NCBI GenBank assembly: GCA_902790475.1
Contig: CADASG010000003.1
Coordinates: 1-64,000, forward strand
Length of the DNA: 64,000 bases
Source: an uncultured Ruminococcus sp.
GTDB lineage: Bacteria > Bacillota > Clostridia > Oscillospirales > Acutalibacteraceae
Direction of reading: 5' to 3'
This document shows, in pieces, positions 1 to 64,000 of the stretch. Positions within the stretch are counted from its first letter, which is position 1. Each line of letters starts with the position of its first letter. The notes below the pieces were generated by a model, which worked only from the letters and a program-made list of their open reading frames with translations, did not search any database and was not told the DNA's origin. Position numbers and translations under genes: made by a program.

Positions 1-140
1 TTCGTCAGACCGAGAGTTTGCCTTAGGCTTACTTCAGATTCCGCTTCACAACGGACACCCTTGCCCTCAGCTAACACTTCCTACTGCCAAGCGTGTAGTA
101 GACTTTCACCACCAAGTTACTGCCCATTCTGGGCAAACAC
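1..140 (-). mobile_element. Group II intron, 5' end of the ribozyme (partial)
   Basis: Read on the minus strand, bases 140 down to 1 match from memory the 5' part (domain I) of bacterial group II introns: a GTGTTTGCCC start, a GGTGGTGAAAGTC block, GGCAAGGGTGTCC, GGAATCTGAAG and a final CTCTCGGTCTGACGAA. The rest of the ribozyme and any reverse transcriptase/maturase would lie left of base 1. The intron begins five bases after a perfect 11-bp hairpin, an insertion position typical of introns that target terminators. Both plus-strand frames 1 and 2 are open here, but this is not coding. The intron class cannot be assigned from this fragment, and it could be a degraded remnant. Confidence 0.72.
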
Positions 141-145
141 GAAAA

Positions 146-175
146 CGGCTTCTTACACAAATCGGTAAGAAGCCG
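146..175. terminator. Hairpin next to the group II intron
   Basis: Perfect 11-bp arms, 146-156 (CGGCTTCTTAC) and 165-175, with an 8-nt loop. On the minus strand the hairpin is followed by TTTTC and then the intron. On the plus strand the T-run is weak (CTGTTTCTATT). It probably is an intrinsic terminator that served as the intron target. Confidence 0.6.
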
Positions 176-184
176 CTGTTTCTA

Positions 185-213
185 TTGATATATTTATCAT
201 AATAATGTATAAT
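185..213 (+). promoter_or_regulatory. Sigma-A promoter of acyP
   Basis: TTGATA (185-190), 17-nt spacer, TATAAT (208-213). It overlaps the upstream in-frame ATG at 205, so that ATG cannot be the start and translation begins at 241. Confidence 0.75.
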
Positions 214-240
214 GATAAAAAAATGAAAAGAGGAGCGAAT

Positions 241-522
241 ATGTCGGACAACCAATTACTTCGCAAAAGAATAAACTTTTACGGTCGTGTTCAGGGTGTT
301 GGGTTCCGTTATACAGCGTTTCAGGCAGCCCGTGAAGCAAAAGCGACAGGCTGGGTGCGCAACGAATTCGACGGCTCCGTAACCATGGAGATACAGGGGA
401 GAGAGGAGCAGATCGACCGCGTTCTGCAAACGATGCAGTCAGCCAAATATATTCGCATCAACCGAATGGAATGTCAAACAATAAACCCGGTTGCCGATGA
501 AAAAAAGTTTGGAGTTCGCTGA
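241..522 (+). CDS. acyP: Acylphosphatase
   Basis: Small enzyme of 93 residues that hydrolyses the carboxyl-phosphate bond of acyl phosphates such as acetyl- or carbamoyl-phosphate in the cytoplasm. The signature GRVQGVGFRY, with the phosphate-binding Arg, lies near residues 14-23, and the GWVRNEFDGSV block with the catalytic Asn follows near residues 38-48; both are intact. The length is normal for the family. The start at 241 is chosen because AGAGGAG sits seven bases upstream and the promoter -10 box ends at 213. The gene stands alone and is convergent with the neighbouring aldo/keto reductase, leaving a single base between the two stop codons. Confidence 0.92.
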   Translation: MSDNQLLRKRINFYGRVQGVGFRYTAFQAAREAKATGWVRNEFDGSVTMEIQGREEQIDRVLQTMQSAKYIRINRMECQTINPVADEKKFGVR

Positions 523-523
523 G

Positions 524-1441
524 TTACGGTAAAATATGTCCTGCGCACTGATAAAGCCGATACCATTCATCTCGCGTCAAAGTGATCTCGGGCGCTTTTG
601 CGACTTCGCTGATACGGTACGGATTCATGGTTCCGGCGATGACCTGGATTTTGGCAGGATGGCGCAGGATCCAAGCTGCGGCAATGGCGGTTTTTGAGAC
701 CTCATACTTTGCGCAGATCTCGCCCAGCGCCCAGTTAAGATCGGGGAATAACTCATTTTTGTCGATAAACGCGCCGTGAGGTCCCTGAAACGGCGACCAC
801 GCCTGAACGGTGATATTATTCATGCGGCAGTAATCGAGCACTCCGCCGTTGCGGTCGATCGAGCCCTCGGTTATCATATTTGCTTCTATGCCCGATGAAA
901 TCATACTTGACGACTGGATACTCAGCTGCATCTGGTTGAGGATAAGCTCCTGTCTGACGTACTTTTTAAGCAATTCTATCTGTGTCGGTTTGTGGTTGGA
1001 TACGCCGAAATAGCGAACCTTTCCCTTTTCTTCAAGCTCGTCAAAGGCTTTTGCGACTTCCTCGGGTTCTGTCAAAGCGTCGGGACGATGCAAAACCAGC
1101 ACGTCAAGATATTCCGTGTTCAGACGTTCCAAAATGCCGTCTACGGACTCAATGATATATTCATAGGATAAATCGTAGTAGCGGTGGGGAATGATGCCGC
1201 ATTTTGACTGAATGATGATATCCTCGCGTTCAATGCCGAGCTCTTTTATTCCGTGAGCAAAACAGCGCTCGCACTCACCTTCGCCGTAAATATCCGCGTG
1301 GTCAAAGAAATTGATGCCGATCTCAAGGCAGTGTTCCAAATAGTCGGCGACCTCCGTTCCTTCCAATTCGGAAATACGCATACAGCCTAAGCCGATCATA
1401 GGAACTTCAAGAGCGGTATTGCCAAGCTTCATCTTTTTCAT
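524..1441 (-). CDS. Aldo/keto reductase
   Basis: NAD(P)H-dependent oxidoreductase of the AKR (beta/alpha)8-barrel superfamily, 305 residues. The catalytic tetrad is recognisable in order: Asp in INFFDHADIYG, Tyr in the same motif, Lys in IIQSKCG and His in VLHRPDAL. The carbonyl substrate cannot be read from sequence; the closest group by eye is the YdhF/general-stress-like AKRs of Firmicutes. A longer reading frame starts at 1498, but that start lies inside the promoter -35 box. The ATG at 1441 has GGTG seven bases upstream and fits the family N-terminus (KLGNTALEVPMIGLG). It is divergent from the ttcA-like gene. Confidence 0.88.
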   Translation of the reverse strand: MKKMKLGNTALEVPMIGLGCMRISELEGTEVADYLEHCLEIGINFFDHADIYGEGECERCFAHGIKELGIEREDIIIQSKCGIIPHRYYDLSYEYIIESVDGILERLNTEYLDVLVLHRPDALTEPEEVAKAFDELEEKGKVRYFGVSNHKPTQIELLKKYVRQELILNQMQLSIQSSSMISSGIEANMITEGSIDRNGGVLDYCRMNNITVQAWSPFQGPHGAFIDKNELFPDLNWALGEICAKYEVSKTAIAAAWILRHPAKIQVIAGTMNPYRISEVAKAPEITLTRDEWYRLYQCAGHILP

Positions 1442-1469
1442 AAAATTCACCAACTGTTCATTTTTCTTT

Positions 1470-1498
1470 AGTATAACATTAATAAAATTATCTGTCAA
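1470..1498 (-). promoter_or_regulatory. Promoter of the aldo/keto reductase
   Basis: On the minus strand TTGACA (1498-1493), 17-nt spacer, TATACT (1475-1470): a near-consensus sigma-A promoter that fixes the gene start downstream of it. Confidence 0.75.
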
Positions 1499-1542
1499 TA
1501 ATTATATCAATATATCTATATATTTATCGGAGGAAACGACTA

Positions 1543-2382
1543 ATGCCAAGGGAGCTCAGCTATTCTCAAAACGTTGAACGCAGCATTGTGAAAACATATC
1601 GCAAAACGATTTGGAATCCGTTTATTCGCGCGATAAAGCATTATCGCCTGATATCTCCAAACGACCATATCGCGGTATGTATCTCAGGCGGCAAGGATTC
1701 TATGCTGCTTGCAAAGCTGATGCAGATGCTGCAGCGACACAGCGAGTTTCCTTTTTCACTCACATATTTGGTGATGGATCCGGGATATAATCCGATCAAC
1801 CGCCGCAAAATCGAAGAAAACGCGCGCCTTTTGGAGATCCCCGTAACCGTCTTTGAAACCGATATCTTCGACGTTACCGATAAAACAGACAGATATCCCT
1901 GTTATTTGTGCGCTAAAATGCGGCGCGGTCATCTTTATAACCGCGCCAAACAGCTCGGCTGTAATAAGATCGCATTGGGACATCATTTTTCCGATGTGAT
2001 CGAGACGACCGTACTTTCAATGTTCTACGGCGCACAGCTCCAGGCTATGATACCGAAGCTTCACAGCACTAATTATGAGGGCATGGAGCTTATCCGACCG
2101 CTTTATTGTGTTCACGAGGAAGCGATCATCGCGTGGCGCAATAAAAACGGGCTTGATTTTTTGCAGTGCGCCTGCCGCTTTACCGAACAAAACGCGCAGC
2201 ATGAGGACGGAATAGGGGAGAGCAAGCGTCAGGAGATCAAACTGTTGATAAAAGAACTGAAAAAAAATAACCCAAATATTGAAAAAAGTATTTTCAACAG
2301 CATCCATAACGTTCACATAGATACGTTTATCGGCTACAAATCCAAGGGTGTTCATCACAGTTTTCTTGAAAACTATGATTAA
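1543..2382 (+). CDS. ttcA: TtcA-like PP-loop tRNA thiolation protein
   Basis: Cytoplasmic ATP-pyrophosphatase of 279 residues. The PP-loop SGGKDS lies near residues 48-53. The TtcA-type cysteines are present: a CxxC pair in PCYLCAKMRRG (about residues 120-130) and a third Cys in LDFLQCACRF, which in TtcA bind the [4Fe-4S] cluster used for 2-thiocytidine formation at tRNA position 32. Substrate assignment is by family only, since Clostridia carry several TtcA-like paralogues of untested specificity. A GGAGG ribosome site precedes the ATG by about eight bases. The gene is monocistronic, followed by a strong terminator at 2395. Confidence 0.8.
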   Translation: MPRELSYSQNVERSIVKTYRKTIWNPFIRAIKHYRLISPNDHIAVCISGGKDSMLLAKLMQMLQRHSEFPFSLTYLVMDPGYNPINRRKIEENARLLEIPVTVFETDIFDVTDKTDRYPCYLCAKMRRGHLYNRAKQLGCNKIALGHHFSDVIETTVLSMFYGAQLQAMIPKLHSTNYEGMELIRPLYCVHEEAIIAWRNKNGLDFLQCACRFTEQNAQHEDGIGESKRQEIKLLIKELKKNNPNIEKSIFNSIHNVHIDTFIGYKSKGVHHSFLENYD

Positions 2383-2394
2383 TACAATTATTTA

Positions 2395-2432
2395 CGGCAG
2401 TGCGTCTTTAAATAGAAGCACTGCCGCAGTTT
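2395..2432 (+). terminator. Intrinsic terminator, ttcA / CobW gene
   Basis: Nine-bp arms CGGCAGTGC (2395-2403) and GCACTGCCG (2418-2426) followed by CAGTTTTATACTTT. It lies between convergent genes and could work in both directions. Confidence 0.8.
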
Positions 2433-2442
2433 TATACTTTTA

Positions 2443-3726
2443 TTATTTTGCTTTGTCGGAAATGCAGGCGTCAAGCGCTCTGATGATACCTTCCTTATCC
2501 ATTTTCCTTCCGATAAATACCAGCTTGTTGATCCTGTCGCCGTAAACAGGATCCCATTCTGCGGCAATATCCGGATTCATAGCGAGGATCTCCTTTTTAT
2601 CCTCTTCGGGCAAAGCCGCGATCCAGTCGCCGTCGTCGGTGGCGGTTTTTTGTTTACCGCTTTGCTCAAAGATATAGGCAACATTCGGATTCTCAATGAT
2701 CCAGAACAGTCCCTTTGCGCGGATCACCTCTTTAGGCCAGCTTTGGAAAATAAACGCTTCAAACTTGTCCTTGTCGAAGGGTTTTACATTTTGATATACA
2801 AAGGTAGAGATACCGTATTCCTCGGCTTCACCTTCGTCATGATGGTGATGATGATGGTGGTGACCGTGGCTTTCATGCTCATGTTCGTGATGTTCGTGCT
2901 CATCGTGATCATGCTCGTCGTGGTCATGCTCATGCTCGTGATGATGATCATGCTCCTCATGATCAAGATCCTCGGAATTCTCACCGTCAAGTTCCATTGC
3001 TTTTACCCAGCCTGCGCTCTGAATGATTTTCCTGTAGTCAAAATTGCCTGTGGAAAGCACTTCCTTAACATCGATCTTACCGTAATTTGTTTCGATGATC
3101 TTCGCGTCGGGCTGCAGCGCTTTTATTACCGCCAGCACGTCGGCTTTTTCCTGATCGGTTATATCATCGACCTTGTTGAGAATGATGGTTGTGCAGTATT
3201 CGATCTGCTGGATCAGCAGGTTCTCAATGTCTTCTTCATCGAGATCATCCTGCATCAGCGACGCACCTGCGCCGAATTCATCAGCCATTCTTTTTGCGTC
3301 AACGACCGTGGTTATACTGTCAAGATAAGCGACCGCAGGCAGCTGTGCGTTCGGATCGCTGCCGTCAAGCATACAAATAGAACCGGCGATAGGTCCGGGC
3401 TCACAAATACCCGACGCCTCGATCAAAATATAGTCAAATCTACCGGAACGCGCAAGCTCCACGATCTGTTTCATCAAATCCACTTTTAGAGTGCAGCAAA
3501 TACAGCCGTTGGAGAGAGGTACCAAATTTTCATCTTTCTGTGTTACCGCACCGCCCTTGGCGATCAGGGAAGCGTCAATATTTACTTCGCCTATATCATT
3601 TACAATGACCGCGACCTTGTAACCGTCCTGATTGGCAAGAACATGATTGAGTACAGTGGTTTTTCCCGCGCCTAAATAACCTGTCAGAAGCGACACGGGA
3701 ATACGTTTATCTTTTTTTTGAAACAT
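2443..3726 (-). CDS. CobW/COG0523-family GTPase with His-rich metal-binding insert
   Basis: G3E-family P-loop GTPase of 427 residues, a group of metallochaperones that deliver Zn, Co or other divalent metals. Visible elements: Walker A in GYLGAGKTTVLN near residue 16, the CxCC metal motif GCICCTL near residue 75, and NKxD in LNKVDD. A His/Asp/Glu linker of about 45 residues (near 254-300) ends in a run of eight His and precedes the CobW C-terminal domain. AGGAGG lies just before the ATG. It has its own promoter, although the upstream Pr6Pr gene is co-oriented. Zinc is the more usual cargo of His-rich members, but no Zur box was recognised, so the metal is unknown. Confidence 0.87.
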   Translation of the reverse strand: MFQKKDKRIPVSLLTGYLGAGKTTVLNHVLANQDGYKVAVIVNDIGEVNIDASLIAKGGAVTQKDENLVPLSNGCICCTLKVDLMKQIVELARSGRFDYILIEASGICEPGPIAGSICMLDGSDPNAQLPAVAYLDSITTVVDAKRMADEFGAGASLMQDDLDEEDIENLLIQQIEYCTTIILNKVDDITDQEKADVLAVIKALQPDAKIIETNYGKIDVKEVLSTGNFDYRKIIQSAGWVKAMELDGENSEDLDHEEHDHHHEHEHDHDEHDHDEHEHHEHEHESHGHHHHHHHHDEGEAEEYGISTFVYQNVKPFDKDKFEAFIFQSWPKEVIRAKGLFWIIENPNVAYIFEQSGKQKTATDDGDWIAALPEEDKKEILAMNPDIAAEWDPVYGDRINKLVFIGRKMDKEGIIRALDACISDKAK

Positions 3727-3758
3727 GTTATCCTCCTAAAATGTGCTTTTCACCATTT

Positions 3759-3787
3759 ATAATAACTCTAAAAGCAAAAAAATTCAA
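3759..3787 (-). promoter_or_regulatory. Promoter of the CobW-family gene
   Basis: Minus strand TTGAAT (3787-3782), 17-nt spacer, TATTAT (3764-3759). It lies in the gap between the Pr6Pr gene and the GTPase. Confidence 0.5.
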
Positions 3788-3797
3788 GTAAAAGAAT

Positions 3798-4439
3798 TCA
3801 TTTTTTGCAAAAACGGTTGTGCAGCCAAATTACCCCGAAGCTCAGCGCAAGCGTTGCGGCAAACATGACCGCCAGTGAAACCGGCCAGGCTCCGTTTCTG
3901 TTAAAGGTGTAAAAGTCCATCCAACCGCCGTTTGCGAAACCGATAAAGACTACCTGCGTCAAATAGACGGCGGCGTAAATGAGCATTGGAATAATGCCGT
4001 ACAACGCGTATCTCAGCGGCAGCTTACCGTGACCGTCTAAAAAAACAAAGGTGATAAGCGAAAGAAGCGGAGCGACGGCGTGCATATGCGACCCCGTTCC
4101 GCCAAACAGCAGCTCAAAACCGTAAACCGGCAACAGCAGGAACAATACGGTAAAAAAGGTCAGCTGTAGAGACACCGTTCCCATCAGCTTGATTGCGGAG
4201 ATAACCCACGGCATTTCACTAAGCTTTCCGCGAAGCACCGCGATATTGCATACAGCAGTTAGCAATGCACCGACCGCCGCTAAAATGTTGCTGTCTGTTG
4301 TAAAGAATATAAACTTTTCCGCGGGGGTCTTGACCTCCGGCGTCAGATTTCCCAGGAAATAAGATATTATTACTGCGGATGTCAGTGCAAATAAGATTAA
4401 ATTGAGAATAACGGACGCAATTAGTTTTCTGTTGTTCAT
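3798..4439 (-). CDS. Pr6Pr-family six-helix membrane protein
   Basis: Integral membrane protein of 213 residues with about six hydrophobic helices. It has the FFTTDSN block near residue 46 and a SHMHAVAPLL block near 116, which resemble the FTxQSN and H..P motifs of the Pr6Pr (FAR-17a/AIG1-like) family. Function in bacteria is unknown. Its ATG overlaps the TGA of the AraC gene (ATGA), so the two are translationally coupled and probably work together. An AGGAGG site lies inside the end of the AraC gene. Confidence 0.75.
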   Translation of the reverse strand: MNNRKLIASVILNLILFALTSAVIISYFLGNLTPEVKTPAEKFIFFTTDSNILAAVGALLTAVCNIAVLRGKLSEMPWVISAIKLMGTVSLQLTFFTVLFLLLPVYGFELLFGGTGSHMHAVAPLLSLITFVFLDGHGKLPLRYALYGIIPMLIYAAVYLTQVVFIGFANGGWMDFYTFNRNGAWPVSLAVMFAATLALSFGVIWLHNRFCKK

Positions 4440-5311
4440 ATGCCCTCCTGTTTACTGTTTTTGTATTCGCTGGGAGTTACCCGATATTTGTCGTAAAATG
4501 CTCTTGTAAAATATGAAAGGTTGTTGAAACCGCAGGCAAAGGCAGTTTCCGAGATCGACGCGTCGCGTTCGCAAAGCTTCTCTCCTGCAATTTCCAAACG
4601 ATAGTTTTTAACATACTGCGCAAAAGAGGTACCTGTCAGCTGACGGAAAATTTTTGAAAAATGGCTTGCGGAAAAATTACTGATGTACGCCGCCTGCTCT
4701 ACGGTTATTTTTTCCTCATAATGCTGCCTTATGTATTCGAGTGTTTTTTTCAGCTTATCATGCAGAGTGATAACATACCGATCTTCCGTATCTGTCGGCA
4801 AGCAGTTTAGACAAACATGATGCATGATACCGAACAGACAGCTTTTTATCAGCATTTCAGAGCCGGTACCGCTGCCCCTGCATATTTCCAAAAGCTGCAT
4901 GATATAGGGGAGGATCGAGCGGTTTAATTCGCTGTCTCGCGGTATAAAACGGGGTGTGAGCACTTTTTGGGAATACAGAGGTTCTAAGTATTTTTGATAA
5001 CACAGATCTCCGCTTTGGCTTTCCAGTAAAGAGAAACGGTAAAGAATGGTGTAGTAGCTCGCGTGCTCATTTCCGAATTGGTTTATAGCGTGGATCATCT
5101 GCGGCTGAACAAGCGCGATATCTCCGCTTTTAAGAACAAAATCATCGTTTTGTATGGTAGCGCTCATAACTCCGCTGCTGACATATATTATTTCCATTTC
5201 GTCATGCCAATGCAGCGGAAATCCGCTAATTCTCTCGGGTAACATCGCACCGTATAACGCAAACGGAAAAGACAGCCTGCCGTGAAGCTTTGTCTCGTGT
5301 ATCGCAGACAT
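4436..5311 (-). CDS. AraC-family transcriptional regulator
   Basis: Regulator of 291 residues. The N-terminal cupin sensor (about 15-100) contains GFPLHWHDEMEIIYV and GDIALVQPQMIHAI, typical of sugar-responsive AraC proteins. The C-terminal double helix-turn-helix (about 190-288) contains AAYISNFSASHFSKIFRQLT and ETAFACGFNNLSYFTRAFYD. It is divergent from the GH13 amylase at 5456, and the promoter of that gene lacks a good -35 box, which suggests activation by this protein in response to a glucan breakdown product. That link is inference. GAGGTGAG precedes the ATG. It is co-transcribed with the Pr6Pr gene. Confidence 0.9.
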   Translation of the reverse strand: MSAIHETKLHGRLSFPFALYGAMLPERISGFPLHWHDEMEIIYVSSGVMSATIQNDDFVLKSGDIALVQPQMIHAINQFGNEHASYYTILYRFSLLESQSGDLCYQKYLEPLYSQKVLTPRFIPRDSELNRSILPYIMQLLEICRGSGTGSEMLIKSCLFGIMHHVCLNCLPTDTEDRYVITLHDKLKKTLEYIRQHYEEKITVEQAAYISNFSASHFSKIFRQLTGTSFAQYVKNYRLEIAGEKLCERDASISETAFACGFNNLSYFTRAFYDKYRVTPSEYKNSKQEGI

Positions 5312-5362
5312 GATCTCACCTCATAATCGTTTTGTGTTAAAAGAACAGCTAATATTATTAGT

Positions 5363-5391
5363 ATTATAACGCAAAAAAATGTATAATACAA
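5363..5391 (-). promoter_or_regulatory. Promoter of the AraC-Pr6Pr operon
   Basis: Minus strand TTGTAT (5391-5386), 17-nt spacer, TATAAT (5368-5363). The opposite strand has a TATAAT at 5420-5425 for the amylase gene with no recognisable -35 hexamer at 16-18 nt, as expected for an activator-dependent promoter. Confidence 0.6.
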
Positions 5392-5455
5392 TATATATAA
5401 TCAAAATTTTTCGACATTTTATAATGAGCTATTATGCTTTCGTGGGAGAAGAGTT

Positions 5456-7195
5456 ATGAATATAGCTGCTGTTTCACACAGAACAACTATTGAGTACAGT
5501 TACGCGTTAAATGAAAATACCGTTGTCGTCAACCTCAGAACCGCCAAGGATGTTGACAGTGCAACGCTTATTTATGAGGATCCGTTTATTCATGAACTTA
5601 GACACGAAAAAAAGTGGACGGGCAAACCGCTTGAAATGCAGGTACTTGCGGAGCTGCGCGACCATATTATCTGGACAGCCCGTGTATCGCCGCGCTATAA
5701 GCGGCTGCAGTATTATTTTGAGATTCACGGAAAAGGGGATACCTATGCTGTATACGAGAACACGATCCTTCCCCTTGCCGAAGCTGAAAAAATCTCCCGT
5801 CAGTTTTTTAAATACGCGTGGATGAATTCTTCGGATATCATAAAACCGCCCGAGTGGGTCAGGGATACCGTGTGGTATCAGATCATGCCCGATCGTTTTT
5901 GCCGCGACAGTGAAGCGCCGAGCGATAACAAATTTCGCAAATGGGGTGATTTTGAAGATCCTGAATGGAACGATGTTTACGGAGGCACGATAAAAGGGAT
6001 CACTCAGCGGCTGCCGTATTTAAAGGCTTTGGGGATAAGCGGACTATATTTGACTCCTATTTTTCTTTCAAATTCAAGTCATAAATACAATACCTTTGAC
6101 TATTGGAAGGTCGATCCCGATTTCGGCACGGAAGAGGATCTGACAGAGCTGATTTCCAAAGCTCATGAAAACGGCATACGTGTCATGCTCGACGCGGTGT
6201 TCAACCACTGCGGTCACGAGTTTTTTGCATGGAAGGACGTTTTTGAAAAAGGCAGAGCTTCAAAATATTACGACTGGTTTTTTATCAATACCGATGATTT
6301 CGCAAAGTTCAAGTTTACAACAGAGGACGCTCGTTACTACACATTCTCGTTTTGGGCGCCCATGCCTAAGCTGAACACCAACAATCCCGAGGTTGTAGGG
6401 TATTTTACCGATTTATGTGTACACTGGGCTAAGGATTGGCATATAGACGGGATTCGCTTTGACGTCGGCGACGAGGTATCTCACAGCTTTATCCGTCGTT
6501 TGAACGATACAGTTAAGCGTGTAAACCCCGATATATTCTTTTTGGGTGAGATATGGATGGATTCCATAAGCTGGCTCGGCGGCAATGAATACGATTCGGT
6601 CATGAATTACCCTTTGCCCGAGTGTATCAACGATTTCTGGAAAAATACTCAGCTTACTTTTACCGATTTTATTTACGGGTTGAATTATTGCCGAACCTTA
6701 TATCCCGAGCAGATCACAAATTCACTTTTTAATTTTCTGGATACTCACGATACTCCGCGTGTTGCCGAAATCAGCCGCAGCGAGGATGAGCTGCTTCAAA
6801 AGCTCGCTGTACTGATGACAATGCCCGGTACGCCGAGTCTGTATTACGGAACGGAGATCGCCATGAAAGGAACGCGTGAACCGTACAACCGCAGGACTAT
6901 GCCTTGGGACGATATTAACAGCGGCAAGTATGATGAAATCAAGTCGAAAATCGGCGCTTTGATCCAACTTCGCAATAACAACAGTGAGCTGAAAAGCAAC
7001 GATTTTACTTTTATAAATGACCCGGAACAGCAGAGAATCATTCACTATGTAAAATCAAACCGTATCCATGTATTATTGAACTGTTCGTCGAATGATTATC
7101 ACATAAAAGAAAAGAATATAAAAACACTTTACCGGAATTTATATTCCGACGGTGTTTTGAACGCAAACGGAATCTTGATTTTTGTTTGCGCGTGA
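5456..7195 (+). CDS. GH13 neopullulanase / cyclomaltodextrinase-type alpha-amylase
   Basis: Glycoside hydrolase of 579 residues cleaving alpha-1,4 (and some alpha-1,6) glucan oligosaccharides. An N-terminal CBM34-like beta domain (about 1-130) precedes the catalytic barrel, the layout of GH13_20 enzymes. Catalytic motifs are intact: LDAVFNHCG, DGIRFDVGDE (nucleophile Asp), FLGEIW (acid/base Glu) and FLDTHDTPR (third Asp). There is no signal peptide, so it likely acts on imported maltodextrins in the cytoplasm. It is divergent from the AraC gene. The next gene follows after 23 bases, but with its own strong ribosome site and a secreted product. Confidence 0.92.
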   Translation: MNIAAVSHRTTIEYSYALNENTVVVNLRTAKDVDSATLIYEDPFIHELRHEKKWTGKPLEMQVLAELRDHIIWTARVSPRYKRLQYYFEIHGKGDTYAVYENTILPLAEAEKISRQFFKYAWMNSSDIIKPPEWVRDTVWYQIMPDRFCRDSEAPSDNKFRKWGDFEDPEWNDVYGGTIKGITQRLPYLKALGISGLYLTPIFLSNSSHKYNTFDYWKVDPDFGTEEDLTELISKAHENGIRVMLDAVFNHCGHEFFAWKDVFEKGRASKYYDWFFINTDDFAKFKFTTEDARYYTFSFWAPMPKLNTNNPEVVGYFTDLCVHWAKDWHIDGIRFDVGDEVSHSFIRRLNDTVKRVNPDIFFLGEIWMDSISWLGGNEYDSVMNYPLPECINDFWKNTQLTFTDFIYGLNYCRTLYPEQITNSLFNFLDTHDTPRVAEISRSEDELLQKLAVLMTMPGTPSLYYGTEIAMKGTREPYNRRTMPWDDINSGKYDEIKSKIGALIQLRNNNSELKSNDFTFINDPEQQRIIHYVKSNRIHVLLNCSSNDYHIKEKNIKTLYRNLYSDGVLNANGILIFVCA

Positions 7196-7218
7196 CAATA
7201 AAAAAGGAGGATTTGGCA

Positions 7219-9243
7219 ATGAAAAAAATCTTAGCAATTTTCCTAAGCGCGTCTCTGTTATTATCCGCAGTACCAGCCGTTTTGGCTCAGGAGGAAGAGG
7301 AAACCGAGGTTCCCTCCGCTCAGATCTCATTTGAAACGGAACCGGCGCTGTACGCTCACGCGGTTGCAGGTGCCGATGACGCGGAAGCTTGGCAGCAGTG
7401 GCAAAGCATTCATGACGAAAGCTTCATCTGTGAGAATCCAAGCGAAAAGTACTTTTTCCTGCCTTGTTCGGCAGACAGCAGTAAGGTTGAGCTTTTCAAC
7501 GCGTTTGGGTTTGATATTATCTTTAACGGGGTAGTGATCGAGCCTGAAAACAGCGCGGTCGTAAACTATGAACCTGATACCGCTTATTCTGTAGCAGTTG
7601 ACGAGCAGGGTTATTTCACGGTGAGATTCATGAAATCAAATGCAGAGGCTGCTGTTTACATCAACAACAGCAATGCAGACAAAAACGGCACGGATTTGAT
7701 GTCATACCTCAATGCGGACAAGGAGAACAGTGCCAAAGCAACGGGAGCGGTCGTCAATCCTGACGGAGACATAGATAACACTACGATCAAAAAAATCAAA
7801 GGCAGAGGAAATACCACATGGTCTAAGCCGAAAAAGGGTTATAATATAACCTATGATAAGAAAGTATCTGTCGGCGGAATGAAAGGCACAAAGAAGTATT
7901 CGATCCTTGCCAATTATCAGGACGATTCTCTTTCCCGCAACCGCTTTCTCTATGATCTGTCCGACGCGGTAGGTATGCCTTATGCCTCCGATTCCCGCTT
8001 TGTCGATTTCTATGCAAACGGATTCTATTGGGGCTCTTACCAGATGTGTGAAAAAATCGAGGTCGGTTCATCCTCACTGATAGATGATTTTGAGGAAACC
8101 GATTATCTGAACGAGGACGGCACAGTAAAAGAGGATTTCCCCTTTGTTTGTGAAGTAGACCCCAATTCAAGCGAAGAGGACTACACCCTAAAGTCAAGCA
8201 GCGGTTTGAGCATTACGATCAAAGCTCCGGAGATCGCGCCGGGGGAGACCGGTTATGACGAAGTAAAAGCCTATGTAAAGCAGAAATTCGACGATTTCTA
8301 CAGTCACACTACCTCGCGCGGCAAGGTGGAAGAAGTTGCCGATGTTGACTCACTGACAAAATTCTGGCTGATAAACGAGCTTGGAAAAAACTGGGATTCG
8401 GGCGTTGCGAGCACCTACTTCACCTACAAGCAGGATGAAAACGGTAATTATAAATTTTACGGTTCTCCTGTTTGGGATTACGACAACTCTCTCGGTAACG
8501 CAAACGGTATCGACAGAGAGCTTATGAGCTACCCGGTCTATGATTACACCGAATACACAGGCTGGTGGTGCAGCTTCAAAGGAAAGAGCTCAGGCAAAAA
8601 AACGAGCACCAATATCATCAACCGTCTTTCTCAGAACCGCACGATCACAGAGGCTGCTCCGAAAATATGGTTTGAATGCTTTGTTCCTGCAATCAATCAT
8701 TTCTCCGGCGAAAAGGTGAACTTGGATCTCGATAAAGAGTTTTACTCAGCGGATACCTACTTCAATTATATTAAAGACAGCGCCGAAATGAATTACAGAA
8801 GCGGCTGGCTGCTTAATACAGGCTCTTGGATCGCCGATCACTCATCTCTTTACAAGGCTTCTTTTGACGCCGTATCGCAAAAAATGACCTTTGGTAATCA
8901 AATAACAAGTTATCCGGATAGTTTCATTGGTATGTACGATTATGCCCGTGACTGGATGATCAGCAGAGCCGCGTGGATCTCCGAACAGTTTGCGGAAAGC
9001 TATTCTCCTAAAACCGTACTTATGGGAGATGTTACGCAGAATAATGATATCAAAATTGATGACGCGTCCGAGATCCAGCGAAGCTTGGCTTCAATGCTAA
9101 CTTTGGAGAAAACAGCCGAATTCGCGTCTGATACAAATAACGACGGTAAGATCACCATTGACGATGCTACTGCACTACAGCGCTATCTCGCGTCATATCC
9201 CACAGGAATCGGCATAGTCGGAAAAACCGTAATATACGGATAA
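7219..9243 (+). CDS. Secreted CotH-kinase-family protein with C-terminal type I dockerin
   Basis: Exported protein of 674 residues. It has a signal peptide (about 1-24, cut near VLAQ) and a short N-terminal segment. A CotH-like kinase domain follows (about 190-480), including KIKGRGNTTWSKPKKGYNI, which is a signature of CotH. The C-terminus is a two-repeat dockerin (about 600-665) with DTNNDGKITIDDATALQRYL; the first repeat is slightly divergent. CotH of Bacillus phosphorylates spore-coat proteins; dockerin-bearing CotH proteins are known as cellulosome components, where the substrate is unclear. The start at 7219 is set by AAGGAGG; an upstream in-frame start at 7186 overlaps the amylase gene. 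A cohesin partner is not in this window. Confidence 0.88.
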   Translation: MKKILAIFLSASLLLSAVPAVLAQEEEETEVPSAQISFETEPALYAHAVAGADDAEAWQQWQSIHDESFICENPSEKYFFLPCSADSSKVELFNAFGFDIIFNGVVIEPENSAVVNYEPDTAYSVAVDEQGYFTVRFMKSNAEAAVYINNSNADKNGTDLMSYLNADKENSAKATGAVVNPDGDIDNTTIKKIKGRGNTTWSKPKKGYNITYDKKVSVGGMKGTKKYSILANYQDDSLSRNRFLYDLSDAVGMPYASDSRFVDFYANGFYWGSYQMCEKIEVGSSSLIDDFEETDYLNEDGTVKEDFPFVCEVDPNSSEEDYTLKSSSGLSITIKAPEIAPGETGYDEVKAYVKQKFDDFYSHTTSRGKVEEVADVDSLTKFWLINELGKNWDSGVASTYFTYKQDENGNYKFYGSPVWDYDNSLGNANGIDRELMSYPVYDYTEYTGWWCSFKGKSSGKKTSTNIINRLSQNRTITEAAPKIWFECFVPAINHFSGEKVNLDLDKEFYSADTYFNYIKDSAEMNYRSGWLLNTGSWIADHSSLYKASFDAVSQKMTFGNQITSYPDSFIGMYDYARDWMISRAAWISEQFAESYSPKTVLMGDVTQNNDIKIDDASEIQRSLASMLTLEKTAEFASDTNNDGKITIDDATALQRYLASYPTGIGIVGKTVIYG

Positions 9244-9245
9244 AC

Positions 9246-9283
9246 AAAACCTCTCCCTGAACACATCGGGGAGAGGTTTTTTA
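9246..9283. terminator. Bidirectional intrinsic terminator
   Basis: AAAACCTCTCCC (9246-9257) pairs with GGGAGAGGTTTT (9268-9279...), followed by TTTA on the plus strand and preceded by A-rich DNA. It serves the CotH gene on the plus strand and the EndoU operon on the minus strand. Confidence 0.85.
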
Positions 9284-9289
9284 TAAGCA

Positions 9290-9595
9290 TTACTTTTTTG
9301 TTTTTTTGTACGCTTCGTAATACGCGCATAAAAGAGAGTAAAATTCCTGACGATCCATTTGCAGCTTCGAGTCATTGAAATCGCTTTCTATTTCTATGTT
9401 ATCAGATGTTTGATACAGTGTAAAAGCATTTCCGCTGAACTGTTCGTCATTTGACTTTACAAACCGCTTGATTTTTTTTAAAAAACTCCGTTCCGCTAAC
9501 AGAAATTCAGCCATCAGCGAATACTGCGGATCCGAAAACAGCATAACCGGGTAGGACTTGACGTCCTCAACTATTTCAATTTTATAATCAATCAT
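9290..9595 (-). CDS. Small protein downstream of EndoU toxin, candidate immunity protein
   Basis: Protein of 101 residues that I do not recognise. It has no signal peptide or membrane segment. It reads as one compact domain ending in an EFYSLLCAYYEAYKKTKK helix. Its start lies two bases after the stop codon of the EndoU lipoprotein gene, with AAGGAG inside the end of that gene, so the two are co-expressed. Small cytosolic proteins placed directly after EndoU nucleases in polymorphic toxin loci are usually immunity proteins. That role is inferred from position only. Confidence 0.6.
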   Translation of the reverse strand: MIDYKIEIVEDVKSYPVMLFSDPQYSLMAEFLLAERSFLKKIKRFVKSNDEQFSGNAFTLYQTSDNIEIESDFNDSKLQMDRQEFYSLLCAYYEAYKKTKK

Positions 9596-9597
9596 GG

Positions 9598-10317
9598 TCA
9601 GTCTCCTTCATACACTGGATAAGCTGTGGTGATCTTCTTGTTGTTATCCAAATACATATCGATTTCAAGGTTTTCGTAATAACCGATCCACAGCGAACCT
9701 CTGGGATTTTTACTGTCATTTACAGCTACCTTGTATGCGACGTTTATCGCGTCTACCACCTGCTGGGGAGTCCAGCTTTCGGGATAAAAGGAGCTGAAAC
9801 CGTTTTTGCGAACATTTTTGACCTTGACCTTTGCGGTAAAAACTCCGTTTTCATCTGTATCGCTTCTGGTTCCGTCAATGATGCTTCCCTTGCTGTCGGA
9901 CACCATGGAGTAGTGATAACCGGTCGCGTTTCCTTTGGCGTTGATGGTTCCGTCAAAAATATGCTCCAGAGTCTTTTTTGCAAAGTTATCGGTATTTTTT
10001 AAACGGTAAATATCACTCATAGTGTATTCGCCGCTGTTGCTTTCCTCAGACTTGCTGTTCTGAGCGGAACTCGTTTTTGAGCTTTCTTTCGCAGCTTCCG
10101 TGGCTTCCGAGGATTTCGAGGATTTATTATTATTGAGTATGCCTGAAACTTCCTCGTTTACTGCGCTGTTGATAGCGGAAGCGCCTTCGTTCACTGCGCT
10201 GTTGACCGCTGAGGCTCCTGCCTCTTTTAACTTTTCTCCGATCTCGCAGCCGGTGCTGAAAAATGACAAAGCAAGTATCATTGACAAAAGTAATGCTGTG
10301 TATCTTTTTTTCATCAT
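9598..10317 (-). CDS. Lipoprotein with C-terminal bacterial EndoU nuclease domain
   Basis: Exported protein of 239 residues. A lipoprotein signal peptide ends in FFSTGC (Cys near residue 24). A low-complexity linker follows, with a repeat (GASAVNSAVNE, then GASAINSAVNE) and a Ser/Lys-rich stretch. The C-terminal half (about 105-239) fits the bacterial EndoU endoribonuclease domain: LEHIFDGTINAKGNATGYHY supplies the two catalytic His, SSFYPESWTPQQVVDAI is the middle block, and the end reads KKITTAYPVY. EndoU domains are RNA-cleaving toxins in contact-dependent systems. Here the domain is tethered to a lipid anchor rather than to a large adhesin. A conserved catalytic Lys could not be placed by eye. 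Confidence 0.78.
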   Translation of the reverse strand: MMKKRYTALLLSMILALSFFSTGCEIGEKLKEAGASAVNSAVNEGASAINSAVNEEVSGILNNNKSSKSSEATEAAKESSKTSSAQNSKSEESNSGEYTMSDIYRLKNTDNFAKKTLEHIFDGTINAKGNATGYHYSMVSDSKGSIIDGTRSDTDENGVFTAKVKVKNVRKNGFSSFYPESWTPQQVVDAINVAYKVAVNDSKNPRGSLWIGYYENLEIDMYLDNNKKITTAYPVYEGD

Positions 10318-10356
10318 AAATCACTCCTTTTGTTATATCATAACATAATTCTTTCA

Positions 10357-11454
10357 CTAAATCAATTCACTTATGATAATATTTGATACTAAAAATCCTT
10401 TTGTCGTCAGACAGGCTCGGCTTTCGTCAAGCTCCATCAAGTCTTGTTTGGAAAACTGTTCGGCTTTCCTTAAAAAATCTGAGGGAACGGGGGAAGCGTA
10501 GCGCCGTTCATATTCCGAAAAGCGCAGACCTTCCTTTAATCTCAGCGCAAGCATAATATATTCGCTGCTGTCTCCTCCTGTACCGTCGTCTATGATCTTG
10601 CGGTTATAGTAATCCTGAGTGTTTCTGCCGTAATAAAACCTTTTTCCTTCATAGAACGAATGAGCCGAGGGACCTATACCGAGATATTCTCCGCAACGCC
10701 AGTAGTTTAAATTGTGCTTTCCTTCATAGCCTTTTTTAGCGAAGTTAGAGATCTCATACTGATCATAGCCGTAACGACCCAAATAATCCACAGCAGCCAA
10801 ATACAAATCTGCTTGCATATCCTCGTCGGGCAGTTTTAATTTTTCTTTTATAGAATAAAATTTTGTTCCCCGTTCAATTTTCAAAAGATAAGATGAAATA
10901 TGCTTAACTTCACACTGAGCGCAAAAATCTATTGATAGTTTTAGGCTTTCAACTGTCTGAAAGGGAACGGCTATCATCAAGTCGAGTGAAACATTGTCGA
11001 TCCCCGCGCTTACGGCACGCTGTGTAGTAAGCTTTGCTTCCTGCGCCGTGTGTATTCTTCCAAGGGTTTCCAATTCCCTCGGCACCGCGCTTTGAAGTCC
11101 GATCGACACCCGGTTAAAACCACAGGAGCGCATCTTTTCAAAATCAATGCTTTTTCCGCTTTCGGGGTTTATTTCGCAGGTGATCTCCGCGTCAGAATTT
11201 ACGTTAAAACCTGATTTCACGGCATTGAGCAGCTCGCACAGCCGATTTGAGCCTATAACACTCGGTGTACCTCCGCCAAAATATACGCTCGATACAGGCT
11301 TTTCACAGAGCTGCGACCAATAATTGATAATGCCGACGGTTTCTTTAATGTATCGGTCGAACTCCGCTTCACTTCCTTTTCCGCTGAAAAAATCACAGTA
11401 GGGGCATTTGCTTTTACAAAACGGGATGTGAATGTAAACGCCGATGGGATCCAT
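10357..11454 (-). CDS. hemW: Radical SAM heme chaperone HemW (CPO-III-like)
   Basis: Radical SAM protein of 365 residues. YIHIPFCKSKCPYCDF near the N-terminus carries the CxxxCxxC cluster ligands followed by the fourth cysteine position; YFGGGTPS and the NLNYWR block are also present. The family, once annotated as coproporphyrinogen III dehydrogenase, mainly acts as a heme chaperone. GAGGTGA precedes the ATG. Its leader carries a strong hairpin with a T-run about 30 nt before the start codon, so expression may be attenuated. It is monocistronic by context: the EndoU gene downstream is 40 bases away with its own ribosome site. Confidence 0.88.
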   Translation of the reverse strand: MDPIGVYIHIPFCKSKCPYCDFFSGKGSEAEFDRYIKETVGIINYWSQLCEKPVSSVYFGGGTPSVIGSNRLCELLNAVKSGFNVNSDAEITCEINPESGKSIDFEKMRSCGFNRVSIGLQSAVPRELETLGRIHTAQEAKLTTQRAVSAGIDNVSLDLMIAVPFQTVESLKLSIDFCAQCEVKHISSYLLKIERGTKFYSIKEKLKLPDEDMQADLYLAAVDYLGRYGYDQYEISNFAKKGYEGKHNLNYWRCGEYLGIGPSAHSFYEGKRFYYGRNTQDYYNRKIIDDGTGGDSSEYIMLALRLKEGLRFSEYERRYASPVPSDFLRKAEQFSKQDLMELDESRACLTTKGFLVSNIIISELI

Positions 11455-11474
11455 TGCTTCACCTCAAAAATACA

Positions 11475-11515
11475 CAAAAAATGGTTGAGGCAGAAACCAA
11501 ACAGTTTCTGCCTCA
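11475..11515 (-). terminator. Intrinsic terminator in the hemW leader (possible attenuator)
   Basis: Perfect 12-bp stem, arms 11515-11504 and 11497-11486 on the minus strand, 6-nt loop, then ACCATTTTTTG. It sits between the hemW promoter and its start codon. No minus-strand gene precedes it, so it either attenuates hemW or ends a short RNA. Confidence 0.7.
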
Positions 11516-11564
11516 GTTGGAAGGTATATGAAAAGATAGGAATAATCTGTCTCTTCTTGTCATT

Positions 11565-11593
11565 ATATTACAATATTTTAATCCTTTTGTCAA
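11565..11593 (-). promoter_or_regulatory. hemW promoter
   Basis: Minus strand TTGACA (11593-11588), 17-nt spacer, TAATAT (11570-11565). Confidence 0.65.
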
Positions 11594-11650
11594 GCTTTTG
11601 TTTTAATTTATTTCAAAGTTTTTTTATTTTTCATTTTCTTTTGGATTTTG

Positions 11651-11680
11651 TTGACATCCGAGGGTAAATAATAGTAAAAT
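11651..11680 (+). promoter_or_regulatory. prfC promoter
   Basis: TTGACA (11651-11656), 18-nt spacer, TAAAAT (11675-11680), 35 bases before the prfC start. The DNA between this and the hemW promoter (about 11594-11650) is T-rich with no other feature seen. Confidence 0.65.
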
Positions 11681-11714
11681 AATAAGAGTAATATTTTCCG
11701 AAAGGATCGTATGT

Positions 11715-13301
11715 ATGAGCTCATTCAAGGACGAAATAGCAAAGCGCAGAACCTTTGCCATTATCTCTCACCCTGATGCGGGTAAAACTACCCTTACAGA
11801 AAAACTGCTTTTATACGGAGGAGCGATAAATCTTGCCGGTTCGGTTAAGGGAAAACGAACCGCGAGACATGCGGTTTCCGACTGGATGGAGATCGAAAAA
11901 CAAAGAGGTATTTCCGTAACGTCTTCCGTTTTGCAGTTCAAGTACAACGGATACTGCATCAATATTCTCGATACCCCGGGACATGAGGATTTTTCCGAGG
12001 ATACCTACAGAACGCTGATGGCGGCGGATTCCGCGGTCATGGTGATCGACGGTTCAAAGGGTGTTGAGAAGCAGACTATAAAGCTGTTTAAGGTTTGCGT
12101 TATGCGCAATATTCCCATTATCACCTTTATAAATAAAATGGACCGCGATGCGAAGAGTCCGTTTGATTTGCTTGAAGATATTGAAAACGTACTTGGGATC
12201 AACACCTATCCCGTAAACTGGCCTATTGGCTCAGGCAAGGAATTTAAAGGCGTTTATGACAGAAACACCGACAGGATACTTGCCTTTACCGCAAACAACG
12301 GACAAAAAGAAGTCGAAAAGACTGAATACACCCTTGACGATCCTGCGCTTGACGAGGTTTTGGGACAATACTTAAAGCAGGATTTTCTTGATGAAATCGA
12401 GCTGCTTGACGGCGCAGGGGACGAATTTGATCTTGAGGCTGTTCGTGAGGGCAAGTTAACGCCTGTGTTTTTCGGCTCCGCACTAACAAATTTCGGCGTG
12501 GAACCGTTTTTGGAGCAGTTTTTAACTCTCACCACTTCGCCTTTAGCAAGGGAGACAGTCAACGAAGAAGTTGATCCCATGTCGGAGGATTTCTCCGCTT
12601 TTGTATTCAAAATACAAGCGAATATGAACAAAGCGCACCGTGACCGTATCGCATTTATGCGTATTTGCAGCGGTAAGTTTGAAAAGAACATGGAAGTTTA
12701 CCATGTTCAGGGCAAGAAAAAAATGCGCCTTTCTCAGCCTCAGCAAATAATGGCGCAGGAGCGCGAAATCGTTGAGGAAGCTTACGCAGGCGATATCATC
12801 GGAGTATTTGATCCGGGTATCTTTTCAATCGGCGACACCATTTGCTCCGCTTCTCACAAGGTGCAGTTCAAGGGGATACCCACCTTTGCTCCCGAGCATT
12901 TTGCAAGGGTTCGTCAAAAAGATACTATGAAGCGCAAGCAGTTTATCAAAGGTACCAACCAAATCGCGCAGGAGGGAGCTATCCAAATATTCCAGGAGCT
13001 TGACGCCGGCATGGAAGAGGTTATAGTCGGAGTTGTCGGCGTGCTGCAGTTCGATGTGTTGAAATATCGCCTTGAAAACGAGTACAACGTAGATATAATC
13101 ATGGAAAACCTGCCCTATGAGTATATCCGCTGGATAGTCAATGATGATATCGACCCCAAAACGCTTGATCTTGCCTCAGATACAAAACGTATCCAGGATT
13201 TAAAGGGCAATTACCTGCTGCTGTTTACAAGCTACTGGAGCATTGACTGGGCGCTTGACCATAACAAAGGTCTTGAATTAAGAGAATTCGGTACCAACTG
13301 A
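11715..13301 (+). CDS. prfC: Peptide chain release factor 3
   Basis: Translational GTPase of 528 residues that recycles RF1/RF2 from the ribosome after termination. G-motifs in order: SHPDAGKTTLTE (G1), RGISVTSS (G2), DTPGHEDF (G3) and FINKMDRD (G4), followed by domain 2 and the RF3-specific C-terminal domain ending in LELREFGTN. Full length. An AAAGGAT ribosome site lies before the ATG. Its TGA overlaps the ATG of the decarboxylase gene (TGATG), so the two are translationally coupled. Confidence 0.96.
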   Translation: MSSFKDEIAKRRTFAIISHPDAGKTTLTEKLLLYGGAINLAGSVKGKRTARHAVSDWMEIEKQRGISVTSSVLQFKYNGYCINILDTPGHEDFSEDTYRTLMAADSAVMVIDGSKGVEKQTIKLFKVCVMRNIPIITFINKMDRDAKSPFDLLEDIENVLGINTYPVNWPIGSGKEFKGVYDRNTDRILAFTANNGQKEVEKTEYTLDDPALDEVLGQYLKQDFLDEIELLDGAGDEFDLEAVREGKLTPVFFGSALTNFGVEPFLEQFLTLTTSPLARETVNEEVDPMSEDFSAFVFKIQANMNKAHRDRIAFMRICSGKFEKNMEVYHVQGKKKMRLSQPQQIMAQEREIVEEAYAGDIIGVFDPGIFSIGDTICSASHKVQFKGIPTFAPEHFARVRQKDTMKRKQFIKGTNQIAQEGAIQIFQELDAGMEEVIVGVVGVLQFDVLKYRLENEYNVDIIMENLPYEYIRWIVNDDIDPKTLDLASDTKRIQDLKGNYLLLFTSYWSIDWALDHNKGLELREFGTN

Positions 13302-14743
13302 TGTCGAATTCCTTAATTGAAAAGCTTCTTGAAAATGCAGGCTCGGAAATGTATCCCTTCCATATGCCCGGACATAAACGCCGCACACTCGGTTTGGGTG
13401 CGGAGAAGCTTCCGTTCGCGCTTGATGTTACCGAGGTAAACGGTTTTGACAATCTGCAAAATCCCCAATCGGCATTAAAAGAATTAGAGGAGACTGCGGC
13501 GCTTCACTTTTGTTCAAAAAAAGCTTTTGTGCTTGTGAACGGCTCGACCTGCGGGGTTTTAGCCTCAGTAAGAGCAATGACAAAGCGCGGTGACAGGGTG
13601 CTGCTTGCACGCAACTGTCATAAATCCGTCTATAATGCCGTTGAGCTCTGCGGTTTGATTCCCGAATATGTTATGCCGAAACGGGCGTTTGACGGAAACC
13701 GACCGCTGAATTTTTACGGTGTTATCGACCCGAGCGACGTTGAAAAGGCGCTTTGCTCCCATCCCGATACTTCATTAATAATAATCACTTCTCCGACCTA
13801 CGAAGGGGTGTGCTCCGATATTTCGCGCATCTCCGAGATTTGTCACCGCCATGACGCAATGCTTCTGGTTGACGAAGCTCATGGCGCGTTAAATATCAAT
13901 TCGTCAGCGCAAGCGACCTTTGAAAATGTTTTTTTTCCTAAGCCTGCTGTGACGCAGGGCGCTGACGCGGTAGTGTTAAGCTTGCACAAAACCTTTCCTG
14001 CGCTGACTCAGACAGCGCTGCTGCTGACAAATAATGAGGCTTTGATTCCTGCTTTTCGCCAAAATATAGCTGTGTTCCAAACAAGCAGTCCGTCGTATAT
14101 TCTTATGGCGTCTGTGGAAAGCTGTCTGAACTCTCTAAACAACAGCAAAGCTTTTTTTGAGTATTGGCAGCGTTTACAGCGGTTTTATGACGAAGCGGAC
14201 GAAACGGAAAAGATAGAAGTATTGTTTCGGAAAAAGCAGAGTATCCATGATTCGGGCAAGATCCTTTTGTCAAGTGCGAAAACAGATATTAACGCTTATG
14301 AGCTGGCAAGACTTCTGCGTGAAAAGTATCTGATCGAAACCGAGATGGCAGCCCCCGATTACGTACTTGCGTATTCGACCTTCGCGGATACTGACGAGGG
14401 CTTTAAAAGGCTGATCAACGCGCTTAAACAAATCGACAATCAGTGTGGGCGCATAAAAGGAGCGCCGGATACCGCTTTTATTTCCGAATTGCCTCAGCAA
14501 GCTTTTATTCCGTCTGAGAAATATAACTACAATATCCTCACAGTTCCTTTATCAAAATCAAGGGGAAGTGCGGCTGCGGAAACCGTAGTAGCATACCCTC
14601 CGGGAAGTCCCTGTGTTGCCGCAGGAGAGGTTATCACAGGCGAGATAATTGAATATATAAAACAAATCAAATCCATGGGCGGAGAGTTGATTTATGATTC
14701 TTACTCTCACAACAGTGAAATGATAAACGTTGCAGAATTGTAA
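13301..14743 (+). CDS. PLP-dependent Orn/Lys/Arg decarboxylase family protein
   Basis: Fold-type I PLP enzyme of 480 residues. FHMPGHKR near the N-terminus, VNGSTCGVLASVRA, LVDEAHGA and the PLP-lysine block LSLHKTFPALTQTA are intact. The product amine (agmatine, cadaverine or putrescine) cannot be decided. The length suits the short Firmicutes SpeA/YaaO type, not the large inducible decarboxylases, and it lacks the N-terminal wing domain. It is coupled to prfC by overlapping stop and start codons. No terminator is evident before the SCIFF promoter. Confidence 0.88.
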   Translation: MSNSLIEKLLENAGSEMYPFHMPGHKRRTLGLGAEKLPFALDVTEVNGFDNLQNPQSALKELEETAALHFCSKKAFVLVNGSTCGVLASVRAMTKRGDRVLLARNCHKSVYNAVELCGLIPEYVMPKRAFDGNRPLNFYGVIDPSDVEKALCSHPDTSLIIITSPTYEGVCSDISRISEICHRHDAMLLVDEAHGALNINSSAQATFENVFFPKPAVTQGADAVVLSLHKTFPALTQTALLLTNNEALIPAFRQNIAVFQTSSPSYILMASVESCLNSLNNSKAFFEYWQRLQRFYDEADETEKIEVLFRKKQSIHDSGKILLSSAKTDINAYELARLLREKYLIETEMAAPDYVLAYSTFADTDEGFKRLINALKQIDNQCGRIKGAPDTAFISELPQQAFIPSEKYNYNILTVPLSKSRGSAAAETVVAYPPGSPCVAAGEVITGEIIEYIKQIKSMGGELIYDSYSHNSEMINVAEL

Positions 14744-14772
14744 TTGACAAAATACGATTGATATGATAAGAT
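14744..14772 (+). promoter_or_regulatory. Promoter of the SCIFF gene
   Basis: TTGACA (14744-14749), 17-nt spacer, TAAGAT (14767-14772). The TTGACA starts directly after the decarboxylase stop codon. Confidence 0.75.
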
Positions 14773-14812
14773 ATTAATGGAATATAAATTCTTAAAAAGG
14801 AGTTTGATTGCT

Positions 14813-14962
14813 ATGAAAAGAATTAAAACCATCGAGACCCGCGATCTCAAAAAGAGCGTAAAGAACGGCGGCTGCGGCGAGTGCCAGACTTCCTGCCAGT
14901 CAGCTTGCAAAACCTCTTGCGGCGTTGCTAACCAGCAGTGCGAGAAGTGTCTCGAGAAATAA
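14813..14962 (+). CDS. scfA: SCIFF ribosomally made peptide precursor
   Basis: Peptide of 49 residues and substrate of the adjacent radical SAM maturase, which forms Cys-to-alpha-carbon thioether bonds. The conserved core CGECQTSCQSACKTSC is at residues 21-36, followed by QQCEKC. Cysteines are at 21, 24, 28, 32, 36, 43 and 46; the family name refers to six, so the one at 46 in a short C-terminal extension is extra. The leader is basic (MKRIKTIETRDLKK). The start at 14813 has AAGGAG upstream; an earlier in-frame ATG at 14777 lies too close to the -10 box. SCIFF is near-universal in Clostridia and its function is unknown. Confidence 0.93.
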   Translation: MKRIKTIETRDLKKSVKNGGCGECQTSCQSACKTSCGVANQQCEKCLEK

Positions 14963-14989
14963 TCAATTCAAAGCGATTTAGGATTTTAT

Positions 14990-15020
14990 GCCGTTATTCC
15001 TTTTCGGATAACGGCTTTCC
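14990..15020 (+). terminator. Hairpin between SCIFF and its maturase
   Basis: GCCGTTAT (14990-14997) pairs with ATAACGGC (15008-15015), with an inner CC/GG pair, then TTTCCTATT. The U-run is weak. A leaky terminator here would keep precursor mRNA in excess over the maturase. Confidence 0.55.
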
Positions 15021-15040
15021 TATTGTACGGGGGAAATAAG

Positions 15041-16414
15041 ATGATCCATCAATACAAACTCAACGGCTATAATATTGTGCTCGACGTATACAGCGGCAGC
15101 GTCCATGTGGTAGATGAGCTTGCCTATGACGTGATATCTATGTACGAGAGCTGCGATAAAGAGACGATTATCGCGGCGATGCTCGAAAAATACGCGGATG
15201 ATCCTGAGATCGACGAGCAGGAGATCTCTGATTGCTGTGACGATATCGAAGAGCTGAAAAAACAGGGCAAGCTTTTTACCGAAGATCAATATAAAGATTT
15301 AGCCTTTGATTTCAAAAAGCGCAATACCATAATCAAGGCGCTGTGTCTGCATATTGCCCATACCTGTAATCTTAACTGCGAATACTGCTTTGCAAGTCAG
15401 GGAAAATACCACGGCGAACGCGCACTTATGAGTTTAGAGGTAGGCAAGAGAGCGATAGATTTTTTGATTGAGAACTCAGGAAGCCGCGTAAACTTAGAAG
15501 TAGATTTCTTCGGCGGCGAACCTCTGATGAATTTTGACGTAGTCAAAGGGATCGTAGCCTACGCGAGAAGCATTGAAAAACAGCATAACAAAAACTTCCG
15601 CTTCACACTCACCACTAACGGTATGCTGGTTGACGATGATGTGATTGAATTCGCTAACAAGGAATGTCACAACGTGGTGCTCAGTCTTGACGGCAGGAAA
15701 GAGATACATGACAACCTGCGCAAAACCATTAACGGCAAGGGAAGCTATGATATCATCGTACCCAAGTTTCAGGAGTTTGTAAAAAGACGCGGCAACCGCG
15801 GATATTATGTCCGCGGTACATATACGCATAACAATACCGATTTTACAAACGATATTTTTCATATGGCGGATCTGGGCTTCACAGAGCTTTCAATGGAGCC
15901 TGTGGTTTGCGCTCCTGACGATCCTTATGCGCTCACCTACGATGACCTGCCGATATTGTTTGAACAGTATGAGATACTCGCTAAAGAAATGCTAAAACGT
16001 GAAAAAGAGGGAAGACCTCTTACCTTTTATCACTACATGATCGATTTGACCGGCGGCCCCTGCATCTATAAACGCATTTCCGGCTGCGGATCAGGCACCG
16101 AATACATGGCGGTAACTCCGTGGGGAGACTTGTATCCCTGTCATCAGTTTGTCGGCGACGATAAATACAAGCTGGGTGATATCTATAACGGCGTCACAAA
16201 TTCGGAGATCCAAAACGAATTCAAGCTTTGCAATGCCTACGCGCGTCCCGATTGCAAGGACTGCTGGGCAAGGCTTTACTGCAGCGGCGGCTGTGCTGCG
16301 AACGCCTATCATGCGACCGGTTCGGTAAACGGAATATATGAATACGGCTGCGAGCTGTTCCGCAAGCGCATGGAGTGCGCGATCATGATGAAGGTCGCTC
16401 AGGCGGATAGTTAA
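15041..16414 (+). CDS. scfB: SCIFF thioether maturase, radical SAM/SPASM
   Basis: Radical SAM enzyme of 457 residues. An N-terminal RiPP-recognition region (about 1-90) is followed by the cluster motif CNLNCEYCF near 108-116 and the SAM-binding FFGGEPLMNF. The C-terminal SPASM/twitch Cys set is CGSG, PCHQF, CKDCWARLYCSGGC. It installs thioether bridges in the SCIFF peptide encoded just upstream. The start at 15041 follows GGGGGA; an in-frame TTG at 15023 precedes that site and is rejected. Convergent with feoB. Confidence 0.94.
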   Translation: MIHQYKLNGYNIVLDVYSGSVHVVDELAYDVISMYESCDKETIIAAMLEKYADDPEIDEQEISDCCDDIEELKKQGKLFTEDQYKDLAFDFKKRNTIIKALCLHIAHTCNLNCEYCFASQGKYHGERALMSLEVGKRAIDFLIENSGSRVNLEVDFFGGEPLMNFDVVKGIVAYARSIEKQHNKNFRFTLTTNGMLVDDDVIEFANKECHNVVLSLDGRKEIHDNLRKTINGKGSYDIIVPKFQEFVKRRGNRGYYVRGTYTHNNTDFTNDIFHMADLGFTELSMEPVVCAPDDPYALTYDDLPILFEQYEILAKEMLKREKEGRPLTFYHYMIDLTGGPCIYKRISGCGSGTEYMAVTPWGDLYPCHQFVGDDKYKLGDIYNGVTNSEIQNEFKLCNAYARPDCKDCWARLYCSGGCAANAYHATGSVNGIYEYGCELFRKRMECAIMMKVAQADS

Positions 16415-16431
16415 CTTTTTTAAAAAAATAT

Positions 16432-16458
16432 TTTTGGGAGCGTCGTTTCGGCGCTCCC
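16432..16458 (-). terminator. feoB terminator
   Basis: On the minus strand GGGAGCG (16458-16452) pairs with CGCTCCC (16442-16436), followed by an A-run and then ATTTTTTT. It also closes the scfB gene on the other strand. Confidence 0.7.
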
Positions 16459-16462
16459 GGTT

Positions 16463-18340
16463 TCATATGATTTTCATAAGCAGTGAGATCATTCCGCATA
16501 GCAGCAATCCCGTCACAAGCGGTAAAAGCATAGCAAAAGCGGTCGTTTTTAAGCTCCCTGTTTCTTTTTTTATCGTTAAGCAGGTAGTGGAACAGGGAAG
16601 ATGAAAAATGGTCATTATCATCATACAAACAGCGGTCGAAAGCTGCCATCCGTTTGAAATCAGAATCCTCTGCAATTCAGCATAACCTGCTACATCCGAA
16701 AGAGTTGTTTGTGAAAGATATGCCATTACCATTATCGGAATAACGATTTCATTTGCGGGAAAGCCAAGCAAGAACGCGGTGAGTATCACTCCGTCCAAGC
16801 CGACCGATCTGCCCAAAGGGTCAAAAAACGCGGTAATGTGTTGTAACACTGCGGTATTTCCTATTTGAGTGTTGGCGCAAAGCCAGATAAACGCGCCTGC
16901 GGGAGCCGCGACCATCGCCGCTCTGCCAAGCACAAAAAGTGTTCTGTCAAAAAGCGACCTTCTCAGTGTCCTGAGTATCTGCGGCTTTCGGTACGGCGGC
17001 ATTTCCAATACAAAGCCCGACGGTTCGCCCTTGAAAACCGTCAGCGTCAATATCTTTGAAATGCCGAGAGTTGCCGCAACAGCGAATACGATAGTCGTCA
17101 GCAGGACAAAAGCGACCTCAAGCGAATTGACAAAGCGGTTCGTTCCGTTCGTAAAAAAGCACATGGTGACTGCGATCAGTATCGGGAACCTTCCGTTGCA
17201 CGGCATAATGGAATTGGTCAGAACTGCGATTTTTCTGTCACGCGGATTTTCTAATATTCGGCAGCCTGTGACTCCGCAGGCGTTGCAGCCTATTCCCATC
17301 GCCATTGTCAGGCTTTGCTTTCCGTGACATCCGCTGCGTGCAAACGGCTTATCCAGATTGAAAGCTATCCTCGGCAAGTAACCTGAATCCTCTATAAGCG
17401 AAAACAGAGGGAAAAATATAGCCATAGGCGGCAGCATGACCGAAATAACCCAACTGAGAGTTGTATAAACTCCGTCTGTCAGCAATCCTCGGATAAACGC
17501 GTTCAATTGAAGGGCTTTCAGCAGAGTACACAGAAGAGGCTTCAGCCTTTCAAACCCGTAACTTAGCCATTGGCTCGGATAATTCGCGCCTGCCGCCGTT
17601 ATCCAAAACAACAGCGCAAAAACTCCGAGCATAATGGGGATTCCCCACCGTTTTGACGTAACTATCTTATCCCATTTTTCCGTTCTTCGGTTTACTCGCT
17701 GCTCACCGTCTTTTTGAACGCACTCTTTGCAAATTTCCGCACTTAAAGCAGTGAGCTTTTTTATATGATCACGGTGCCACTCCCGATAATTATCACCCAA
17801 CATATTATTATTTTGAAACGGAGGCTTGCATTCATAATCTCCGATACAAATCTCTGACACGGTTTTTTTGAGCGCTTTGATCCCCTGTTGTTTTGCGGCG
17901 CTGCATTTGACAACGGGAATACCGAGTCTTTGCGAAAGCGCATGTGCGTCAACACAGATACCGTTTCTTTTGGCTTCATCACAGAGATTCAGACAAAGCA
18001 CAGCCTTTTTTGCAAGAGACATCACTTGCAGAGCAAACACCAGATTTCGTTCGATCGCGTTTGCGTCCGCGACAATGACCACGCAGTCGTTTTCATTGCG
18101 GATCAGATGATCCCTTGTGACAGTTTCTTCCTTTGAAAAAGACAGCATGGAATAAGCGCCGGGTAAATCGGTAACAGTGAAGCGGTTTTCCATATAACTA
18201 TAGTGTCCCTCGGTACACTCAACCGTTTTGCCTGTCCAGTTACCCGTGTGCTGGTTCATTCCCGTCAGCTCGTTAAAAATCGTGCTTTTGCCTACGTTGG
18301 GATTTCCCGCAAGCGCTATGTGAAATTCGCTCCTACTCAT
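16463..18340 (-). CDS. feoB: Ferrous iron transporter FeoB
   Basis: Membrane Fe(II) transporter of 625 residues. The N-terminal G-domain shows GNPNVGKST, DLPGAYSM and LCLNLCDEAKR (NKxD-like position altered to NLCD, common in FeoB). A helical insert follows, then about eight membrane helices with Nucleoside-recognition/Gate repeats (SLIEDSGYLPRIAF and GCNACGVTGCRI). Length is slightly short but complete. Its ATG overlaps the TGA-containing end of feoA by four bases. No FeoC gene is next to it. Confidence 0.94.
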   Translation of the reverse strand: MSRSEFHIALAGNPNVGKSTIFNELTGMNQHTGNWTGKTVECTEGHYSYMENRFTVTDLPGAYSMLSFSKEETVTRDHLIRNENDCVVIVADANAIERNLVFALQVMSLAKKAVLCLNLCDEAKRNGICVDAHALSQRLGIPVVKCSAAKQQGIKALKKTVSEICIGDYECKPPFQNNNMLGDNYREWHRDHIKKLTALSAEICKECVQKDGEQRVNRRTEKWDKIVTSKRWGIPIMLGVFALLFWITAAGANYPSQWLSYGFERLKPLLCTLLKALQLNAFIRGLLTDGVYTTLSWVISVMLPPMAIFFPLFSLIEDSGYLPRIAFNLDKPFARSGCHGKQSLTMAMGIGCNACGVTGCRILENPRDRKIAVLTNSIMPCNGRFPILIAVTMCFFTNGTNRFVNSLEVAFVLLTTIVFAVAATLGISKILTLTVFKGEPSGFVLEMPPYRKPQILRTLRRSLFDRTLFVLGRAAMVAAPAGAFIWLCANTQIGNTAVLQHITAFFDPLGRSVGLDGVILTAFLLGFPANEIVIPIMVMAYLSQTTLSDVAGYAELQRILISNGWQLSTAVCMMIMTIFHLPCSTTCLTIKKETGSLKTTAFAMLLPLVTGLLLCGMISLLMKII

Positions 18341-18585
18341 CTGTTGCTCCCGTCAATGCAAATGATGATTTTTGCGCTGTCCGCGTGTCTGAGCGCAAAA
18401 ACCGTGTTGTTGATTCGGTAAGCAATAGGATCGCCGAACGGCGAGGTGATCAGCGAAGAAATTTGACAGCCTTCTATCAAACCGAAATCCGCCAATCTGT
18501 CGGCTAAATCAGAAGGGGTATTTATCTTTAAAACTGTCCCGGATCGGGAGGAGGATAGATCGCATAGCGGTATTATTCGATTCAC
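18337..18585 (-). CDS. feoA: Ferrous iron transport protein FeoA
   Basis: SH3-fold accessory protein of 82 residues that supports FeoB. The family core is visible: LADRLADFGLIEGCQISSL and GDPIAYRINNTVFALRHADS. The start is a GTG at 18585 with GGTGAT about seven bases upstream; no better ATG is available in frame. It is the first gene of feoAB and overlaps feoB by four bases. Confidence 0.88.
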   Translation of the reverse strand: MNRIIPLCDLSSSRSGTVLKINTPSDLADRLADFGLIEGCQISSLITSPFGDPIAYRINNTVFALRHADSAKIIICIDGSNR

Positions 18586-18611
18586 ACTTTATCACCGATT
18601 TCATTTTGTCG

Positions 18612-18642
18612 TTATTATCCATGATATGCATAGTGAGAATAA
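18612..18642. promoter_or_regulatory. Imperfect inverted repeat, possible iron-regulator site
   Basis: TTATTATC (18612-18619) and GAGAATAA (18635-18642) match as inverted arms at 7 of 8 positions with a 15-nt spacer. It lies between feoA and the divergent EamA gene. AT-rich dyads of this kind are Fur/DtxR-like, but I see no clear consensus. Confidence 0.25.
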
Positions 18643-18653
18643 TAGTTCCTCTA

Positions 18654-18682
18654 TTGCAGAAAAACGCTTTGTGTGATACAAT
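18654..18682 (+). promoter_or_regulatory. Promoter of the EamA transporter gene
   Basis: TTGCAG (18654-18659), 17-nt spacer, TACAAT (18677-18682), followed by GAGGAGG and the ATG at 18703. Confidence 0.6.
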
Positions 18683-18702
18683 ATACCGTGAGGAGGCTGT
18701 TT

Positions 18703-19641
18703 ATGAATAAAACGAATAATATCAGAAGCAGTCTGCTGCTGTCGCTTACTGCGCTGATTTGGGGCGTTGCCTTTGTTTTCCAGTCCATGGGCAACAATTA
18801 TATGCAGCCGTTTTCTTTCAACGCTTCAAGAAGTATTCTCGGCTGCATGGTGCTTGTCCCGCTGATTCTTTTCAAGACCCGTTACCCGAACGCCTTGGGC
18901 GGAAATGATTTCAGCCCGAAAAAGCTTCCTTTTAAAGCGACGCTGATCGGCGGTGTATGCTGCGGCTTGGCGCTGACAACGGCAACGATGTTTCAACAAA
19001 TGAGTCTGCAATATACGACCGTGGGCAAGGTTGGGTTTATTACAACTCTATATATTATACTGACTCCGATTTTCGGTTTGTTTCTAAAAAGAAAATGTTC
19101 CTTCATTGTATGGATAGGTGCCGCTGCGGCAGTCGTCGGAATGTATATGCTCTGCGTTACGGAAGGCTTCTCCGTTTCCTTCGGCGATTTTTTGGCATTT
19201 TTAGGTGCGGTGTTTTTTACTGTACATATTTTGATAATTGATCATTATTCACCAAAAACTGACGGAGTAGTTCTTTCCTGCCTTCAATTCTTTGTAGCGG
19301 CGTTAGTCAGCGGAACGATAGCGCTGATATACGAACACCCTTCCTTTGAGCAGATATCACAGGGAATTATTCCTATACTTTATACAGGTATTATGTCGAG
19401 CGGTGTTGCATATACGCTGCAAATCATCGGTCAGCGCGGTTTTAATCCTACTGTCGCTGCTTTGATTATGAGCATGGAATCGGTAGTTTCCGCAGTGGCA
19501 AGCTATTTCGCTTTCCGGATCGGTTTTTTAACACAGGATCAAAGCATGACTGCGGTACAGATCACAGGCTGCGTGATAATGCTTTGCGCTGTAATAATCG
19601 TTCAGCTTCCGATTGACAAATTATTGCGCCGTAAAGATTGA
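18703..19641 (+). CDS. EamA/DMT-superfamily transporter
   Basis: Inner-membrane exporter-type protein of 312 residues with ten predicted helices in two EamA repeats. The first repeat starts at LLLSLTALIWGVAFVFQS, and the second near FLAFLGAVFFTVHILIID. Substrate unknown: the family exports amino acids or other metabolites. The start at 18703 follows GAGGAGG, and the longer frame from 18673 overlaps the promoter. It is divergent from feoAB. The promoter of the B12-responsive operon overlaps its stop codon, so it probably forms a separate transcription unit. Confidence 0.88.
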   Translation: MNKTNNIRSSLLLSLTALIWGVAFVFQSMGNNYMQPFSFNASRSILGCMVLVPLILFKTRYPNALGGNDFSPKKLPFKATLIGGVCCGLALTTATMFQQMSLQYTTVGKVGFITTLYIILTPIFGLFLKRKCSFIVWIGAAAAVVGMYMLCVTEGFSVSFGDFLAFLGAVFFTVHILIIDHYSPKTDGVVLSCLQFFVAALVSGTIALIYEHPSFEQISQGIIPILYTGIMSSGVAYTLQIIGQRGFNPTVAALIMSMESVVSAVASYFAFRIGFLTQDQSMTAVQITGCVIMLCAVIIVQLPIDKLLRRKD

Positions 19642-19666
19642 TATTTTTTGTCAGATATGTTATACT
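19638..19666 (+). promoter_or_regulatory. Promoter of the B12-riboswitch operon
   Basis: TTGATA (19638-19643), 17-nt spacer, TATACT (19661-19666), placing the transcript start just upstream of the riboswitch. Confidence 0.7.
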
Positions 19667-19694
19667 GATAGATAAGATAAAAAACTGATAAAAA

Positions 19695-19835
19695 CTGAAT
19701 ATACAGGCTTTGCGTTTTATCCGATTAGGATATGTAATAGAGAATACGGTGAGAATCCGTAGCAACTGTCATTACTGTATTTGAGCTTTGCTCATAAGTC
19801 AGATCGCTGCCGCATCGCCTTGGATTTGCATTCTT
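19695..19835 (+). ncRNA. Cobalamin riboswitch
   Basis: The conserved core is visible: AGAATACGGTGAGAATCCGT (19741-19760), then AGCAACTGTCA, and the B12-box-like AAGTCAGATCGCTGCCGC (19796-19813). The peripheral part between ACTGTCA and the B12 box is short, as in the compact AdoCbl/aquocobalamin variant class. It sits downstream of a good promoter and upstream of the secreted DUF4430 gene. The expression platform follows at 19859-19897. Exact 5' and 3' limits are approximate; a covariance-model search would settle the class. Confidence 0.82.
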
Positions 19836-19858
19836 GGACAAGAAGAAGCGCAGCCAAA

Positions 19859-19898
19859 ACCGCAGCGATATTTACTGCGGTCTGTTTGTTGTGCTTTT
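19859..19898 (+). terminator. Riboswitch expression-platform terminator
   Basis: ACCGCAG (19859-19865) pairs with CTGCGGT (19875-19881), then CTGTTTGTTGTGCTTTT. A second AT hairpin (TTCTTAATAATTATTAAGAA) and a small AAGGC/GCCTT hairpin follow, just before AAGGAGG, and may control ribosome access. Confidence 0.65.
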
Positions 19899-19946
19899 CT
19901 TAATAATTATTAAGAAAGGCATTTTTGCCTTCAAGGAGGAAAAACA

Positions 19947-20939
19947 ATGAAAACATCAGAAAAAAAACTATTCTCACTCGTCATGGCACTCATTATTGCC
20001 CTTTCGCTCAGTGTTGTTCCGTTTAGCGCAAGCGCTGCGGAGGATTTGGGCAAAGTCAGGGTAGTTGTCAAAAACGAAACATTTTCCACCGCTGACAGCG
20101 CCGCGTGGGCAGGCGAATTGCTAAAAACCGATATTTCGCTTGACAGCGATTCAACAATGATGACAGTGATCGAGGATGCTTTTAAGTCAAACGAAATCGA
20201 GTACAGCTTTAACAACTACAATTATTTAGCTTCTATAAACGGTCTTTCCGAGTACGCATACAACGGCTCCGGCGGCTGGATGATGACTCTTAACGATTGG
20301 TTTACCAGCGAAGGCTCCGACGCTTATTCAGTTGAAAAGGGTTCGCTCGGAGACGGAGATGTTATCACCGTACTTTATACCTGCTCATGGGGAGCCGATG
20401 TCGGTAGCTTGTGGGGCGATACCTCGACCACTCTTAATTCGTTATCTGTCACGGGTGGTTTGCTTGATAAGGCTTTTGATCCGTCGATAACCGAGTATAC
20501 GCTTACCGTAGCTCCCGACAACGGTAACGCAGTAAGCATTATTCCCGAAGCGTTCAATAAAAACTATCAAGTCAAAACTTATTTGAACGATTACACACCT
20601 GATAAAACAGGCAGCGAATATAAAGTGCTCAGCAAGGCTATTTCCGTCAAAAACGGGGATACCGTTTATATCGGCGTAGGAAATGAAAACTGGGCTTCCA
20701 TGAACCAGAAAACCACCGAAACCGTTTATCAGCTTCATATTTCATATACTCCTCAAACTGGTGATGTGAATTTGGACGGCGAGGTCAATATAAATGACGT
20801 TACGATTCTTCAAAAATATCTCGCCGCATATTATGAGCTTTCCGACGATCAAAAGACAGCGGCTGATGTGTTCGGAAACGGAAGTCTGACTATAGCTAAC
20901 GCTACCGCTATTCAAAAGATCATTGCGCGTGTTGCATAA
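19947..20939 (+). CDS. Secreted DUF4430 (transcobalamin beta-like) protein with dockerin
   Basis: Exported protein of 330 residues. Signal peptide about 1-30 (cut near ASAAEDLG). DUF4430 domain about 37-150 with NGSGGWMMTLNDWF and GDGDVITVLYTCSWG. A cadherin-like beta-sandwich lies about 158-268 (DPSITEYTLTV). A C-terminal dockerin lies about 270-330; its first repeat GDVNLDGEVNINDVTILQKY is canonical, and the second (GNGSLTIANATAIQK) lacks the usual DD pair. DUF4430 is the C-terminal, cobalamin-contacting domain of transcobalamin and intrinsic factor. First gene after the riboswitch, with AAGGAGG upstream. Cobalamin binding is inferred from domain and regulation. Confidence 0.86.
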   Translation: MKTSEKKLFSLVMALIIALSLSVVPFSASAAEDLGKVRVVVKNETFSTADSAAWAGELLKTDISLDSDSTMMTVIEDAFKSNEIEYSFNNYNYLASINGLSEYAYNGSGGWMMTLNDWFTSEGSDAYSVEKGSLGDGDVITVLYTCSWGADVGSLWGDTSTTLNSLSVTGGLLDKAFDPSITEYTLTVAPDNGNAVSIIPEAFNKNYQVKTYLNDYTPDKTGSEYKVLSKAISVKNGDTVYIGVGNENWASMNQKTTETVYQLHISYTPQTGDVNLDGEVNINDVTILQKYLAAYYELSDDQKTAADVFGNGSLTIANATAIQKIIARVA

Positions 20940-20978
20940 GTTTTCGAGGATATTTTAGTGAGAGGAGGTTGCTGCGCG

Positions 20979-22124
20979 GTGAAAAAAGGCTTGTCTCTTT
21001 TTGTTTCTCTTATTCTTTGTGCGGTTTGTTTGTTTAGCGCTCAGGCGATATCAACGGAAAGCATAATGGAGAAGGAATCTGAAATTTGCTCGCATCTGCT
21101 TACGCTTCCGGCTCCCACTGTCGGCTCGATCGGCGGCGAATGGATGGTGCTCGGTCTTGCCCGCAGCAACAGACTCCCGGAAAGCTTTTCGGAAAGCTAT
21201 TACGCGAATGTTCAAAGCTATGTGAAAGCTATTGGCAGCGCCAAGCTGCACCGTTCCAAATCAACTGAGAACGCGCGTGTGATACTTGCGCTGACCGCTA
21301 TCGGCAAAAATCCTCTGAATGTAGACGGTTACGACTTGTTACATCCATTGGCTGACTTTGATTTTGTGAAGAAACAGGGCGTGAACGGTCCGATATGGAC
21401 ATTGCTTGCACTTGACAGCTTTCAATACGAAATCCCGATTGACCTCAATGTAAAACACCAAACTACTCGCGAAGGTCTGATAGATCATATTCTTGACAAT
21501 CAGTGCTCAGACGGGGGATGGGATCTAAACGGAGAATCTGCAAACCCGGACTTAACGGGAATGGCGATTCAGGCTTTAGCGCCTTACTACTCCTCTAATG
21601 AAAAGGTCAGACTTGCTGTTGACAAAGCGTTAGAGCTTATTTCGGCAAATCAAAACAATGACGGAAGTTTTTTGGGTAGCGGAGAAAACACCCCCGAAAG
21701 CTGCGCGCAGATCATCACTGCGCTTTCAGCGCTGAACATCGACTGTAACAGCGATTCGCGCTTTATAAAAAACAATCGGTCTATAGCAGACAGCTTGATG
21801 AGCTTTTCGGTCAACTGCGGATTTGTTCACACCATGGGCGGCGGCTATAATCAGATGTCTACCGAGCAGGGGTATTATGCTTTAGTGGCTTACAACAGAA
21901 TGCTTCACTGTAAAAATCCCCTGTATGATATGACAGATTTATCAGTCAAGGGTGATATCGACAGCGACGGAAAGGCAACGATCGACGACGCGACGCTGAT
22001 ACAGCGATATCTCGCGGATTTAGCTGATTTCTCGCGTCTGCAAAAAAAGCTGTCCGATTTATATTCCGACGACAGGATCACGATAGATGATGTGACATGG
22101 CTGCAAAGGAAACTTGCCGGATAA
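20979..22124 (+). CDS. Secreted alpha/alpha-barrel (terpene-cyclase-like, transcobalamin alpha-like) protein with dockerin
   Basis: Exported protein of 381 residues. Signal peptide about 1-24. Prenyltransferase/squalene-cyclase-type alpha/alpha repeats lie about 28-310, with QW-like motifs NQCSDGGWDLNG and NQNNDGSFLGSG. A dockerin lies about 318-381: the first repeat GDIDSDGKATIDDATLIQRY is canonical and the second (YSDDRITIDDVTWLQRK) is shortened. Transcobalamin and intrinsic factor use this barrel as their cobalamin-binding alpha domain. The start is a GTG at 20979, ten bases after GAGGAGG; no ATG fits. With the preceding DUF4430 protein it would supply both halves of a transcobalamin-like binder. 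The function is inferred. Confidence 0.82.
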   Translation: MKKGLSLFVSLILCAVCLFSAQAISTESIMEKESEICSHLLTLPAPTVGSIGGEWMVLGLARSNRLPESFSESYYANVQSYVKAIGSAKLHRSKSTENARVILALTAIGKNPLNVDGYDLLHPLADFDFVKKQGVNGPIWTLLALDSFQYEIPIDLNVKHQTTREGLIDHILDNQCSDGGWDLNGESANPDLTGMAIQALAPYYSSNEKVRLAVDKALELISANQNNDGSFLGSGENTPESCAQIITALSALNIDCNSDSRFIKNNRSIADSLMSFSVNCGFVHTMGGGYNQMSTEQGYYALVAYNRMLHCKNPLYDMTDLSVKGDIDSDGKATIDDATLIQRYLADLADFSRLQKKLSDLYSDDRITIDDVTWLQRKLAG

Positions 22125-22133
22125 GGTGTATTT

Positions 22134-23027
22134 ATGATCGATTTTGTAAAAAAGTATAAAATTGCCGTTATTGCTGCATTAATAGCGCTGACAGCGTTAG
22201 TTATTGCATTTATGCTCGGCGGCAATCCCGAGGAAAAAGCGAATAATCCGGCAGATCAGATAAGGAAGGCAGCCACAGTTGACAGTGTTGCCGAAACATC
22301 ATCAGCCGTTTTACCTTCCTCAACGAAAAAGGAAACGACTCCTTCTTCAAGTGCTTCAACGCAATCGGTCACTCAGTCTGTAACGAAAGCTTCGTCCTCG
22401 GTTCCAACTTCGACAGTATCCGCGCAGTTGCCAACTGTTTCATCTAAAGCTGCCGCAGCTGTTGCGGATACTCGCGCAAACACTTTAAAGCCTACTGTAA
22501 AACCAACAGAAAAGCCTAAAAGGACATCAACCGATAAGTATAAAACAACTCCCGTTCCGCAAGGAAAACCGGAGCCTGTTGAACCTCAGGAACAGACCGA
22601 GGCAAATAAAAAATCGACCGTTACCATGTCGATTTCCTGTGCGTCGGTTTTAAATGATATAAATAAGCTTGATGAGGATAAACATGAGATCATACCCCCG
22701 GACGGCTGGATCTTGAAATCGTTACCTGTAACGATAAATGAGGGAGAGTCTGTTTTTGATCTTCTGAAACGAGTGTGCCGAGACAAAAAAATCCATATGG
22801 AGTTTTCATTCACGCCTGTATATAATTCTGCTTACATAGAGGGTATCGGCAATCTGTATGAATTTGATTGCGGAAGCAGTTCGGGCTGGATGTACAGAGT
22901 TGACTCATGGTTTCCGAATTACGGTTCATCACGCTACGTACTGCACGGGGGAGAAACCATAGAATGGCTTTATACCACAAACATGGGCAGCGATATCGGC
23001 GGCAGCAATCAGCAGTGGGGAGAATGA
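22134..23027 (+). CDS. Membrane-anchored DUF4430 protein
   Basis: Protein of 297 residues. An N-terminal hydrophobic helix (about 8-29) acts as a signal anchor. A Ser/Thr/Pro-rich linker (about 35-160) contains KPTVKPTEKPKRTSTDK and presumably spans the cell wall. The C-terminal DUF4430 domain (about 165-295) has SSSGWMYRVDSWFPNYG and EWLYTTNMGSDIGG. It has no dockerin. Position between the secreted pair and the ECF genes, nine bases after the barrel gene, suggests it hands the ligand to the transporter. That role is inferred. Confidence 0.84.
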   Translation: MIDFVKKYKIAVIAALIALTALVIAFMLGGNPEEKANNPADQIRKAATVDSVAETSSAVLPSSTKKETTPSSSASTQSVTQSVTKASSSVPTSTVSAQLPTVSSKAAAAVADTRANTLKPTVKPTEKPKRTSTDKYKTTPVPQGKPEPVEPQEQTEANKKSTVTMSISCASVLNDINKLDEDKHEIIPPDGWILKSLPVTINEGESVFDLLKRVCRDKKIHMEFSFTPVYNSAYIEGIGNLYEFDCGSSSGWMYRVDSWFPNYGSSRYVLHGGETIEWLYTTNMGSDIGGSNQQWGE

Positions 23028-23031
23028 TATC

Positions 23032-23922
23032 ATGAAAGACGCTTTTTCAAAACTGCACCCCTTTACAAATATGCTGTTTTTTGTGTTCGCTATCGGCTTC
23101 TGCATGTTTTTGATGCATCCTGTTTGTCTGATGATCTCGTTCATTATCGGTCTGTTTACCGCGATTTATCTTAACGGAAAAAGAACGGCGGCATTCTCTT
23201 TGAAAGTTTTGCTGCCGCTGCTTTTGATGACTGTGATCATAAATCCTGTTTTTAATCACAGCGGAGCGACTATTGTTGAGTATCTTCCGTGGGGAAATCC
23301 GCTGACGCTTGAATCTATAATATATGGTTTAGCAGCCGCAGTACTGCTGTGTTCGGCAGTGCTGTGGTTTTCGTGTTTTCATAACGTCATGACGTCGGAT
23401 AAGTTTGTTTATTTATTCGGAAGAATAATACCGTCTTTAAGTCTGCTGCTTTCAATGACGCTGCGCTTTGTTCCGAGGTTCCGAACACAGCTTCAAAGTG
23501 TTCGCAAAGCACAAAAGGCGATCGGTAAAGATGTTTCAAACGGTTCTATAATCAAGCGCGTCCGCAATGCCGTAAAAATCCTTTCGTTAATGATAAGCTG
23601 GTCGCTGGAGAATTCGATTGAAACCTCAGACTCTATGAAAAGCAGAGGCTACGGATTAAAAGGCAGAACGTCTTTTTCAATTTATCACCTCACACTATCT
23701 GATAAAATCTGTATTTTCGTAAATATCGCGGAAGCGGCTTTGTTAATCGCGATCCTGTTTTCGGGTCAAATGCATTGCAGATACTTTCCGACAGTAAAAT
23801 TTGAGCTTTGTTCGGTATCTGCAATTCTGTTTTATTGTGTTTACTCGCTGTTTTTACTCACACCGCTTGTCATCAATGTTAAGGAGGAAATCAAATGGAA
23901 GCGCTTGCTGTCCGCGATTTAA
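23032..23922 (+). CDS. ECF transporter transmembrane subunit EcfT (CbiQ-like)
   Basis: Integral membrane coupling subunit of 296 residues. N-terminal LHPFTNMLFFVFAIG is followed by hydrophobic helices. The coupling helices that contact the ATPases carry the family's basic/Arg motif: LRFVPRFRTQLQSVRKAQKA and SDSMKSRGYGLKGR (ARG-like motif, with SRG). The two terminal helices are hydrophobic. It overlaps the downstream ATPase-S gene by 28 bases. The cargo is inferred to be cobalamin from the riboswitch. Confidence 0.88.
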   Translation: MKDAFSKLHPFTNMLFFVFAIGFCMFLMHPVCLMISFIIGLFTAIYLNGKRTAAFSLKVLLPLLLMTVIINPVFNHSGATIVEYLPWGNPLTLESIIYGLAAAVLLCSAVLWFSCFHNVMTSDKFVYLFGRIIPSLSLLLSMTLRFVPRFRTQLQSVRKAQKAIGKDVSNGSIIKRVRNAVKILSLMISWSLENSIETSDSMKSRGYGLKGRTSFSIYHLTLSDKICIFVNIAEAALLIAILFSGQMHCRYFPTVKFELCSVSAILFYCVYSLFLLTPLVINVKEEIKWKRLLSAI

Positions 23923-26513
23923 GCTTTCGTTACCCCGAATCCGATACCGATTTGCTCAGCAACATCAGTTTTACAGTCAACAGCGGCGAATTCATCACCT
24001 TATGCGGAGTTTCTGGAAGCGGCAAAACTACTTTGCTGCGGCATTTGAAACCAGCGCTTACTCCTTGCGGAAGCAAATCGGGAGAGATCGGTTTATTCGG
24101 TAAAGATATCTCGTCGCTTACAATGCGTGAACAGGCGGCAAAAATCGGTTTTGTTATGCAGTCGCCCGATAGCCAGCTTGTGACAGATAAGGTTTGGCAT
24201 GAACTCGCGTTTGGTTTGGAGAGCTTAGGCTTACCAAATGAGATAATACGCCGAAGGGTTGCCGAAACCGCTGATTTTTTCGGACTCGGCATGCTGTTTG
24301 AAAGAGACATCAATTCGCTGTCGGGCGGTCAAAAGCAGCTTTTGAACCTCGCCTCCGTAACAGCGATGCAGCCCGACTTGCTTCTGTTAGACGAGCCGAC
24401 CTCGCAGCTTGATCCGATCGCCGCAGCGGAATTTCTCTCCTGCGTTTCCAAAATCAACCGCGAGCTCGGAGTAACGGTTATTATCACAGAGCATCGGCTT
24501 GAAGATGTCTTGCCCGTCAGCAGCAGGGTTTTAGTTTTGGAACAAGGAAGGGTGATATCTTACGATACGCCCCAAAACACGGGAAGAAACCTCAAAAAAG
24601 CCAACAGCCGGTGTTTTTTATCTATGCCCTCTTATATGCAGATTTGGCACGCTGCGGAAACAAGTGAGAAAAGCGATTGCCCCGTTACGATCGCGCAGGG
24701 GAGAGAGTGGCTAAAAAGATTTGCCGATTCGCACACGATTCATGAATTGTATCCCGAACCGCAGTATCCTCAGGGAGATACTGTCGCTCAGTTGAAGCAT
24801 GTGTATTTTCGTTATCAAAAGAACTCTCCCGACGTGCTCAAAGACCTCAGCCTGACCGTGAGGCAGGGTGATTTTACCGCGATACTTGGAGGAAACGGCG
24901 TCGGAAAAACAACGTTGCTCTCGGTGCTCGGCGGTACGGAACAGCCGTATAGCGGCTCTGTTACACGAAGCGTAAAAACAGTGACGATGCCGCAAAACCC
25001 GCAGGCGGTTTTAAACGGCAAAACCGTTTATGAATCCTTGTGTGATGCGTTAGACGGTGAGGTATCCTCATCGGAAACGGATAAAAGAATCCATCATATT
25101 TGTCAGCTGCTGGAAATACACAGCCTTTTAAACCGACATCCGTTTGATTTGTCCGGCGGTGAACAGCAAAAAGTTGCTTTTGCAAAACTGCTGTTGCTAA
25201 ATCCGCAAATGATTCTGCTGGACGAACCAACCAAGGGGCTGGACGCTGTCGGAAAACAACAGCTCGCAGGCGTTTTGCAGTCATTGACCTGCGCCAAGGT
25301 TACCGTCATAATGGTGAGCCATGATGTGGAGTTTTGCGCAAGATACTGCCATCGCTGTATGCTGCTTTTCAACGGCGAGATCATTTCCGAAGATTCTCCG
25401 AGGCAATTCTTTGTTTCCAACAGCTTCTATGTAACCGCCGCACGTCGTATGTCTCGGGGAATAATTGAGGACGCAGTTACCGCTGATGATGTCATTTACT
25501 GCTGCACCGGGAAAAAGCAAGAACCGTCAAAGCCTGATTTAGATATTAGTGATTTTGAAACGCCCACTTATAATTCTAAAGAGGAATTATCTTCCAAAAA
25601 AATTTTTCCTTTTTGGAAAAAAATAACAGCTCTGATCGGTGCTGTTTTGCTTATTGCAGGGTGCTTGATTGATACGGAGATCATATCATTCCCCGAATTT
25701 GATTCAGTTCCATTTTTGATAAAGCTTTCACTTATCGCCGTTCCGTTACTGCTTTTGATAATATCGACGGCAGCTGTTTCGTCAAAAAGGAGCGTCGGAA
25801 AATATATTTCAAAAAGCAAGCTGCCGAAACGCACCGCTGCGGCAGCCTTTATGATCCTCTTAATGATACCTATTACAATTTTTATCGGAGTTGTATACTT
25901 AAAGGATCAAAAGTATTTGTTTATATCTCTTTTAGTTCTTTTTGAATGCATGATACCCTTTTTCCTGATATTTGAAGGCAGAAAGCCGCAGGCGAGGGAA
26001 CTGGTTATCATAGCGGTGCTGTGTGCAATTGCCATTGCCGGCAGATCGGTGTTTTTTATGCTTCCGCAGATCAAACCCGTCGTTGCGCTCGTCATCCTCT
26101 CGGGAGTTTCGCTCGGAGGGGAGACAGGCTTTATTGTCGGCTCGGTCACAATGCTGGTGTCCAACATTTATTTCGGACAGGGAGCGTGGACTCCGTGGCA
26201 GATGTTCGCGGCAGGCATTATCGGTTTTCTGTCGGGAGTTATCTTTCAAAAGGGTCTGCTGCAGCCGACACGCGCTGTGCTGAGTGTATTCGGCTTTATA
26301 GTAACCATACTTATTTACGGCGGTGTCATGAATTTTTCATCTCTTGTGCTTACGCATGCGCCGATAAACTACGCTTCTTTAACAGCATTTTACGCACAGG
26401 GTTTGCCCATGGATATCATTCACGCGTTATCCACTGCGGTTATCCTGTGGTTTGCTTCTGACCCGATGCTTGAAAAAATGCATAGGATAAAAACAAAATA
26501 TCAACTATTATAA
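23895..26513 (+). CDS. Fused ECF transporter: two ATPase domains plus membrane S-like domain
   Basis: Single polypeptide of 872 residues. ATPase 1: Walker A GVSGSGKTT (38-46), signature LSGGQ (142-146), Walker B LLLLDEP (162-168). ATPase 2: Walker A GGNGVGKTT (332-340), signature LSGGEQ (419-424), Walker B ILLDEP (440-445). From about residue 572 the C-terminal part is hydrophobic (roughly nine to ten helices); GRSVFFMLPQIKPVVALVIL and GETGFIVGSVTMLVSNIYF match the ECF S-component (CblT/CbrT-like) style. S-components bind the vitamin. Fusion of A, A' and S is unusual. AAGGAGG lies upstream of the ATG, which is inside the end of the ecfT gene. Last gene before a strong terminator. Confidence 0.86.
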   Translation: MEALAVRDLSFRYPESDTDLLSNISFTVNSGEFITLCGVSGSGKTTLLRHLKPALTPCGSKSGEIGLFGKDISSLTMREQAAKIGFVMQSPDSQLVTDKVWHELAFGLESLGLPNEIIRRRVAETADFFGLGMLFERDINSLSGGQKQLLNLASVTAMQPDLLLLDEPTSQLDPIAAAEFLSCVSKINRELGVTVIITEHRLEDVLPVSSRVLVLEQGRVISYDTPQNTGRNLKKANSRCFLSMPSYMQIWHAAETSEKSDCPVTIAQGREWLKRFADSHTIHELYPEPQYPQGDTVAQLKHVYFRYQKNSPDVLKDLSLTVRQGDFTAILGGNGVGKTTLLSVLGGTEQPYSGSVTRSVKTVTMPQNPQAVLNGKTVYESLCDALDGEVSSSETDKRIHHICQLLEIHSLLNRHPFDLSGGEQQKVAFAKLLLLNPQMILLDEPTKGLDAVGKQQLAGVLQSLTCAKVTVIMVSHDVEFCARYCHRCMLLFNGEIISEDSPRQFFVSNSFYVTAARRMSRGIIEDAVTADDVIYCCTGKKQEPSKPDLDISDFETPTYNSKEELSSKKIFPFWKKITALIGAVLLIAGCLIDTEIISFPEFDSVPFLIKLSLIAVPLLLLIISTAAVSSKRSVGKYISKSKLPKRTAAAAFMILLMIPITIFIGVVYLKDQKYLFISLLVLFECMIPFFLIFEGRKPQARELVIIAVLCAIAIAGRSVFFMLPQIKPVVALVILSGVSLGGETGFIVGSVTMLVSNIYFGQGAWTPWQMFAAGIIGFLSGVIFQKGLLQPTRAVLSVFGFIVTILIYGGVMNFSSLVLTHAPINYASLTAFYAQGLPMDIIHALSTAVILWFASDPMLEKMHRIKTKYQLL

Positions 26514-26515
26514 TA

Positions 26516-26550
26516 AAAGCCTGCGGTTTAATGTCCGCAGGCTTTAGATT
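26516..26550 (+). terminator. Terminator of the B12 uptake operon
   Basis: AAAGCCTGCGG (26516-26526) pairs perfectly with CCGCAGGCTTT (26535-26545), right after the stop codon. Confidence 0.85.
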
Positions 26551-26552
26551 TA

Positions 26553-26589
26553 AGGCAATACCGCATAATTCAGGTGTGCGGTGTTGCCT
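26553..26589. repeat. Minimal 37-bp fold-back copy of a MITE-like element
   Basis: AGGCAATACCGCA (26553-26565) and its inverted partner TGCGGTGTTGCCT (26577-26589), flanked by TA on both sides (26551-26552, 26590-26591). The 27 bases from GGCAATACC to GTGTGCGG match the end of the 149-bp element at 44277-44425. It could also strengthen transcription termination between the convergent ecf and map genes. Confidence 0.7.
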
Positions 26590-26600
26590 TAATATTAGGT

Positions 26601-27473
26601 TTAATATGCGATTATTTCATATCCGTCTTCGGTTACCAACACCTGGATCTCCCATTGTGCGGAGGGGAGACCGTCTTTAGTGTAAATCGTCCATCCGTTT
26701 TCTTCGTCGGTAAAGATTGCTGCGCCGCCCATGTTGATCATAGGTTCGATCGTAAAGCAAATTCCCGGAACCATCAGCATTTCTGTTTCGGGTTCGGTCA
26801 CATAGCTGACCCAAGGATCCTCATGAAACTCTAAGCCTATGCCATGACCGCCGACTTCTCTGACAACCGAGTAGCCGTTGCTTTTCACATACTCGTTGAC
26901 AGCATGACCCATATCTCCCAGAAAGCCCCACGGCTTTACAGCTTTTAACCCTTCCTGCAGGGCTTGCTTTGCGACCTCAACCAAACGTTTCTTATCCTCG
27001 CTGACGTTTCCTATACAAAACATTCGTGAGGAATCGGAAAAGAATCCGTTAAGATTGGTGGAAACATCGACGTTTATAATATCTCCGTCCTTTAGAATAA
27101 TATCCTCCGACGGAATGCCGTGACACACTTCGTTGTTCAGTGAAGTACAGACGCTCTTGGGAAAGCCCTCATAGTTCAAGGGTGCCGGGATACCGCCCAT
27201 TTTTGTGGTGATATCATATACCCATCTGTCAATTTCGGCAGTCGAAATACCTTCCCTGATATTATCAGCCACATAATCCAAAACCGCGATATTGATTTTG
27301 GCGCTTTCCTTGATTTTCTCGATCTGTTCTTTTGTTTTTATAATACTGTGGGTGGGAATAACATGTCCCTTCGCTTCAAATTCTTCTATTTTTTCATCAA
27401 AGTCAATGTGACATTTTTTGTATTTTTTTCCGCTTCCACACCAGCAGGCGTCGTTTCTTCCCGGCTTTTTCAT
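26601..27473 (-). CDS. map: Type I methionine aminopeptidase with N-terminal SEC-C motif
   Basis: Cytoplasmic metalloprotease of 290 residues that removes the initiator Met. An N-terminal SEC-C zinc motif (about 4-24, DACWCGSGKKYKKCH) is followed by the pita-bread fold. Metal ligands are found in the expected places: INVDVSTNLNGFFSDSS, GHGIGLEFHEDP, FTIEPM and the final WEIQVLVTEDG. SEC-C-bearing MAPs are common in Clostridia, and the motif probably guides the enzyme to the ribosome. Its ATG is preceded by a GAGCTGACTAA-type weak ribosome site. It has its own promoter. Confidence 0.93.
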   Translation of the reverse strand: MKKPGRNDACWCGSGKKYKKCHIDFDEKIEEFEAKGHVIPTHSIIKTKEQIEKIKESAKINIAVLDYVADNIREGISTAEIDRWVYDITTKMGGIPAPLNYEGFPKSVCTSLNNEVCHGIPSEDIILKDGDIINVDVSTNLNGFFSDSSRMFCIGNVSEDKKRLVEVAKQALQEGLKAVKPWGFLGDMGHAVNEYVKSNGYSVVREVGGHGIGLEFHEDPWVSYVTEPETEMLMVPGICFTIEPMINMGGAAIFTDEENGWTIYTKDGLPSAQWEIQVLVTEDGYEIIAY

Positions 27474-27511
27474 TTAGTCAGCTCCTTAAAGCAATGCATT
27501 TGTTTTCCTAT

Positions 27512-27540
27512 ATTATAGCACAACCTGCAGCAATAATCAA
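27512..27540 (-). promoter_or_regulatory. map promoter
   Basis: Minus strand TTGATT (27540-27535), 17-nt spacer, TATAAT (27517-27512). Confidence 0.7.
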
Positions 27541-27554
27541 TCCCGTAAAGAATG

Positions 27555-27583
27555 TTGCTATTTTTTTAATGCTGATGTATAAT
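27555..27583 (+). promoter_or_regulatory. cwlD operon promoter
   Basis: TTGCTA (27555-27560), 17-nt spacer, TATAAT (27578-27583), back-to-back with the map promoter. Confidence 0.65.
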
Positions 27584-27627
27584 AGATTTGTACCGCTGCA
27601 TAGGATAGGGCAGAGGTGATTGCTGTT

Positions 27628-28347
27628 TTGGCGATTAGAATTCACGTTAGACAATGTATTTTTCCACTGATCACAATAGCTGCACTGCTGGTTTTTTCGA
27701 TATTAATGCTTCATTCCACAAGACGTGTCACAGTCAGCTCTTCCGCTTATCCGTCAAAACCGATGCCGAATGTAGTCATAGACGCAGGACATGGGGGAGT
27801 GGACGGCGGTGCGGCAGTGGGAGATGTGCTTGAAAAGGATATCAACCTTGCAGTTTCGCTCGATACCCGGGATCTTTTGAAGCTGATGGGTTATGAGGTC
27901 GAAATGACCCGCATCACCGATACTTTTCTTACAAATGAGGGCGACAGTATCAAAGCAAAAAAGCTTAATGATATGAAAGCGCGGTTAAAGCAGTATAACA
28001 CGCGTGATAATAACGTGGTTATAAGTATTCATCAGAATAAGTTTTCCGATCCTTCATCAAAGGGTACGCAGGTTTTTTATTCGCCTAATCATCAGCACAG
28101 CAAGCTGCTTGCGGACTGTATCAAGGTTTCGGTAAAATCTATGCTGCAGCCCGATAACGAACGCGAATCAAAAGCGGCAGGAAATAATATCTATCTTCTG
28201 AAAAATGCGAAAGTCCCTGCGATTATAGTGGAATGCGGATTTATTTCAAACGCGGAAGAATGCAAAAAACTATTGTCTCCAACCTATCAAAAGCAAATGG
28301 CGCTTGCCGTTACAACAGGATTTTTGGATTATCAGAATACCTATTAA
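27628..28347 (+). CDS. cwlD: N-acetylmuramoyl-L-alanine amidase CwlD
   Basis: Exported Amidase_3 zinc hydrolase of about 239 residues. In spore-formers CwlD makes muramic-delta-lactam in the spore cortex. It has an N-terminal membrane/signal segment (about 8-30). Zinc and catalytic residues: VVIDAGHGGVDGGA (His), the Glu in EKDINLAVS, SIHQNKF (His) and IIVECGFISN (Glu). The start is uncertain: the TTG at 27628 lies eight bases after AGAGGTGA, while the GTG at 27616 overlaps that site and would add four residues. It is followed after 14 bases by radA, probably in one operon. CwlD implies a sporulation background. Confidence 0.85.
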   Translation: MAIRIHVRQCIFPLITIAALLVFSILMLHSTRRVTVSSSAYPSKPMPNVVIDAGHGGVDGGAAVGDVLEKDINLAVSLDTRDLLKLMGYEVEMTRITDTFLTNEGDSIKAKKLNDMKARLKQYNTRDNNVVISIHQNKFSDPSSKGTQVFYSPNHQHSKLLADCIKVSVKSMLQPDNERESKAAGNNIYLLKNAKVPAIIVECGFISNAEECKKLLSPTYQKQMALAVTTGFLDYQNTY

Positions 28348-28361
28348 CAGGATGTGAAAAG

Positions 28362-29723
28362 ATGGCAAAAATAAAAAGTGTATATATCTGTTCCGAGTGT
28401 GGCTATGAATCTCCGAAATGGTACGGAAAATGCCCCTCCTGCGGAGAATGGAACACTATGAATGAGGAGATAAAGGACACCTCAAAATCGGCTCCCGTCG
28501 CAAAAACACGTTCGTTTTCTTCATACTCTAAGCCTGCGTCGATCAATGAAATATCCACAGATGACGAGCACCGCTATGACACCGGCTGCAAAGAGTTGAA
28601 CCGGGTTTTAGGCGGCGGTATCGTTAAGGGCAGTCTGATCCTGCTGGGCGGCGATCCCGGTATCGGTAAATCCACCGTACTGATGCAGATTTGTCAGTTT
28701 ATGGGCGATACTCTGAAAATACTCTATATCTCCGGCGAGGAAAGCAAACGTCAGCTCAAGCTCCGCGCTATCCGTTTGGGAGTAGATTCGCCGAATCTTT
28801 TGGTAATGACCGAAACAGATGTGGAAATCATCTGCGAACAAATAAAAAACATTAAGCCTGATCTGGTAATGGTTGACTCTATCCAAACCATGAACCTTAC
28901 CGAATTGAATTCTTCTCCCGGAAGCGTTACGCAGGTGAGAGAGTGTACCAACATGCTTATGCGCACCGCTAAGGGATTGGATATTCCGATGTTTGTGGTC
29001 GGCCATGTCAATAAGGAGGGCTCCATTGCAGGTCCGAAGGTGTTGGAGCATATAGTTGACACAGTGCTTCATTTTGAGGGCGATAAGCAGATGAGCTGCC
29101 GTATTTTGCGCGCAGTTAAAAACAGATACGGCTCAACCAACGAAATAGGCGTATTTGAAATGACGGACAAGGGTCTGCAGGAGGTGGAAAACCCATCTGT
29201 GATGCTGCTTTCCGGCAGACCTAAGAATGTATCCGGAACCTGTGTGACCTGCACCATTGAAGGCTCCAGACCGATTCTCGCAGAAACACAGGGCTTGGCT
29301 ACGCAAAGCGGTTACGGCAATCCCAGACGAATGGCGACCGGATACGATTACAACCGCCTTTCCATGCTGTTGGCGGTGCTTGAAAAACGAGCCGGCTACT
29401 ATTTCTCCAACAGCGATACATATATCAATATCGTCGGCGGACTGCGCGTTGACGAGCCTGCTATCGACCTTGCGATCGCTATGGCGCTGATCAGCAGCCT
29501 AAAGGATACGCCCGTTGACGAAAAGGCCGTAGCGTTTGGTGAAATCGGCTTGGCAGGAGAGATACGCTCGGTATCGCAGGCACAGCAGCGTGTAAATGAA
29601 GCAGTACGGCTCGGATTTACTAAAATCATCCTGCCGTATCACAATTTAAAAGGTATCTCATGTGAGGATGCCGAGCTGATCGGCGTAAAAAACATTCGCG
29701 ACGCGTTTGAGGCGATCTGCTGA
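28362..29723 (+). CDS. radA: DNA repair protein RadA
   Basis: RecA-like DNA branch-migration helicase of 453 residues. A C4 zinc finger CSECGYESPKWYGKCPSC lies near 10-27. Walker A GGDPGIGKST follows near 95-104, then the RadA-specific KNRYGSTNEIGVFEM motif. A C-terminal Lon-type domain (about 300-453) is present. The start is ATG 28362 with a weak purine-rich site (GATGTGAAAAG); the longer frame overlaps cwlD. Its TGA overlaps the ATG of the DUF6873 gene. Confidence 0.95.
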   Translation: MAKIKSVYICSECGYESPKWYGKCPSCGEWNTMNEEIKDTSKSAPVAKTRSFSSYSKPASINEISTDDEHRYDTGCKELNRVLGGGIVKGSLILLGGDPGIGKSTVLMQICQFMGDTLKILYISGEESKRQLKLRAIRLGVDSPNLLVMTETDVEIICEQIKNIKPDLVMVDSIQTMNLTELNSSPGSVTQVRECTNMLMRTAKGLDIPMFVVGHVNKEGSIAGPKVLEHIVDTVLHFEGDKQMSCRILRAVKNRYGSTNEIGVFEMTDKGLQEVENPSVMLLSGRPKNVSGTCVTCTIEGSRPILAETQGLATQSGYGNPRRMATGYDYNRLSMLLAVLEKRAGYYFSNSDTYINIVGGLRVDEPAIDLAIAMALISSLKDTPVDEKAVAFGEIGLAGEIRSVSQAQQRVNEAVRLGFTKIILPYHNLKGISCEDAELIGVKNIRDAFEAIC

Positions 29724-30379
29724 TGCGATCGCTAATAATGAGCGATATGTACCCCGGCTTTTGCCGTGAGCTTTCCGAAAAAGGGTATCATATTATTCCG
29801 ACCGAAACGGTAGATTCTTTTCATCTTCCCGAACAGCGGCACGCGGATATGCAGTTTCTTAAAATCGACGGCAGACTGTTCAAATTATCTGACTGTGAAA
29901 AAACTGTCATGAGAAAATATCCGAATAATGTATTGCTCAATTGTTTGTACCATAATCACCGTTTGTACGGAAATGTAAAGGCTATCGATTCCGTGGTTAT
30001 AAGATATTGCAAGGAACAAAACATCCCTGTGGAGAACGTTAATCAAGGCTATTCGCGTTGTTCGGTTCTGCCTGTAAATGATAATGCCGTTATCACAGCA
30101 GACCGCTCATTGCAAAAAGCTTTGGTGAAAAACGGGGCAGAGGTACTTCTGATCCAGCCGGGCGATATTCGTTTGGACGGTTACCCGTACGGCTTTATCG
30201 GAGGCGCGGGTTTTACTGATAATAATACAGTTTTCTTTTTCGGTAACGTAAGAAAACACCCTGATTATGAAAAAATCAAGGTGTTTTGCAATCGCTATGA
30301 TTCTAAAATAGAAATATTATGTCCTTATGAACCTCTTACCGATATCGGCGGTGCGGTTTTGATCAATTCTCCTTTTTAA
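29723..30379 (+). CDS. DUF6873 family protein (GME-fold-like)
   Basis: Protein of 218 residues, recalled as the DUF6873/GME-fold family, which resembles arginine/agmatine deiminase-type pentein folds. No function is established. It has no signal peptide. Notable blocks are NLQGY-type VENVNQGYSRCSVLPVN, ITADRSLQKAL and the glycine-rich GGAGFTDNNTVFFFGN. Its ATG overlaps the radA stop (TGATG), so it is translationally coupled to radA. Its 3' end overlaps the convergent recombinase gene by 17 bases. Confidence 0.7.
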   Translation: MRSLIMSDMYPGFCRELSEKGYHIIPTETVDSFHLPEQRHADMQFLKIDGRLFKLSDCEKTVMRKYPNNVLLNCLYHNHRLYGNVKAIDSVVIRYCKEQNIPVENVNQGYSRCSVLPVNDNAVITADRSLQKALVKNGAEVLLIQPGDIRLDGYPYGFIGGAGFTDNNTVFFFGNVRKHPDYEKIKVFCNRYDSKIEILCPYEPLTDIGGAVLINSPF

Positions 30380-31340
30380 TCTTTGCCAAAGGATTGTTGT
30401 CAGCTGCTTTTTGAAGCTGCTCGTTGCTTAGATGCGTATAGATTTCCGTTGTGCCCAGGTTTTCATGACCCAATACTTCTTTCAGTACGCGTACATCAAC
30501 ATCTCCGTACTGATACATCAATGTAGCGGCTGTATGTCTCAGCTTGTGACAGGAGTATCCCTGAGCGCTTAATCCGATCTGTTCCAGGTATTTATAAACC
30601 ATAGCCTGAATCGTTTTTACGGACATGCGGTTATTGTTGCGGCTGATAAAAAGTGCGTGTTTGTCCTTTAAGCCGTCGGCAGGGCGTACCCGCATATAAT
30701 CACGCAGCGCGTCGATACAAGCCTGATTCAGATAAACGATTCGTTCCTTATTGCCTTTACCCAATACGCGAAGCGTGTTATCCGGACGAATGTCGGTGTA
30801 ATTCAAACCTGCCGTCTCAGAAACACGCAGTCCGCAGTTAAGAAACAAAGTCAAAATCGCGTAGTCGCGTTCCTTGTATTTGCCATTCACGGCGTCTAAT
30901 AATTCAATGCTCTGTTCAAGCGTCAGATACTTGGGCAGAGCTTTTTTTATTTTCGGAGTTTCCAATTCGGAAAGGGGATTGGTTTCTATCAAATGCTTCT
31001 TTTTGTGAAGATAATTGTAGAATCCCTTTAAACTGGAGCATTTGCGCGCACGGGCGGCGGATTTGTTGTCGCGCTCACGGATAAGATAATTCATGTATTC
31101 ATAAGCGTCGTTAAGGGTCACGGAGGTAACAAGCTCCTGCGTTATGTCTGTGATTGAAATACTGTCAAAATCAGCGTCAGCGGAAACGATACCGCGACGA
31201 ATCTTCATATAACGAAAAAAAGTCCGTAAATCAATAAAGTACTCGTCAACCGTTTTCAATGATTTGTTTTGAATAGTCTGTTTATAATACAAATAGTCTT
31301 TGAGAATCGGAAAAGCCTCGTTCTGAAATGCAGCTGCCAT
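30363..31340 (-). CDS. Tyrosine recombinase, XerC/XerD-like
   Basis: Site-specific recombinase of 325 residues. An N-terminal SAM-like core-binding domain (about 10-125) is followed by the catalytic domain. Catalytic residues: Arg in CGLRVSETAGL, Lys near GKGNKERIV, HKLRHTAATLM (His and Arg), His in LGHENLGTTE and the nucleophile Tyr in TEIYTHLS. This fits chromosome-dimer resolution or integration. No phage or att repeat was seen beside it, so a housekeeping Xer role is likelier. GGTGAT lies upstream of the ATG. Confidence 0.88.
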   Translation of the reverse strand: MAAAFQNEAFPILKDYLYYKQTIQNKSLKTVDEYFIDLRTFFRYMKIRRGIVSADADFDSISITDITQELVTSVTLNDAYEYMNYLIRERDNKSAARARKCSSLKGFYNYLHKKKHLIETNPLSELETPKIKKALPKYLTLEQSIELLDAVNGKYKERDYAILTLFLNCGLRVSETAGLNYTDIRPDNTLRVLGKGNKERIVYLNQACIDALRDYMRVRPADGLKDKHALFISRNNNRMSVKTIQAMVYKYLEQIGLSAQGYSCHKLRHTAATLMYQYGDVDVRVLKEVLGHENLGTTEIYTHLSNEQLQKAADNNPLAKIKKEN

Positions 31341-31369
31341 AAAATCACCATGCTTTTTTGTTTTTAATA

Positions 31370-31378
31370 ATTATATCA
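31370..31378 (-). promoter_or_regulatory. Extended -10 promoter of the recombinase gene
   Basis: Minus strand TGATATAAT (31378-31370) has the TG extension. No good -35 was found. It lies 30 bases before the ATG at 31340. Confidence 0.45.
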
Positions 31379-31391
31379 CAAAAAGAGAGAG

Positions 31392-31442
31392 GTATAATTC
31401 TAAATTAGAATAATTATACAAAATGAATATTTTGTATAATTA
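31392..31442. promoter_or_regulatory. Array of GTATAATT half-sites and 32-bp perfect palindrome
   Basis: Half-sites GTATAATT (31392-31399), AATTATAC (31412-31419) and GTATAATT (31434-31441) alternate in direction. The last two form a perfect 14-bp inverted repeat (31411-31424 and 31429-31442) with a 4-nt centre. It looks like an operator for a dimeric regulator upstream of the recombinase and of the 13-codon frame at 31455. The motif also resembles -10 boxes. Confidence 0.5.
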
Positions 31443-31454
31443 AGGGGAGGAGAA

Positions 31455-31496
31455 ATGGCAGTCAACCGCGTATTTCAGCCAATTTTGAATCATTAA
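31455..31496 (+). CDS. Possible 13-codon leader peptide
   Basis: ATG...TAA frame of 13 codons (MAVNRVFQPILNH) preceded by GGGGAGGAG five bases upstream, the strongest ribosome site of the region, just after a TATAAT. A 10-bp stem (31460-31469 with 31505-31514) encloses most of it. No gene follows in this direction, as the GNAT gene is on the other strand. It may be a small regulatory RNA, a leader or the relic of a lost gene. Confidence 0.3.
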   Translation: MAVNRVFQPILNH

Positions 31497-31528
31497 GCTG
31501 TTTAGCGGTTGACTCTGTTAAAACAATT

Positions 31529-32089
31529 CTATTGATTGAAATAATCTTCTTTTAGTATTGCGTAAGATACAACGTCGCAGATTCCCCGGGTGTTTTTTCC
31601 TGCCTGTCTGTGAGTGCCCTCATACTGCAAGCCGCATTTCTTCATAACGTCTCCCGAGTGCGGATTGTTTTTATCGTGCGTTGCCGTTATACGATTTACG
31701 CCGACCTGCTCAAACAGGAATTTTATGACCGCCGAAAATGCCTCTGTCATAATTCCCTTGTGCCACCATTTATATCCGATGCAGTAACCGATCTCCGCTT
31801 CTTCGATGTCTTCACGTAACCGCATAATTCCGATCGAACCAATCGGTTCACCGATTTCCTTCAAAACGATTTTCCAGTCATAATAATCATCTTTTTCCTG
31901 GCATTCAAGCAGATATTTATGATATGTATCGCGAAGCTGTTCGGGTGATTCATATGGTTGCCATGTCAAGAATTTAGTAACACGAGCATCGTTTGCCCAA
32001 TTATAGAACATACTTTCGTAATCAGGATCCAGAGTTTTGCGCAAAATCAAGTGCGTTGTTTCGATCGTCCTTGTTCCTAAGTGTTTCAT
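31529..32089 (-). CDS. GNAT-family N-acetyltransferase (RimJ/RimL-like)
   Basis: Acetyl-CoA-dependent transferase of 186 residues. It starts with the RimJ/L pattern ETTHLILRKTLDPDYESMF. The acetyl-CoA loop region IGYCIGYKWWHKGIMTEAF is near residues 100-120, and the later N-P-S/G element DKNNPHSGDVMKKCGLQYEG is present. Substrate unknown, most often protein N-termini or small amines. The start is the ATG at 32089 with GAAGG upstream; the longer frame from 32113 would begin close to the transcription start. Confidence 0.88.
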   Translation of the reverse strand: MKHLGTRTIETTHLILRKTLDPDYESMFYNWANDARVTKFLTWQPYESPEQLRDTYHKYLLECQEKDDYYDWKIVLKEIGEPIGSIGIMRLREDIEEAEIGYCIGYKWWHKGIMTEAFSAVIKFLFEQVGVNRITATHDKNNPHSGDVMKKCGLQYEGTHRQAGKNTRGICDVVSYAILKEDYFNQ

Positions 32090-32128
32090 AACTATCGCCT
32101 TCTTTGTCAACAAGATTTTAATTTGTCA

Positions 32129-32157
32129 ATTATAACACTGTTTGATATAGATGTCAA
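32129..32157 (-). promoter_or_regulatory. Consensus promoter of the GNAT gene
   Basis: Minus strand TTGACA (32157-32152), 17-nt spacer, TATAAT (32134-32129): both hexamers perfect. Confidence 0.8.
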
Positions 32158-32170
32158 GTAATATTCTAAA

Positions 32171-32211
32171 ATCGAAAAACAACGGTTGGAAATGAAACCA
32201 ACCGTTGTTTT
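32171..32211 (-). terminator. gdhA terminator
   Basis: AAAACAACGGTTGG (32176-32189) pairs perfectly with CCAACCGTTGTTTT (32198-32211). On the minus strand the T-run continues to TTTTTCGATTTT. Confidence 0.85.
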
Positions 32212-32239
32212 CAGAAAAGAAATATTGAAAATGTCTAAA

Positions 32240-33988
<1,749 letters not shown>

Positions 33989-34210
33989 ATGGATTACTGC
34001 AAACGGCTTAAACAGCTCAGAATTGAATACGGTTATACTCAGGAACAGATTGCGTTTATTCTTCACACTCGTCAGGAACAATACAGCAAATACGAAAGCG
34101 GAAAGCGTGAGCTTCCGATAAAGCATTTGATCGCGTTGTGCTGTCTTTATCGAGTATCTGCGGATTATGTACTGGGAATTGAAAAATTTGTCAGTCCGAC
34201 TTCAAAATAA
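33989..34210 (+). CDS. Small XRE-family helix-turn-helix protein
   Basis: DNA-binding protein of 73 residues consisting of one Xre/Cro HTH domain: YCKRLKQLRIEYGYTQEQIA, with the recognition-helix region RQEQYSKYESGKRELP. It has no effector domain, so it may act alone or as a toxin-antitoxin-like regulator, but no partner gene is adjacent. CGGAGG precedes the ATG. It may regulate its own promoter and possibly the divergent gdhA. That is inference. Confidence 0.85.
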   Translation: MDYCKRLKQLRIEYGYTQEQIAFILHTRQEQYSKYESGKRELPIKHLIALCCLYRVSADYVLGIEKFVSPTSK

Positions 34211-34244
34211 TTCTCCTCTCTTCCCTATTTCTTCCTACAATAAA

Positions 34245-34274
34245 AAAACACCGTGAGCGAACCCACGGTGTTTT
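34245..34274. terminator. Bidirectional terminator, HTH gene / lysA-like
   Basis: AAAACACCGTG (34245-34255) pairs with CACGGTGTTTT (34264-34274), with A-run before and T-run after. It sits between convergent genes. Confidence 0.85.
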
Positions 34275-34300
34275 GTATTATGTAATAAAAGTATTAGCTA

Positions 34301-35575
34301 TTAGACCAGTTTGAATTCGGAAAAATCAAAGGTCGCGAAATAATCCTTTGGGGTTTCGGCACGGCGTATCAGCTTGTGAGAGCCGTCCTCGCACAGCAGG
34401 ACCTCGGCACTGCGCAGCTTGCCGTTGTAGTTATAGCCCATGGAAAAGCCGTGAGCTCCCGCGTCATGAATAAACAGGATGTCCCCTATTTCTATTTTCG
34501 GAAGCATTCTGTCAATCGCGAACTTATCGTTGTTTTCGCATAATCCGCCTGTCACATCATATTTGTGATCGCAGGGCTGATCTTCCTTGCCAAGCACGGT
34601 GATATGGTGATAGGAGCCGTACATAGCCGGACGCATCAGATTTGCCGCGCACGCGTCGCAGCCGATGTATTCCTTATAAATATGCTTTTCGTGAATAGCG
34701 GTGGTCACAAGTGCGCCGTAAGGAGCGAGCATATATCTTCCCAGCTCGGTATAAACGGCAACGTCCCCCATTCCCTCGGGAACGAGTATCTCCTCAAACT
34801 TGCGTCTTACGCCTTCACCGATAACTGCGATGTCGTTTTTTGGATCCTCGGGTTTGTAATCAACACCTACGCCTCCCGAAAGATTGACAAACTTGATATG
34901 TACGCCTGTTTTTTTGTGAAGCCTTACCGCTAAACGGAACAGAATCGCAGCAAGCTCGGGATAGTAATCATTGGATACCGTATTGGAAGCTAAGAACGCG
35001 TGGATACCGAATTCCTCCGCGCCTGCTTCTTTGAGTTCCAGAAACGCTTTTTCCATCTGTTCCTCGGTCATGCCGTACTTGGAATCTCCCGGAGTGTCCA
35101 TTACCTGAACGCCGTCCTTGCTGGCGGCAAGCTGAAATACGCCGCCCGGATTATAGCGGCAGCAAATTGTTTTCGGAATGCCGCAAAGCTTTTTCAAAAA
35201 CTCAACATGAGTATAATCATCAAGGTTGATATTCGCACCCAGCTCGAAAGCCTTGCGCATATCATCCTCGGGCGTTACATTTGAACTGAACATGATTTCG
35301 CTGCCCGTGATCCCGCACGCCTCGCAAAGCTGCAGTTCGGTATAGGACGAGCAATCCATACCGCAGCCTTCCTCCTGCAGAATCTTCATGATATAGGGAT
35401 TGGGTGTTGCTTTAACGGCAAAAAACTCCTTATAGCCCTTGTTCCAGCTAAACGCTTTTAAAAGCGCACGGGCGTTTTCTCTTATCCCCTTTTCGTCGTA
35501 AAGATGAAAGGGCGTTGGAATATCCTTGATGATTTCCTTCGTCTGCTCCAATGTGACAAACGGTTTCTTTTCCAT
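34301..35575 (-). CDS. Diaminopimelate decarboxylase-family PLP enzyme
   Basis: Fold-type III PLP decarboxylase of 424 residues. The PLP-lysine block FFAVKATPNP is near residue 51. NLSGGVGVDY supplies the phosphate-binding glycines, and the interface Cys lies in VTGGLCENNDK. It fits LysA-type meso-diaminopimelate decarboxylases, giving lysine, and is common as a second variant in Clostridia. Carboxynorspermidine decarboxylase-like activity cannot be excluded. It follows engB by six bases in the lon-engB unit. The N-terminus is full length. Confidence 0.82.
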   Translation of the reverse strand: MEKKPFVTLEQTKEIIKDIPTPFHLYDEKGIRENARALLKAFSWNKGYKEFFAVKATPNPYIMKILQEEGCGMDCSSYTELQLCEACGITGSEIMFSSNVTPEDDMRKAFELGANINLDDYTHVEFLKKLCGIPKTICCRYNPGGVFQLAASKDGVQVMDTPGDSKYGMTEEQMEKAFLELKEAGAEEFGIHAFLASNTVSNDYYPELAAILFRLAVRLHKKTGVHIKFVNLSGGVGVDYKPEDPKNDIAVIGEGVRRKFEEILVPEGMGDVAVYTELGRYMLAPYGALVTTAIHEKHIYKEYIGCDACAANLMRPAMYGSYHHITVLGKEDQPCDHKYDVTGGLCENNDKFAIDRMLPKIEIGDILFIHDAGAHGFSMGYNYNGKLRSAEVLLCEDGSHKLIRRAETPKDYFATFDFSEFKLV

Positions 35576-35581
35576 TTTGTT

Positions 35582-36175
35582 TTACTCCTCTGTTTCCTTA
35601 ATATACTCCTCTATGACTTCCTTAACATCATTCAAGCCTTCGCCGTTTACCGCTGAGAACGGTATCAACTGAACGCCCTCGTAATCGGCGAGCTCGTCCA
35701 TGATTTCCTCGATCCGTTTTTCATAGGCGGTTTTTTTGAGCTTGTCTTTTTTAGTCAGCACAATAACAAACGGCGCATTGCAGTTGTAAAGGAAGTTGAT
35801 CATATCATAATCGTCTTTGGTGGGCTTGTGGCGGATATCAATGATCTGAATGATCAGCGAAATGTTCCGCTCGTTTGAAAAATAACCCTCCACCAGTGAT
35901 GCCCAGCGCTGTTTTTCCGCTTTGGACACCTTTGCGTAGCCGTAACCCGGTAGATCCACCATACGGAATTCCTGCAAGCGGTAGAAATTGACCGTAGCTG
36001 TTTTGCCGGGCTGCGCACTGACTCTGGCAAGCGCCTTGCGCTGAACCAGCTTGTTTATCAGCGAAGACTTGCCGACGTTGGAATGTCCCGAAAAAACCAC
36101 CTCAGGCATATCCGATTTCGGAAGCTGCCTGACAGTACCTGCGGCATATTCAAAGCTTACGTCATTAAAATTCAC
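35582..36175 (-). CDS. engB: Ribosome biogenesis GTPase YsxC/EngB
   Basis: TrmE-Era-EngA-like GTPase of 197 residues needed for late 50S assembly. Motifs: GHSNVGKSSLINKL (G1), GKTATVNFY (G2), DLPGYGYAKV (G3), LTKKDKL (G4) and FSAVNGEGL (G5). It lies 10 bases downstream of lon, the usual lon-engB pairing in Firmicutes. Confidence 0.96.
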   Translation of the reverse strand: MNFNDVSFEYAAGTVRQLPKSDMPEVVFSGHSNVGKSSLINKLVQRKALARVSAQPGKTATVNFYRLQEFRMVDLPGYGYAKVSKAEKQRWASLVEGYFSNERNISLIIQIIDIRHKPTKDDYDMINFLYNCNAPFVIVLTKKDKLKKTAYEKRIEEIMDELADYEGVQLIPFSAVNGEGLNDVKEVIEEYIKETEE

Positions 36176-36185
36176 GGAAACCTCC

Positions 36186-38591
36186 TTACTGCCTGATAGA
36201 AGGCGCTGCAGGGGTGGATCTTGAAAGCGGAAGATTTCGATTCCAAGCCTTTTCGGTCAGCATTATCGGATCAGCTATGGCGTAAGCCAACACTTCGCTG
36301 AAGCTTTCCACCGCGATAAACCGTACATTGTCTTTAACTGCCGGATCTATCTCACTGATATCCGGTTCATTGCTTTTAGGGATAAGCACGGTATTGATCT
36401 TGTGCTTATATGCTGCCATACTCTTTTCCTTCAAGCCGCCTATCGCCAGCACTTTGCCGCGCAAGGTTATCTCGCCCGTCATCGCAATATCGTGGCGCAC
36501 AGGCTTTGAGGACAGCGCGGAATAAATCGCTGTTGCCATGGTAATGCCTGCCGAGGGACCGTCCTTTGGCACAGCTCCCTCGGGCGCGTGCAAATGGATG
36601 TCCTTATCCTTATAAAAATCAGGATTGATCCCCAGTACGTCGGCGTGGCTGCGGATACATGAGATCGCGGTCTTTGCGCTTTCCTTCATAACGTCTCCGA
36701 GCGAACCTGTCAGCTCAAGCTTTCCGGAACCGTCCATTACCGCAACTTCTATCGGCAGCAGTTCACCGCCGACCGATGTCCACGCAAGTCCGTTTACTAC
36801 ACCGACTTCATCTTGTTTATTTACGTTATCGGGTAAATATTTTTTATGTCCGAGCAATTCCTCGATCGTTTTTTCATTGATCCTGAAGCTTTCGATGCCG
36901 TCTTCAAGTTTTTTAACTGCACATTTGCGCATTACGGAAGCGATCGTGCGCTCCAGTGTGCGAACTCCTGCTTCTCTCGTGTAGTAGTCAATTAATGAAT
37001 ACAGCGCCTTTGCTGAAAACTTTAATTCATTTGCTGAAAAGCCGTTTAAATCAAGCTGTTTGGGCACTAAATGCTTTTTAGCGATATGGAACTTTTCTTC
37101 TCTTGTATAGCTGTTAAGCTCAATTATTTCCATTCGGTCGCGGAGCGGTGCGGGGATCGAACCCAGGTCATTAGCAGTTGTGATAAACATCACGTTCGAC
37201 AAATCAAATGGAATATCAATGTAGTGATCGACAAACTTGTTGTTTTGTTCGCTGTCGAGAACTTCAAGCAAGGCAGAGGTAGGATCACCCTTATAATCTC
37301 CGGAAAGCTTGTCTATCTCGTCAAGGATCAGTACGGGATTGTTGGTTCCTGCGTTTTGGATCGCCGTAATGATCCTGCCGGGAATGGAACCGATGTATGT
37401 TCTTCTGTGACCCCTGATCTCAGCTTCATCCTTGACGCCGCCCAAGGCAATGCGCTGGCTTTTTCTGCCGATCGTCTGTGCTATCGACTGTGCGATCGAG
37501 GTCTTGCCGACGCCCGGAGGACCGACAAAACAGATTATCTGTCCTTTTTGCTTGTCGCTGAGTTTTTTAACTGCAAGCTGCTCGATTATCCTGTCCTTGA
37601 TTTTTTCAAGCCCGTAATGGCTTTTATTCAAATCTTTGCGTATTTTTGATATAACGATTTTTTCCTTGTCGGATTTATTCCACGGAAGATCAAGCACGGT
37701 GTCAAGATATGTTCTGATTACGGATGCTTCCTGACTGCCCATGGGCATTTTCATCAGCTTTCTGCATTCCTTGAACAAGGCTTCCTCGGATTTTTCGTCT
37801 AAGCAAAGCTCTTCTATCCTTGCTGCGTAATCCTCCGCCTCCTGAGAAGGATTGTCATCCTCTCCGAGCTCTTCTTCGATGATGTGCTTTTGTTCGCGCA
37901 AAAAGTATTCTCGCTGCGATTCATCTATGCGCATTTTTGCACGTCGGGATATTTCTTCCTCTATCTTTAACAGGTAGTTTTCGTTTGTCAGCACTTCAAG
38001 GAGCATTTCCAGACGTTCCGTCTGCGGAAGCGTTTCGAGAATAGTTTGCTTTACGGGGAAATCAAGCATCACGTTTGCCGCGACAAAATCAGCCAGTTCA
38101 CCCGGATATTTGCACAGAGCGATTTTAAAAATGATATCCGTGGGTGCTTGAGGAGCGATTTCCAAATAATGCTCAAACTCATTTTTGACCGCCCTGATCA
38201 GCGCTGAATCATGCGCAGTCAGATGATGGTTCTCCTCGGGAAGCGGCTTTACCTCAGCCATAAGGCATTGCTTACTGCTTACGGGAGCTGAGATTAGCGC
38301 ACGGTACATTCCCTCAATAAAGATCCGCGTTGAGTTATCGGGTTGTCTGACAACCTGTTTGATTTTTGCGATAACGCCGATTTTATATAAGTCATTTAAC
38401 CTCGGTTCATTGCTGGAGGCATCCTTCTGTGTAACAAGCAGGATCACCTGTTCCATTTCCATTGCAACATTGATTGCGGAAATGCTTTTTTGCCTGCCGA
38501 TATCAAAATGTATAAGAGAATGAGGAAAAACAACTACTCCTCGTAAGGGCAGCACCGGAACAGTGATAGTATTTAATGTTGAGTTATCCAT
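36186..38591 (-). CDS. lon: ATP-dependent protease Lon
   Basis: Soluble AAA+ serine protease of 801 residues. An N-terminal substrate-binding domain (about 5-200) is followed by Walker A GPPGVGKTS near residue 350, Walker B VLILDEIDK, and the protease domain with catalytic Ser in DGPSAGITM and Lys in LRGKVLAIGGLKEK. The start at 38591 follows AAGAAAGGATGATG; a longer frame from 38627 enters the upstream terminator. Typical Lon length. Confidence 0.96.
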   Translation of the reverse strand: MDNSTLNTITVPVLPLRGVVVFPHSLIHFDIGRQKSISAINVAMEMEQVILLVTQKDASSNEPRLNDLYKIGVIAKIKQVVRQPDNSTRIFIEGMYRALISAPVSSKQCLMAEVKPLPEENHHLTAHDSALIRAVKNEFEHYLEIAPQAPTDIIFKIALCKYPGELADFVAANVMLDFPVKQTILETLPQTERLEMLLEVLTNENYLLKIEEEISRRAKMRIDESQREYFLREQKHIIEEELGEDDNPSQEAEDYAARIEELCLDEKSEEALFKECRKLMKMPMGSQEASVIRTYLDTVLDLPWNKSDKEKIVISKIRKDLNKSHYGLEKIKDRIIEQLAVKKLSDKQKGQIICFVGPPGVGKTSIAQSIAQTIGRKSQRIALGGVKDEAEIRGHRRTYIGSIPGRIITAIQNAGTNNPVLILDEIDKLSGDYKGDPTSALLEVLDSEQNNKFVDHYIDIPFDLSNVMFITTANDLGSIPAPLRDRMEIIELNSYTREEKFHIAKKHLVPKQLDLNGFSANELKFSAKALYSLIDYYTREAGVRTLERTIASVMRKCAVKKLEDGIESFRINEKTIEELLGHKKYLPDNVNKQDEVGVVNGLAWTSVGGELLPIEVAVMDGSGKLELTGSLGDVMKESAKTAISCIRSHADVLGINPDFYKDKDIHLHAPEGAVPKDGPSAGITMATAIYSALSSKPVRHDIAMTGEITLRGKVLAIGGLKEKSMAAYKHKINTVLIPKSNEPDISEIDPAVKDNVRFIAVESFSEVLAYAIADPIMLTEKAWNRNLPLSRSTPAAPSIRQ

Positions 38592-38615
38592 ATCATCATC
38601 CTTTCTTATGATATG

Positions 38616-38665
38616 AAAAACAGGCAATACTGAACTGCGGCAAAAGCCGGTAGCAGTATTGCCTG
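38616..38665 (-). terminator. Terminator between clpX and lon
   Basis: Twelve-bp arms CAGGCAATACTG (38621-38632 and its complement 38654-38665) with a second CGGC/GCCG stem in the loop. The minus strand then reads TTTTTC. It probably ends the tig-clpP-clpX transcripts and partly insulates lon. Confidence 0.7.
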
Positions 38666-38713
38666 AAAAGCAGTATACAACTTACCGCTTTATAATTTCA
38701 AAGTAGTAAAGAA

Positions 38714-40054
38714 TTAAGAAGCTGAGCTGCGCTTTGAACGCTTGCCCGATTCTTTTTTCGGCAGAGGAAGCGAGAACGAAGATTTTTCTTTTTTGCGTGA
38801 AATCTGAGGCTGCTTTCCTTCCGTAACGACTTCCTTTGTAATAATGATCCTGTCGATCGTATTGTCTGAGGGGGTCTCAAACATTAAATCTGTGAGGATA
38901 TCCTCCATTATACCGCGCAAGCCTCGTGCGCCGGTGTGCTGCTCCTGCGCTTTTTTGGCGATAGCCTCGAGCGCTTCATCCTCAAAATACAGATCAACAT
39001 TGTCAAGCTCAAAGAGCTTTTTGTACTGCTGGACAATTGAATTCTTGGGTACGGTAAGGATTTTTATAAGAGCTTCGGTATCCAAACCGCTTAATGCGGT
39101 GATAACGGGAAGACGTCCGATCAATTCGGGAATAATACCGAATTTGACCAAATCGTGGGCAGTCACATCCTTCATCCACTCAGTTTCATCAAACTCAGCC
39201 TTGGATTTAACCAAGGACTCAAAACCGATAACGGAATTGCCCTTGCGCTTTTCAACAATTTTTTCCAAACCGTCAAAAGCGCCGCCGCAAATAAACAGGA
39301 TGTTTTTGGTGTCGATCTGCAAAAATTCCTGCTGAGGATGCTTTCTTCCGCCCTGAGGGGGAACATTGGCAACAGTGCCTTCAACTATTTTCAGCAAAGC
39401 CTGCTGCACGCCTTCACCGCTGACGTCACGCGTGATTGAAGGATTCTCGGATTTTCTGGCAATTTTGTCTATTTCATCAATATAGATTATTCCGCGCTCA
39501 GCACGTTCGATATCGTAATCGGCAGCCTGTATCAGCTTTAACAGGATGTTTTCCACATCCTCGCCGACGTAGCCGGCTTCGGTGAGCGTTGTCGCGTCGG
39601 CAATGGCGAAAGGTACGTCAAGCGCCTTGGCAAGCGTCTGAGCCAGCAGAGTTTTGCCCACGCCGGTCGGACCCAGCAGCAGCACGTTGCTCTTGGCAAA
39701 ATCAATGTTTTCGTCGTTGGCGCAGGCGCGCTTATAGTGATTATAAACCGCTACGCTCAGAGTAATCTTGGCATGATCCTGACCGATCACATATTCATCA
39801 AGAATAGCTTTGATCTCCTTCGGTTTCAAAAGCTCTGCAATTGATTCCTTTGGCGGCTGCGGCGCAAGGTTTCTGTTCGTTCTGCCTGCGTTTTCGCGAT
39901 CAAGCTCGCCTGACTGTTCAAGTATATTCATGCACAGATCGACGCAGCGGTCGCAAATATACGCGCCGTTGCCCGCGATCAGCCTGAGCACCATATCCTG
40001 CGGCTTACCGCAGAACGAGCAGTAAATCTCCTTATCGTTATTCTTGTTAGACAT
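38714..40054 (-). CDS. clpX: ClpX ATPase subunit
   Basis: Unfoldase of the ClpXP protease, 446 residues. The N-terminal zinc-binding domain has CSFCGK and CDRCVDLC (about 12-42). Walker [13 protein letters not shown], the Walker [10 protein letters not shown], and the IGF-like loop [13 protein letters not shown] are visible. A tail of about 25 residues rich in Lys/Ser extends beyond the usual ClpX end. It follows clpP by 14 bases on the same strand. Confidence 0.96.
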
Positions 40055-40068
40055 TGCCGTCCCTCACC

Positions 40069-40650
40069 TTATCTCTTTTCAATAACCTTGTCGATCAAGC
40101 CGTATTCCAACGCCTGCTGCGCCGTCATGAAATTATCGCGCTCGGTATCGTTTTTCACGATATCCAAAGGCTTGCCGGTATTTTCGGCGAGAATTTGATT
40201 TAAACGCGATTTGGTATCAAGCATATATTTTGTATGGATCTCCATATCGGTTGTCTGACCCTTATAGCCGCCCAAAGGCTGATGGATCATGATAGTGCTG
40301 TTTGGCAGTGCAAGGCGTTTGCCCTTTGTGCCTGCGGAAAGCAGAAACGCACCCATGCTTGCCGCCATACCCATGCAAATAGTTGAAACATCGCATTTGA
40401 TATACTTCATGGTGTCGTAAATAGCAAAGCCGTCTGTGACACTTCCGCCGGGGCTGTTGATATAAAGGCTGATATCCTTTGTAGGATCCTGACTTTCAAG
40501 ATAAAGGAGCTGCGCGACAATAACGCTGGCAGAGGCACTGTTTACCTCATCATGAAGCATGACGATCCTGTCGTTTAAAAGTCTGGAATAAATATCATAT
40601 GAGCGTTCGCCTCGGTTGGTTTGTTCAACAACATAAGGTACCAATGCCAT
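40069..40650 (-). CDS. clpP: ClpP protease subunit
   Basis: Peptidase S14 of 193 residues. The catalytic triad is recognisable: Ser in [11 protein letters not shown], His in IMIHQPLGG and Asp in the [19 protein letters not shown] block. It assembles with ClpX, encoded just downstream. AAGAAAGG lies before the ATG. tig lies 54 bases upstream with no clear terminator, so tig-clpP-clpX is one operon. Confidence 0.97.
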
Positions 40651-40704
40651 AATATCATAACCTTTCTTAGTTTTAGTATTTCAAAAAAATATTATTTATG
40701 CAAA

Positions 40705-41985
40705 TCACTTTATATTTGCGGATTCTTTTACCAGTTCAAGAGCCTTCTGAACCTTTACGTCCTCAGAAAGTGAATCTGCGGGAACAGCAGCCTTGACCTT
40801 TTCGATATCCATCTTATAGGATTCCGCCATCTTTGAGTATTCCTCGTCCAAATCTGTGTCGGAAACCTCGATATTTTCCTTGTCAGCGATAGTTTGAAGC
40901 GCAAGTCTGAGCTTAACTCTCTTCTCGGCGTCGCTTCTGTACATATCTCTCAGAGCATCCGCATCCATGCCCATATACTGCATATAGGTGTTCATATCCA
41001 TACCCTGTGAGCGAAGGCGCATATCAAAATCTCTGATCATGTCGTTTACCTGATTGTCATACATAGCCTCGGGGATCTCGCCCTCGATCAATTCAATAAG
41101 CTTATCGGCGATCTGATCGTCAACGTCCTTTTCGGCTTCATCGATCAGGCGCTTCTCTATTGTTTCTCTGAGTTCAGCCTTATACTCATCAAGGGTCTCT
41201 TTATCGGATACGTCCTGTACGAACTCGTCGTCAACCTCGGGGAGCTCCTTGGTTTTGATCTCGTGGAGATTGATTTTGAACTCGGCGTTTTCGCCTGCGA
41301 GCTCTTCCGCCTGATAATCCTCGGGGAAATCTACGGAGATGGTGAATTCCTCGCCGATCTGATGACCGACGATCTGCTCCTCAAAGCCGGGAATGAAATT
41401 GCCGGAGCCAAGAGCAAGACTGTATTTCTCAGCCTTACCGCCGTCAAAGGGTTCGCCGTCGGTATAACCTTCAAAGTCGATAACGACTGTGTCGCCGATT
41501 TCGGCAGCTCTGTCCTCAACGTTCACCATTCTGGAATTGCGGTCTCTTACCTTTTCGATTTCCTCGTCAACCATCTCATCGGTTACCTCGGTAGATTTCT
41601 TTTCGATCTCAAGACCCTTGTAGCCGTCGATCTCCATTGTGGGCTCTACCGTGACGGTCGCTTTGAAAGTGAAGCCTTCCTTGCCTGCTTCCAGAGCCTC
41701 CAGCTTTTCTACCGCTACGATCTTAACGTCTGCTTCCTTTGCAGCGTCATAGAGCGCGTCGGGATAGCAATCCTGCATAGCGTCGTCATAGAACACTTCG
41801 GTACCGTACATCTTTTCAATGATCCTTCTGGGAGCCTTGCCCTTTCTGAAGCCCTGAACATTGATTTTCTTAACTTGCTTTTTATATACGGCGTTGACAG
41901 CTTTATCAAAGGTTTCACCGTCAACGGATACTGTCAATTCATAAGAATTTGCTTCTTCTCTTTTAGTACATTCCTTTAGTGCCAT
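40705..41985 (-). CDS. tig: Trigger factor
   Basis: Ribosome-associated chaperone and peptidyl-prolyl isomerase, 426 residues. The ribosome-binding loop reads GFRKGKAPRRIIEKMYG near 45-61. The FKBP-type domain (about 155-240) includes GDTVVIDFEGYTDGEPF. The C-terminal SurA-like domain follows. It is the first gene of tig-clpP-clpX, a standard layout. Confidence 0.97.
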   Translation of the reverse strand: MALKECTKREEANSYELTVSVDGETFDKAVNAVYKKQVKKINVQGFRKGKAPRRIIEKMYGTEVFYDDAMQDCYPDALYDAAKEADVKIVAVEKLEALEAGKEGFTFKATVTVEPTMEIDGYKGLEIEKKSTEVTDEMVDEEIEKVRDRNSRMVNVEDRAAEIGDTVVIDFEGYTDGEPFDGGKAEKYSLALGSGNFIPGFEEQIVGHQIGEEFTISVDFPEDYQAEELAGENAEFKINLHEIKTKELPEVDDEFVQDVSDKETLDEYKAELRETIEKRLIDEAEKDVDDQIADKLIELIEGEIPEAMYDNQVNDMIRDFDMRLRSQGMDMNTYMQYMGMDADALRDMYRSDAEKRVKLRLALQTIADKENIEVSDTDLDEEYSKMAESYKMDIEKVKAAVPADSLSEDVKVQKALELVKESANIK

Positions 41986-42025
41986 TTTAGATTCCTCCAG
42001 TAATTATAATAAATTATATCGCTTT

Positions 42026-42054
42026 ATTATACCACAATTGATTATATAAATCAA
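42026..42054 (-). promoter_or_regulatory. Promoter of the tig-clpP-clpX operon
   Basis: Minus strand TTGATT (42054-42049), 17-nt spacer, TATAAT (42031-42026), with a TGG extension before the -10. Confidence 0.75.
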
Positions 42055-42055
42055 G

Positions 42056-42745
42056 TTATCTTACCAAAACAGGCATAAAGCCTATTTTATCGCATGAAAC
42101 CAACCGGAAATTTATACCTTTATACTCACCCTCAAAGGCAAGCCTAAAGTTTTTCTTTCCGTGTATATGCCCGTAATAGCATTTTCGGATGCCGTATTCC
42201 AATAACACATCCATGATTTCCGTACACTCTATCCCCCGGTAGTACGGCGGATAGTGCAAAAACACAACAGGTTCCAGCCCTGTCGGCAGCGCTTGTTCAA
42301 TACTCATTTTCAGCCTGCCGACCTCACGGTTGAGCACTTTTATGTCTTCCGGCGTATCATTTTCCAAGAACCATCCGCGCGTTCCGCACACGGCATATTC
42401 TCCGCACGAATAGGCGTTGTTGAACAAGATGGAAATGGTGGAAAGCTGACTCGTCTGAAGAAACTGATCCATCTTGTTTTTTGTGCCCCACCAGTAATCG
42501 TGATTGCCCTTTAGAAAAAGTTTTTTCCCTGGTAAGTCGTCGATGAACTTGAAGTCAATATAGGTTTGTTCAAGCTTCATTGCCCACGAAATATCACCGG
42601 CGATCACCACAGTGTCATCTTCGGCAACCAGCTTTTGCCAGTTTTCTTTCAATCTGTCCACATAGTCATTCCAGCCTGCGAAAACATCCATGGGCTTGTC
42701 CTCACCCAAAGACAGATGCAGATCGGCAATAGCAAACAACGACAT
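42056..42745 (-). CDS. Calcineurin-like metallophosphoesterase
   Basis: Cytoplasmic phosphoesterase of 229 residues. The metal-binding signature is complete: AIADLHL (D.H), VIAGDISW (GD), LKGNHDYWW (GNHD), LHYPPYY and YYGHIHGK (GH.H). The substrate is unknown. The Firmicutes YkuE-like/"predicted phosphohydrolase" group fits best. Its start overlaps the thrC stop (TAATG), so it is co-translated with thrC. Confidence 0.88.
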   Translation of the reverse strand: MSLFAIADLHLSLGEDKPMDVFAGWNDYVDRLKENWQKLVAEDDTVVIAGDISWAMKLEQTYIDFKFIDDLPGKKLFLKGNHDYWWGTKNKMDQFLQTSQLSTISILFNNAYSCGEYAVCGTRGWFLENDTPEDIKVLNREVGRLKMSIEQALPTGLEPVVFLHYPPYYRGIECTEIMDVLLEYGIRKCYYGHIHGKKNFRLAFEGEYKGINFRLVSCDKIGFMPVLVR

Positions 42746-44253
42746 TATTCTATGGACAATGACTTAAGAACATACGCCTTCATATCGTCAGACTCGATAA
42801 CATCGGAAAAACGGGCGGTCTTGTTCTTTAATCCTGCAAGAGGCGCCGGAACGTCCATGCCGGTAAGCTCGTTGAGCCTGTCCACCATATCGAATTCGTT
42901 TGCAGGCAGTTCTTCATTCGGAGCTACTGCTTCAAGAACCGCCTTGGAGAATTTATACGGGCTTGCGGTAGATGCGATAACAGCAGGTGTATTATCGCCC
43001 GTAGCGTCAACATACTGCTCGTAAACATTCACGGCAACCGCGGTATGGGTATCGCAAAGGTAATGCTTTTCCTCAAACAAGCGGCTGATGGTTTCACGGG
43101 TTTTGAGGTCGTCGCAGAAGCCGCCGAAGAAGTTTTCTTTTATGACTGTCTTAACCTCATCGGGAACTTCATATTTTCCGACGGTTTTAAGCGCCGTCAT
43201 CCACTGCGCGGTCATTGTATCGCTGTCTCCTGAAAGCTTATATAAAAGCCTTTCAAGATTGCTGGATACCAGAATATCCATTGACGGAGATACGGTCGTA
43301 TAGAATTGTCTGTTTTTATCATATACGCCTGTATTTATGAAATCGGTAAGGACATTGTTGGAATTGGAAGCGCAAATGAATTTGTTTACGGGAAGTCCCA
43401 TGAGGCTCGCGTAATATGATGCGAGGATATTTCCGAAGTTACCGGTTGGAACAACTACGTTGATGCTGTCGCCGAGCGAAATTTTTCCGTCGTTTACCAT
43501 ATCGCAGTACGCGGAAATATAATAAACGATCTGCGGCAGCAAACGTCCCCAGTTGATAGAGTTTGCAGAAGAGAACAGCATGTTGTTTTCCGCAAGCTTT
43601 TCGGATATGTCGGAAGTGGTAAAGATTTTCTTAACGCCGGTCTGTGCGTCGTCAAAGTTACCCTCGATCGCACATACCTTAACGTTAGCGCCTTCCTGTG
43701 TGTTCATCTGATGCTTTTGCATCGGGCTTACACCGTTGACGGGATAGAAAACTATGATTTTGGTGTGTTCAACATCCTTGAAGCCCTCCAAAGCTGCCTT
43801 TCCCGTATCGCCCGAGGTCGCGACAAGAATAACGGCGTCCTTGCCGTCATATGTCTTTTTAAGGGATTTTGTCAAGAGGTGAGGCAAGATCTGCAAAGCC
43901 ATGTCCTTGAAAGCACAGGTAGGGCCGTGCCACAGCTCAAGGATATTCAATTCTTTACCGTTCAGAGAGGTATAAGTCAGCGGAGCAGGATTGCTTCCGT
44001 CAAACTTTTCCGCAGTATACGCTTTTTCAACGCAGTCGTTGATTTCTTCCTCACCGAAATCCGTCAGGAAATCGGAGAATACTTTTTTAGCCCTTCCTCT
44101 GTAATCTTCCTTTAACAGCGATTTGAAATCATCCTCGCTGTAACGCGGAAATTCCTGAGGTACAAATAAGCCTCCGTCCTTGGAAATACCCTGCGCGATC
44201 GCCTGTGCCGCAGAAACGACCTCGTTTTTGTTTTGAGTGCTGTTATATAACAT
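42745..44253 (-). CDS. thrC: Threonine synthase
   Basis: PLP enzyme of 502 residues that converts O-phosphohomoserine to threonine. The PLP-lysine lies in GPTCAFKDMALQ near residue 110, and the phosphate-binding region is ATSGDTGKAALEG. The start at 44253 follows GAAAGGATG; a longer frame from 44352 runs into the MITE-like element and is rejected. A promoter at 44454-44482 lies upstream of that element, so its mRNA leader contains it. Confidence 0.93.
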   Translation of the reverse strand: MLYNSTQNKNEVVSAAQAIAQGISKDGGLFVPQEFPRYSEDDFKSLLKEDYRGRAKKVFSDFLTDFGEEEINDCVEKAYTAEKFDGSNPAPLTYTSLNGKELNILELWHGPTCAFKDMALQILPHLLTKSLKKTYDGKDAVILVATSGDTGKAALEGFKDVEHTKIIVFYPVNGVSPMQKHQMNTQEGANVKVCAIEGNFDDAQTGVKKIFTTSDISEKLAENNMLFSSANSINWGRLLPQIVYYISAYCDMVNDGKISLGDSINVVVPTGNFGNILASYYASLMGLPVNKFICASNSNNVLTDFINTGVYDKNRQFYTTVSPSMDILVSSNLERLLYKLSGDSDTMTAQWMTALKTVGKYEVPDEVKTVIKENFFGGFCDDLKTRETISRLFEEKHYLCDTHTAVAVNVYEQYVDATGDNTPAVIASTASPYKFSKAVLEAVAPNEELPANEFDMVDRLNELTGMDVPAPLAGLKNKTARFSDVIESDDMKAYVLKSLSIE

Positions 44254-44276
44254 AAAATCATCCTTTCCGATACATA

Positions 44277-44425
44277 TGGCAACACCGCACAATTCAAGGC
44301 GCACGGCTTGCTTGAATCTTATTCCGTCAGCTTGCCCAAAAAATCTCGGCAAGGCGACAGCCTTACCTCAATTTATGAAAAATCTTACTGCGCAATCCGC
44401 ACACCTGAATTATGCGGTATTGCCA
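44277..44425. mobile_element. 149-bp MITE-like element in the thrC leader
   Basis: Terminal inverted repeats of 20 bp with two mismatches, TGGCAACACCGCACAATTCA (44277-44296) and the complement of 44406-44425, flanked by TA duplications (44275-44276 and 44426-44427). The middle holds no gene. A 37-bp relative is at 26553-26589. A TA target and short length suggest movement by an IS630/Tc1-type transposase, not seen in this window. Confidence 0.72.
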
Positions 44426-44453
44426 TATACTTCATATAATCGATTAACAATTT

Positions 44454-44482
44454 ATTTTACTACATAATTTGCCGATTGTCAA
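44454..44482 (-). promoter_or_regulatory. thrC promoter
   Basis: Minus strand TTGACA (44482-44477), 17-nt spacer, TAAAAT (44459-44454). Confidence 0.7.
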
Positions 44483-44510
44483 AGATTTCGGCGATTTTAA
44501 GCGGTTTTAA

Positions 44511-44545
44511 CATAAAAAAACCGGATTCAGCGCCGAGCGCGGTTA
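44511..44545 (-). terminator. yraN terminator
   Basis: On the minus strand AACCG and CGGTT with an inner GCGC/GCGC pair, followed by TTTTTTTATG. It overlaps the last codons of yraN. Confidence 0.7.
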
Positions 44546-44919
44546 TTTTCTGTTGTAAAAGCGTTTTTGATGTATCGAATTCGATCAAGCTTTAAGGTGT
44601 TTTCATCAACAAACACCTCGCAAACATCAAACCGACAGTAGGCATTTTCTTTCCTTTCTGATAAATACGCTTCCGACGTCATTATGATTTTACGACGCTT
44701 GCTGTATGTTACAGCCTGATACGGTTCCGTCAAAGAGTTGATGTGCCGTGTTTTGACTTCCACAAACAGCAAGCAATCCTTTTCCCGGGCAATAATATCT
44801 ATCTCGCCGTATTTTTTTCGGTAGTTACGTTCAAGGATCTTGCAGCCGTGTTTTTTTAAATAGCGGACGGCATAGTCCTCGCCTGCATCACCCGTTTGTT
44901 TCTTGGTAAACAATGTCAT
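44527..44919 (-). CDS. YraN/UPF0102 family endonuclease-like protein
   Basis: Small protein of 130 residues with a restriction-endonuclease-like core: [20 protein letters not shown], then [20 protein letters not shown] (the Asp and Glu-Val-Lys catalytic-type residues). Its function is undefined; in bacteria it sits next to rnhB, as here. The start at 44919 gives an ATGA overlap with the rnhB stop. Confidence 0.9.
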
Positions 44920-45515
44920 GGCAAAATCTTCTTTAAGAAGCTCAGTCTGTGATACGGGCAAGGTCCGTACTCCTTCAGAGCTGCAACGTGAGCCTTGGTG
45001 CCGTAGCCTTTATGCTTGTCAAACTGATACACGGGATATTCCTCCGCGTATTTATAAAGCAGGCGATCCCTTGAAACTTTGGCGAGGATCGACGCGCAGG
45101 CTATAGACATGGACTGCGCGTCTCCTTTGACGACGCACTCGCCCGGGATATCAAGGTGCGGCATACGGTTTCCGTCGATCATCGCATAATCGGCGGAGAC
45201 ATCTAAGCCCTCCACAGCGCGCTTCATGGCAAGCATGGTGGCGTTAAGAATATTCATGCTTTCGATTTCTTCTACTGACGCGAAAGCGACCGCGTATGAA
45301 ACGGCGGTTTCCCTGATTATGTCAAACAAAGCCTCGCGCTTTTTCTCGCTGAGCTTTTTTGAATCGTTTACACCTTCGATAACCGTATCAACGGGCAGGA
45401 TAACCGCGGCGGCGCAAACCGGTCCGGCGAGAGGTCCTCTCCCCGCTTCATCAACACCGCAGATGTATTTGTAGCCTTTTTGCAGGGCGTTTTCCTCATA
45501 AGCGAGCCAATTCAT
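44916..45515 (-). CDS. rnhB: Ribonuclease HII
   Basis: Removes ribonucleotides from DNA; 199 residues. The active-site block [15 protein letters not shown] (Asp, Glu) is near residues 19-33, and the Asp in DYAMIDGN and the AKVSRD block complete the site. It overlaps rbgA by four bases upstream and yraN by four downstream. Confidence 0.95.
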
Positions 45516-46390
45516 ATCTTATCTCCATAAGGCATTTCAACGGTTATGCGACCGAGCTTTGCTGCTCTGAATTCATCAAGCAGCATTACGGCAGCGCGTT
45601 CCGTATTGATTTCGCCGCCAGATACCAGCATACCGCGTTTTTTTCCTATTAACCGCAGCAATTCATAAGAATCCATCTGCTCAATATCTTCGTTTTCAAG
45701 CTTGAACCTCGTTATAAACTCCTGCGGCCTGAGCTTTTTGAGAAAGTCGAGCAAGCGAACAGCTAAAAGCTCGATATCCATTACCTGATCCTTTACGGCT
45801 CCCGTAAAAGCCAAATGCTCTCCGACAGTCTGATCGTCGAATTTAGGCCACAGCACGCCCGGAGTATCCAGCATTTCAAGGTTTTTGCTGATGGTAAACC
45901 ACTGATTGCCGCGCGTTACACCGGGACGATCCTCTACCTTGGCGCGGTTTTGGCGCGAAATGCGATTGATAAAAGATGATTTTCCGACGTTGGGTATACC
46001 CACTATCATAATTCGCATTGTGGGATTTTTCATTCCTTTGGCTTGAAGTCGGTTGATTTTTTCCTTCATCACCTCATTTACTGCCTGCGGAAACTTATTC
46101 AGACCTCTGCCGCTTTTACAATCGACCGCAAGCGCGGTTATCCCCTGTTTTTTGTAATAATCAATCCACATTTTTGTCGCGGTTTGATTTGCCATGTCGC
46201 ATTTATTGAGCAAAATGACCCTCGGCTTGTTTTGGATAAGATTATTAAGCTCGGGATTACGGCTGCTCACGGGGATACGCGCGTCGATTATTTCCGCCGC
46301 AGCGTCAACTAATTTCAAGCTTGCCTGGATTTGACGTTTTGTTTTGGTCATATGACCGGGGAACCATTGTATTGTTTGCGTGTTACTCAT
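45512..46390 (-). CDS. rbgA: Ribosome biogenesis GTPase RbgA/YlqF
   Basis: Circularly permuted GTPase of 292 residues needed for 50S maturation. The G4 motif NKCD comes before the G1 motif [13 protein letters not shown], and DTPG comes after, which is the permuted order. The YlqF C-terminal domain follows. The [14 protein letters not shown]-terminus is diagnostic. It follows the lepB terminator. Confidence 0.95.
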
Positions 46391-46407
46391 AGATACCTCG
46401 TAGAAAA

Positions 46408-46443
46408 ATAAGCTTATTCCTACCGAAAGAAGAATAAGCTTAT
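46408..46443 (-). terminator. Terminator between lepB and rbgA
   Basis: ATAAGCTTATTC (46408-46419) pairs perfectly with GAATAAGCTTAT (46432-46443). The minus strand continues with TTTTC. Confidence 0.75.
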
Positions 46444-46450
46444 CAAAATA

Positions 46451-47233
46451 TTAGTAAAGATACTTTATGCGGTCGAAAGGCAGCGCGATAAACTGCGCTT
46501 TTCCGATGACGTTATTAACGTCGATCAAGCCGATCTCAGAGCTGCGGCTGTCAAGAGAAACCTTACGGTTATCACCCATAACAAAGATCTTACCCTTGGG
46601 GATAACTTCGGGGATCTCGTTGTTGCCCTTGTTATTCGCAAAGGTCGAGCCGTCGATATAGGGCTCGGAGAGAACAACGCCGTCAACGATGATCTTATCA
46701 TTCTCGTAATCAAGCTTGATCGACTGACCCTCGGTAGCGATAACGCGCTTAATAAGCGGTTGTGAATAATTTTCCGCATGAGAAATAACGACAATATCAC
46801 TGTCGTGAGGAGTATAAAACAGATTGGTCACAATAACCTTGTCGTGATTATTCAGCGTGTCGTCCATGGAAGTGCCGTCAACCTCGACCAATCTGAATAT
46901 AAAGGTTAGGCAGAGAACTACAATGGCGATCGCAAAAATGACACAGCGGATCCAGTCAAATACTCCTGCGGTCAGTCCCTCTTCCTTAGCCGCCTCAAAT
47001 TCTACCGCGTTGGGATTCTTTGAGCCGGGCTTGCCTCTGTTTTTCTTTGTTTTACCTTTTTCTTCGGGAGCTTCCTCGAAAGCAGCTTTGAACTCTTCCT
47101 GAAAATGCTCGTCAAATCTACCTGATTTAACAGGGGCACTCTCATTATGTTCATCAATATCTAAAGCAATCTTATAATCTGAAAACTCTTTTTCTAATTC
47201 TTCATCATACTTGCTTGAAATGTCTTTGCTCAC
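46451..47233 (-). CDS. lepB: Signal peptidase I with long N-terminal extension
   Basis: Type I signal peptidase of 260 residues. A cytoplasmic charged N-terminus of about 85 residues is followed by one membrane helix (about 90-113), then catalytic Ser in VDGTSMDDTL and Lys in PLIKRVIATEG. KIFVMGDNRKVSLDSR is the box E region. It cleaves signal peptides on the outer face. The charged extension is unusual, and a shorter paralogue lies at 47857. rplS lies between them. Confidence 0.93.
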   Translation of the reverse strand: MSKDISSKYDEELEKEFSDYKIALDIDEHNESAPVKSGRFDEHFQEEFKAAFEEAPEEKGKTKKNRGKPGSKNPNAVEFEAAKEEGLTAGVFDWIRCVIFAIAIVVLCLTFIFRLVEVDGTSMDDTLNNHDKVIVTNLFYTPHDSDIVVISHAENYSQPLIKRVIATEGQSIKLDYENDKIIVDGVVLSEPYIDGSTFANNKGNNEIPEVIPKGKIFVMGDNRKVSLDSRSSEIGLIDVNNVIGKAQFIALPFDRIKYLY

Positions 47234-47270
47234 AATTTCACCTACTCAGAAGTCACAGTTTCATATAGAG

Positions 47271-47298
47271 AAAAAAGGGAACTAAGCAGTCCCCTTTT
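47271..47298 (-). terminator. rplS terminator
   Basis: On the minus strand AAAAGGGGACT pairs with AGTTCCCTTTT, then a T-run. It sits between rplS and lepB. Confidence 0.65.
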
Positions 47299-47311
47299 GC
47301 GTATTCGAGAA

Positions 47312-47659
47312 TTACTTACGAATCTGTTCCTTAACCTTAGCAGCCTTACCTACTCTGTCACGGAGATAATAAAGCTTGCTTCTGCGAACTTTACCGTAGC
47401 GAACAACCTTAACATCCTTAACGTTGGGTGAATGAAGCGGGAACACTCTTTCAACACCTACGCCGTATGCTACGCGTCTTACGGTAAATGTTTCAGCCAC
47501 ACCGCTGCCTCTCTTGGCAATAACAGTGCCCTCAAACATCTGGATTCTCTCTCTGTTGCCTTCACGAATGTTGACTGATACTCTTACGGTATCACCGATG
47601 CCGAACTCGGGAGTAGTCTCTTTTACCGATTCAGCTGCAATTGTTTTCAATGCGTCCAT
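47312..47659 (-). CDS. rplS: 50S ribosomal protein L19
   Basis: Large-subunit protein at the 30S-50S interface, 115 residues. The family core is present: [40 protein letters not shown] and [11 protein letters not shown]. Full length. AGGAGG lies before the ATG. It is preceded by a structured leader and its own promoter. Confidence 0.97.
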
Positions 47660-47679
47660 TTTTTCCTCCTAATTTTATC

Positions 47680-47775
47680 CGATATTCATACCCTGATGGC
47701 AGCGGACTATCAGTTCTTAAATGACGGCTGTGCCGTTATTTGAGCCACGTCGCAGGTTACGACGGAACCAAATTC
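47680..47775 (-). ncRNA. Structured leader of rplS
   Basis: Three hairpins lie between the promoter and the rplS start: CGTCG (47764-47760 with 47752-47748), ACGGC (47736-47732 with 47728-47724) and CTGAT (47713-47709 with 47697-47693). Ribosomal-protein leaders, including an L19 leader in Firmicutes, are known autoregulatory sites. Whether this is that family is not confirmed. Confidence 0.5.
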
Positions 47776-47781
47776 CTTAAT

Positions 47782-47810
47782 ATTTTATCATAAAAGAAAC
47801 TATAAATCAA
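47782..47810 (-). promoter_or_regulatory. rplS promoter
   Basis: Minus strand TTGATT (47810-47805), 17-nt spacer, TAAAAT (47787-47782). Confidence 0.7.
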
Positions 47811-47856
47811 GTGTTTTTTCAAAAAATAAGCGTATTTCCTAACTATTGTGAACTAT

Positions 47857-48441
47857 CTAATAAAGATAGCCAAAATGATTAAAGGGAAACGCGACGAACT
47901 GTGCTTTTCCGACAATGTTTTCTACATCGATCAAACCTATTTCCGCCTTGCGGCTGTCCTTGGAAATCGGGCGGTTGTCTCCCATTACAAAAACCTTTCC
48001 CTTCGGTATCTCGGAAGGGATCTCATAATCAGCAAAATTATGGGAAAATGTCGTGCCTTTTATATAATTCTCTTTCAAAACTTCTCCGTCAACAATGATT
48101 CTTTCATTCTGAAAATCAAGCGTGAGTTTTTGACCCTCGGTAGCGATAACGCGTTTTATGATAGGCTTGTTGTAATGCTCTCCGTGTGTGATCACGATGA
48201 TATCTCCGTTATGAGGTGTATACAGCATATCCGTAACCATTACCATATCATTGTCGGACAAGGTGTCGTTCATTGAGCCTCCGTCAACTTTAATGATACG
48301 CAGTAAAAACACCGAGCATACCATTGCGATAATAAAGGTAAAAATGATCGTTCTTACCCAGTCATATACAGTATTCACCATACTGTTATCGTTTACATCG
48401 CCGACAGTGCTTTCGATTTGTTGTGAGTTTTGTTTATTCAT
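47857..48441 (-). CDS. Signal peptidase I, second copy
   Basis: Type I signal peptidase of 194 residues. One membrane helix (about 30-52), catalytic Ser in VDGGSMNDTL, Lys in PIIKRVIATEG and VFVMGDNRPISKDSR are intact. It lacks the long extension of the other copy and differs clearly in sequence, so it is an old duplication. The ATG at 48441 follows AGGTG; the GTG at 48450 overlaps that site. It follows rluD by 24 bases. Confidence 0.92.
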   Translation of the reverse strand: MNKQNSQQIESTVGDVNDNSMVNTVYDWVRTIIFTFIIAMVCSVFLLRIIKVDGGSMNDTLSDNDMVMVTDMLYTPHNGDIIVITHGEHYNKPIIKRVIATEGQKLTLDFQNERIIVDGEVLKENYIKGTTFSHNFADYEIPSEIPKGKVFVMGDNRPISKDSRKAEIGLIDVENIVGKAQFVAFPFNHFGYLY

Positions 48442-48465
48442 ATTCTTCACCTGCTTGTTCGATCG

Positions 48466-49383
48466 TTACCGACTTATGTTTCTTAATTTATTTAAAAATG
48501 AATCAAAGTATTCAGGCAAAACGGAATCAAACTCCATGTATTTTCCTGATTTAGGATGTATAAAACCGATTTTTTTGGCGTGAAGGCACTGACCGCTAAA
48601 GTTAAGCTTTTCACCTTTAACGCCGTACACTTGATCTCCCGCGACAGGATGACAGAGATATGCCATGTGTACGCGTATCTGATGGGTCCTTCCCGTTTCC
48701 AAAATACACCGAATGTGCGTGTAGCCCTTGTAGCGGCTGAGCACCCGATAATGTGTAACGGCGTGCTTGCTGTTGCGCTCGGTGACACACATTTTTTTGC
48801 GGTCGTTAGGGTTCCTGCCTATCGGCGCGTCAACCGTTCCCTCATCGGTTTTCAGGTTTCCGAAAACTACAGCCTCATATTCCCTTGTAAATGAGTGTGC
48901 CTTGATCTGTTCTGCAAGGGAAGCGTGAGCCTTATCATTCTTTGCGACGATAAGCAGACCGCTGGTATCCTTATCTATCCTGTGAACAATTCCCGGGCGC
49001 ATTACGCCGTTGATGCCGGACAAGCTGTCTCCGCAATGGTAGAGCAGAGCGTTGACAAGCGTACCTTCGTAGTTGCCTGCCGCGGGGTGAACTACCATCC
49101 CCTTCGGTTTATTGACGACAAGCAAATCGTTGTCCTCATAAACAATTTCTATGGGGATATCCTCCGCTTTTGCCTCATACGGGATCGGGTCGGGAATACT
49201 CACCGAAATTGTATCTCCGAGCTTTAGTTTGGATTTTTTATTTACGCGCTGTCCGTTTACGGTCACACCGCCGTTTTCGATCAAACCGACTGCAGCGCTG
49301 CGCGATAAACCTATTTCTGCATCCGCAATGTATTTGTCAACTCGGATACCGTTTTCTTCACAAAAAAGACGATGCTCCGTCAT
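48466..49383 (-). CDS. RluA/RluD-family pseudouridine synthase
   Basis: rRNA or tRNA pseudouridine synthase of 305 residues. An N-terminal S4 RNA-binding domain (about 12-75) is followed by the catalytic HRIDKDTSGLLIVAK, which contains the essential Asp. It fits the RluD group, but substrate uridines are not predictable. It overlaps lspA by four bases. Confidence 0.92.
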   Translation of the reverse strand: MTEHRLFCEENGIRVDKYIADAEIGLSRSAAVGLIENGGVTVNGQRVNKKSKLKLGDTISVSIPDPIPYEAKAEDIPIEIVYEDNDLLVVNKPKGMVVHPAAGNYEGTLVNALLYHCGDSLSGINGVMRPGIVHRIDKDTSGLLIVAKNDKAHASLAEQIKAHSFTREYEAVVFGNLKTDEGTVDAPIGRNPNDRKKMCVTERNSKHAVTHYRVLSRYKGYTHIRCILETGRTHQIRVHMAYLCHPVAGDQVYGVKGEKLNFSGQCLHAKKIGFIHPKSGKYMEFDSVLPEYFDSFLNKLRNISR

Positions 49384-49856
49384 TCTTGAAGCTCCTTTTT
49401 GCCGTTCTTAAAGGAATCCGTGAAAAACAGAAGATATACAGCTAAAAGAAACACGCCTATTGTGATACAATAATCCGCAAAGTTGCAGACCGGCGGAAAA
49501 AAGGAAAAACTGAGGTAATCAATAACAAATCCGTAGTAGATCCTGTCGATCAGATTGCCGATACCGCCGCCGATGATCAGCGCAGAGGCAATGTAAACAA
49601 GCTTTCCCTGAGGCCGTTTTTTAAACATATAGAAAATAATGAGAAACAGCATGATGACCGTGACCGCAATGAAGATCCACTGCATTCCCTGAAACATACC
49701 GAAAGCAACGCCTCGGTTTTCAACGTAAGTCAGTTTAAATATGTCGCCGAACACCTTTACGGTTCCAACCGGTTTTAAATACAGCAATACAAGCATTTTA
49801 AAAAACAGGTCAAGAGCGGCAATCGCCGCGCCGATGATTAACGCGATAACCGGCAT
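49380..49856 (-). CDS. lspA: Lipoprotein signal peptidase
   Basis: Membrane aspartyl peptidase (signal peptidase II) of 158 residues with four helices. The catalytic Asp pair is in GNLIDRIYYG and CNFADYCITIG. It processes lipoproteins, such as the EndoU protein at 9598. The start at 49856 follows GGAGG; an earlier ATG at 49874 overlaps that site. Confidence 0.94.
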   Translation of the reverse strand: MPVIALIIGAAIAALDLFFKMLVLLYLKPVGTVKVFGDIFKLTYVENRGVAFGMFQGMQWIFIAVTVIMLFLIIFYMFKKRPQGKLVYIASALIIGGGIGNLIDRIYYGFVIDYLSFSFFPPVCNFADYCITIGVFLLAVYLLFFTDSFKNGKKELQE

Positions 49857-49881
49857 AATACCTCCAGCCTTCAATATAAGG

Positions 49882-49912
49882 AAATCGGTGCAATCATCAT
49901 CACACCGATTTC
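49882..49912 (-). terminator. Hairpin between ileS and lspA
   Basis: GAAATCGGTG and CACCGATTTC pair across about 11 bases. No T-run follows on either strand, so it is more an mRNA-processing or stability structure than a true terminator. Confidence 0.35.
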
Positions 49913-49927
49913 GCTATGGTTTATCAC

Positions 49928-52702
49928 TTATTGTAAATTTTCGCAGCAACGTGCGCAGATTGTCGGATGCTCACTGTTCATGCCAACCGTTTTGCTGATC
50001 GACCAGCAGCGCTCGCATTTTTCGCCCTCTGCTTTTTCCACTGTGATGGAGAGCTCGCCTCCGTTATCCTTGATCTCAACCTCGGATACAATAAATGCAG
50101 CCGCCAGTTCGGACTCGGCTTTTTTAAGGAAAGCGAGTTTTTCTCCGCCCGCTGAAAGGGTTATCTTTGCTTCCAGAGAGCTTTTGATGGTTTTTTCTTT
50201 GATAACAGGCTCCAGCGCCTTTTTGACTTCATCTCTGAGTTCATGTATCTCCTCCCAGAAGCTCATGAAGTCAGCTTCGGCGGTGAAGTCGATTTTTTCG
50301 GGCATCTCGTTATAGATAACATGCTCTGTGTTTTCACCTTTACCGTGAGGCATGTACTTCCAGATCTCATCGGAGGTATACGCCAAAATCGGCGCGATCA
50401 TTCTTGTCATCGCATTTAAAATGAGATAAATCGTGCTCTGCGCCGCTCTTCTGGACAGACTGTCAGCCTTTTCGGTATATAATCTGTCCTTTAGAACGTC
50501 AAGATAGAAGTTTGACATATCCACAACGCAGAAGTTATGGATGCTGTGATATACAATGTGGAATTCGTACTTATCGTAGGATTCCCTGACCTTATCAATC
50601 AATTCATTGAGTTTTGTAACTGCCCATTTGTCGATCGGTGTTAAGTCATCGACGCTCACCATATCGTTATCGGGATCAAAGTCGGCGAGGTTGCCGAGAA
50701 TATATCTTGCAGTGTTTCTGATTTTTCTGTAAGCTTCCGAAAGCTGTTTTAAGATATCAAGGGAGATCGCAACATCGGACTGATAATCGCAGGAAGCTAC
50801 CCAAAGCCTGAGTACATCGGCTCCGAACTGCTTCATTACCTCCTGAGGGCTGATGCCGTTGCCGAGCGATTTGCTCATTTTGCGCTTTTCCATATCCAGG
50901 ATCATACCGTGAGTGAGTACGGTTTTGTAAGGCGCAGTGCCTGATGTGGCTACGGAGGTGAGCAGCGAGGACTGGAACCAGCCTCTGTACTGATCGTTGC
51001 CCTCCAAATACAAATCGGCAGGATAGCTTAAATATCCGCGGCGTTTTACAACGGCGGTATGTGAAGAACCGCTGTCAAACCAAACATCCATAATGTCTTT
51101 TTCTTTATCAAAGCTGCGGCAGCCGCACTTGGGACAAGAGGTGCCCTCAGGCAGAATTTGATCCGCTTCTTTGTCAAACCATGCGTTTGAACCTTCCTTG
51201 CCGAAAAGCTCGGCAACAGCAAGCATAGCTTCTTTATTGATATAAGGCTCTCCGCAGTCCTTGCAATAGAAAATCGGGATCGGCACGCCCCATTTACGCT
51301 GACGGGAAATACACCAGTCTTTTCTGTCGCGTACCATGGAAGTGATCCTGTCCTGACCCCATGCCGGGATCCATTCAACTGATTCAATAGCCTTGACTGC
51401 CTCTTCCTTGAAGTCGTCAACCGAACAGAACCACTGATCGGTTGCTCTGAACAGGATAGGTGACTTACATCTCCAGCAGTGCGGATACTGGTGAATGATC
51501 TTCTTTAACGCAAACAGTGAATTGTCGGCGTCAAGCTTGATCGCTATTTTCTTGTTGGCTTCATCGGTAGTCAAACCGGCGAATTCTCCTGCTTCCTCGG
51601 TGAGTACGCCGTCGCCGTTGACGGGACAGATAACGGGGATCTCGGGATAATTGCGGCAAACGTTGTAGTCGTCAACACCGTGACCGGGCGCAGTATGAAC
51701 GCAGCCCGTTCCGCTTTCAAGCGTTACGTGCTCGCCGACGATAAGCATGGATTCACGGTCAAGGAACGGGTGCTGAGTTTTCATGTACTCGAGCTCGCTG
51801 CCCTTGATCTCGGCTACGACCTCATAATCGCTTATTTCCGCTTCTTCCATGGCAGCCTTATATAACTCCGTAGCCATTACAAAGAATTCGTCGCCGCTTT
51901 TAATTACGGAATAGTCATAACGGGGACCGACGCAGATAGCCACATTTGCAGGAAGAGTCCATGTGGTCGTTGTCCAAATCACAAAGGATACCTTTTTGGG
52001 ATCGATGCCCATAGCAGCGAATTTACCCAGATCGTCGGTAACACGGAATTTTACATAAATAGAATGGCAGGGATCCTCAGCATACTCGATTTCAGCCTCG
52101 GCAAGCGCAGTTTTACACTCGGGACACCAATACACAGGCTTTAAGCCTCTGTAAATATAGCCCTTATCCGCCATTTCGGCAAATACCTTAATCTGCTCCT
52201 CTTCAAATTCGTGCTTTAAGGTAATATAAGGATTATCCCATTCACCGATGCAGCCGAGGCGCTTGAACTGTTCGCGCTGATCATTGATATAACCCGTAAC
52301 AAATTCTTCACAAAGCTTACGAAGTTCAACGACCGAAATGTCAGCGGAGCTTCCGATACCTGCTTTCTGTCTCGCTTTGAGCTCTGTGGGCAGTCCGTGA
52401 GTGTCCCAACCGGGTACAAACGGCGCTTTATAACCCGCCATATTCTTTTGACGGACAATAAAGTCCTTAAGCAGCTTATTGAGCGCATGACCAAGGTGAA
52501 TATCGCCGTTTGCATACGGAGGTCCGTCGTGCAAAACGAACAGCGGCTTGCCCTCGTTTATTTCCATAAGCTTATCATAAACCCGTTCGTTCTCCCAATT
52601 TTGCAGCATCACAGGTTCGCTTTTGGGCAAGCCCGCGCGCATTGGGAAATCGGTCTTAGGCAGATTAAGTGTCGCGTTATAATCCTTACAATCCTTACAC
52701 AT
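49928..52702 (-). CDS. ileS: Isoleucyl-tRNA synthetase
   Basis: Class I aminoacyl-tRNA synthetase of 924 residues. The HIGH motif is in YANGDIHLGHALN near residue 56, the KMSKS motif in KRKMSKSLGN, the editing domain lies between, and the C-terminal zinc finger is CERCWS plus CARCC. Its spacing to divIVA is only 25 bases, so no T-box fits there and it is read from the upstream division operon. Confidence 0.97.
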   Translation of the reverse strand: MCKDCKDYNATLNLPKTDFPMRAGLPKSEPVMLQNWENERVYDKLMEINEGKPLFVLHDGPPYANGDIHLGHALNKLLKDFIVRQKNMAGYKAPFVPGWDTHGLPTELKARQKAGIGSSADISVVELRKLCEEFVTGYINDQREQFKRLGCIGEWDNPYITLKHEFEEEQIKVFAEMADKGYIYRGLKPVYWCPECKTALAEAEIEYAEDPCHSIYVKFRVTDDLGKFAAMGIDPKKVSFVIWTTTTWTLPANVAICVGPRYDYSVIKSGDEFFVMATELYKAAMEEAEISDYEVVAEIKGSELEYMKTQHPFLDRESMLIVGEHVTLESGTGCVHTAPGHGVDDYNVCRNYPEIPVICPVNGDGVLTEEAGEFAGLTTDEANKKIAIKLDADNSLFALKKIIHQYPHCWRCKSPILFRATDQWFCSVDDFKEEAVKAIESVEWIPAWGQDRITSMVRDRKDWCISRQRKWGVPIPIFYCKDCGEPYINKEAMLAVAELFGKEGSNAWFDKEADQILPEGTSCPKCGCRSFDKEKDIMDVWFDSGSSHTAVVKRRGYLSYPADLYLEGNDQYRGWFQSSLLTSVATSGTAPYKTVLTHGMILDMEKRKMSKSLGNGISPQEVMKQFGADVLRLWVASCDYQSDVAISLDILKQLSEAYRKIRNTARYILGNLADFDPDNDMVSVDDLTPIDKWAVTKLNELIDKVRESYDKYEFHIVYHSIHNFCVVDMSNFYLDVLKDRLYTEKADSLSRRAAQSTIYLILNAMTRMIAPILAYTSDEIWKYMPHGKGENTEHVIYNEMPEKIDFTAEADFMSFWEEIHELRDEVKKALEPVIKEKTIKSSLEAKITLSAGGEKLAFLKKAESELAAAFIVSEVEIKDNGGELSITVEKAEGEKCERCWSISKTVGMNSEHPTICARCCENLQ

Positions 52703-52727
52703 TTATATGCTCTCTCCAGTTTTTAGT

Positions 52728-53465
52728 TTATTCGTCCGAAACGTCGTAATTGTCGCCAAACTTCAGCTGGCTGAATTTGCTCGTTTTCTTTAAAGGTACT
52801 CTGGTCGTGTCGCTGCTTACCGATGCAGGAGCCTGAGTGAACGCAGGTGCCTCGCTTTGTACAGGCTGCTGAACAGGCTGTGCAGGCTGTACGGGTTGAG
52901 CCTGCTGTACAGGCTGGACAGGAGCTTCCGCGGGCTGCTCAACCGTCTTGGGATGCTCGATCGGAGTTGTGGGATATCTTTTGTCAAGATCTTCCCTGGA
53001 TTGATTCACATCGGCGGTCGTCGGGAAATCATCAATGGTTTTGATGTGGCTGCTGTAAAGCTCGATAAGTTCGTTTCTGAGCGTTACAGCGTCAGACTGC
53101 AGCGCAAGGTAGTTTTCTTTTTCCAGCGCAGTCATTTTGTTGGCGTCGGCAACAAGTCCCTGTGCCTTGACCTCGGCGTCGCGGATGATCCTCGCAGCCT
53201 TTTCCTTGGCTTCCTTAATGCATGCGTCGCTCATTTTTTGTGAAGTGAGCAGCGCGTTTCTGACAGTTTCTTCGTCGGAACGGTATTCCTCAAGACGGGT
53301 AGCCAGTCTGTCGATCTTATGTACCAGATTGGTTTTTTCTTTTCTGAGCTGTTCAAAGGAAGCGATTACTTCATCAATAAACGCGTCCACGTCCTCGGCT
53401 CTGTAACCGCCGCTCAGAGTGGCTTTTCTGAAACTGATGTTTTTGATCTCATCAATGGTAAGCAT
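52728..53465 (-). CDS. divIVA: DivIVA-domain protein
   Basis: Coiled-coil protein of 245 residues that recognises curved membrane at poles and septa. The N-terminal DivIVA block is ISFRKATLSGGYRAEDVDAF, then a coiled coil (about 30-145). The C-terminus is a Pro/Gln/Val-rich low-complexity stretch (repeats such as PVQPVQQAQPVQP). The ATG at 53465 follows AAGGAG. It sits between ylmH and ileS, as is usual. Confidence 0.93.
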   Translation of the reverse strand: MLTIDEIKNISFRKATLSGGYRAEDVDAFIDEVIASFEQLRKEKTNLVHKIDRLATRLEEYRSDEETVRNALLTSQKMSDACIKEAKEKAARIIRDAEVKAQGLVADANKMTALEKENYLALQSDAVTLRNELIELYSSHIKTIDDFPTTADVNQSREDLDKRYPTTPIEHPKTVEQPAEAPVQPVQQAQPVQPAQPVQQPVQSEAPAFTQAPASVSSDTTRVPLKKTSKFSQLKFGDNYDVSDE

Positions 53466-53477
53466 TATAAGCACTCC

Positions 53478-54218
53478 TTATCTGTAATGAATGATTGATA
53501 TTCTGATACGGTGCTTTTTTGTATTACCCAATACACCGCATATTTCATATTTTCCCTTACCGCGAACGGTAAGTTTGTCGCCCTCATTAATTGTTCGGCT
53601 GATTTTGGAACACGGAAAATGATTGATGCTGACCAAACCGGACAAAATCAATTCCTTTGATTTTTCGCGTGAAAGACCCGTAACAGCCGAAACGATATTA
53701 TCAACACGCATGGAACTGACGCTGTAAATCATTTCCTTTGTCTCTCTGCCCTTAGGCAAGGATCCCTCCTTTGCCTCGGACAGCTTAACGCCCACGTTCC
53801 CGACCTTGCCGATCTGTGACATCACATAATCCTTGATTTCGGTTTTAACAAAGGCAACTGCCCTGCCGTCCTCTATCAGGATATCTCCGACAGTTTCACG
53901 CTCCAACCCCAGCGACATCAGCGCGCCTAAAAAATCGCGGTGAGTCAGCTTGTAGGATGGACGAAAAATAAATTCTATCGGAAATACGGGAAACGGCGCC
54001 GGATCGTCATAAAACAATCCTAATACTTTGCGTTCGGCGCCCTCATAACCGCCGAAGAAAGAGTAGTTTTCAAAGCAGACGGATCGCAAATAGCGTTCTG
54101 CGCACGCCTGCTCCTCCTCTGTCAAAAACGAAAAGAAATAGGGTTTCATTCGCTGCTGACAGAGATATACAGCGTTGTCAAGCTTAGAATACAGCAGTGT
54201 GTGATCAGAAGTATACAC
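53478..54218 (-). CDS. ylmH: YlmH-type S4 RNA-binding protein
   Basis: Ribosome-rescue and division-cluster protein of 246 residues. An N-terminal domain with FLTEEEQACAERYL and a YGGxEGAERK-like segment is followed by a C-terminal S4 domain (KSKELILSGLVSINHFPCSK). In Bacillus YlmH is involved in ribosome-associated quality control. The start is uncertain: a frame opens at 54251 with ATG but overlaps sepF by 47 bases; the GTG at 54218 gives the family-like N-terminus and is preferred. Confidence 0.86.
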   Translation of the reverse strand: MYTSDHTLLYSKLDNAVYLCQQRMKPYFFSFLTEEEQACAERYLRSVCFENYSFFGGYEGAERKVLGLFYDDPAPFPVFPIEFIFRPSYKLTHRDFLGALMSLGLERETVGDILIEDGRAVAFVKTEIKDYVMSQIGKVGNVGVKLSEAKEGSLPKGRETKEMIYSVSSMRVDNIVSAVTGLSREKSKELILSGLVSINHFPCSKISRTINEGDKLTVRGKGKYEICGVLGNTKKHRIRISIIHYR

Positions 54219-54678
54219 CGCTGTTCTCAAGCTCGTCCAATAAGTCGTCACCCGTCAAATCAACATTTGACGGAATAATAATATAAGTATTGGTTGCCAC
54301 TCTCTTGATCTTGCCGTTGTTAGCATAGGCAACGCCGCTGAGGAAATCCAGGATTCTTCTTGCCATGTCCTTGTTTGTATCTTCAAGGTTCAATACAACA
54401 GTATGTGTTTTCATCAACTCGTCTGCAATGGAACGGGTTTCTTCGCCGAAGCGCTCGGGCTTAAAAAGGCTGACCTGCAGCTTTGCGGTAGCGTTTATAT
54501 TCAACACCTTGCTTCTGGAAGAACCGGAAGAAGGCTGTCTTTCACGGTCTCTGTCCCCGGAAGCAGGCTCCGCATATCCATCGTCATCACCCTCGTCCGA
54601 ATAACCGTATTCATCATACTCGTATTCATCGTCGGGAGCGTCCCACATACGTTTGAATTTATCAACTATTCCTGCCAT
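54205..54678 (-). CDS. sepF: Cell division protein SepF
   Basis: Membrane- and FtsZ-binding division protein of 157 residues. An N-terminal amphipathic helix (AGIVDKFKRMWDAP) is followed by an acidic linker, then the SepF core (about 70-155) with MARRILDFLSGVAYANNGKI. Typical length. It overlaps the following ylmH frame. Confidence 0.94.
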   Translation of the reverse strand: MAGIVDKFKRMWDAPDDEYEYDEYGYSDEGDDDGYAEPASGDRDRERQPSSGSSRSKVLNINATAKLQVSLFKPERFGEETRSIADELMKTHTVVLNLEDTNKDMARRILDFLSGVAYANNGKIKRVATNTYIIIPSNVDLTGDDLLDELENSGVYF

Positions 54679-54696
54679 TGATATTTCCTCCTACAT

Positions 54697-55410
54697 TTAA
54701 GTATAATTTCTCGCGCCGAACAGCGCCGAGCCGACTCTAACCATATTCGCACCTTCAAGTATTGCCTCATAGTAATCGGCAGACATACCCATTGAAAGTA
54801 TAGTCATATTTATATTATCTAATTTTTTTTGCGATATGTCAAGAAATATCTTGTGCATATTATTAAAATAATTAGAAATTTTATGTTTATTATCACAAAT
54901 TGGCGGAATTGTCATCAATCCCTTGACCGAAACAGAGGGTAATTCGGCGATTTGACAAAGTAATTCTTCTAAATTCTCCTCGTAAACGCCGCTTTTGTTT
55001 TCCTCGCGCCCGATGTTGACCTCAACAAGAATATCGGTCGTTCTGTTGTGTTTAAGCGATTGGTTTGATATTTCCTTCGCCAGCTTCAAAGAATCTACCG
55101 ACTGGATCAAATCAACCTTGTCAACGATTTGTCTGACCTTATTTGTTTGCAAATGACCGATGAACTGCAGTGAGCAGTGAGACAGATCGTAATCGTCATA
55201 TTTTGAAAGCAGCTCCTGTACCCTGTTTTCACCGATATGATCAAGTCCCAGTGAAATTGCATGATTGATCACAGAGGCTTCTACTGTCTTGGTAGCGGCG
55301 AGAAAAGTGATGTCCTCGCGCTTTTTTCCTGCTTTTTGCGCGGCTTCCGCAATACGCTCATTGATAAAATGATAGTTGTATTCAACGTCACGCAATAACT
55401 TTTCCGTCAT
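54697..55410 (-). CDS. yggS: YggS-family PLP homeostasis protein
   Basis: PLP-binding protein of 237 residues. The PLP-lysine is in FLAATKTVEA near residue 38. IGHLQTNKVR and LSMGMSADYYEAI are also diagnostic. It is the ylmE position of the Firmicutes division cluster. The start at 55410 follows GGGAGATG; its 5' end overlaps the HlyD-like gene by 23 bases. Confidence 0.95.
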   Translation of the reverse strand: MTEKLLRDVEYNYHFINERIAEAAQKAGKKREDITFLAATKTVEASVINHAISLGLDHIGENRVQELLSKYDDYDLSHCSLQFIGHLQTNKVRQIVDKVDLIQSVDSLKLAKEISNQSLKHNRTTDILVEVNIGREENKSGVYEENLEELLCQIAELPSVSVKGLMTIPPICDNKHKISNYFNNMHKIFLDISQKKLDNINMTILSMGMSADYYEAILEGANMVRVGSALFGARNYT

Positions 55411-56671
55411 AAAGATCATCTCCCTTTACTATGACTTTATCATAAAGTGCAATCGTTTCACCGTTGAAGAGCAGTGAAGGATCGGGCTCCATGTCGCAGA
55501 TGACATAATCCTCATCGGCATAAAGGATCGAGATCTGTTTGAACTGAACCTCGCTGCCGTAGAGCACGTAAACGCCCTGAACCTTCTTCTTCTCTTTATG
55601 AGCTTTACCGTTATCCTCATATGTGGTTTTTGTGACAAAATCATCATGAACGGCGCGTTTTGAGACCCTTAGTCCCGTATAGTTGCCTAAGCCGATTTCA
55701 ATAGGCTCCTGCCGAGCCTCCAAAATACCGTTATCCATATAGTCGCATTTCAATACGACTAATGCCTTTCCGCTTTTGCTGTCCTGAGAAATACGGTAGA
55801 TCTTCGCCGGGATAGACTCTGTGGTGGCTTCCTCAAACAGAACCGTCACGGCACTGTCCCAGATATTCAGGCGAGACGCCTCGTCGGAACTGACCTCGCA
55901 GGCGACATACCAGTTTACGTTGCTTACGACCTTGCCGGCTATATTAGACGGAACGCTGCCCTTTTTAAATTCACGAAGATTTGACAGTCTCATTTTTGAA
56001 ACATCCTTAAAAGGATAAACATTTTCGTAGCCGTCGCAAAATTCGGTAAAATATCCTGCCTTGTCTGTTTTTATGGTGTCTATTGCTTCACCCGCAGAAG
56101 TCCTCAGCTGTTCCGCTTCCGCCTTTAACTCATTTATTTTTTTATTAAAATTCGTTACCTTACCGGTAAAAAGCTGACGCTGATTAATAGCTGACAACAG
56201 ATTATCGGAATCTGTAAAGCACGAATTCACATCGTTTTTGTTTGTATCGTGCAAATAGTTTATTACGCTGTTTTTGATGTTATTGTTGATGATATCAAGA
56301 CTCAGCGCACCTGTCACGCTGTTTTTTTGGATAGCTTCCAGGGCTTTGACGTCTTTTTCGATACTGTCCGCCATGGTGTTGCGCACCGCGGCTTTTTCAT
56401 CGGAGTAAACCTTGGCGATCTCGCCGTTGGCGTTTACCGTGTCGCCGTTAGCGCAGGAATAAGATAAGATACCCTTGGTATCCTTTGGGATAATATTTTC
56501 ATCCCGTATTATGAACCCGTTTGAATAAATGGTATCCGTAACCGTTGTACGAACTGCGTTTTCGGTCGGATACATATTGAATTGAGAACTAAGCAGCAAA
56601 TAGGCGACATAAATCAGCGCCAGGATAGTAAGCGCTGCCACCAGAATTCGCTTGAACAATAATTTATCCAT
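55388..56671 (-). CDS. HlyD-like secretion adaptor-like membrane protein
   Basis: Protein of 427 residues with one N-terminal membrane helix (about 8-30). An extracytoplasmic part follows: a biotinyl-lipoyl-like/barrel-sandwich segment (SYSCANGDTVNANGEIAKVYSD), a helical region (about 95-215), then beta-rich C-terminal domains with YVACEVSSDEASRLNIWD. This fits HlyD/MFP-type adaptors. No partner ABC transporter is beside it. It lies between miaA and yggS in a division operon, so it may work at the septum. Function is unknown. Confidence 0.75.
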   Translation of the reverse strand: MDKLLFKRILVAALTILALIYVAYLLLSSQFNMYPTENAVRTTVTDTIYSNGFIIRDENIIPKDTKGILSYSCANGDTVNANGEIAKVYSDEKAAVRNTMADSIEKDVKALEAIQKNSVTGALSLDIINNNIKNSVINYLHDTNKNDVNSCFTDSDNLLSAINQRQLFTGKVTNFNKKINELKAEAEQLRTSAGEAIDTIKTDKAGYFTEFCDGYENVYPFKDVSKMRLSNLREFKKGSVPSNIAGKVVSNVNWYVACEVSSDEASRLNIWDSAVTVLFEEATTESIPAKIYRISQDSKSGKALVVLKCDYMDNGILEARQEPIEIGLGNYTGLRVSKRAVHDDFVTKTTYEDNGKAHKEKKKVQGVYVLYGSEVQFKQISILYADEDYVICDMEPDPSLLFNGETIALYDKVIVKGDDLYDGKVIA

Positions 56672-57614
56672 ACAACAATCCTTTGTTTATGATAATGACC
56701 GCAGCGTTATATAATTCTTCATATGAATTATAATCATCTGCATACAGCCAGTTAATCGTTGAATCTCGTTTAAACCAGGTGATTTGCCTTTTGGCGTAAC
56801 GTCTGGTTTCTCTTTTTAACTTTTCAATACACGTTTCCAAATCAAGCTCGCCGTTGATGTACGGCGCGAGCTCTTTATATCCGATAGCCTTCACTGCTGT
56901 GTAGCCGAGAGGCTGACTCAAGACTTTTTTCGCTTCCTCAAGCAAGCCTTGACTTATCATAATGTCAACCCTTTGGTTGATCCTTTCATATAACCTTTCA
57001 CGATCCCGATAATTCAATCCGATTTTGATTGGCAGATAGGGACTTTTCTCTGTTTGTGACCGAGCGATCTGTTCGGTGATGGTTATGCCCGTTGTTTGAT
57101 AAAACTCTATGGCGCGAATAATGCGCTTTGGATTGCGCTCGGTTTGCAGACGTTCTACGGAAGAAGGGTCAAATCCTCCCAATAATTCGAGCAGCTTGTC
57201 TGTTCCCTGCTCTTCATATATCTTCCATAGCGCTTGACTCTGCTGTTCGTCGCGCGTTTCCTCGCTGAATTTTATATTCTTTAAGAGCGAATCAATGTAA
57301 AGACCGGTGCCTCCGACAATAACGGGAAGCTTTCCGCGGCGGTTGATATCCTCTATGCATTTCGCTGCGTCTTCTTTGAATCTCGCAACGGAATAGGTTT
57401 GGTCGGGCGGTAGAAATCCCATTAGATGATGTGGGATACCTGCCATCTCCTCAGTTGTCGGCTTGGCGGTAGCGATTTGCATTTCGCGGTAGATCTGCAT
57501 GGAGTCAGCCGAGATGATCTCACCGTCAAAGCGTCGGGCGATATCTACACCGAGTTTTGTTTTGCCTGACGCGGTGGGACCGACCAGCGAAACTACCTTA
57601 ATGAAATTTTCCAC
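56664..57614 (-). CDS. miaA: tRNA dimethylallyltransferase
   Basis: Adds the dimethylallyl group to A37 of UNN-reading tRNAs; 316 residues. P-loop GPTASGKTKLG near the N-terminus, DSMQIYREM, GGTGLYIDSLL and RYAKRQITWFKRD are diagnostic. MiaB, encoded upstream in the same cluster, completes the modification to ms2i6A. It is seven bases from mutL. Confidence 0.96.
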   Translation of the reverse strand: MENFIKVVSLVGPTASGKTKLGVDIARRFDGEIISADSMQIYREMQIATAKPTTEEMAGIPHHLMGFLPPDQTYSVARFKEDAAKCIEDINRRGKLPVIVGGTGLYIDSLLKNIKFSEETRDEQQSQALWKIYEEQGTDKLLELLGGFDPSSVERLQTERNPKRIIRAIEFYQTTGITITEQIARSQTEKSPYLPIKIGLNYRDRERLYERINQRVDIMISQGLLEEAKKVLSQPLGYTAVKAIGYKELAPYINGELDLETCIEKLKRETRRYAKRQITWFKRDSTINWLYADDYNSYEELYNAAVIIINKGLLYG

Positions 57615-57620
57615 TAAAAA

Positions 57621-59630
57621 TCACGCCCTGCCAAACTGTCTTTCTATTTCACTTTTTTTCATCATAATGCAAATGGGTCTGCCGTGAGGACAGTAACGGA
57701 TCTCAGGGTGCTCCTCGAGAACCTTTACAATATCAATCAACTCCTGAGCGGAGTTTTGATTTCCTGCCTTGATCGCGGAGCGACAGGCGACATTATGATA
57801 AAACCAGTCCATTTTTTCCGAAAAAATATCGTTATTCCCTACGGAGATATGATCCGCCATTTCAACGATGCAGTCCTCTATTTCGGACGCGTCGATATAC
57901 TGCGGAGCGCTGCGAACCAAAACGGTGCTGTTTCCGAAGTCCTCGACCTCAAAGGAACATTCGGCGAATAAGTCAAGGTGACTGATTGCCGCGTCATATT
58001 CCGCCTTGCCGAGTGTGACCGTCAGCGGCTGCAACAAGAGCTGCGAACAGGAACCGGCTTTCTCCGCTTTAAGACGTTCAAATATTATACGCTCATGCGC
58101 CGCGTGCTTGTCGATCAGCATCATTTCCTTTTGGTTTTTTTCAACAATGATATATGTTTGGAAAAGTTCGCCGATATATCTCAGCTCGTCCGCGCTTTCG
58201 ATAAGCGAAGGCTGTGAGTTTTGATTTTGCGTAACGGTTACATTACTGCTCGGCTGTTGTTCGGAAATGTCGTGTTTTGGCAAATCGGGAGATATAATCT
58301 CCTTTGATTCGCCGGGGGCTTCTTGCTTTGCCTGTTCTGCAAAGCGCTGTTTATCCTTTTGAGCCTGAACCGCGCGTGATGAATAAATATTGAACGGATG
58401 GTTTTCGTCAGATAATGAAGGCTTTTCCGAAACCAACGGTGCTTTTTTCTCAGTCGATTTTTCCGTCGTTTCGAGATCAAGCTCTGAAAAAAGATCAAAA
58501 TCATCAGAAGGTTGTTTTGCTTTTTCTATCCGGGGTACTTCCGTTTCCTTCAAAACGACTTGCGCATTTTTAAAAGGACTGAACTTGCGGATATCGTTAA
58601 ACGCCGTATCTTTTTTGAAAACAGCCTGCTTTTTACTGTCGTCGCGAAGCAGCGAAGATTTCACGGCGTGATATACCGCGTCAAAAACAGGGCGTTCATT
58701 TATGAAACGTACCTCTATTTTTGCAGGATGAACGTTGACGTCGATCATCTCATAAGGCAGCGTTATTTCGAGCACGCAAGAAGGAAATTTACCGACCATG
58801 ATCGAGCCCTTGAACGCCTCCTCCAAAGCAGCCATAGCTGTACGGGACTTAACGTATCTTCCGTTGATGAAAATGTTTTGCATATTGCGGTTGGCACGGG
58901 AGTGAACTGGTTTGGTGATATAACCCTTGACGGAAATCGCGTCAAGCTGATAATCAACAGGGATCAAGCTTCCTGCAAATTCTCTTCCGTATACCGAGTA
59001 TATGGCGGAAATCAGCTTTCCGTCTCCAAAGGATTGCAGAGCCTGCCTGCCGTCCCTGATGTAAGTAAAGGCGATCTCGGGATGAGACAAGGCGATTTTG
59101 TCAATTATATTTGAAACCGCGTTTCCTTCGGAAATATCTTTTTTTAAAAACTTTGCGCGAGCCGGAATATTGTAGAACAAGTCGCGAATAACAAATGTCG
59201 TTCCGACAGGACATCCGGCGTCGTCAAGGCTTACCTCTTCCCCACCCTCGATCACGTAATTGGAGCCCAGCTCTTCGTTTTCGTTTCGGGTGATCAGCTG
59301 GAGCTTTGAAACCGCGCTGATCGAAGCAAGCGCTTCTCCGCGAAAACCGAGAGTCACTATGCGGTCAAGATCATCCTCCTGACTAACCTTACTGGTAGCG
59401 TGACGAAGGAAAGCCTTTTTGACATCATCCCTCATTATCCCGCAGCCGTCGTCGGTAACGCGCATAAAGGTGGTGCCGCCGTTTTTTATTTCCACGGTGA
59501 TATGACGGGCTTTGGCGTCGATAGCGTTTTCCACAAGCTCTTTGATGACCGAAGCAGGACGCTCCACAACTTCGCCTGCCGCTATCAGCTCGGCAACATG
59601 CTTATCAAGTACATTGATCACACCCATCAT
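57621..59630 (-). CDS. mutL: DNA mismatch repair protein MutL
   Basis: GHKL ATPase of about 669 residues. The N-terminal ATPase motifs are VVERPASVIKELVENAIDA, DDGCGI and GFRGEALASI. The C-terminal endonuclease domain shows the DKHAAHERIIFE motif (DQHAxxERI type) and ends with CPHGRPICIMM. It is expected to have nicking activity, as in bacteria lacking MutH. The start is ATG 59630, with GGCGG upstream; the ATG at 59627 is an alternative. Confidence 0.95.
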   Translation of the reverse strand: MMGVINVLDKHVAELIAAGEVVERPASVIKELVENAIDAKARHITVEIKNGGTTFMRVTDDGCGIMRDDVKKAFLRHATSKVSQEDDLDRIVTLGFRGEALASISAVSKLQLITRNENEELGSNYVIEGGEEVSLDDAGCPVGTTFVIRDLFYNIPARAKFLKKDISEGNAVSNIIDKIALSHPEIAFTYIRDGRQALQSFGDGKLISAIYSVYGREFAGSLIPVDYQLDAISVKGYITKPVHSRANRNMQNIFINGRYVKSRTAMAALEEAFKGSIMVGKFPSCVLEITLPYEMIDVNVHPAKIEVRFINERPVFDAVYHAVKSSLLRDDSKKQAVFKKDTAFNDIRKFSPFKNAQVVLKETEVPRIEKAKQPSDDFDLFSELDLETTEKSTEKKAPLVSEKPSLSDENHPFNIYSSRAVQAQKDKQRFAEQAKQEAPGESKEIISPDLPKHDISEQQPSSNVTVTQNQNSQPSLIESADELRYIGELFQTYIIVEKNQKEMMLIDKHAAHERIIFERLKAEKAGSCSQLLLQPLTVTLGKAEYDAAISHLDLFAECSFEVEDFGNSTVLVRSAPQYIDASEIEDCIVEMADHISVGNNDIFSEKMDWFYHNVACRSAIKAGNQNSAQELIDIVKVLEEHPEIRYCPHGRPICIMMKKSEIERQFGRA

Positions 59631-59671
59631 TATCACCGCCTTTCAGTTATTTTAAAATATTTAGTATTGAT

Positions 59672-62260
59672 TTATATCATGTTCTTTAGCTCGTAGAGTA
59701 AATTCATCGCTTCGATAGGTGTCAACGTATTCAAATCCGCCTGCCTGATTTTGTCGATAACCGGACTGTTGGCAGTACCGAGCAGCGTAAGCTGCGGTTC
59801 GTCGTCAACTGTAGGACGTGAATGAGACGGCGTTTTTCCTTCGCTTTCCAGATCCGCCAAAATTTCCTTTGCTCTGTTTATGATAGAATTCGGAACTCCT
59901 GCGAGCTTGGCGACCTCGATACCGTAGCTGTCGTCAGCGCCTCCGGGAACGATCCTGCGAAGGAACGTTATATCGTCGCCGCGTTTCTTTACAGCGATAC
60001 TGTAGTTTTTTACGCCGTCGAGCAGCTCCTCCATCACGGTAAGCTCGTGGTAATGAGTTGCAAACAGCGTTTTTGCGCCCAGCTTCTTTTTATCGGCGCA
60101 GTATTCGAGAACCGCGCGCGCTATGCTCATTCCGTCAAAAGTCGAAGTTCCTCTGCCAATCTCATCCAAAATCAAAAGACTGCGCGAAGTTGCATTTTTT
60201 ACGATATTTGCTACCTCGTTCATCTCCACCATAAAGGTGGACTGACCCGAGGCAAGGTCATCCGACGCGCCGACACGTGTAAATATACTGTCAACGATGC
60301 CGATTTTAGCGTATGATGCAGGAACAAAGCTGCCCATCTGAGCCAGCAGCACAATGAGAGCGACCTGACGCATATAGGTGGATTTTCCTGCCATGTTCGG
60401 ACCCGTGATGATAGCCACGCGGTCTCCTTTGTTGTCAAGATTGACATCGTTGGGAACAAAGGGCGCTTCTTTTAGCAGCGCTTCCACAACAGGGTGACGT
60501 GAATCCTTAATTGAGATCACGCCTGACTGTGTTACCTCGGGGCGAACATATCGGTTATTGACCGCCACATTCGCAAAAGAGGTCAGTACATCCAAGGTCG
60601 CGATAGCTCTTGCCGTGTTTTGGATCCGCTCCAAATTTTCCGCTACGGTCGTTCTCACTCTGTCAAAAATTGAGTACTCCATAGCGACGGCGCGATCCTT
60701 TGCTCCGAGGATACGGGATTCCACGTCCTTTAAATCGGGAGTGATATACCGTTCGCAATTGGTCAGAGTTTGCTTTCTGATATATGTGTCGGGAACCTGA
60801 GATTTATAAGAATTCGTAACCTCAATATAATAGCCGAAAACCTTGTTATATCCGACTCTGAGCTTTGGTATCCCCGTTTTCTCACGCTGCTCCGTCTCGA
60901 TCTGCGCCAAAATATACTTGGCGTTGTTCATATCCGAGGTCACGCTGTCCAATTCGGCGTCATAGCCTTGTTTGATCATTCCGCCTTCACGAACGGAAAA
61001 GGGCGGTTCCTCGATAATCGCATTATCAATAAGTGTATGTATATCTTCCAGTAGATCTATATTTTTATGAACGAGCTTTAAGTGAGAAGAACGGCAGCTT
61101 ACCGTCAATTCGGATAAAACAGGGAAATTTGCGACAGCCGCGCACAGCGAGCGTAAGTCTCTGGCGTTTGCGGAACCGTACACGATGCGCGTCATCAGAC
61201 GTTCGATATCAAAGATACCTGTGAGGTTTTCCGTAATGTCCATGCGCAGCATATTATCATTCGCAAGCTCCTCAACTGCGCTTTGACGGTTGTTGATGGT
61301 GGATAGGTTCATCAGCGGATGTTCGAGCCACGAGCGAAGCAGCCGTTTGCCCATTGCGGTTTTGGTCTTGTCTATCACCCACAGCAGCGAGCCGCGCTTT
61401 TCCTTGCTGAGCATTGTCTGCGTCAATTCAAGATTGCGCTGTGTGTTGAAGTCGAGTCGCATATACTGGCTTTCGCTGTAGAGCTCAACCTTGCCTATGC
61501 GCTCCAAGCCCGTCATTTGGGTTTCTTTCAGATAGTTGAGCAGCGCACCGACCGCGCAGAGCGCAACAGGCTTTCCGATTATTTCGGACGAGTTTGAGCG
61601 AAACTGCTGTTCAACAGTCTGTCTGCACAGGTCTGGATCGAATTTTCCGTCCTCAAGCATTTCAACTCCTGCGGATAAGCGGTTTTTTATAAATGACGGA
61701 AGCGCCTTGATTTTAACGATCTCACCGCCGATCAATATTTCGCGCGGATTGTAGGAAGAAAGTTGGTTGGTTAAAATATTCAGCGATTCCTTACCGCTGA
61801 TCTCGGTAGCATATAATTCTCCTGTGGAAATATCACAGAAACAAAGTCCTATTGTTTTACCGTCGGAAAACATACAGCTGATGTAGTTGTTTTTGCCTTC
61901 CTCGAGCATACTTTGTTCCATAACAGTGCCTGGGGTGATGACGCGGATGATATCGCGCTTGACCAATCCCTTAGCCGTTTTAGGATCCTCTGTTTGCTCG
62001 CAGATAGCGACCTTGTATCCCTTTGCGACCAATCGGGCTATATATCCCTCGCAGCTGTGAAAGGGAACGCCGCACATCGGCGCACGTTCTTCCTGACCGC
62101 AGTCGCGGCCTGTGAGTGTAAGCTCAAGCTCTCTTGAGGCGATCTTCGCGTCCTCATAGAACATCTCATAGAAATCTCCGAGACGATAAAAAAGGATGCA
62201 GTCCTTGTTTTCTTCTTTGATTTTAAAATATTGCTTCATCATTGGAGATAACTCTGCCAC
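59672..62260 (-). CDS. mutS: DNA mismatch repair protein MutS
   Basis: Mismatch-recognition ATPase of 862 residues. The N-terminal mismatch-binding block contains FYRLGDFYEMFYEDA (Phe-x-Glu motif in DFYEMF). Walker A is GPNMAGKSTYMRQ near 620, followed by STFMVEMNE and the DEIGRGTSTFDG signature. Full length. It is 35 bases upstream of mutL. Confidence 0.97.
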   Translation of the reverse strand: MAELSPMMKQYFKIKEENKDCILFYRLGDFYEMFYEDAKIASRELELTLTGRDCGQEERAPMCGVPFHSCEGYIARLVAKGYKVAICEQTEDPKTAKGLVKRDIIRVITPGTVMEQSMLEEGKNNYISCMFSDGKTIGLCFCDISTGELYATEISGKESLNILTNQLSSYNPREILIGGEIVKIKALPSFIKNRLSAGVEMLEDGKFDPDLCRQTVEQQFRSNSSEIIGKPVALCAVGALLNYLKETQMTGLERIGKVELYSESQYMRLDFNTQRNLELTQTMLSKEKRGSLLWVIDKTKTAMGKRLLRSWLEHPLMNLSTINNRQSAVEELANDNMLRMDITENLTGIFDIERLMTRIVYGSANARDLRSLCAAVANFPVLSELTVSCRSSHLKLVHKNIDLLEDIHTLIDNAIIEEPPFSVREGGMIKQGYDAELDSVTSDMNNAKYILAQIETEQREKTGIPKLRVGYNKVFGYYIEVTNSYKSQVPDTYIRKQTLTNCERYITPDLKDVESRILGAKDRAVAMEYSIFDRVRTTVAENLERIQNTARAIATLDVLTSFANVAVNNRYVRPEVTQSGVISIKDSRHPVVEALLKEAPFVPNDVNLDNKGDRVAIITGPNMAGKSTYMRQVALIVLLAQMGSFVPASYAKIGIVDSIFTRVGASDDLASGQSTFMVEMNEVANIVKNATSRSLLILDEIGRGTSTFDGMSIARAVLEYCADKKKLGAKTLFATHYHELTVMEELLDGVKNYSIAVKKRGDDITFLRRIVPGGADDSYGIEVAKLAGVPNSIINRAKEILADLESEGKTPSHSRPTVDDEPQLTLLGTANSPVIDKIRQADLNTLTPIEAMNLLYELKNMI

Positions 62261-62296
62261 TTAACTCACACCCTTTCGTTATAATATTTTGCCGTA

Positions 62297-62701
62297 TCAG
62301 CCGCAGCCGCCGCAGGTGCTGCAGCTTCCGCTGCAATTTTCTGCATAATCCGCTGTAGACGGGTCAGCGCCCTCAGCGGATTGCTGCACAATCGCGATAA
62401 CTCGGTTGATAACCTTGTCAAATGCTTCTTTTGCTTCATTATAGGCGATCATATTTTCGTTTGACATGATCTGAGAATAGATTTCGCGCATTTCTTTGTT
62501 AAGTGCGGTCAGCTTGTCCTGATCGCGGTCTTTTTTGGAAGCCTCATCGTTGATCTGCATTCTTTTTAAATTGAACGCGCCGATGTACTCCTGAAGTTGG
62601 CTATCAGCGTCTGCCTGCGCCTGAACCTTGTGAAGATTTACATATACCTCTTCGTTTTGAATAGCTCTGCCGAGCTCTCTTGCCTGTTCAATAATATCCA
62701 T
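62297..62701 (-). CDS. YlbF/YmcA-family protein with Cys-rich tail
   Basis: Helical protein of 134 residues of the YlbF/YmcA regulator family, which in Bacillus forms the RicAFT complex that bears iron-sulfur clusters and stimulates RNase Y-dependent processing. The helical core is about 1-115. The last residues read CSGSCSTCGGCG, a dense cysteine motif that could bind metal. Placement between miaB and mutS matches the ymcA position. Assignment to one member is uncertain. Confidence 0.82.
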   Translation of the reverse strand: MDIIEQARELGRAIQNEEVYVNLHKVQAQADADSQLQEYIGAFNLKRMQINDEASKKDRDQDKLTALNKEMREIYSQIMSNENMIAYNEAKEAFDKVINRVIAIVQQSAEGADPSTADYAENCSGSCSTCGGCG

Positions 62702-62705
62702 GATT

Positions 62706-64000
62706 TTAACCTCCGTTATCTATCTCGCCCTTGAGGATCCAGTTTCGGGCGCTTGTTATCTTAACATTTTGAAAAGTTCCTATCAATTCACTGTCACCGG
62801 GCAATTCGACAATAATGTTACCGCTTGTGCGTGCGTTTAGCTCCCCTGTTTTTTCTTTAACGCTTTCGATCAACACTTTTTCGGTTTTTCCCACCATAGA
62901 AGAACAGCGCTTTGCGGCTATTTCCTCCTGCGTATCCAGCAGTTCTTGGAACCACTTTGATTTTTCCTCCGGGGGTATCGGGTCAGCCATGGATTCGGCA
63001 GGCGTGCCCTTTCGCGGAGAGAAAATAAAGGTGAAAAGCGAGGTGAATTCGACCTCGCGTATCAGCGACAGGGTTTCCTTGAAATCCTCATAGGTCTCGC
63101 CGGGAAAACCTACGATAATGTCGCTTGTCAGAGATAATCCGTCTATCTTTTCCTTTGCGTATGCAACGGTTTCCAAATATTTTTTGCGGTCATAATGGCG
63201 GTTCATAGCTTTCAGCACTCGATCTGAGCCGCTTTGAAACGGCAGGTGAAGATGCTTGCTGATATGCTTGCTGTGCGCGATCGTGTCTATCAGTTCTTTT
63301 GAGCAGTCCTTTGGGTGGGAAGTCATAAAACGGAGCCAGTAGTCGCCGTCTGTCTGATCTATTTCACCTATCAGCTCGGCAAAGCTGATAGGCTGCTCAA
63401 GCGTTTTTCCGTAGGAATTGACGTTTTGACCGAGCAGTGTTATATCCTTGTAGCCGGATCGTATCATTTCACGCGCTTCCTTGAGGATAACATCCTTTTC
63501 GCGGCTGCGCTCACGTCCGCGCACATACGGAACTATACAGTAAGTGCAGAAATTATTGCAGCCGTACATTATCGGAAGCCAGCCCTTGAAGTTTCCGTCC
63601 CGATGAACCGGGAAGCCCTCGTATATCATTTTATCGTCATTTCCGCGTTCAAAAATACGTTTACCGTTGACAAGGGAATTATACATCAACTCGGGAAAAT
63701 GATGAAGCGAATGTGTGCCGAATACCAGTCCAACGAACGGGAAGCTCTTGTAGATGCGGTTGGCAACGTGCTCCTGCTCCATCATACAGCCGCAAAGAGC
63801 GATCAAAATCTGGGGATGACGGCGTTTGATATTCTTCAGAGCGCCGACATTTCCGAATACTCTGTCTTCCGCGTGTTCACGAACCGCGCAGGTGTTGAAC
63901 AAAATAAAGTCCGCGTCGTCGGGTGCGTCAACAAAACCAAAGCCTGCTTTTTCAAGCATTCCCTTGATTTTTTCACTGTCAGCCACGTTTTGCTGACAGC
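62706..64000 (-). CDS. miaB: tRNA methylthiotransferase MiaB (5' partial at the right edge)
   Basis: Radical SAM methylthiotransferase that forms ms2i6A37 in tRNA. The visible 431 residues include the N-terminal cluster ligands (CQQNVADSEK, which continues off the edge, NTCAVREHAED, LCGCMMEQ), the radical SAM motif CNNFCTYC, and a C-terminal TRAM domain ending near position 62710. The true start lies beyond base 64000; the in-frame GTG at 63984 follows conserved residues and is not a start. The gene is five bases from the YlbF-like gene. Confidence 0.94.
   Translation of the reverse strand, partial: CQQNVADSEKIKGMLEKAGFGFVDAPDDADFILFNTCAVREHAEDRVFGNVGALKNIKRRHPQILIALCGCMMEQEHVANRIYKSFPFVGLVFGTHSLHHFPELMYNSLVNGKRIFERGNDDKMIYEGFPVHRDGNFKGWLPIMYGCNNFCTYCIVPYVRGRERSREKDVILKEAREMIRSGYKDITLLGQNVNSYGKTLEQPISFAELIGEIDQTDGDYWLRFMTSHPKDCSKELIDTIAHSKHISKHLHLPFQSGSDRVLKAMNRHYDRKKYLETVAYAKEKIDGLSLTSDIIVGFPGETYEDFKETLSLIREVEFTSLFTFIFSPRKGTPAESMADPIPPEEKSKWFQELLDTQEEIAAKRCSSMVGKTEKVLIESVKEKTGELNARTSGNIIVELPGDSELIGTFQNVKITSARNWILKGEIDNGG

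Follow-up and report, generated by a model that had tools for sequence, protein, structure and literature searches.

A cobalamin-riboswitch operon of an uncultured Ruminococcus predicted to encode two dockerin-bearing capture proteins and a CbrT-family importer

Introduction

The animal cobalamin carriers transcobalamin, intrinsic factor and haptocorrin combine an alpha6/alpha6 toroid with a DUF4430-type beta domain and hold cobalamin between the two. Intrinsic factor cleaved in two is described as still functional, the fragments jointly binding cobalamin (PMC6257451). Both domain types are encoded by the operon reported here, but on two genes rather than on the single chain of transcobalamin and intrinsic factor, with added dockerins and a cadherin-like domain and with an ECF importer in the same operon; in fused dockerin-bearing relatives, moreover, the SLBB (DUF4430-type) domain precedes the toroid.

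The core idea was published in 2007 as a prediction: bacterial toroid and SLBB proteins encoded in operons with CbiO/CbiQ were proposed to scavenge B12 (Burroughs et al. 2007, PMC1796856). Those operons share with the present one a secreted SLBB plus alpha/alpha toroid, a second SLBB protein, a CbiO-like ATPase and CbiQ. The terms riboswitch, cellulosome, dockerin and ECF have no occurrence in the main text of that paper, and the passages of it drawn on here contain neither an S-component assignment nor separately docked chains. The riboswitch link, the CbrT link and split halves that each bear a dockerin were not found in the literature searched.

ECF-CbrT of Lactobacillus delbrueckii binds and transports cobalamin and also cobinamide (PMC5997447); S-component family, ECF module and cobalamin are shared with the present system, but in L. 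delbrueckii several S components share one module, whereas EcfA, EcfA′ and S form one chain here, and surface capture proteins do not appear in the parts of that source used. Dockerin proteins likewise assemble on cell-surface cohesins in cellulosomes and in the amylosome of Ruminococcus bromii (PMC9112005, PMC5814915), whereas the cargo here resembles a vitamin-binding protein; the main text of neither paper contains the terms B12 or cobalamin. For Gram-positive bacteria, no surface B12 catcher beyond the 2007 prediction was found, by title among the matches listed, yet these bacteria compete for B12. The B12 surface lipoprotein of Bacteroides is BtuG, of a protein family not known to be related to the proteins below. 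Surface capture of B12 by lipoproteins of gut Bacteroides (PMC6143338) is a functional parallel in gut bacteria, although in Gram-negative cells.

Results

Locus organisation and riboswitch

The window (the whole 64,000-nt stretch analysed) carries five closely packed genes 3′ of a cobalamin riboswitch, P1 to P5, all on the + strand, with the following features.

19638–19666, +, promoter-like TTGATA-17-TATACT with TG ahead of the second hexamer (consensus scan, 10/12 positions)
19696–19828, +, cobalamin riboswitch aptamer, short type (RF00174; covariation in 17 relatives)
19829–19946, +, probable expression platform, the aptamer-to-P1 interval (terminator scan, fold; mechanism putative)
19891–19922, +, terminator-like site inside the probable expression platform (terminator scan)
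19947–20939, +, P1, secreted-type DUF4430/SLBB-cadherin-dockerin protein (Pfam, local profiles)
20124–20423, +, P1 SLBB/DUF4430 domain (PF14478, 38.8–40.5 bits, cut-off 23.8)
about 20427–20750, +, P1 cadherin-like domain (Pfam 25.9 bits, above cut-off)
about 20751–20936, +, P1 dockerin (Pfam 36.5 bits, above cut-off)
20958–22124, +, P2, secreted-type alpha/alpha toroid-dockerin protein (Pfam, alignment A1, predicted structure)
21060–21941, +, P2 toroid (alignment A1, predicted structure)
21942–22121, +, P2 dockerin (Pfam 27.0 bits, above cut-off)
22134–23027, +, P3, membrane-tethered SLBB protein (Pfam, layout of relatives)
22719–23018, +, P3 C-terminal SLBB/DUF4430 domain (PF14478, 51.5 bits, cut-off 23.8)
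23032–23922, +, P4, EcfT (CbiQ family) transmembrane component (PF02361, 43.3 bits)
23895–26513, +, P5, EcfA-EcfA′-S single chain (Pfam, NCBIfam, local profiles)
23895–24608, +, P5 EcfA
24777–25436, +, P5 EcfA′
25965–26510, +, P5 S component (S-family profile, to CbrT 6fnp)

The riboswitch proposed in the preliminary description was borne out by the RF00174 match, which exceeds the gathering threshold by a small margin (33.2 versus 31.5 bits). This score is marginal by itself, but covariation and a slid-structure control back the aptamer: among 17 aligned related RNAs two-sided changes occur at 13 of 22 pairs, and 93.6% of alignment cells pair, against 35.0–42.8% in slid-structure controls. 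It is the sole cobalamin riboswitch match found genome-wide (E up to 0.001). Folding of 19690–19945 gave a z-score of -2.57. Promoter-like sites are weak evidence here, two being present in the region against a shuffle mean of 1.5.

Capture proteins and importer

P1 and P2 both have signal-type N termini, read from sequence, and carry dockerins above the Pfam cut-off, in agreement with the earlier suggestion of separate secreted halves with dockerins; the second calcium loop of the P1 dockerin looks degenerate by eye. For P2, GTG at 20979 is a more likely translation start than 20958, judged by eye from context, with AGGAGG upstream. In P3 a single N-terminal hydrophobic segment, taken by eye as a membrane anchor, is followed by a Ser/Thr-rich linker of ~165 residues. 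P1 and P3 both fall in the DUF4430/transcobalamin-type SLBB clade (PF14478 above cut-off), and DUF4430 was matched in all 18 aligned P3-type domains. The P3 type is better conserved (mean column identity 66% versus 33% for the P1 type). The P1-type profile reaches transcobalamin only at E 0.95, and the P3-type profile did not find it at E up to 5.

The P2 toroid falls short of the Pfam cut-off (Prenyltrans, 21.6 versus 26.5 bits), but its model is well scored (mean pLDDT 90.8, pTM 0.84) and forms a 12-helix alpha6/alpha6 barrel by manual count, with helices 103–106 and 108–114 merged. The top Foldseek matches of this model are terpene cyclases; transcobalamin appears at ranks 39 (TM-score 0.50) and 46 (0.38). 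Toroid sequence profiles likewise find squalene/terpene cyclases, and gave no match to transcobalamin at E up to 1, nor up to 10 in a second search, so a sequence match to transcobalamin was rejected as proof. PF01122 is not among the families matched by P2 at E up to 1, a further difference from the animal carriers; it matches one of the 22 alignment A1 toroids (E 0.0016) and is not among the matches listed (best 25 of 28 families) for 60 A7 toroids. Thus, of the transcobalamin-type domains claimed previously, the DUF4430 domain and the alpha/alpha barrel fold stood, whereas the toroid sequence lies closer to squalene/terpene cyclases than to transcobalamin, which by fold is one of several similar matches.

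By family assignment, P4 and P5 constitute a predicted B12-type ECF importer. With a profile of 16 S domains, the nearest solved S component is CbrT (6fnp, E 1.2e-19; next S components 5e-4 and 1e-3), which adds a specific relative to the B12-type ECF importer already suspected.

Genome context

The genome has 73 dockerin matches and 10 cohesin matches, 8 of the latter above cut-off; type I dockerins on P1 and P2 and cohesins in the same genome fit a cellulosome-type assembly. Dockerins of one locus resemble each other (mean likeness 118.7 versus 96.0; 0/10000 shuffles), a comparison confounded by host lineage and given no weight here. A MetH-type gene is present; CbiD and Cob_adeno_trans had no match in this 94% complete genome, so that both absences are soft.

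Fused and split relatives

A single chain with both SLBB and toroid is encoded by 48 of the 80 named loci. Dockerin-type named loci number 29 on the toroid tree, 30 with L067 (excluded from the tree, toroid <230 residues) and 32 with L109 and L113, classed by their best toroid, which is dockerin-free. Both domains share one chain in 13 of the 29, and the state switched between fused and split at least twice inside one dockerin clade. The window gene order recurs in 11 of the 29, and six (eight if two with an extra dockerin gene are counted) combine the fused form with the same downstream genes; this neighbourhood survey thus takes the original proposal further by adding fused relatives. P1 and P2 probably cooperate, because fusion is found in 13 of these 29 loci and the state has changed at least twice in one clade. 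For gene order, gaps of at least 2000 nt were dropped, and ORFs were taken from the first start codon and are thereby lengthened.

An SLBB domain matching the P3 profile occurs in 83 of the 84 toroid-bearing genomes identified in a set of 291 from the class. The 32 non-fused named loci include 13 that encode a single further SLBB protein and three that encode none, some being cut by contig ends. In seven of 20 fetched regions (L035, L039, L043, L047, L048, L049 and L052) the sole SLBB partner of the toroid is the anchored P3 type. These regions were taken from the best toroid matches (two others of comparable score, G206 and G019, were left out); L033 and L084 seem to represent a single contig, having equal length and RNA score.

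An RNA model search placed a riboswitch next to the first capture gene in 24 of 30 dockerin-type named loci, including all 23 in which this gene starts >250 nt inside the locus, 14 of these 23 having been used to train the model. The six loci lacking the RNA all begin ≤186 nt from a contig end; L109 and L113, where the dockerin-toroid gene starts at locus base 1, also gave no match to the model. In the genomes of the 20 relatives, 12 of 22 cobalamin riboswitches fall within the fetched regions, which make up ~0.7% of the DNA. The Rfam riboswitch is missing from eight fetched regions, three of them cut at the operon start; a short-type model recovered that of L033, leaving four uncut regions negative. 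Four of the 20 genomes, one of them 81% complete, had no cobalamin riboswitch match anywhere. When 50 of the 80 named loci were sampled, 47 genomes gave a riboswitch match with E no higher than 0.001, and in 35 it exceeded the cut-off; L070 and L078, negative in the genome-wide search, were positive with the RNA model, and L131 was negative in both. A pattern search for the core of the riboswitch, a regular expression passed by 24 of the 50 loci, was dropped as too strict; as it placed hits by contig range without contig identity, it served to select sequences, and the counts above rest on direct searching with the RNA model.

Discussion

The operon is probably a B12-regulated system for cobalamin capture and import in a cobalamin-dependent host with a cellulosome-type toolkit, in which binding, the shared site, docking and hand-over are inferred. 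Cobalamin as the ligand is strongly supported, because the riboswitch is the only one found in the genome, an RNA of this kind accompanies 23 of 23 dockerin-type loci with upstream DNA (14 of them in the training of the model), the S component family matches CbrT, a MetH-type gene is present and CbiD was not found. When cobalamin is scarce, the riboswitch would permit operon expression, a direction of control presumed from the aptamer. P1 and P2 would be exported and each dock via its dockerin onto a scaffoldin cohesin. Families, fusions and precedent suggest that one cobalamin is clasped from two sides, by the P1 SLBB domain and the P2 toroid, in the manner of the beta and alpha domains of the animal carriers transcobalamin and intrinsic factor. 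From its position and layout, the SLBB domain of P3, on a long membrane tether, may receive the ligand or guide it to the S component; import would follow through that component, of the CbrT family, together with EcfT and EcfAA′, and the vitamin would be used by the MetH-type enzyme. Speculatively, a two-chain design may help to free a ligand that a one-piece carrier grips too tightly.

The toroid might instead be an enzyme, a terpene cyclase or related protein placed in a B12 operon by coincidence, as squalene/terpene cyclases top both the sequence and the fold matches. Terpene cyclase activity requires a D-x-D-D acid motif. This motif was found in none of the 80 toroids examined, and P2 as a terpene cyclase was rejected on that ground; P2 has a signal-type N terminus and a single toroid, and the frequent fusion to SLBB (48/80 loci) further argues against an enzyme, which we regard as highly improbable. 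A partnership of the toroid with the tethered P3 domain, or capture by a single protein, with P1 serving adhesion or display, seems unlikely, although P3 may be more than a relay. It would fit the loci where a P3-type SLBB stands alone (seven of 20 fetched regions), the 13 of 32 non-fused loci with one further SLBB, mostly anchored, although some are cut by contig ends, and the stronger conservation of the P3 type; the loci with a P3-type SLBB alone lower confidence in the capture-and-import reading and in its extension below, and raise it in P3 as partner. Yet most named loci have an SLBB on the toroid's own chain, split and fused forms interchange within the dockerin clade, and diverged SLBB domains may escape the local profile.

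It is unlikely, too, that the natural ligand of this corrinoid system is cobinamide, pseudocobalamin or another neighbour-derived cobamide that is either salvaged or serves the MetH-type enzyme as it is. The aptamer is of the cobalamin family, although present data do not separate cobamides; CbrT also handles cobinamide, the lack of CbiD and Cob_adeno_trans matches leaves salvage habits open, and the ligand range of SLBB domains was questioned by a reviewer of the 2007 paper (PMC1796856).

A broader extension of the capture-and-import reading is put forward tentatively, as possible but open to considerable doubt: in gut bacteria resembling Ruminococcus, the cellulosome or amylosome could double as a vitamin harvester, half-carriers on neighbouring cohesins closing on cobalamin only in its presence, after which the P3 SLBB would displace that of P1 from the toroid and ferry the ligand across the wall to the importer. 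The split would then make a very tight carrier reversible without its destruction. If the system is confirmed, surface digestion complexes may gather vitamins too, and a bacterial counterpart of transcobalamin would allow domain closure, release and hand-over to be studied on individual proteins and would offer a clue to the origin of animal B12 carriers. R. bromii is reported to be unable to make B12 and, when grown on resistant starch together with R. gnavus, to lower its B12-dependent methionine genes (PMC6231298). Genomes titled R. bromii (L068, L075, L077) have this system with a fused SLBB-cadherin-toroid-dockerin protein, a one-chain form that would place vitamin capture on the amylosome.

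The operon and its riboswitch

Five genes (P1 to P5) stand on the forward strand, all 3′ of a cobalamin riboswitch:

19696–19828, +, cobalamin riboswitch aptamer (RF00174; 33.2 bits against a gathering score of 31.5, marginal)
19947–20939, +, P1: signal-type N terminus, DUF4430, cadherin-like domain, dockerin (domain profiles)
20958–22124, +, P2: toroid and dockerin; start more likely GTG 20979
22134–23027, +, P3: one N-terminal hydrophobic segment, long linker, C-terminal DUF4430
downstream, +, P4: EcfT (domain profiles)
downstream, +, P5: EcfA-EcfA'-S (domain profiles)

The operon is a variant of a kind predicted in 2007, when Burroughs and colleagues described bacterial proteins with toroid and SLBB domains, and operons encoding a second SLBB protein alongside CbiO/CbiQ, proposing that these scavenge B12 and that there was transfer to animals (PMC1796856). 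A literature search, with most subscription papers and all preprints outside its scope, found nothing on dockerins with cobalamin binding, dockerins with DUF4430, or transcobalamin with the cellulosome.

Because the RF00174 score is marginal, further RNA tests were run. In an alignment of 17 short-type sequences (window included), 13 of 22 consensus pairs have two-sided changes, 93.6% of cells are able to pair (35.0–42.8% when partners are displaced by one to three columns), and none of 500 shuffles attained the covariation score of 0.419. The riboswitch that the preliminary description placed upstream of the operon is supported by both an Rfam match and covariation, and is the sole cobalamin riboswitch found in the host genome (94% complete).

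Four kinds of evidence bear on cobalamin as the probable ligand: where the RNA lies, how often it occurs elsewhere, the S component and the host's own genes. A short-type model built from these 17 sequences was run on the window and 99 loci. It matched by the first capture gene in 24/30 dockerin-type named loci (14 supplied training sequences, picked after 50 of the 80 named genomes were searched with RF00174; 10 did not), the position varying between 487 nt upstream and a 77-nt overlap with the longest reading frame. Each of the 23 dockerin-type loci in which this gene starts >250 nt inside the locus has a match; in the six lacking one, the gene is ≤186 nt from a contig end. RF00174 itself gave 22 matches in the genomes of 20 relatives, 12 inside the 20 regions fetched round toroid genes (~334 kb of ~47 Mb) and three more ~3 kb or less from another toroid match on the same contig. 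Eight of the 20 fetched regions, three of them cut at the operon start, have no Rfam riboswitch match, although the short-type model found the RNA in one of the eight (L033); four of the 20 genomes have no RF00174 match anywhere.

A profile of 16 S domains matches CbrT (6fnp), characterised as a transporter of cobalamin and cobinamide (PMC5997447), at 1.2e-19, against 5e-4 and 1e-3 for the S components that follow. A MetH-type gene in the host encodes pterin, homocysteine and B12 domains; no CbiD match was found in its genome (94% complete). Cob_adeno_trans (PF01923) also has no match there, so the host's adenosylcobalamin may not be made by this enzyme type.

Fused and split forms in relatives

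P1 and P2 probably work together, to judge from their relatives. Among the best 80 of at least 525 relatives found with the toroid alignment (the named loci), the SLBB domain (the DUF4430 match of P1 and P3) lies within the toroid protein in 48 and not in 32; a separate SLBB protein is present in 60, EcfT in 58, EcfS in 60 and all three in 56. Records titled R. bromii (L068, L075, L077) encode a single SLBB-cadherin-toroid-dockerin chain. In a tree built from the toroids of 79 named rows and the window, 28 dockerin rows including the window form one group (support 99/96), within which all 13 fused-dockerin rows fall. Strongly supported branches require at least two changes of the fused-dockerin state, so this lineage has switched between a single one-dockerin chain and a pair of chains that each carry their own dockerin. 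L128, from a record titled Bacteroidales, has the same operon and a toroid among Bacillota rows, reflecting either a binning error or transfer. Very long chains with several toroids and SLBB domains occur in L106, L108, L112, L127 and L138 (Paenibacillus, Lutispora and a Clostridiaceae relative), and L132 encodes such a protein of 3382 residues.

A survey of neighbourhoods for conserved order, as the preliminary description proposed, recovered the window's order in 11/29 dockerin loci; in six the fused form precedes the same downstream genes, and two more add an extra dockerin gene to that arrangement. Intergenic gaps (only those <2000 nt counted) are ≤100 nt in 76/81, with a median of −4. Of 291 genomes in the class, the toroid occurs in 84 and an SLBB that fits the P3 profile in 105; 83 contain both. 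The p-value of 1e-50 should not be read literally, because relatedness links the genomes and some SLBBs in long chains fit the profile too.

Likeness to transcobalamin

DUF4430 is matched by 13/13 P1-type and 18/18 P3-type domains scanned, and is also C-terminal in transcobalamins (PMC4350170). The P2 toroid scores under Pfam cut-offs; its predicted model (mean pLDDT 90.8, pTM 0.84) has 12 toroid helices by manual count. Among proteins of solved structure, squalene and terpene cyclases are closest to it by sequence (8.7e-13 and 1.9e-7 in two profile searches), and terpene cyclases also come first in Foldseek, with transcobalamin at rank 39 (TM-score 0.50 over 327 columns, resembling that of neighbouring farnesyltransferases) and again at 46. 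For the predicted model of fused L075 (pLDDT 82.5, pTM 0.60), transcobalamins rank 4, 11, 14, 17 and 21 and intrinsic factor 45, interspersed with terpene cyclases and complement proteins, at TM-scores by query length of 0.27–0.33. Complement C3 is the top match of this model (TM-score 0.21), and 5/22 toroids in the toroid alignment match the complement/macroglobulin TED domain. The toroid is thus nearer terpene cyclases than transcobalamin, and the P1-type SLBB profile reaches transcobalamin at E 0.95 only. On these grounds the P1/P2 system is described as probably working like a transcobalamin, and P2 is not assigned to PF01122. After cleavage into two fragments, intrinsic factor retains tight cobalamin binding and cubilin recognition (PMC6257451), a precedent for capture by two separate pieces.

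Proposed route of cobalamin

Most likely, low cobalamin would turn the operon on, and P1 and P2 would be exported, dock onto cohesins and sandwich cobalamin; P3 would take or guide the ligand towards the S component, import would follow through the ECF module, and the MetH-type enzyme would use the vitamin. The parts are observed and the steps proposed. The host genome has 10 cohesin and 73 dockerin matches, so cohesins are present. These make up a large cellulosome-like system on contigs C27 (three cohesin matches), C5, C33, C8 and others. Another dockerin cargo in the window is a CotH-kinase-like protein ending in a dockerin (7186–9243, +), adjoining an alpha-amylase gene (5456–7195, +).

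In SLBB-only proteins (no other domain found), the SLBB is at the extreme C terminus in 58/65, lying 134–192 residues after the most hydrophobic segment in dockerin-type members and up to 376 residues past it in other types with the P3 layout; judged on sequence, this P3-type spacing suits a tether. In some relatives the toroid may pair with P3 instead, and in the window perhaps does so during hand-over. Speaking against a joint P1–P2 site, only 16 of the 32 non-fused named loci encode two further SLBB proteins, 13 encode one and three none, and the toroid has a single SLBB partner in 7/20 fetched regions; several single- or no-SLBB loci are cut by contig ends, though not all, and the P3-type domain is more conserved than the P1-type. 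Capture by P1 and P2 followed by import remains the likeliest course for the window.

Upstream, an EamA-type gene precedes the operon, divergent from feoB and an 82-residue, FeoA-sized orf just upstream of it (16463–18585, −). A group II intron domain (RF02001, 44.5 bits; 1–55, −) is cut at the window edge.
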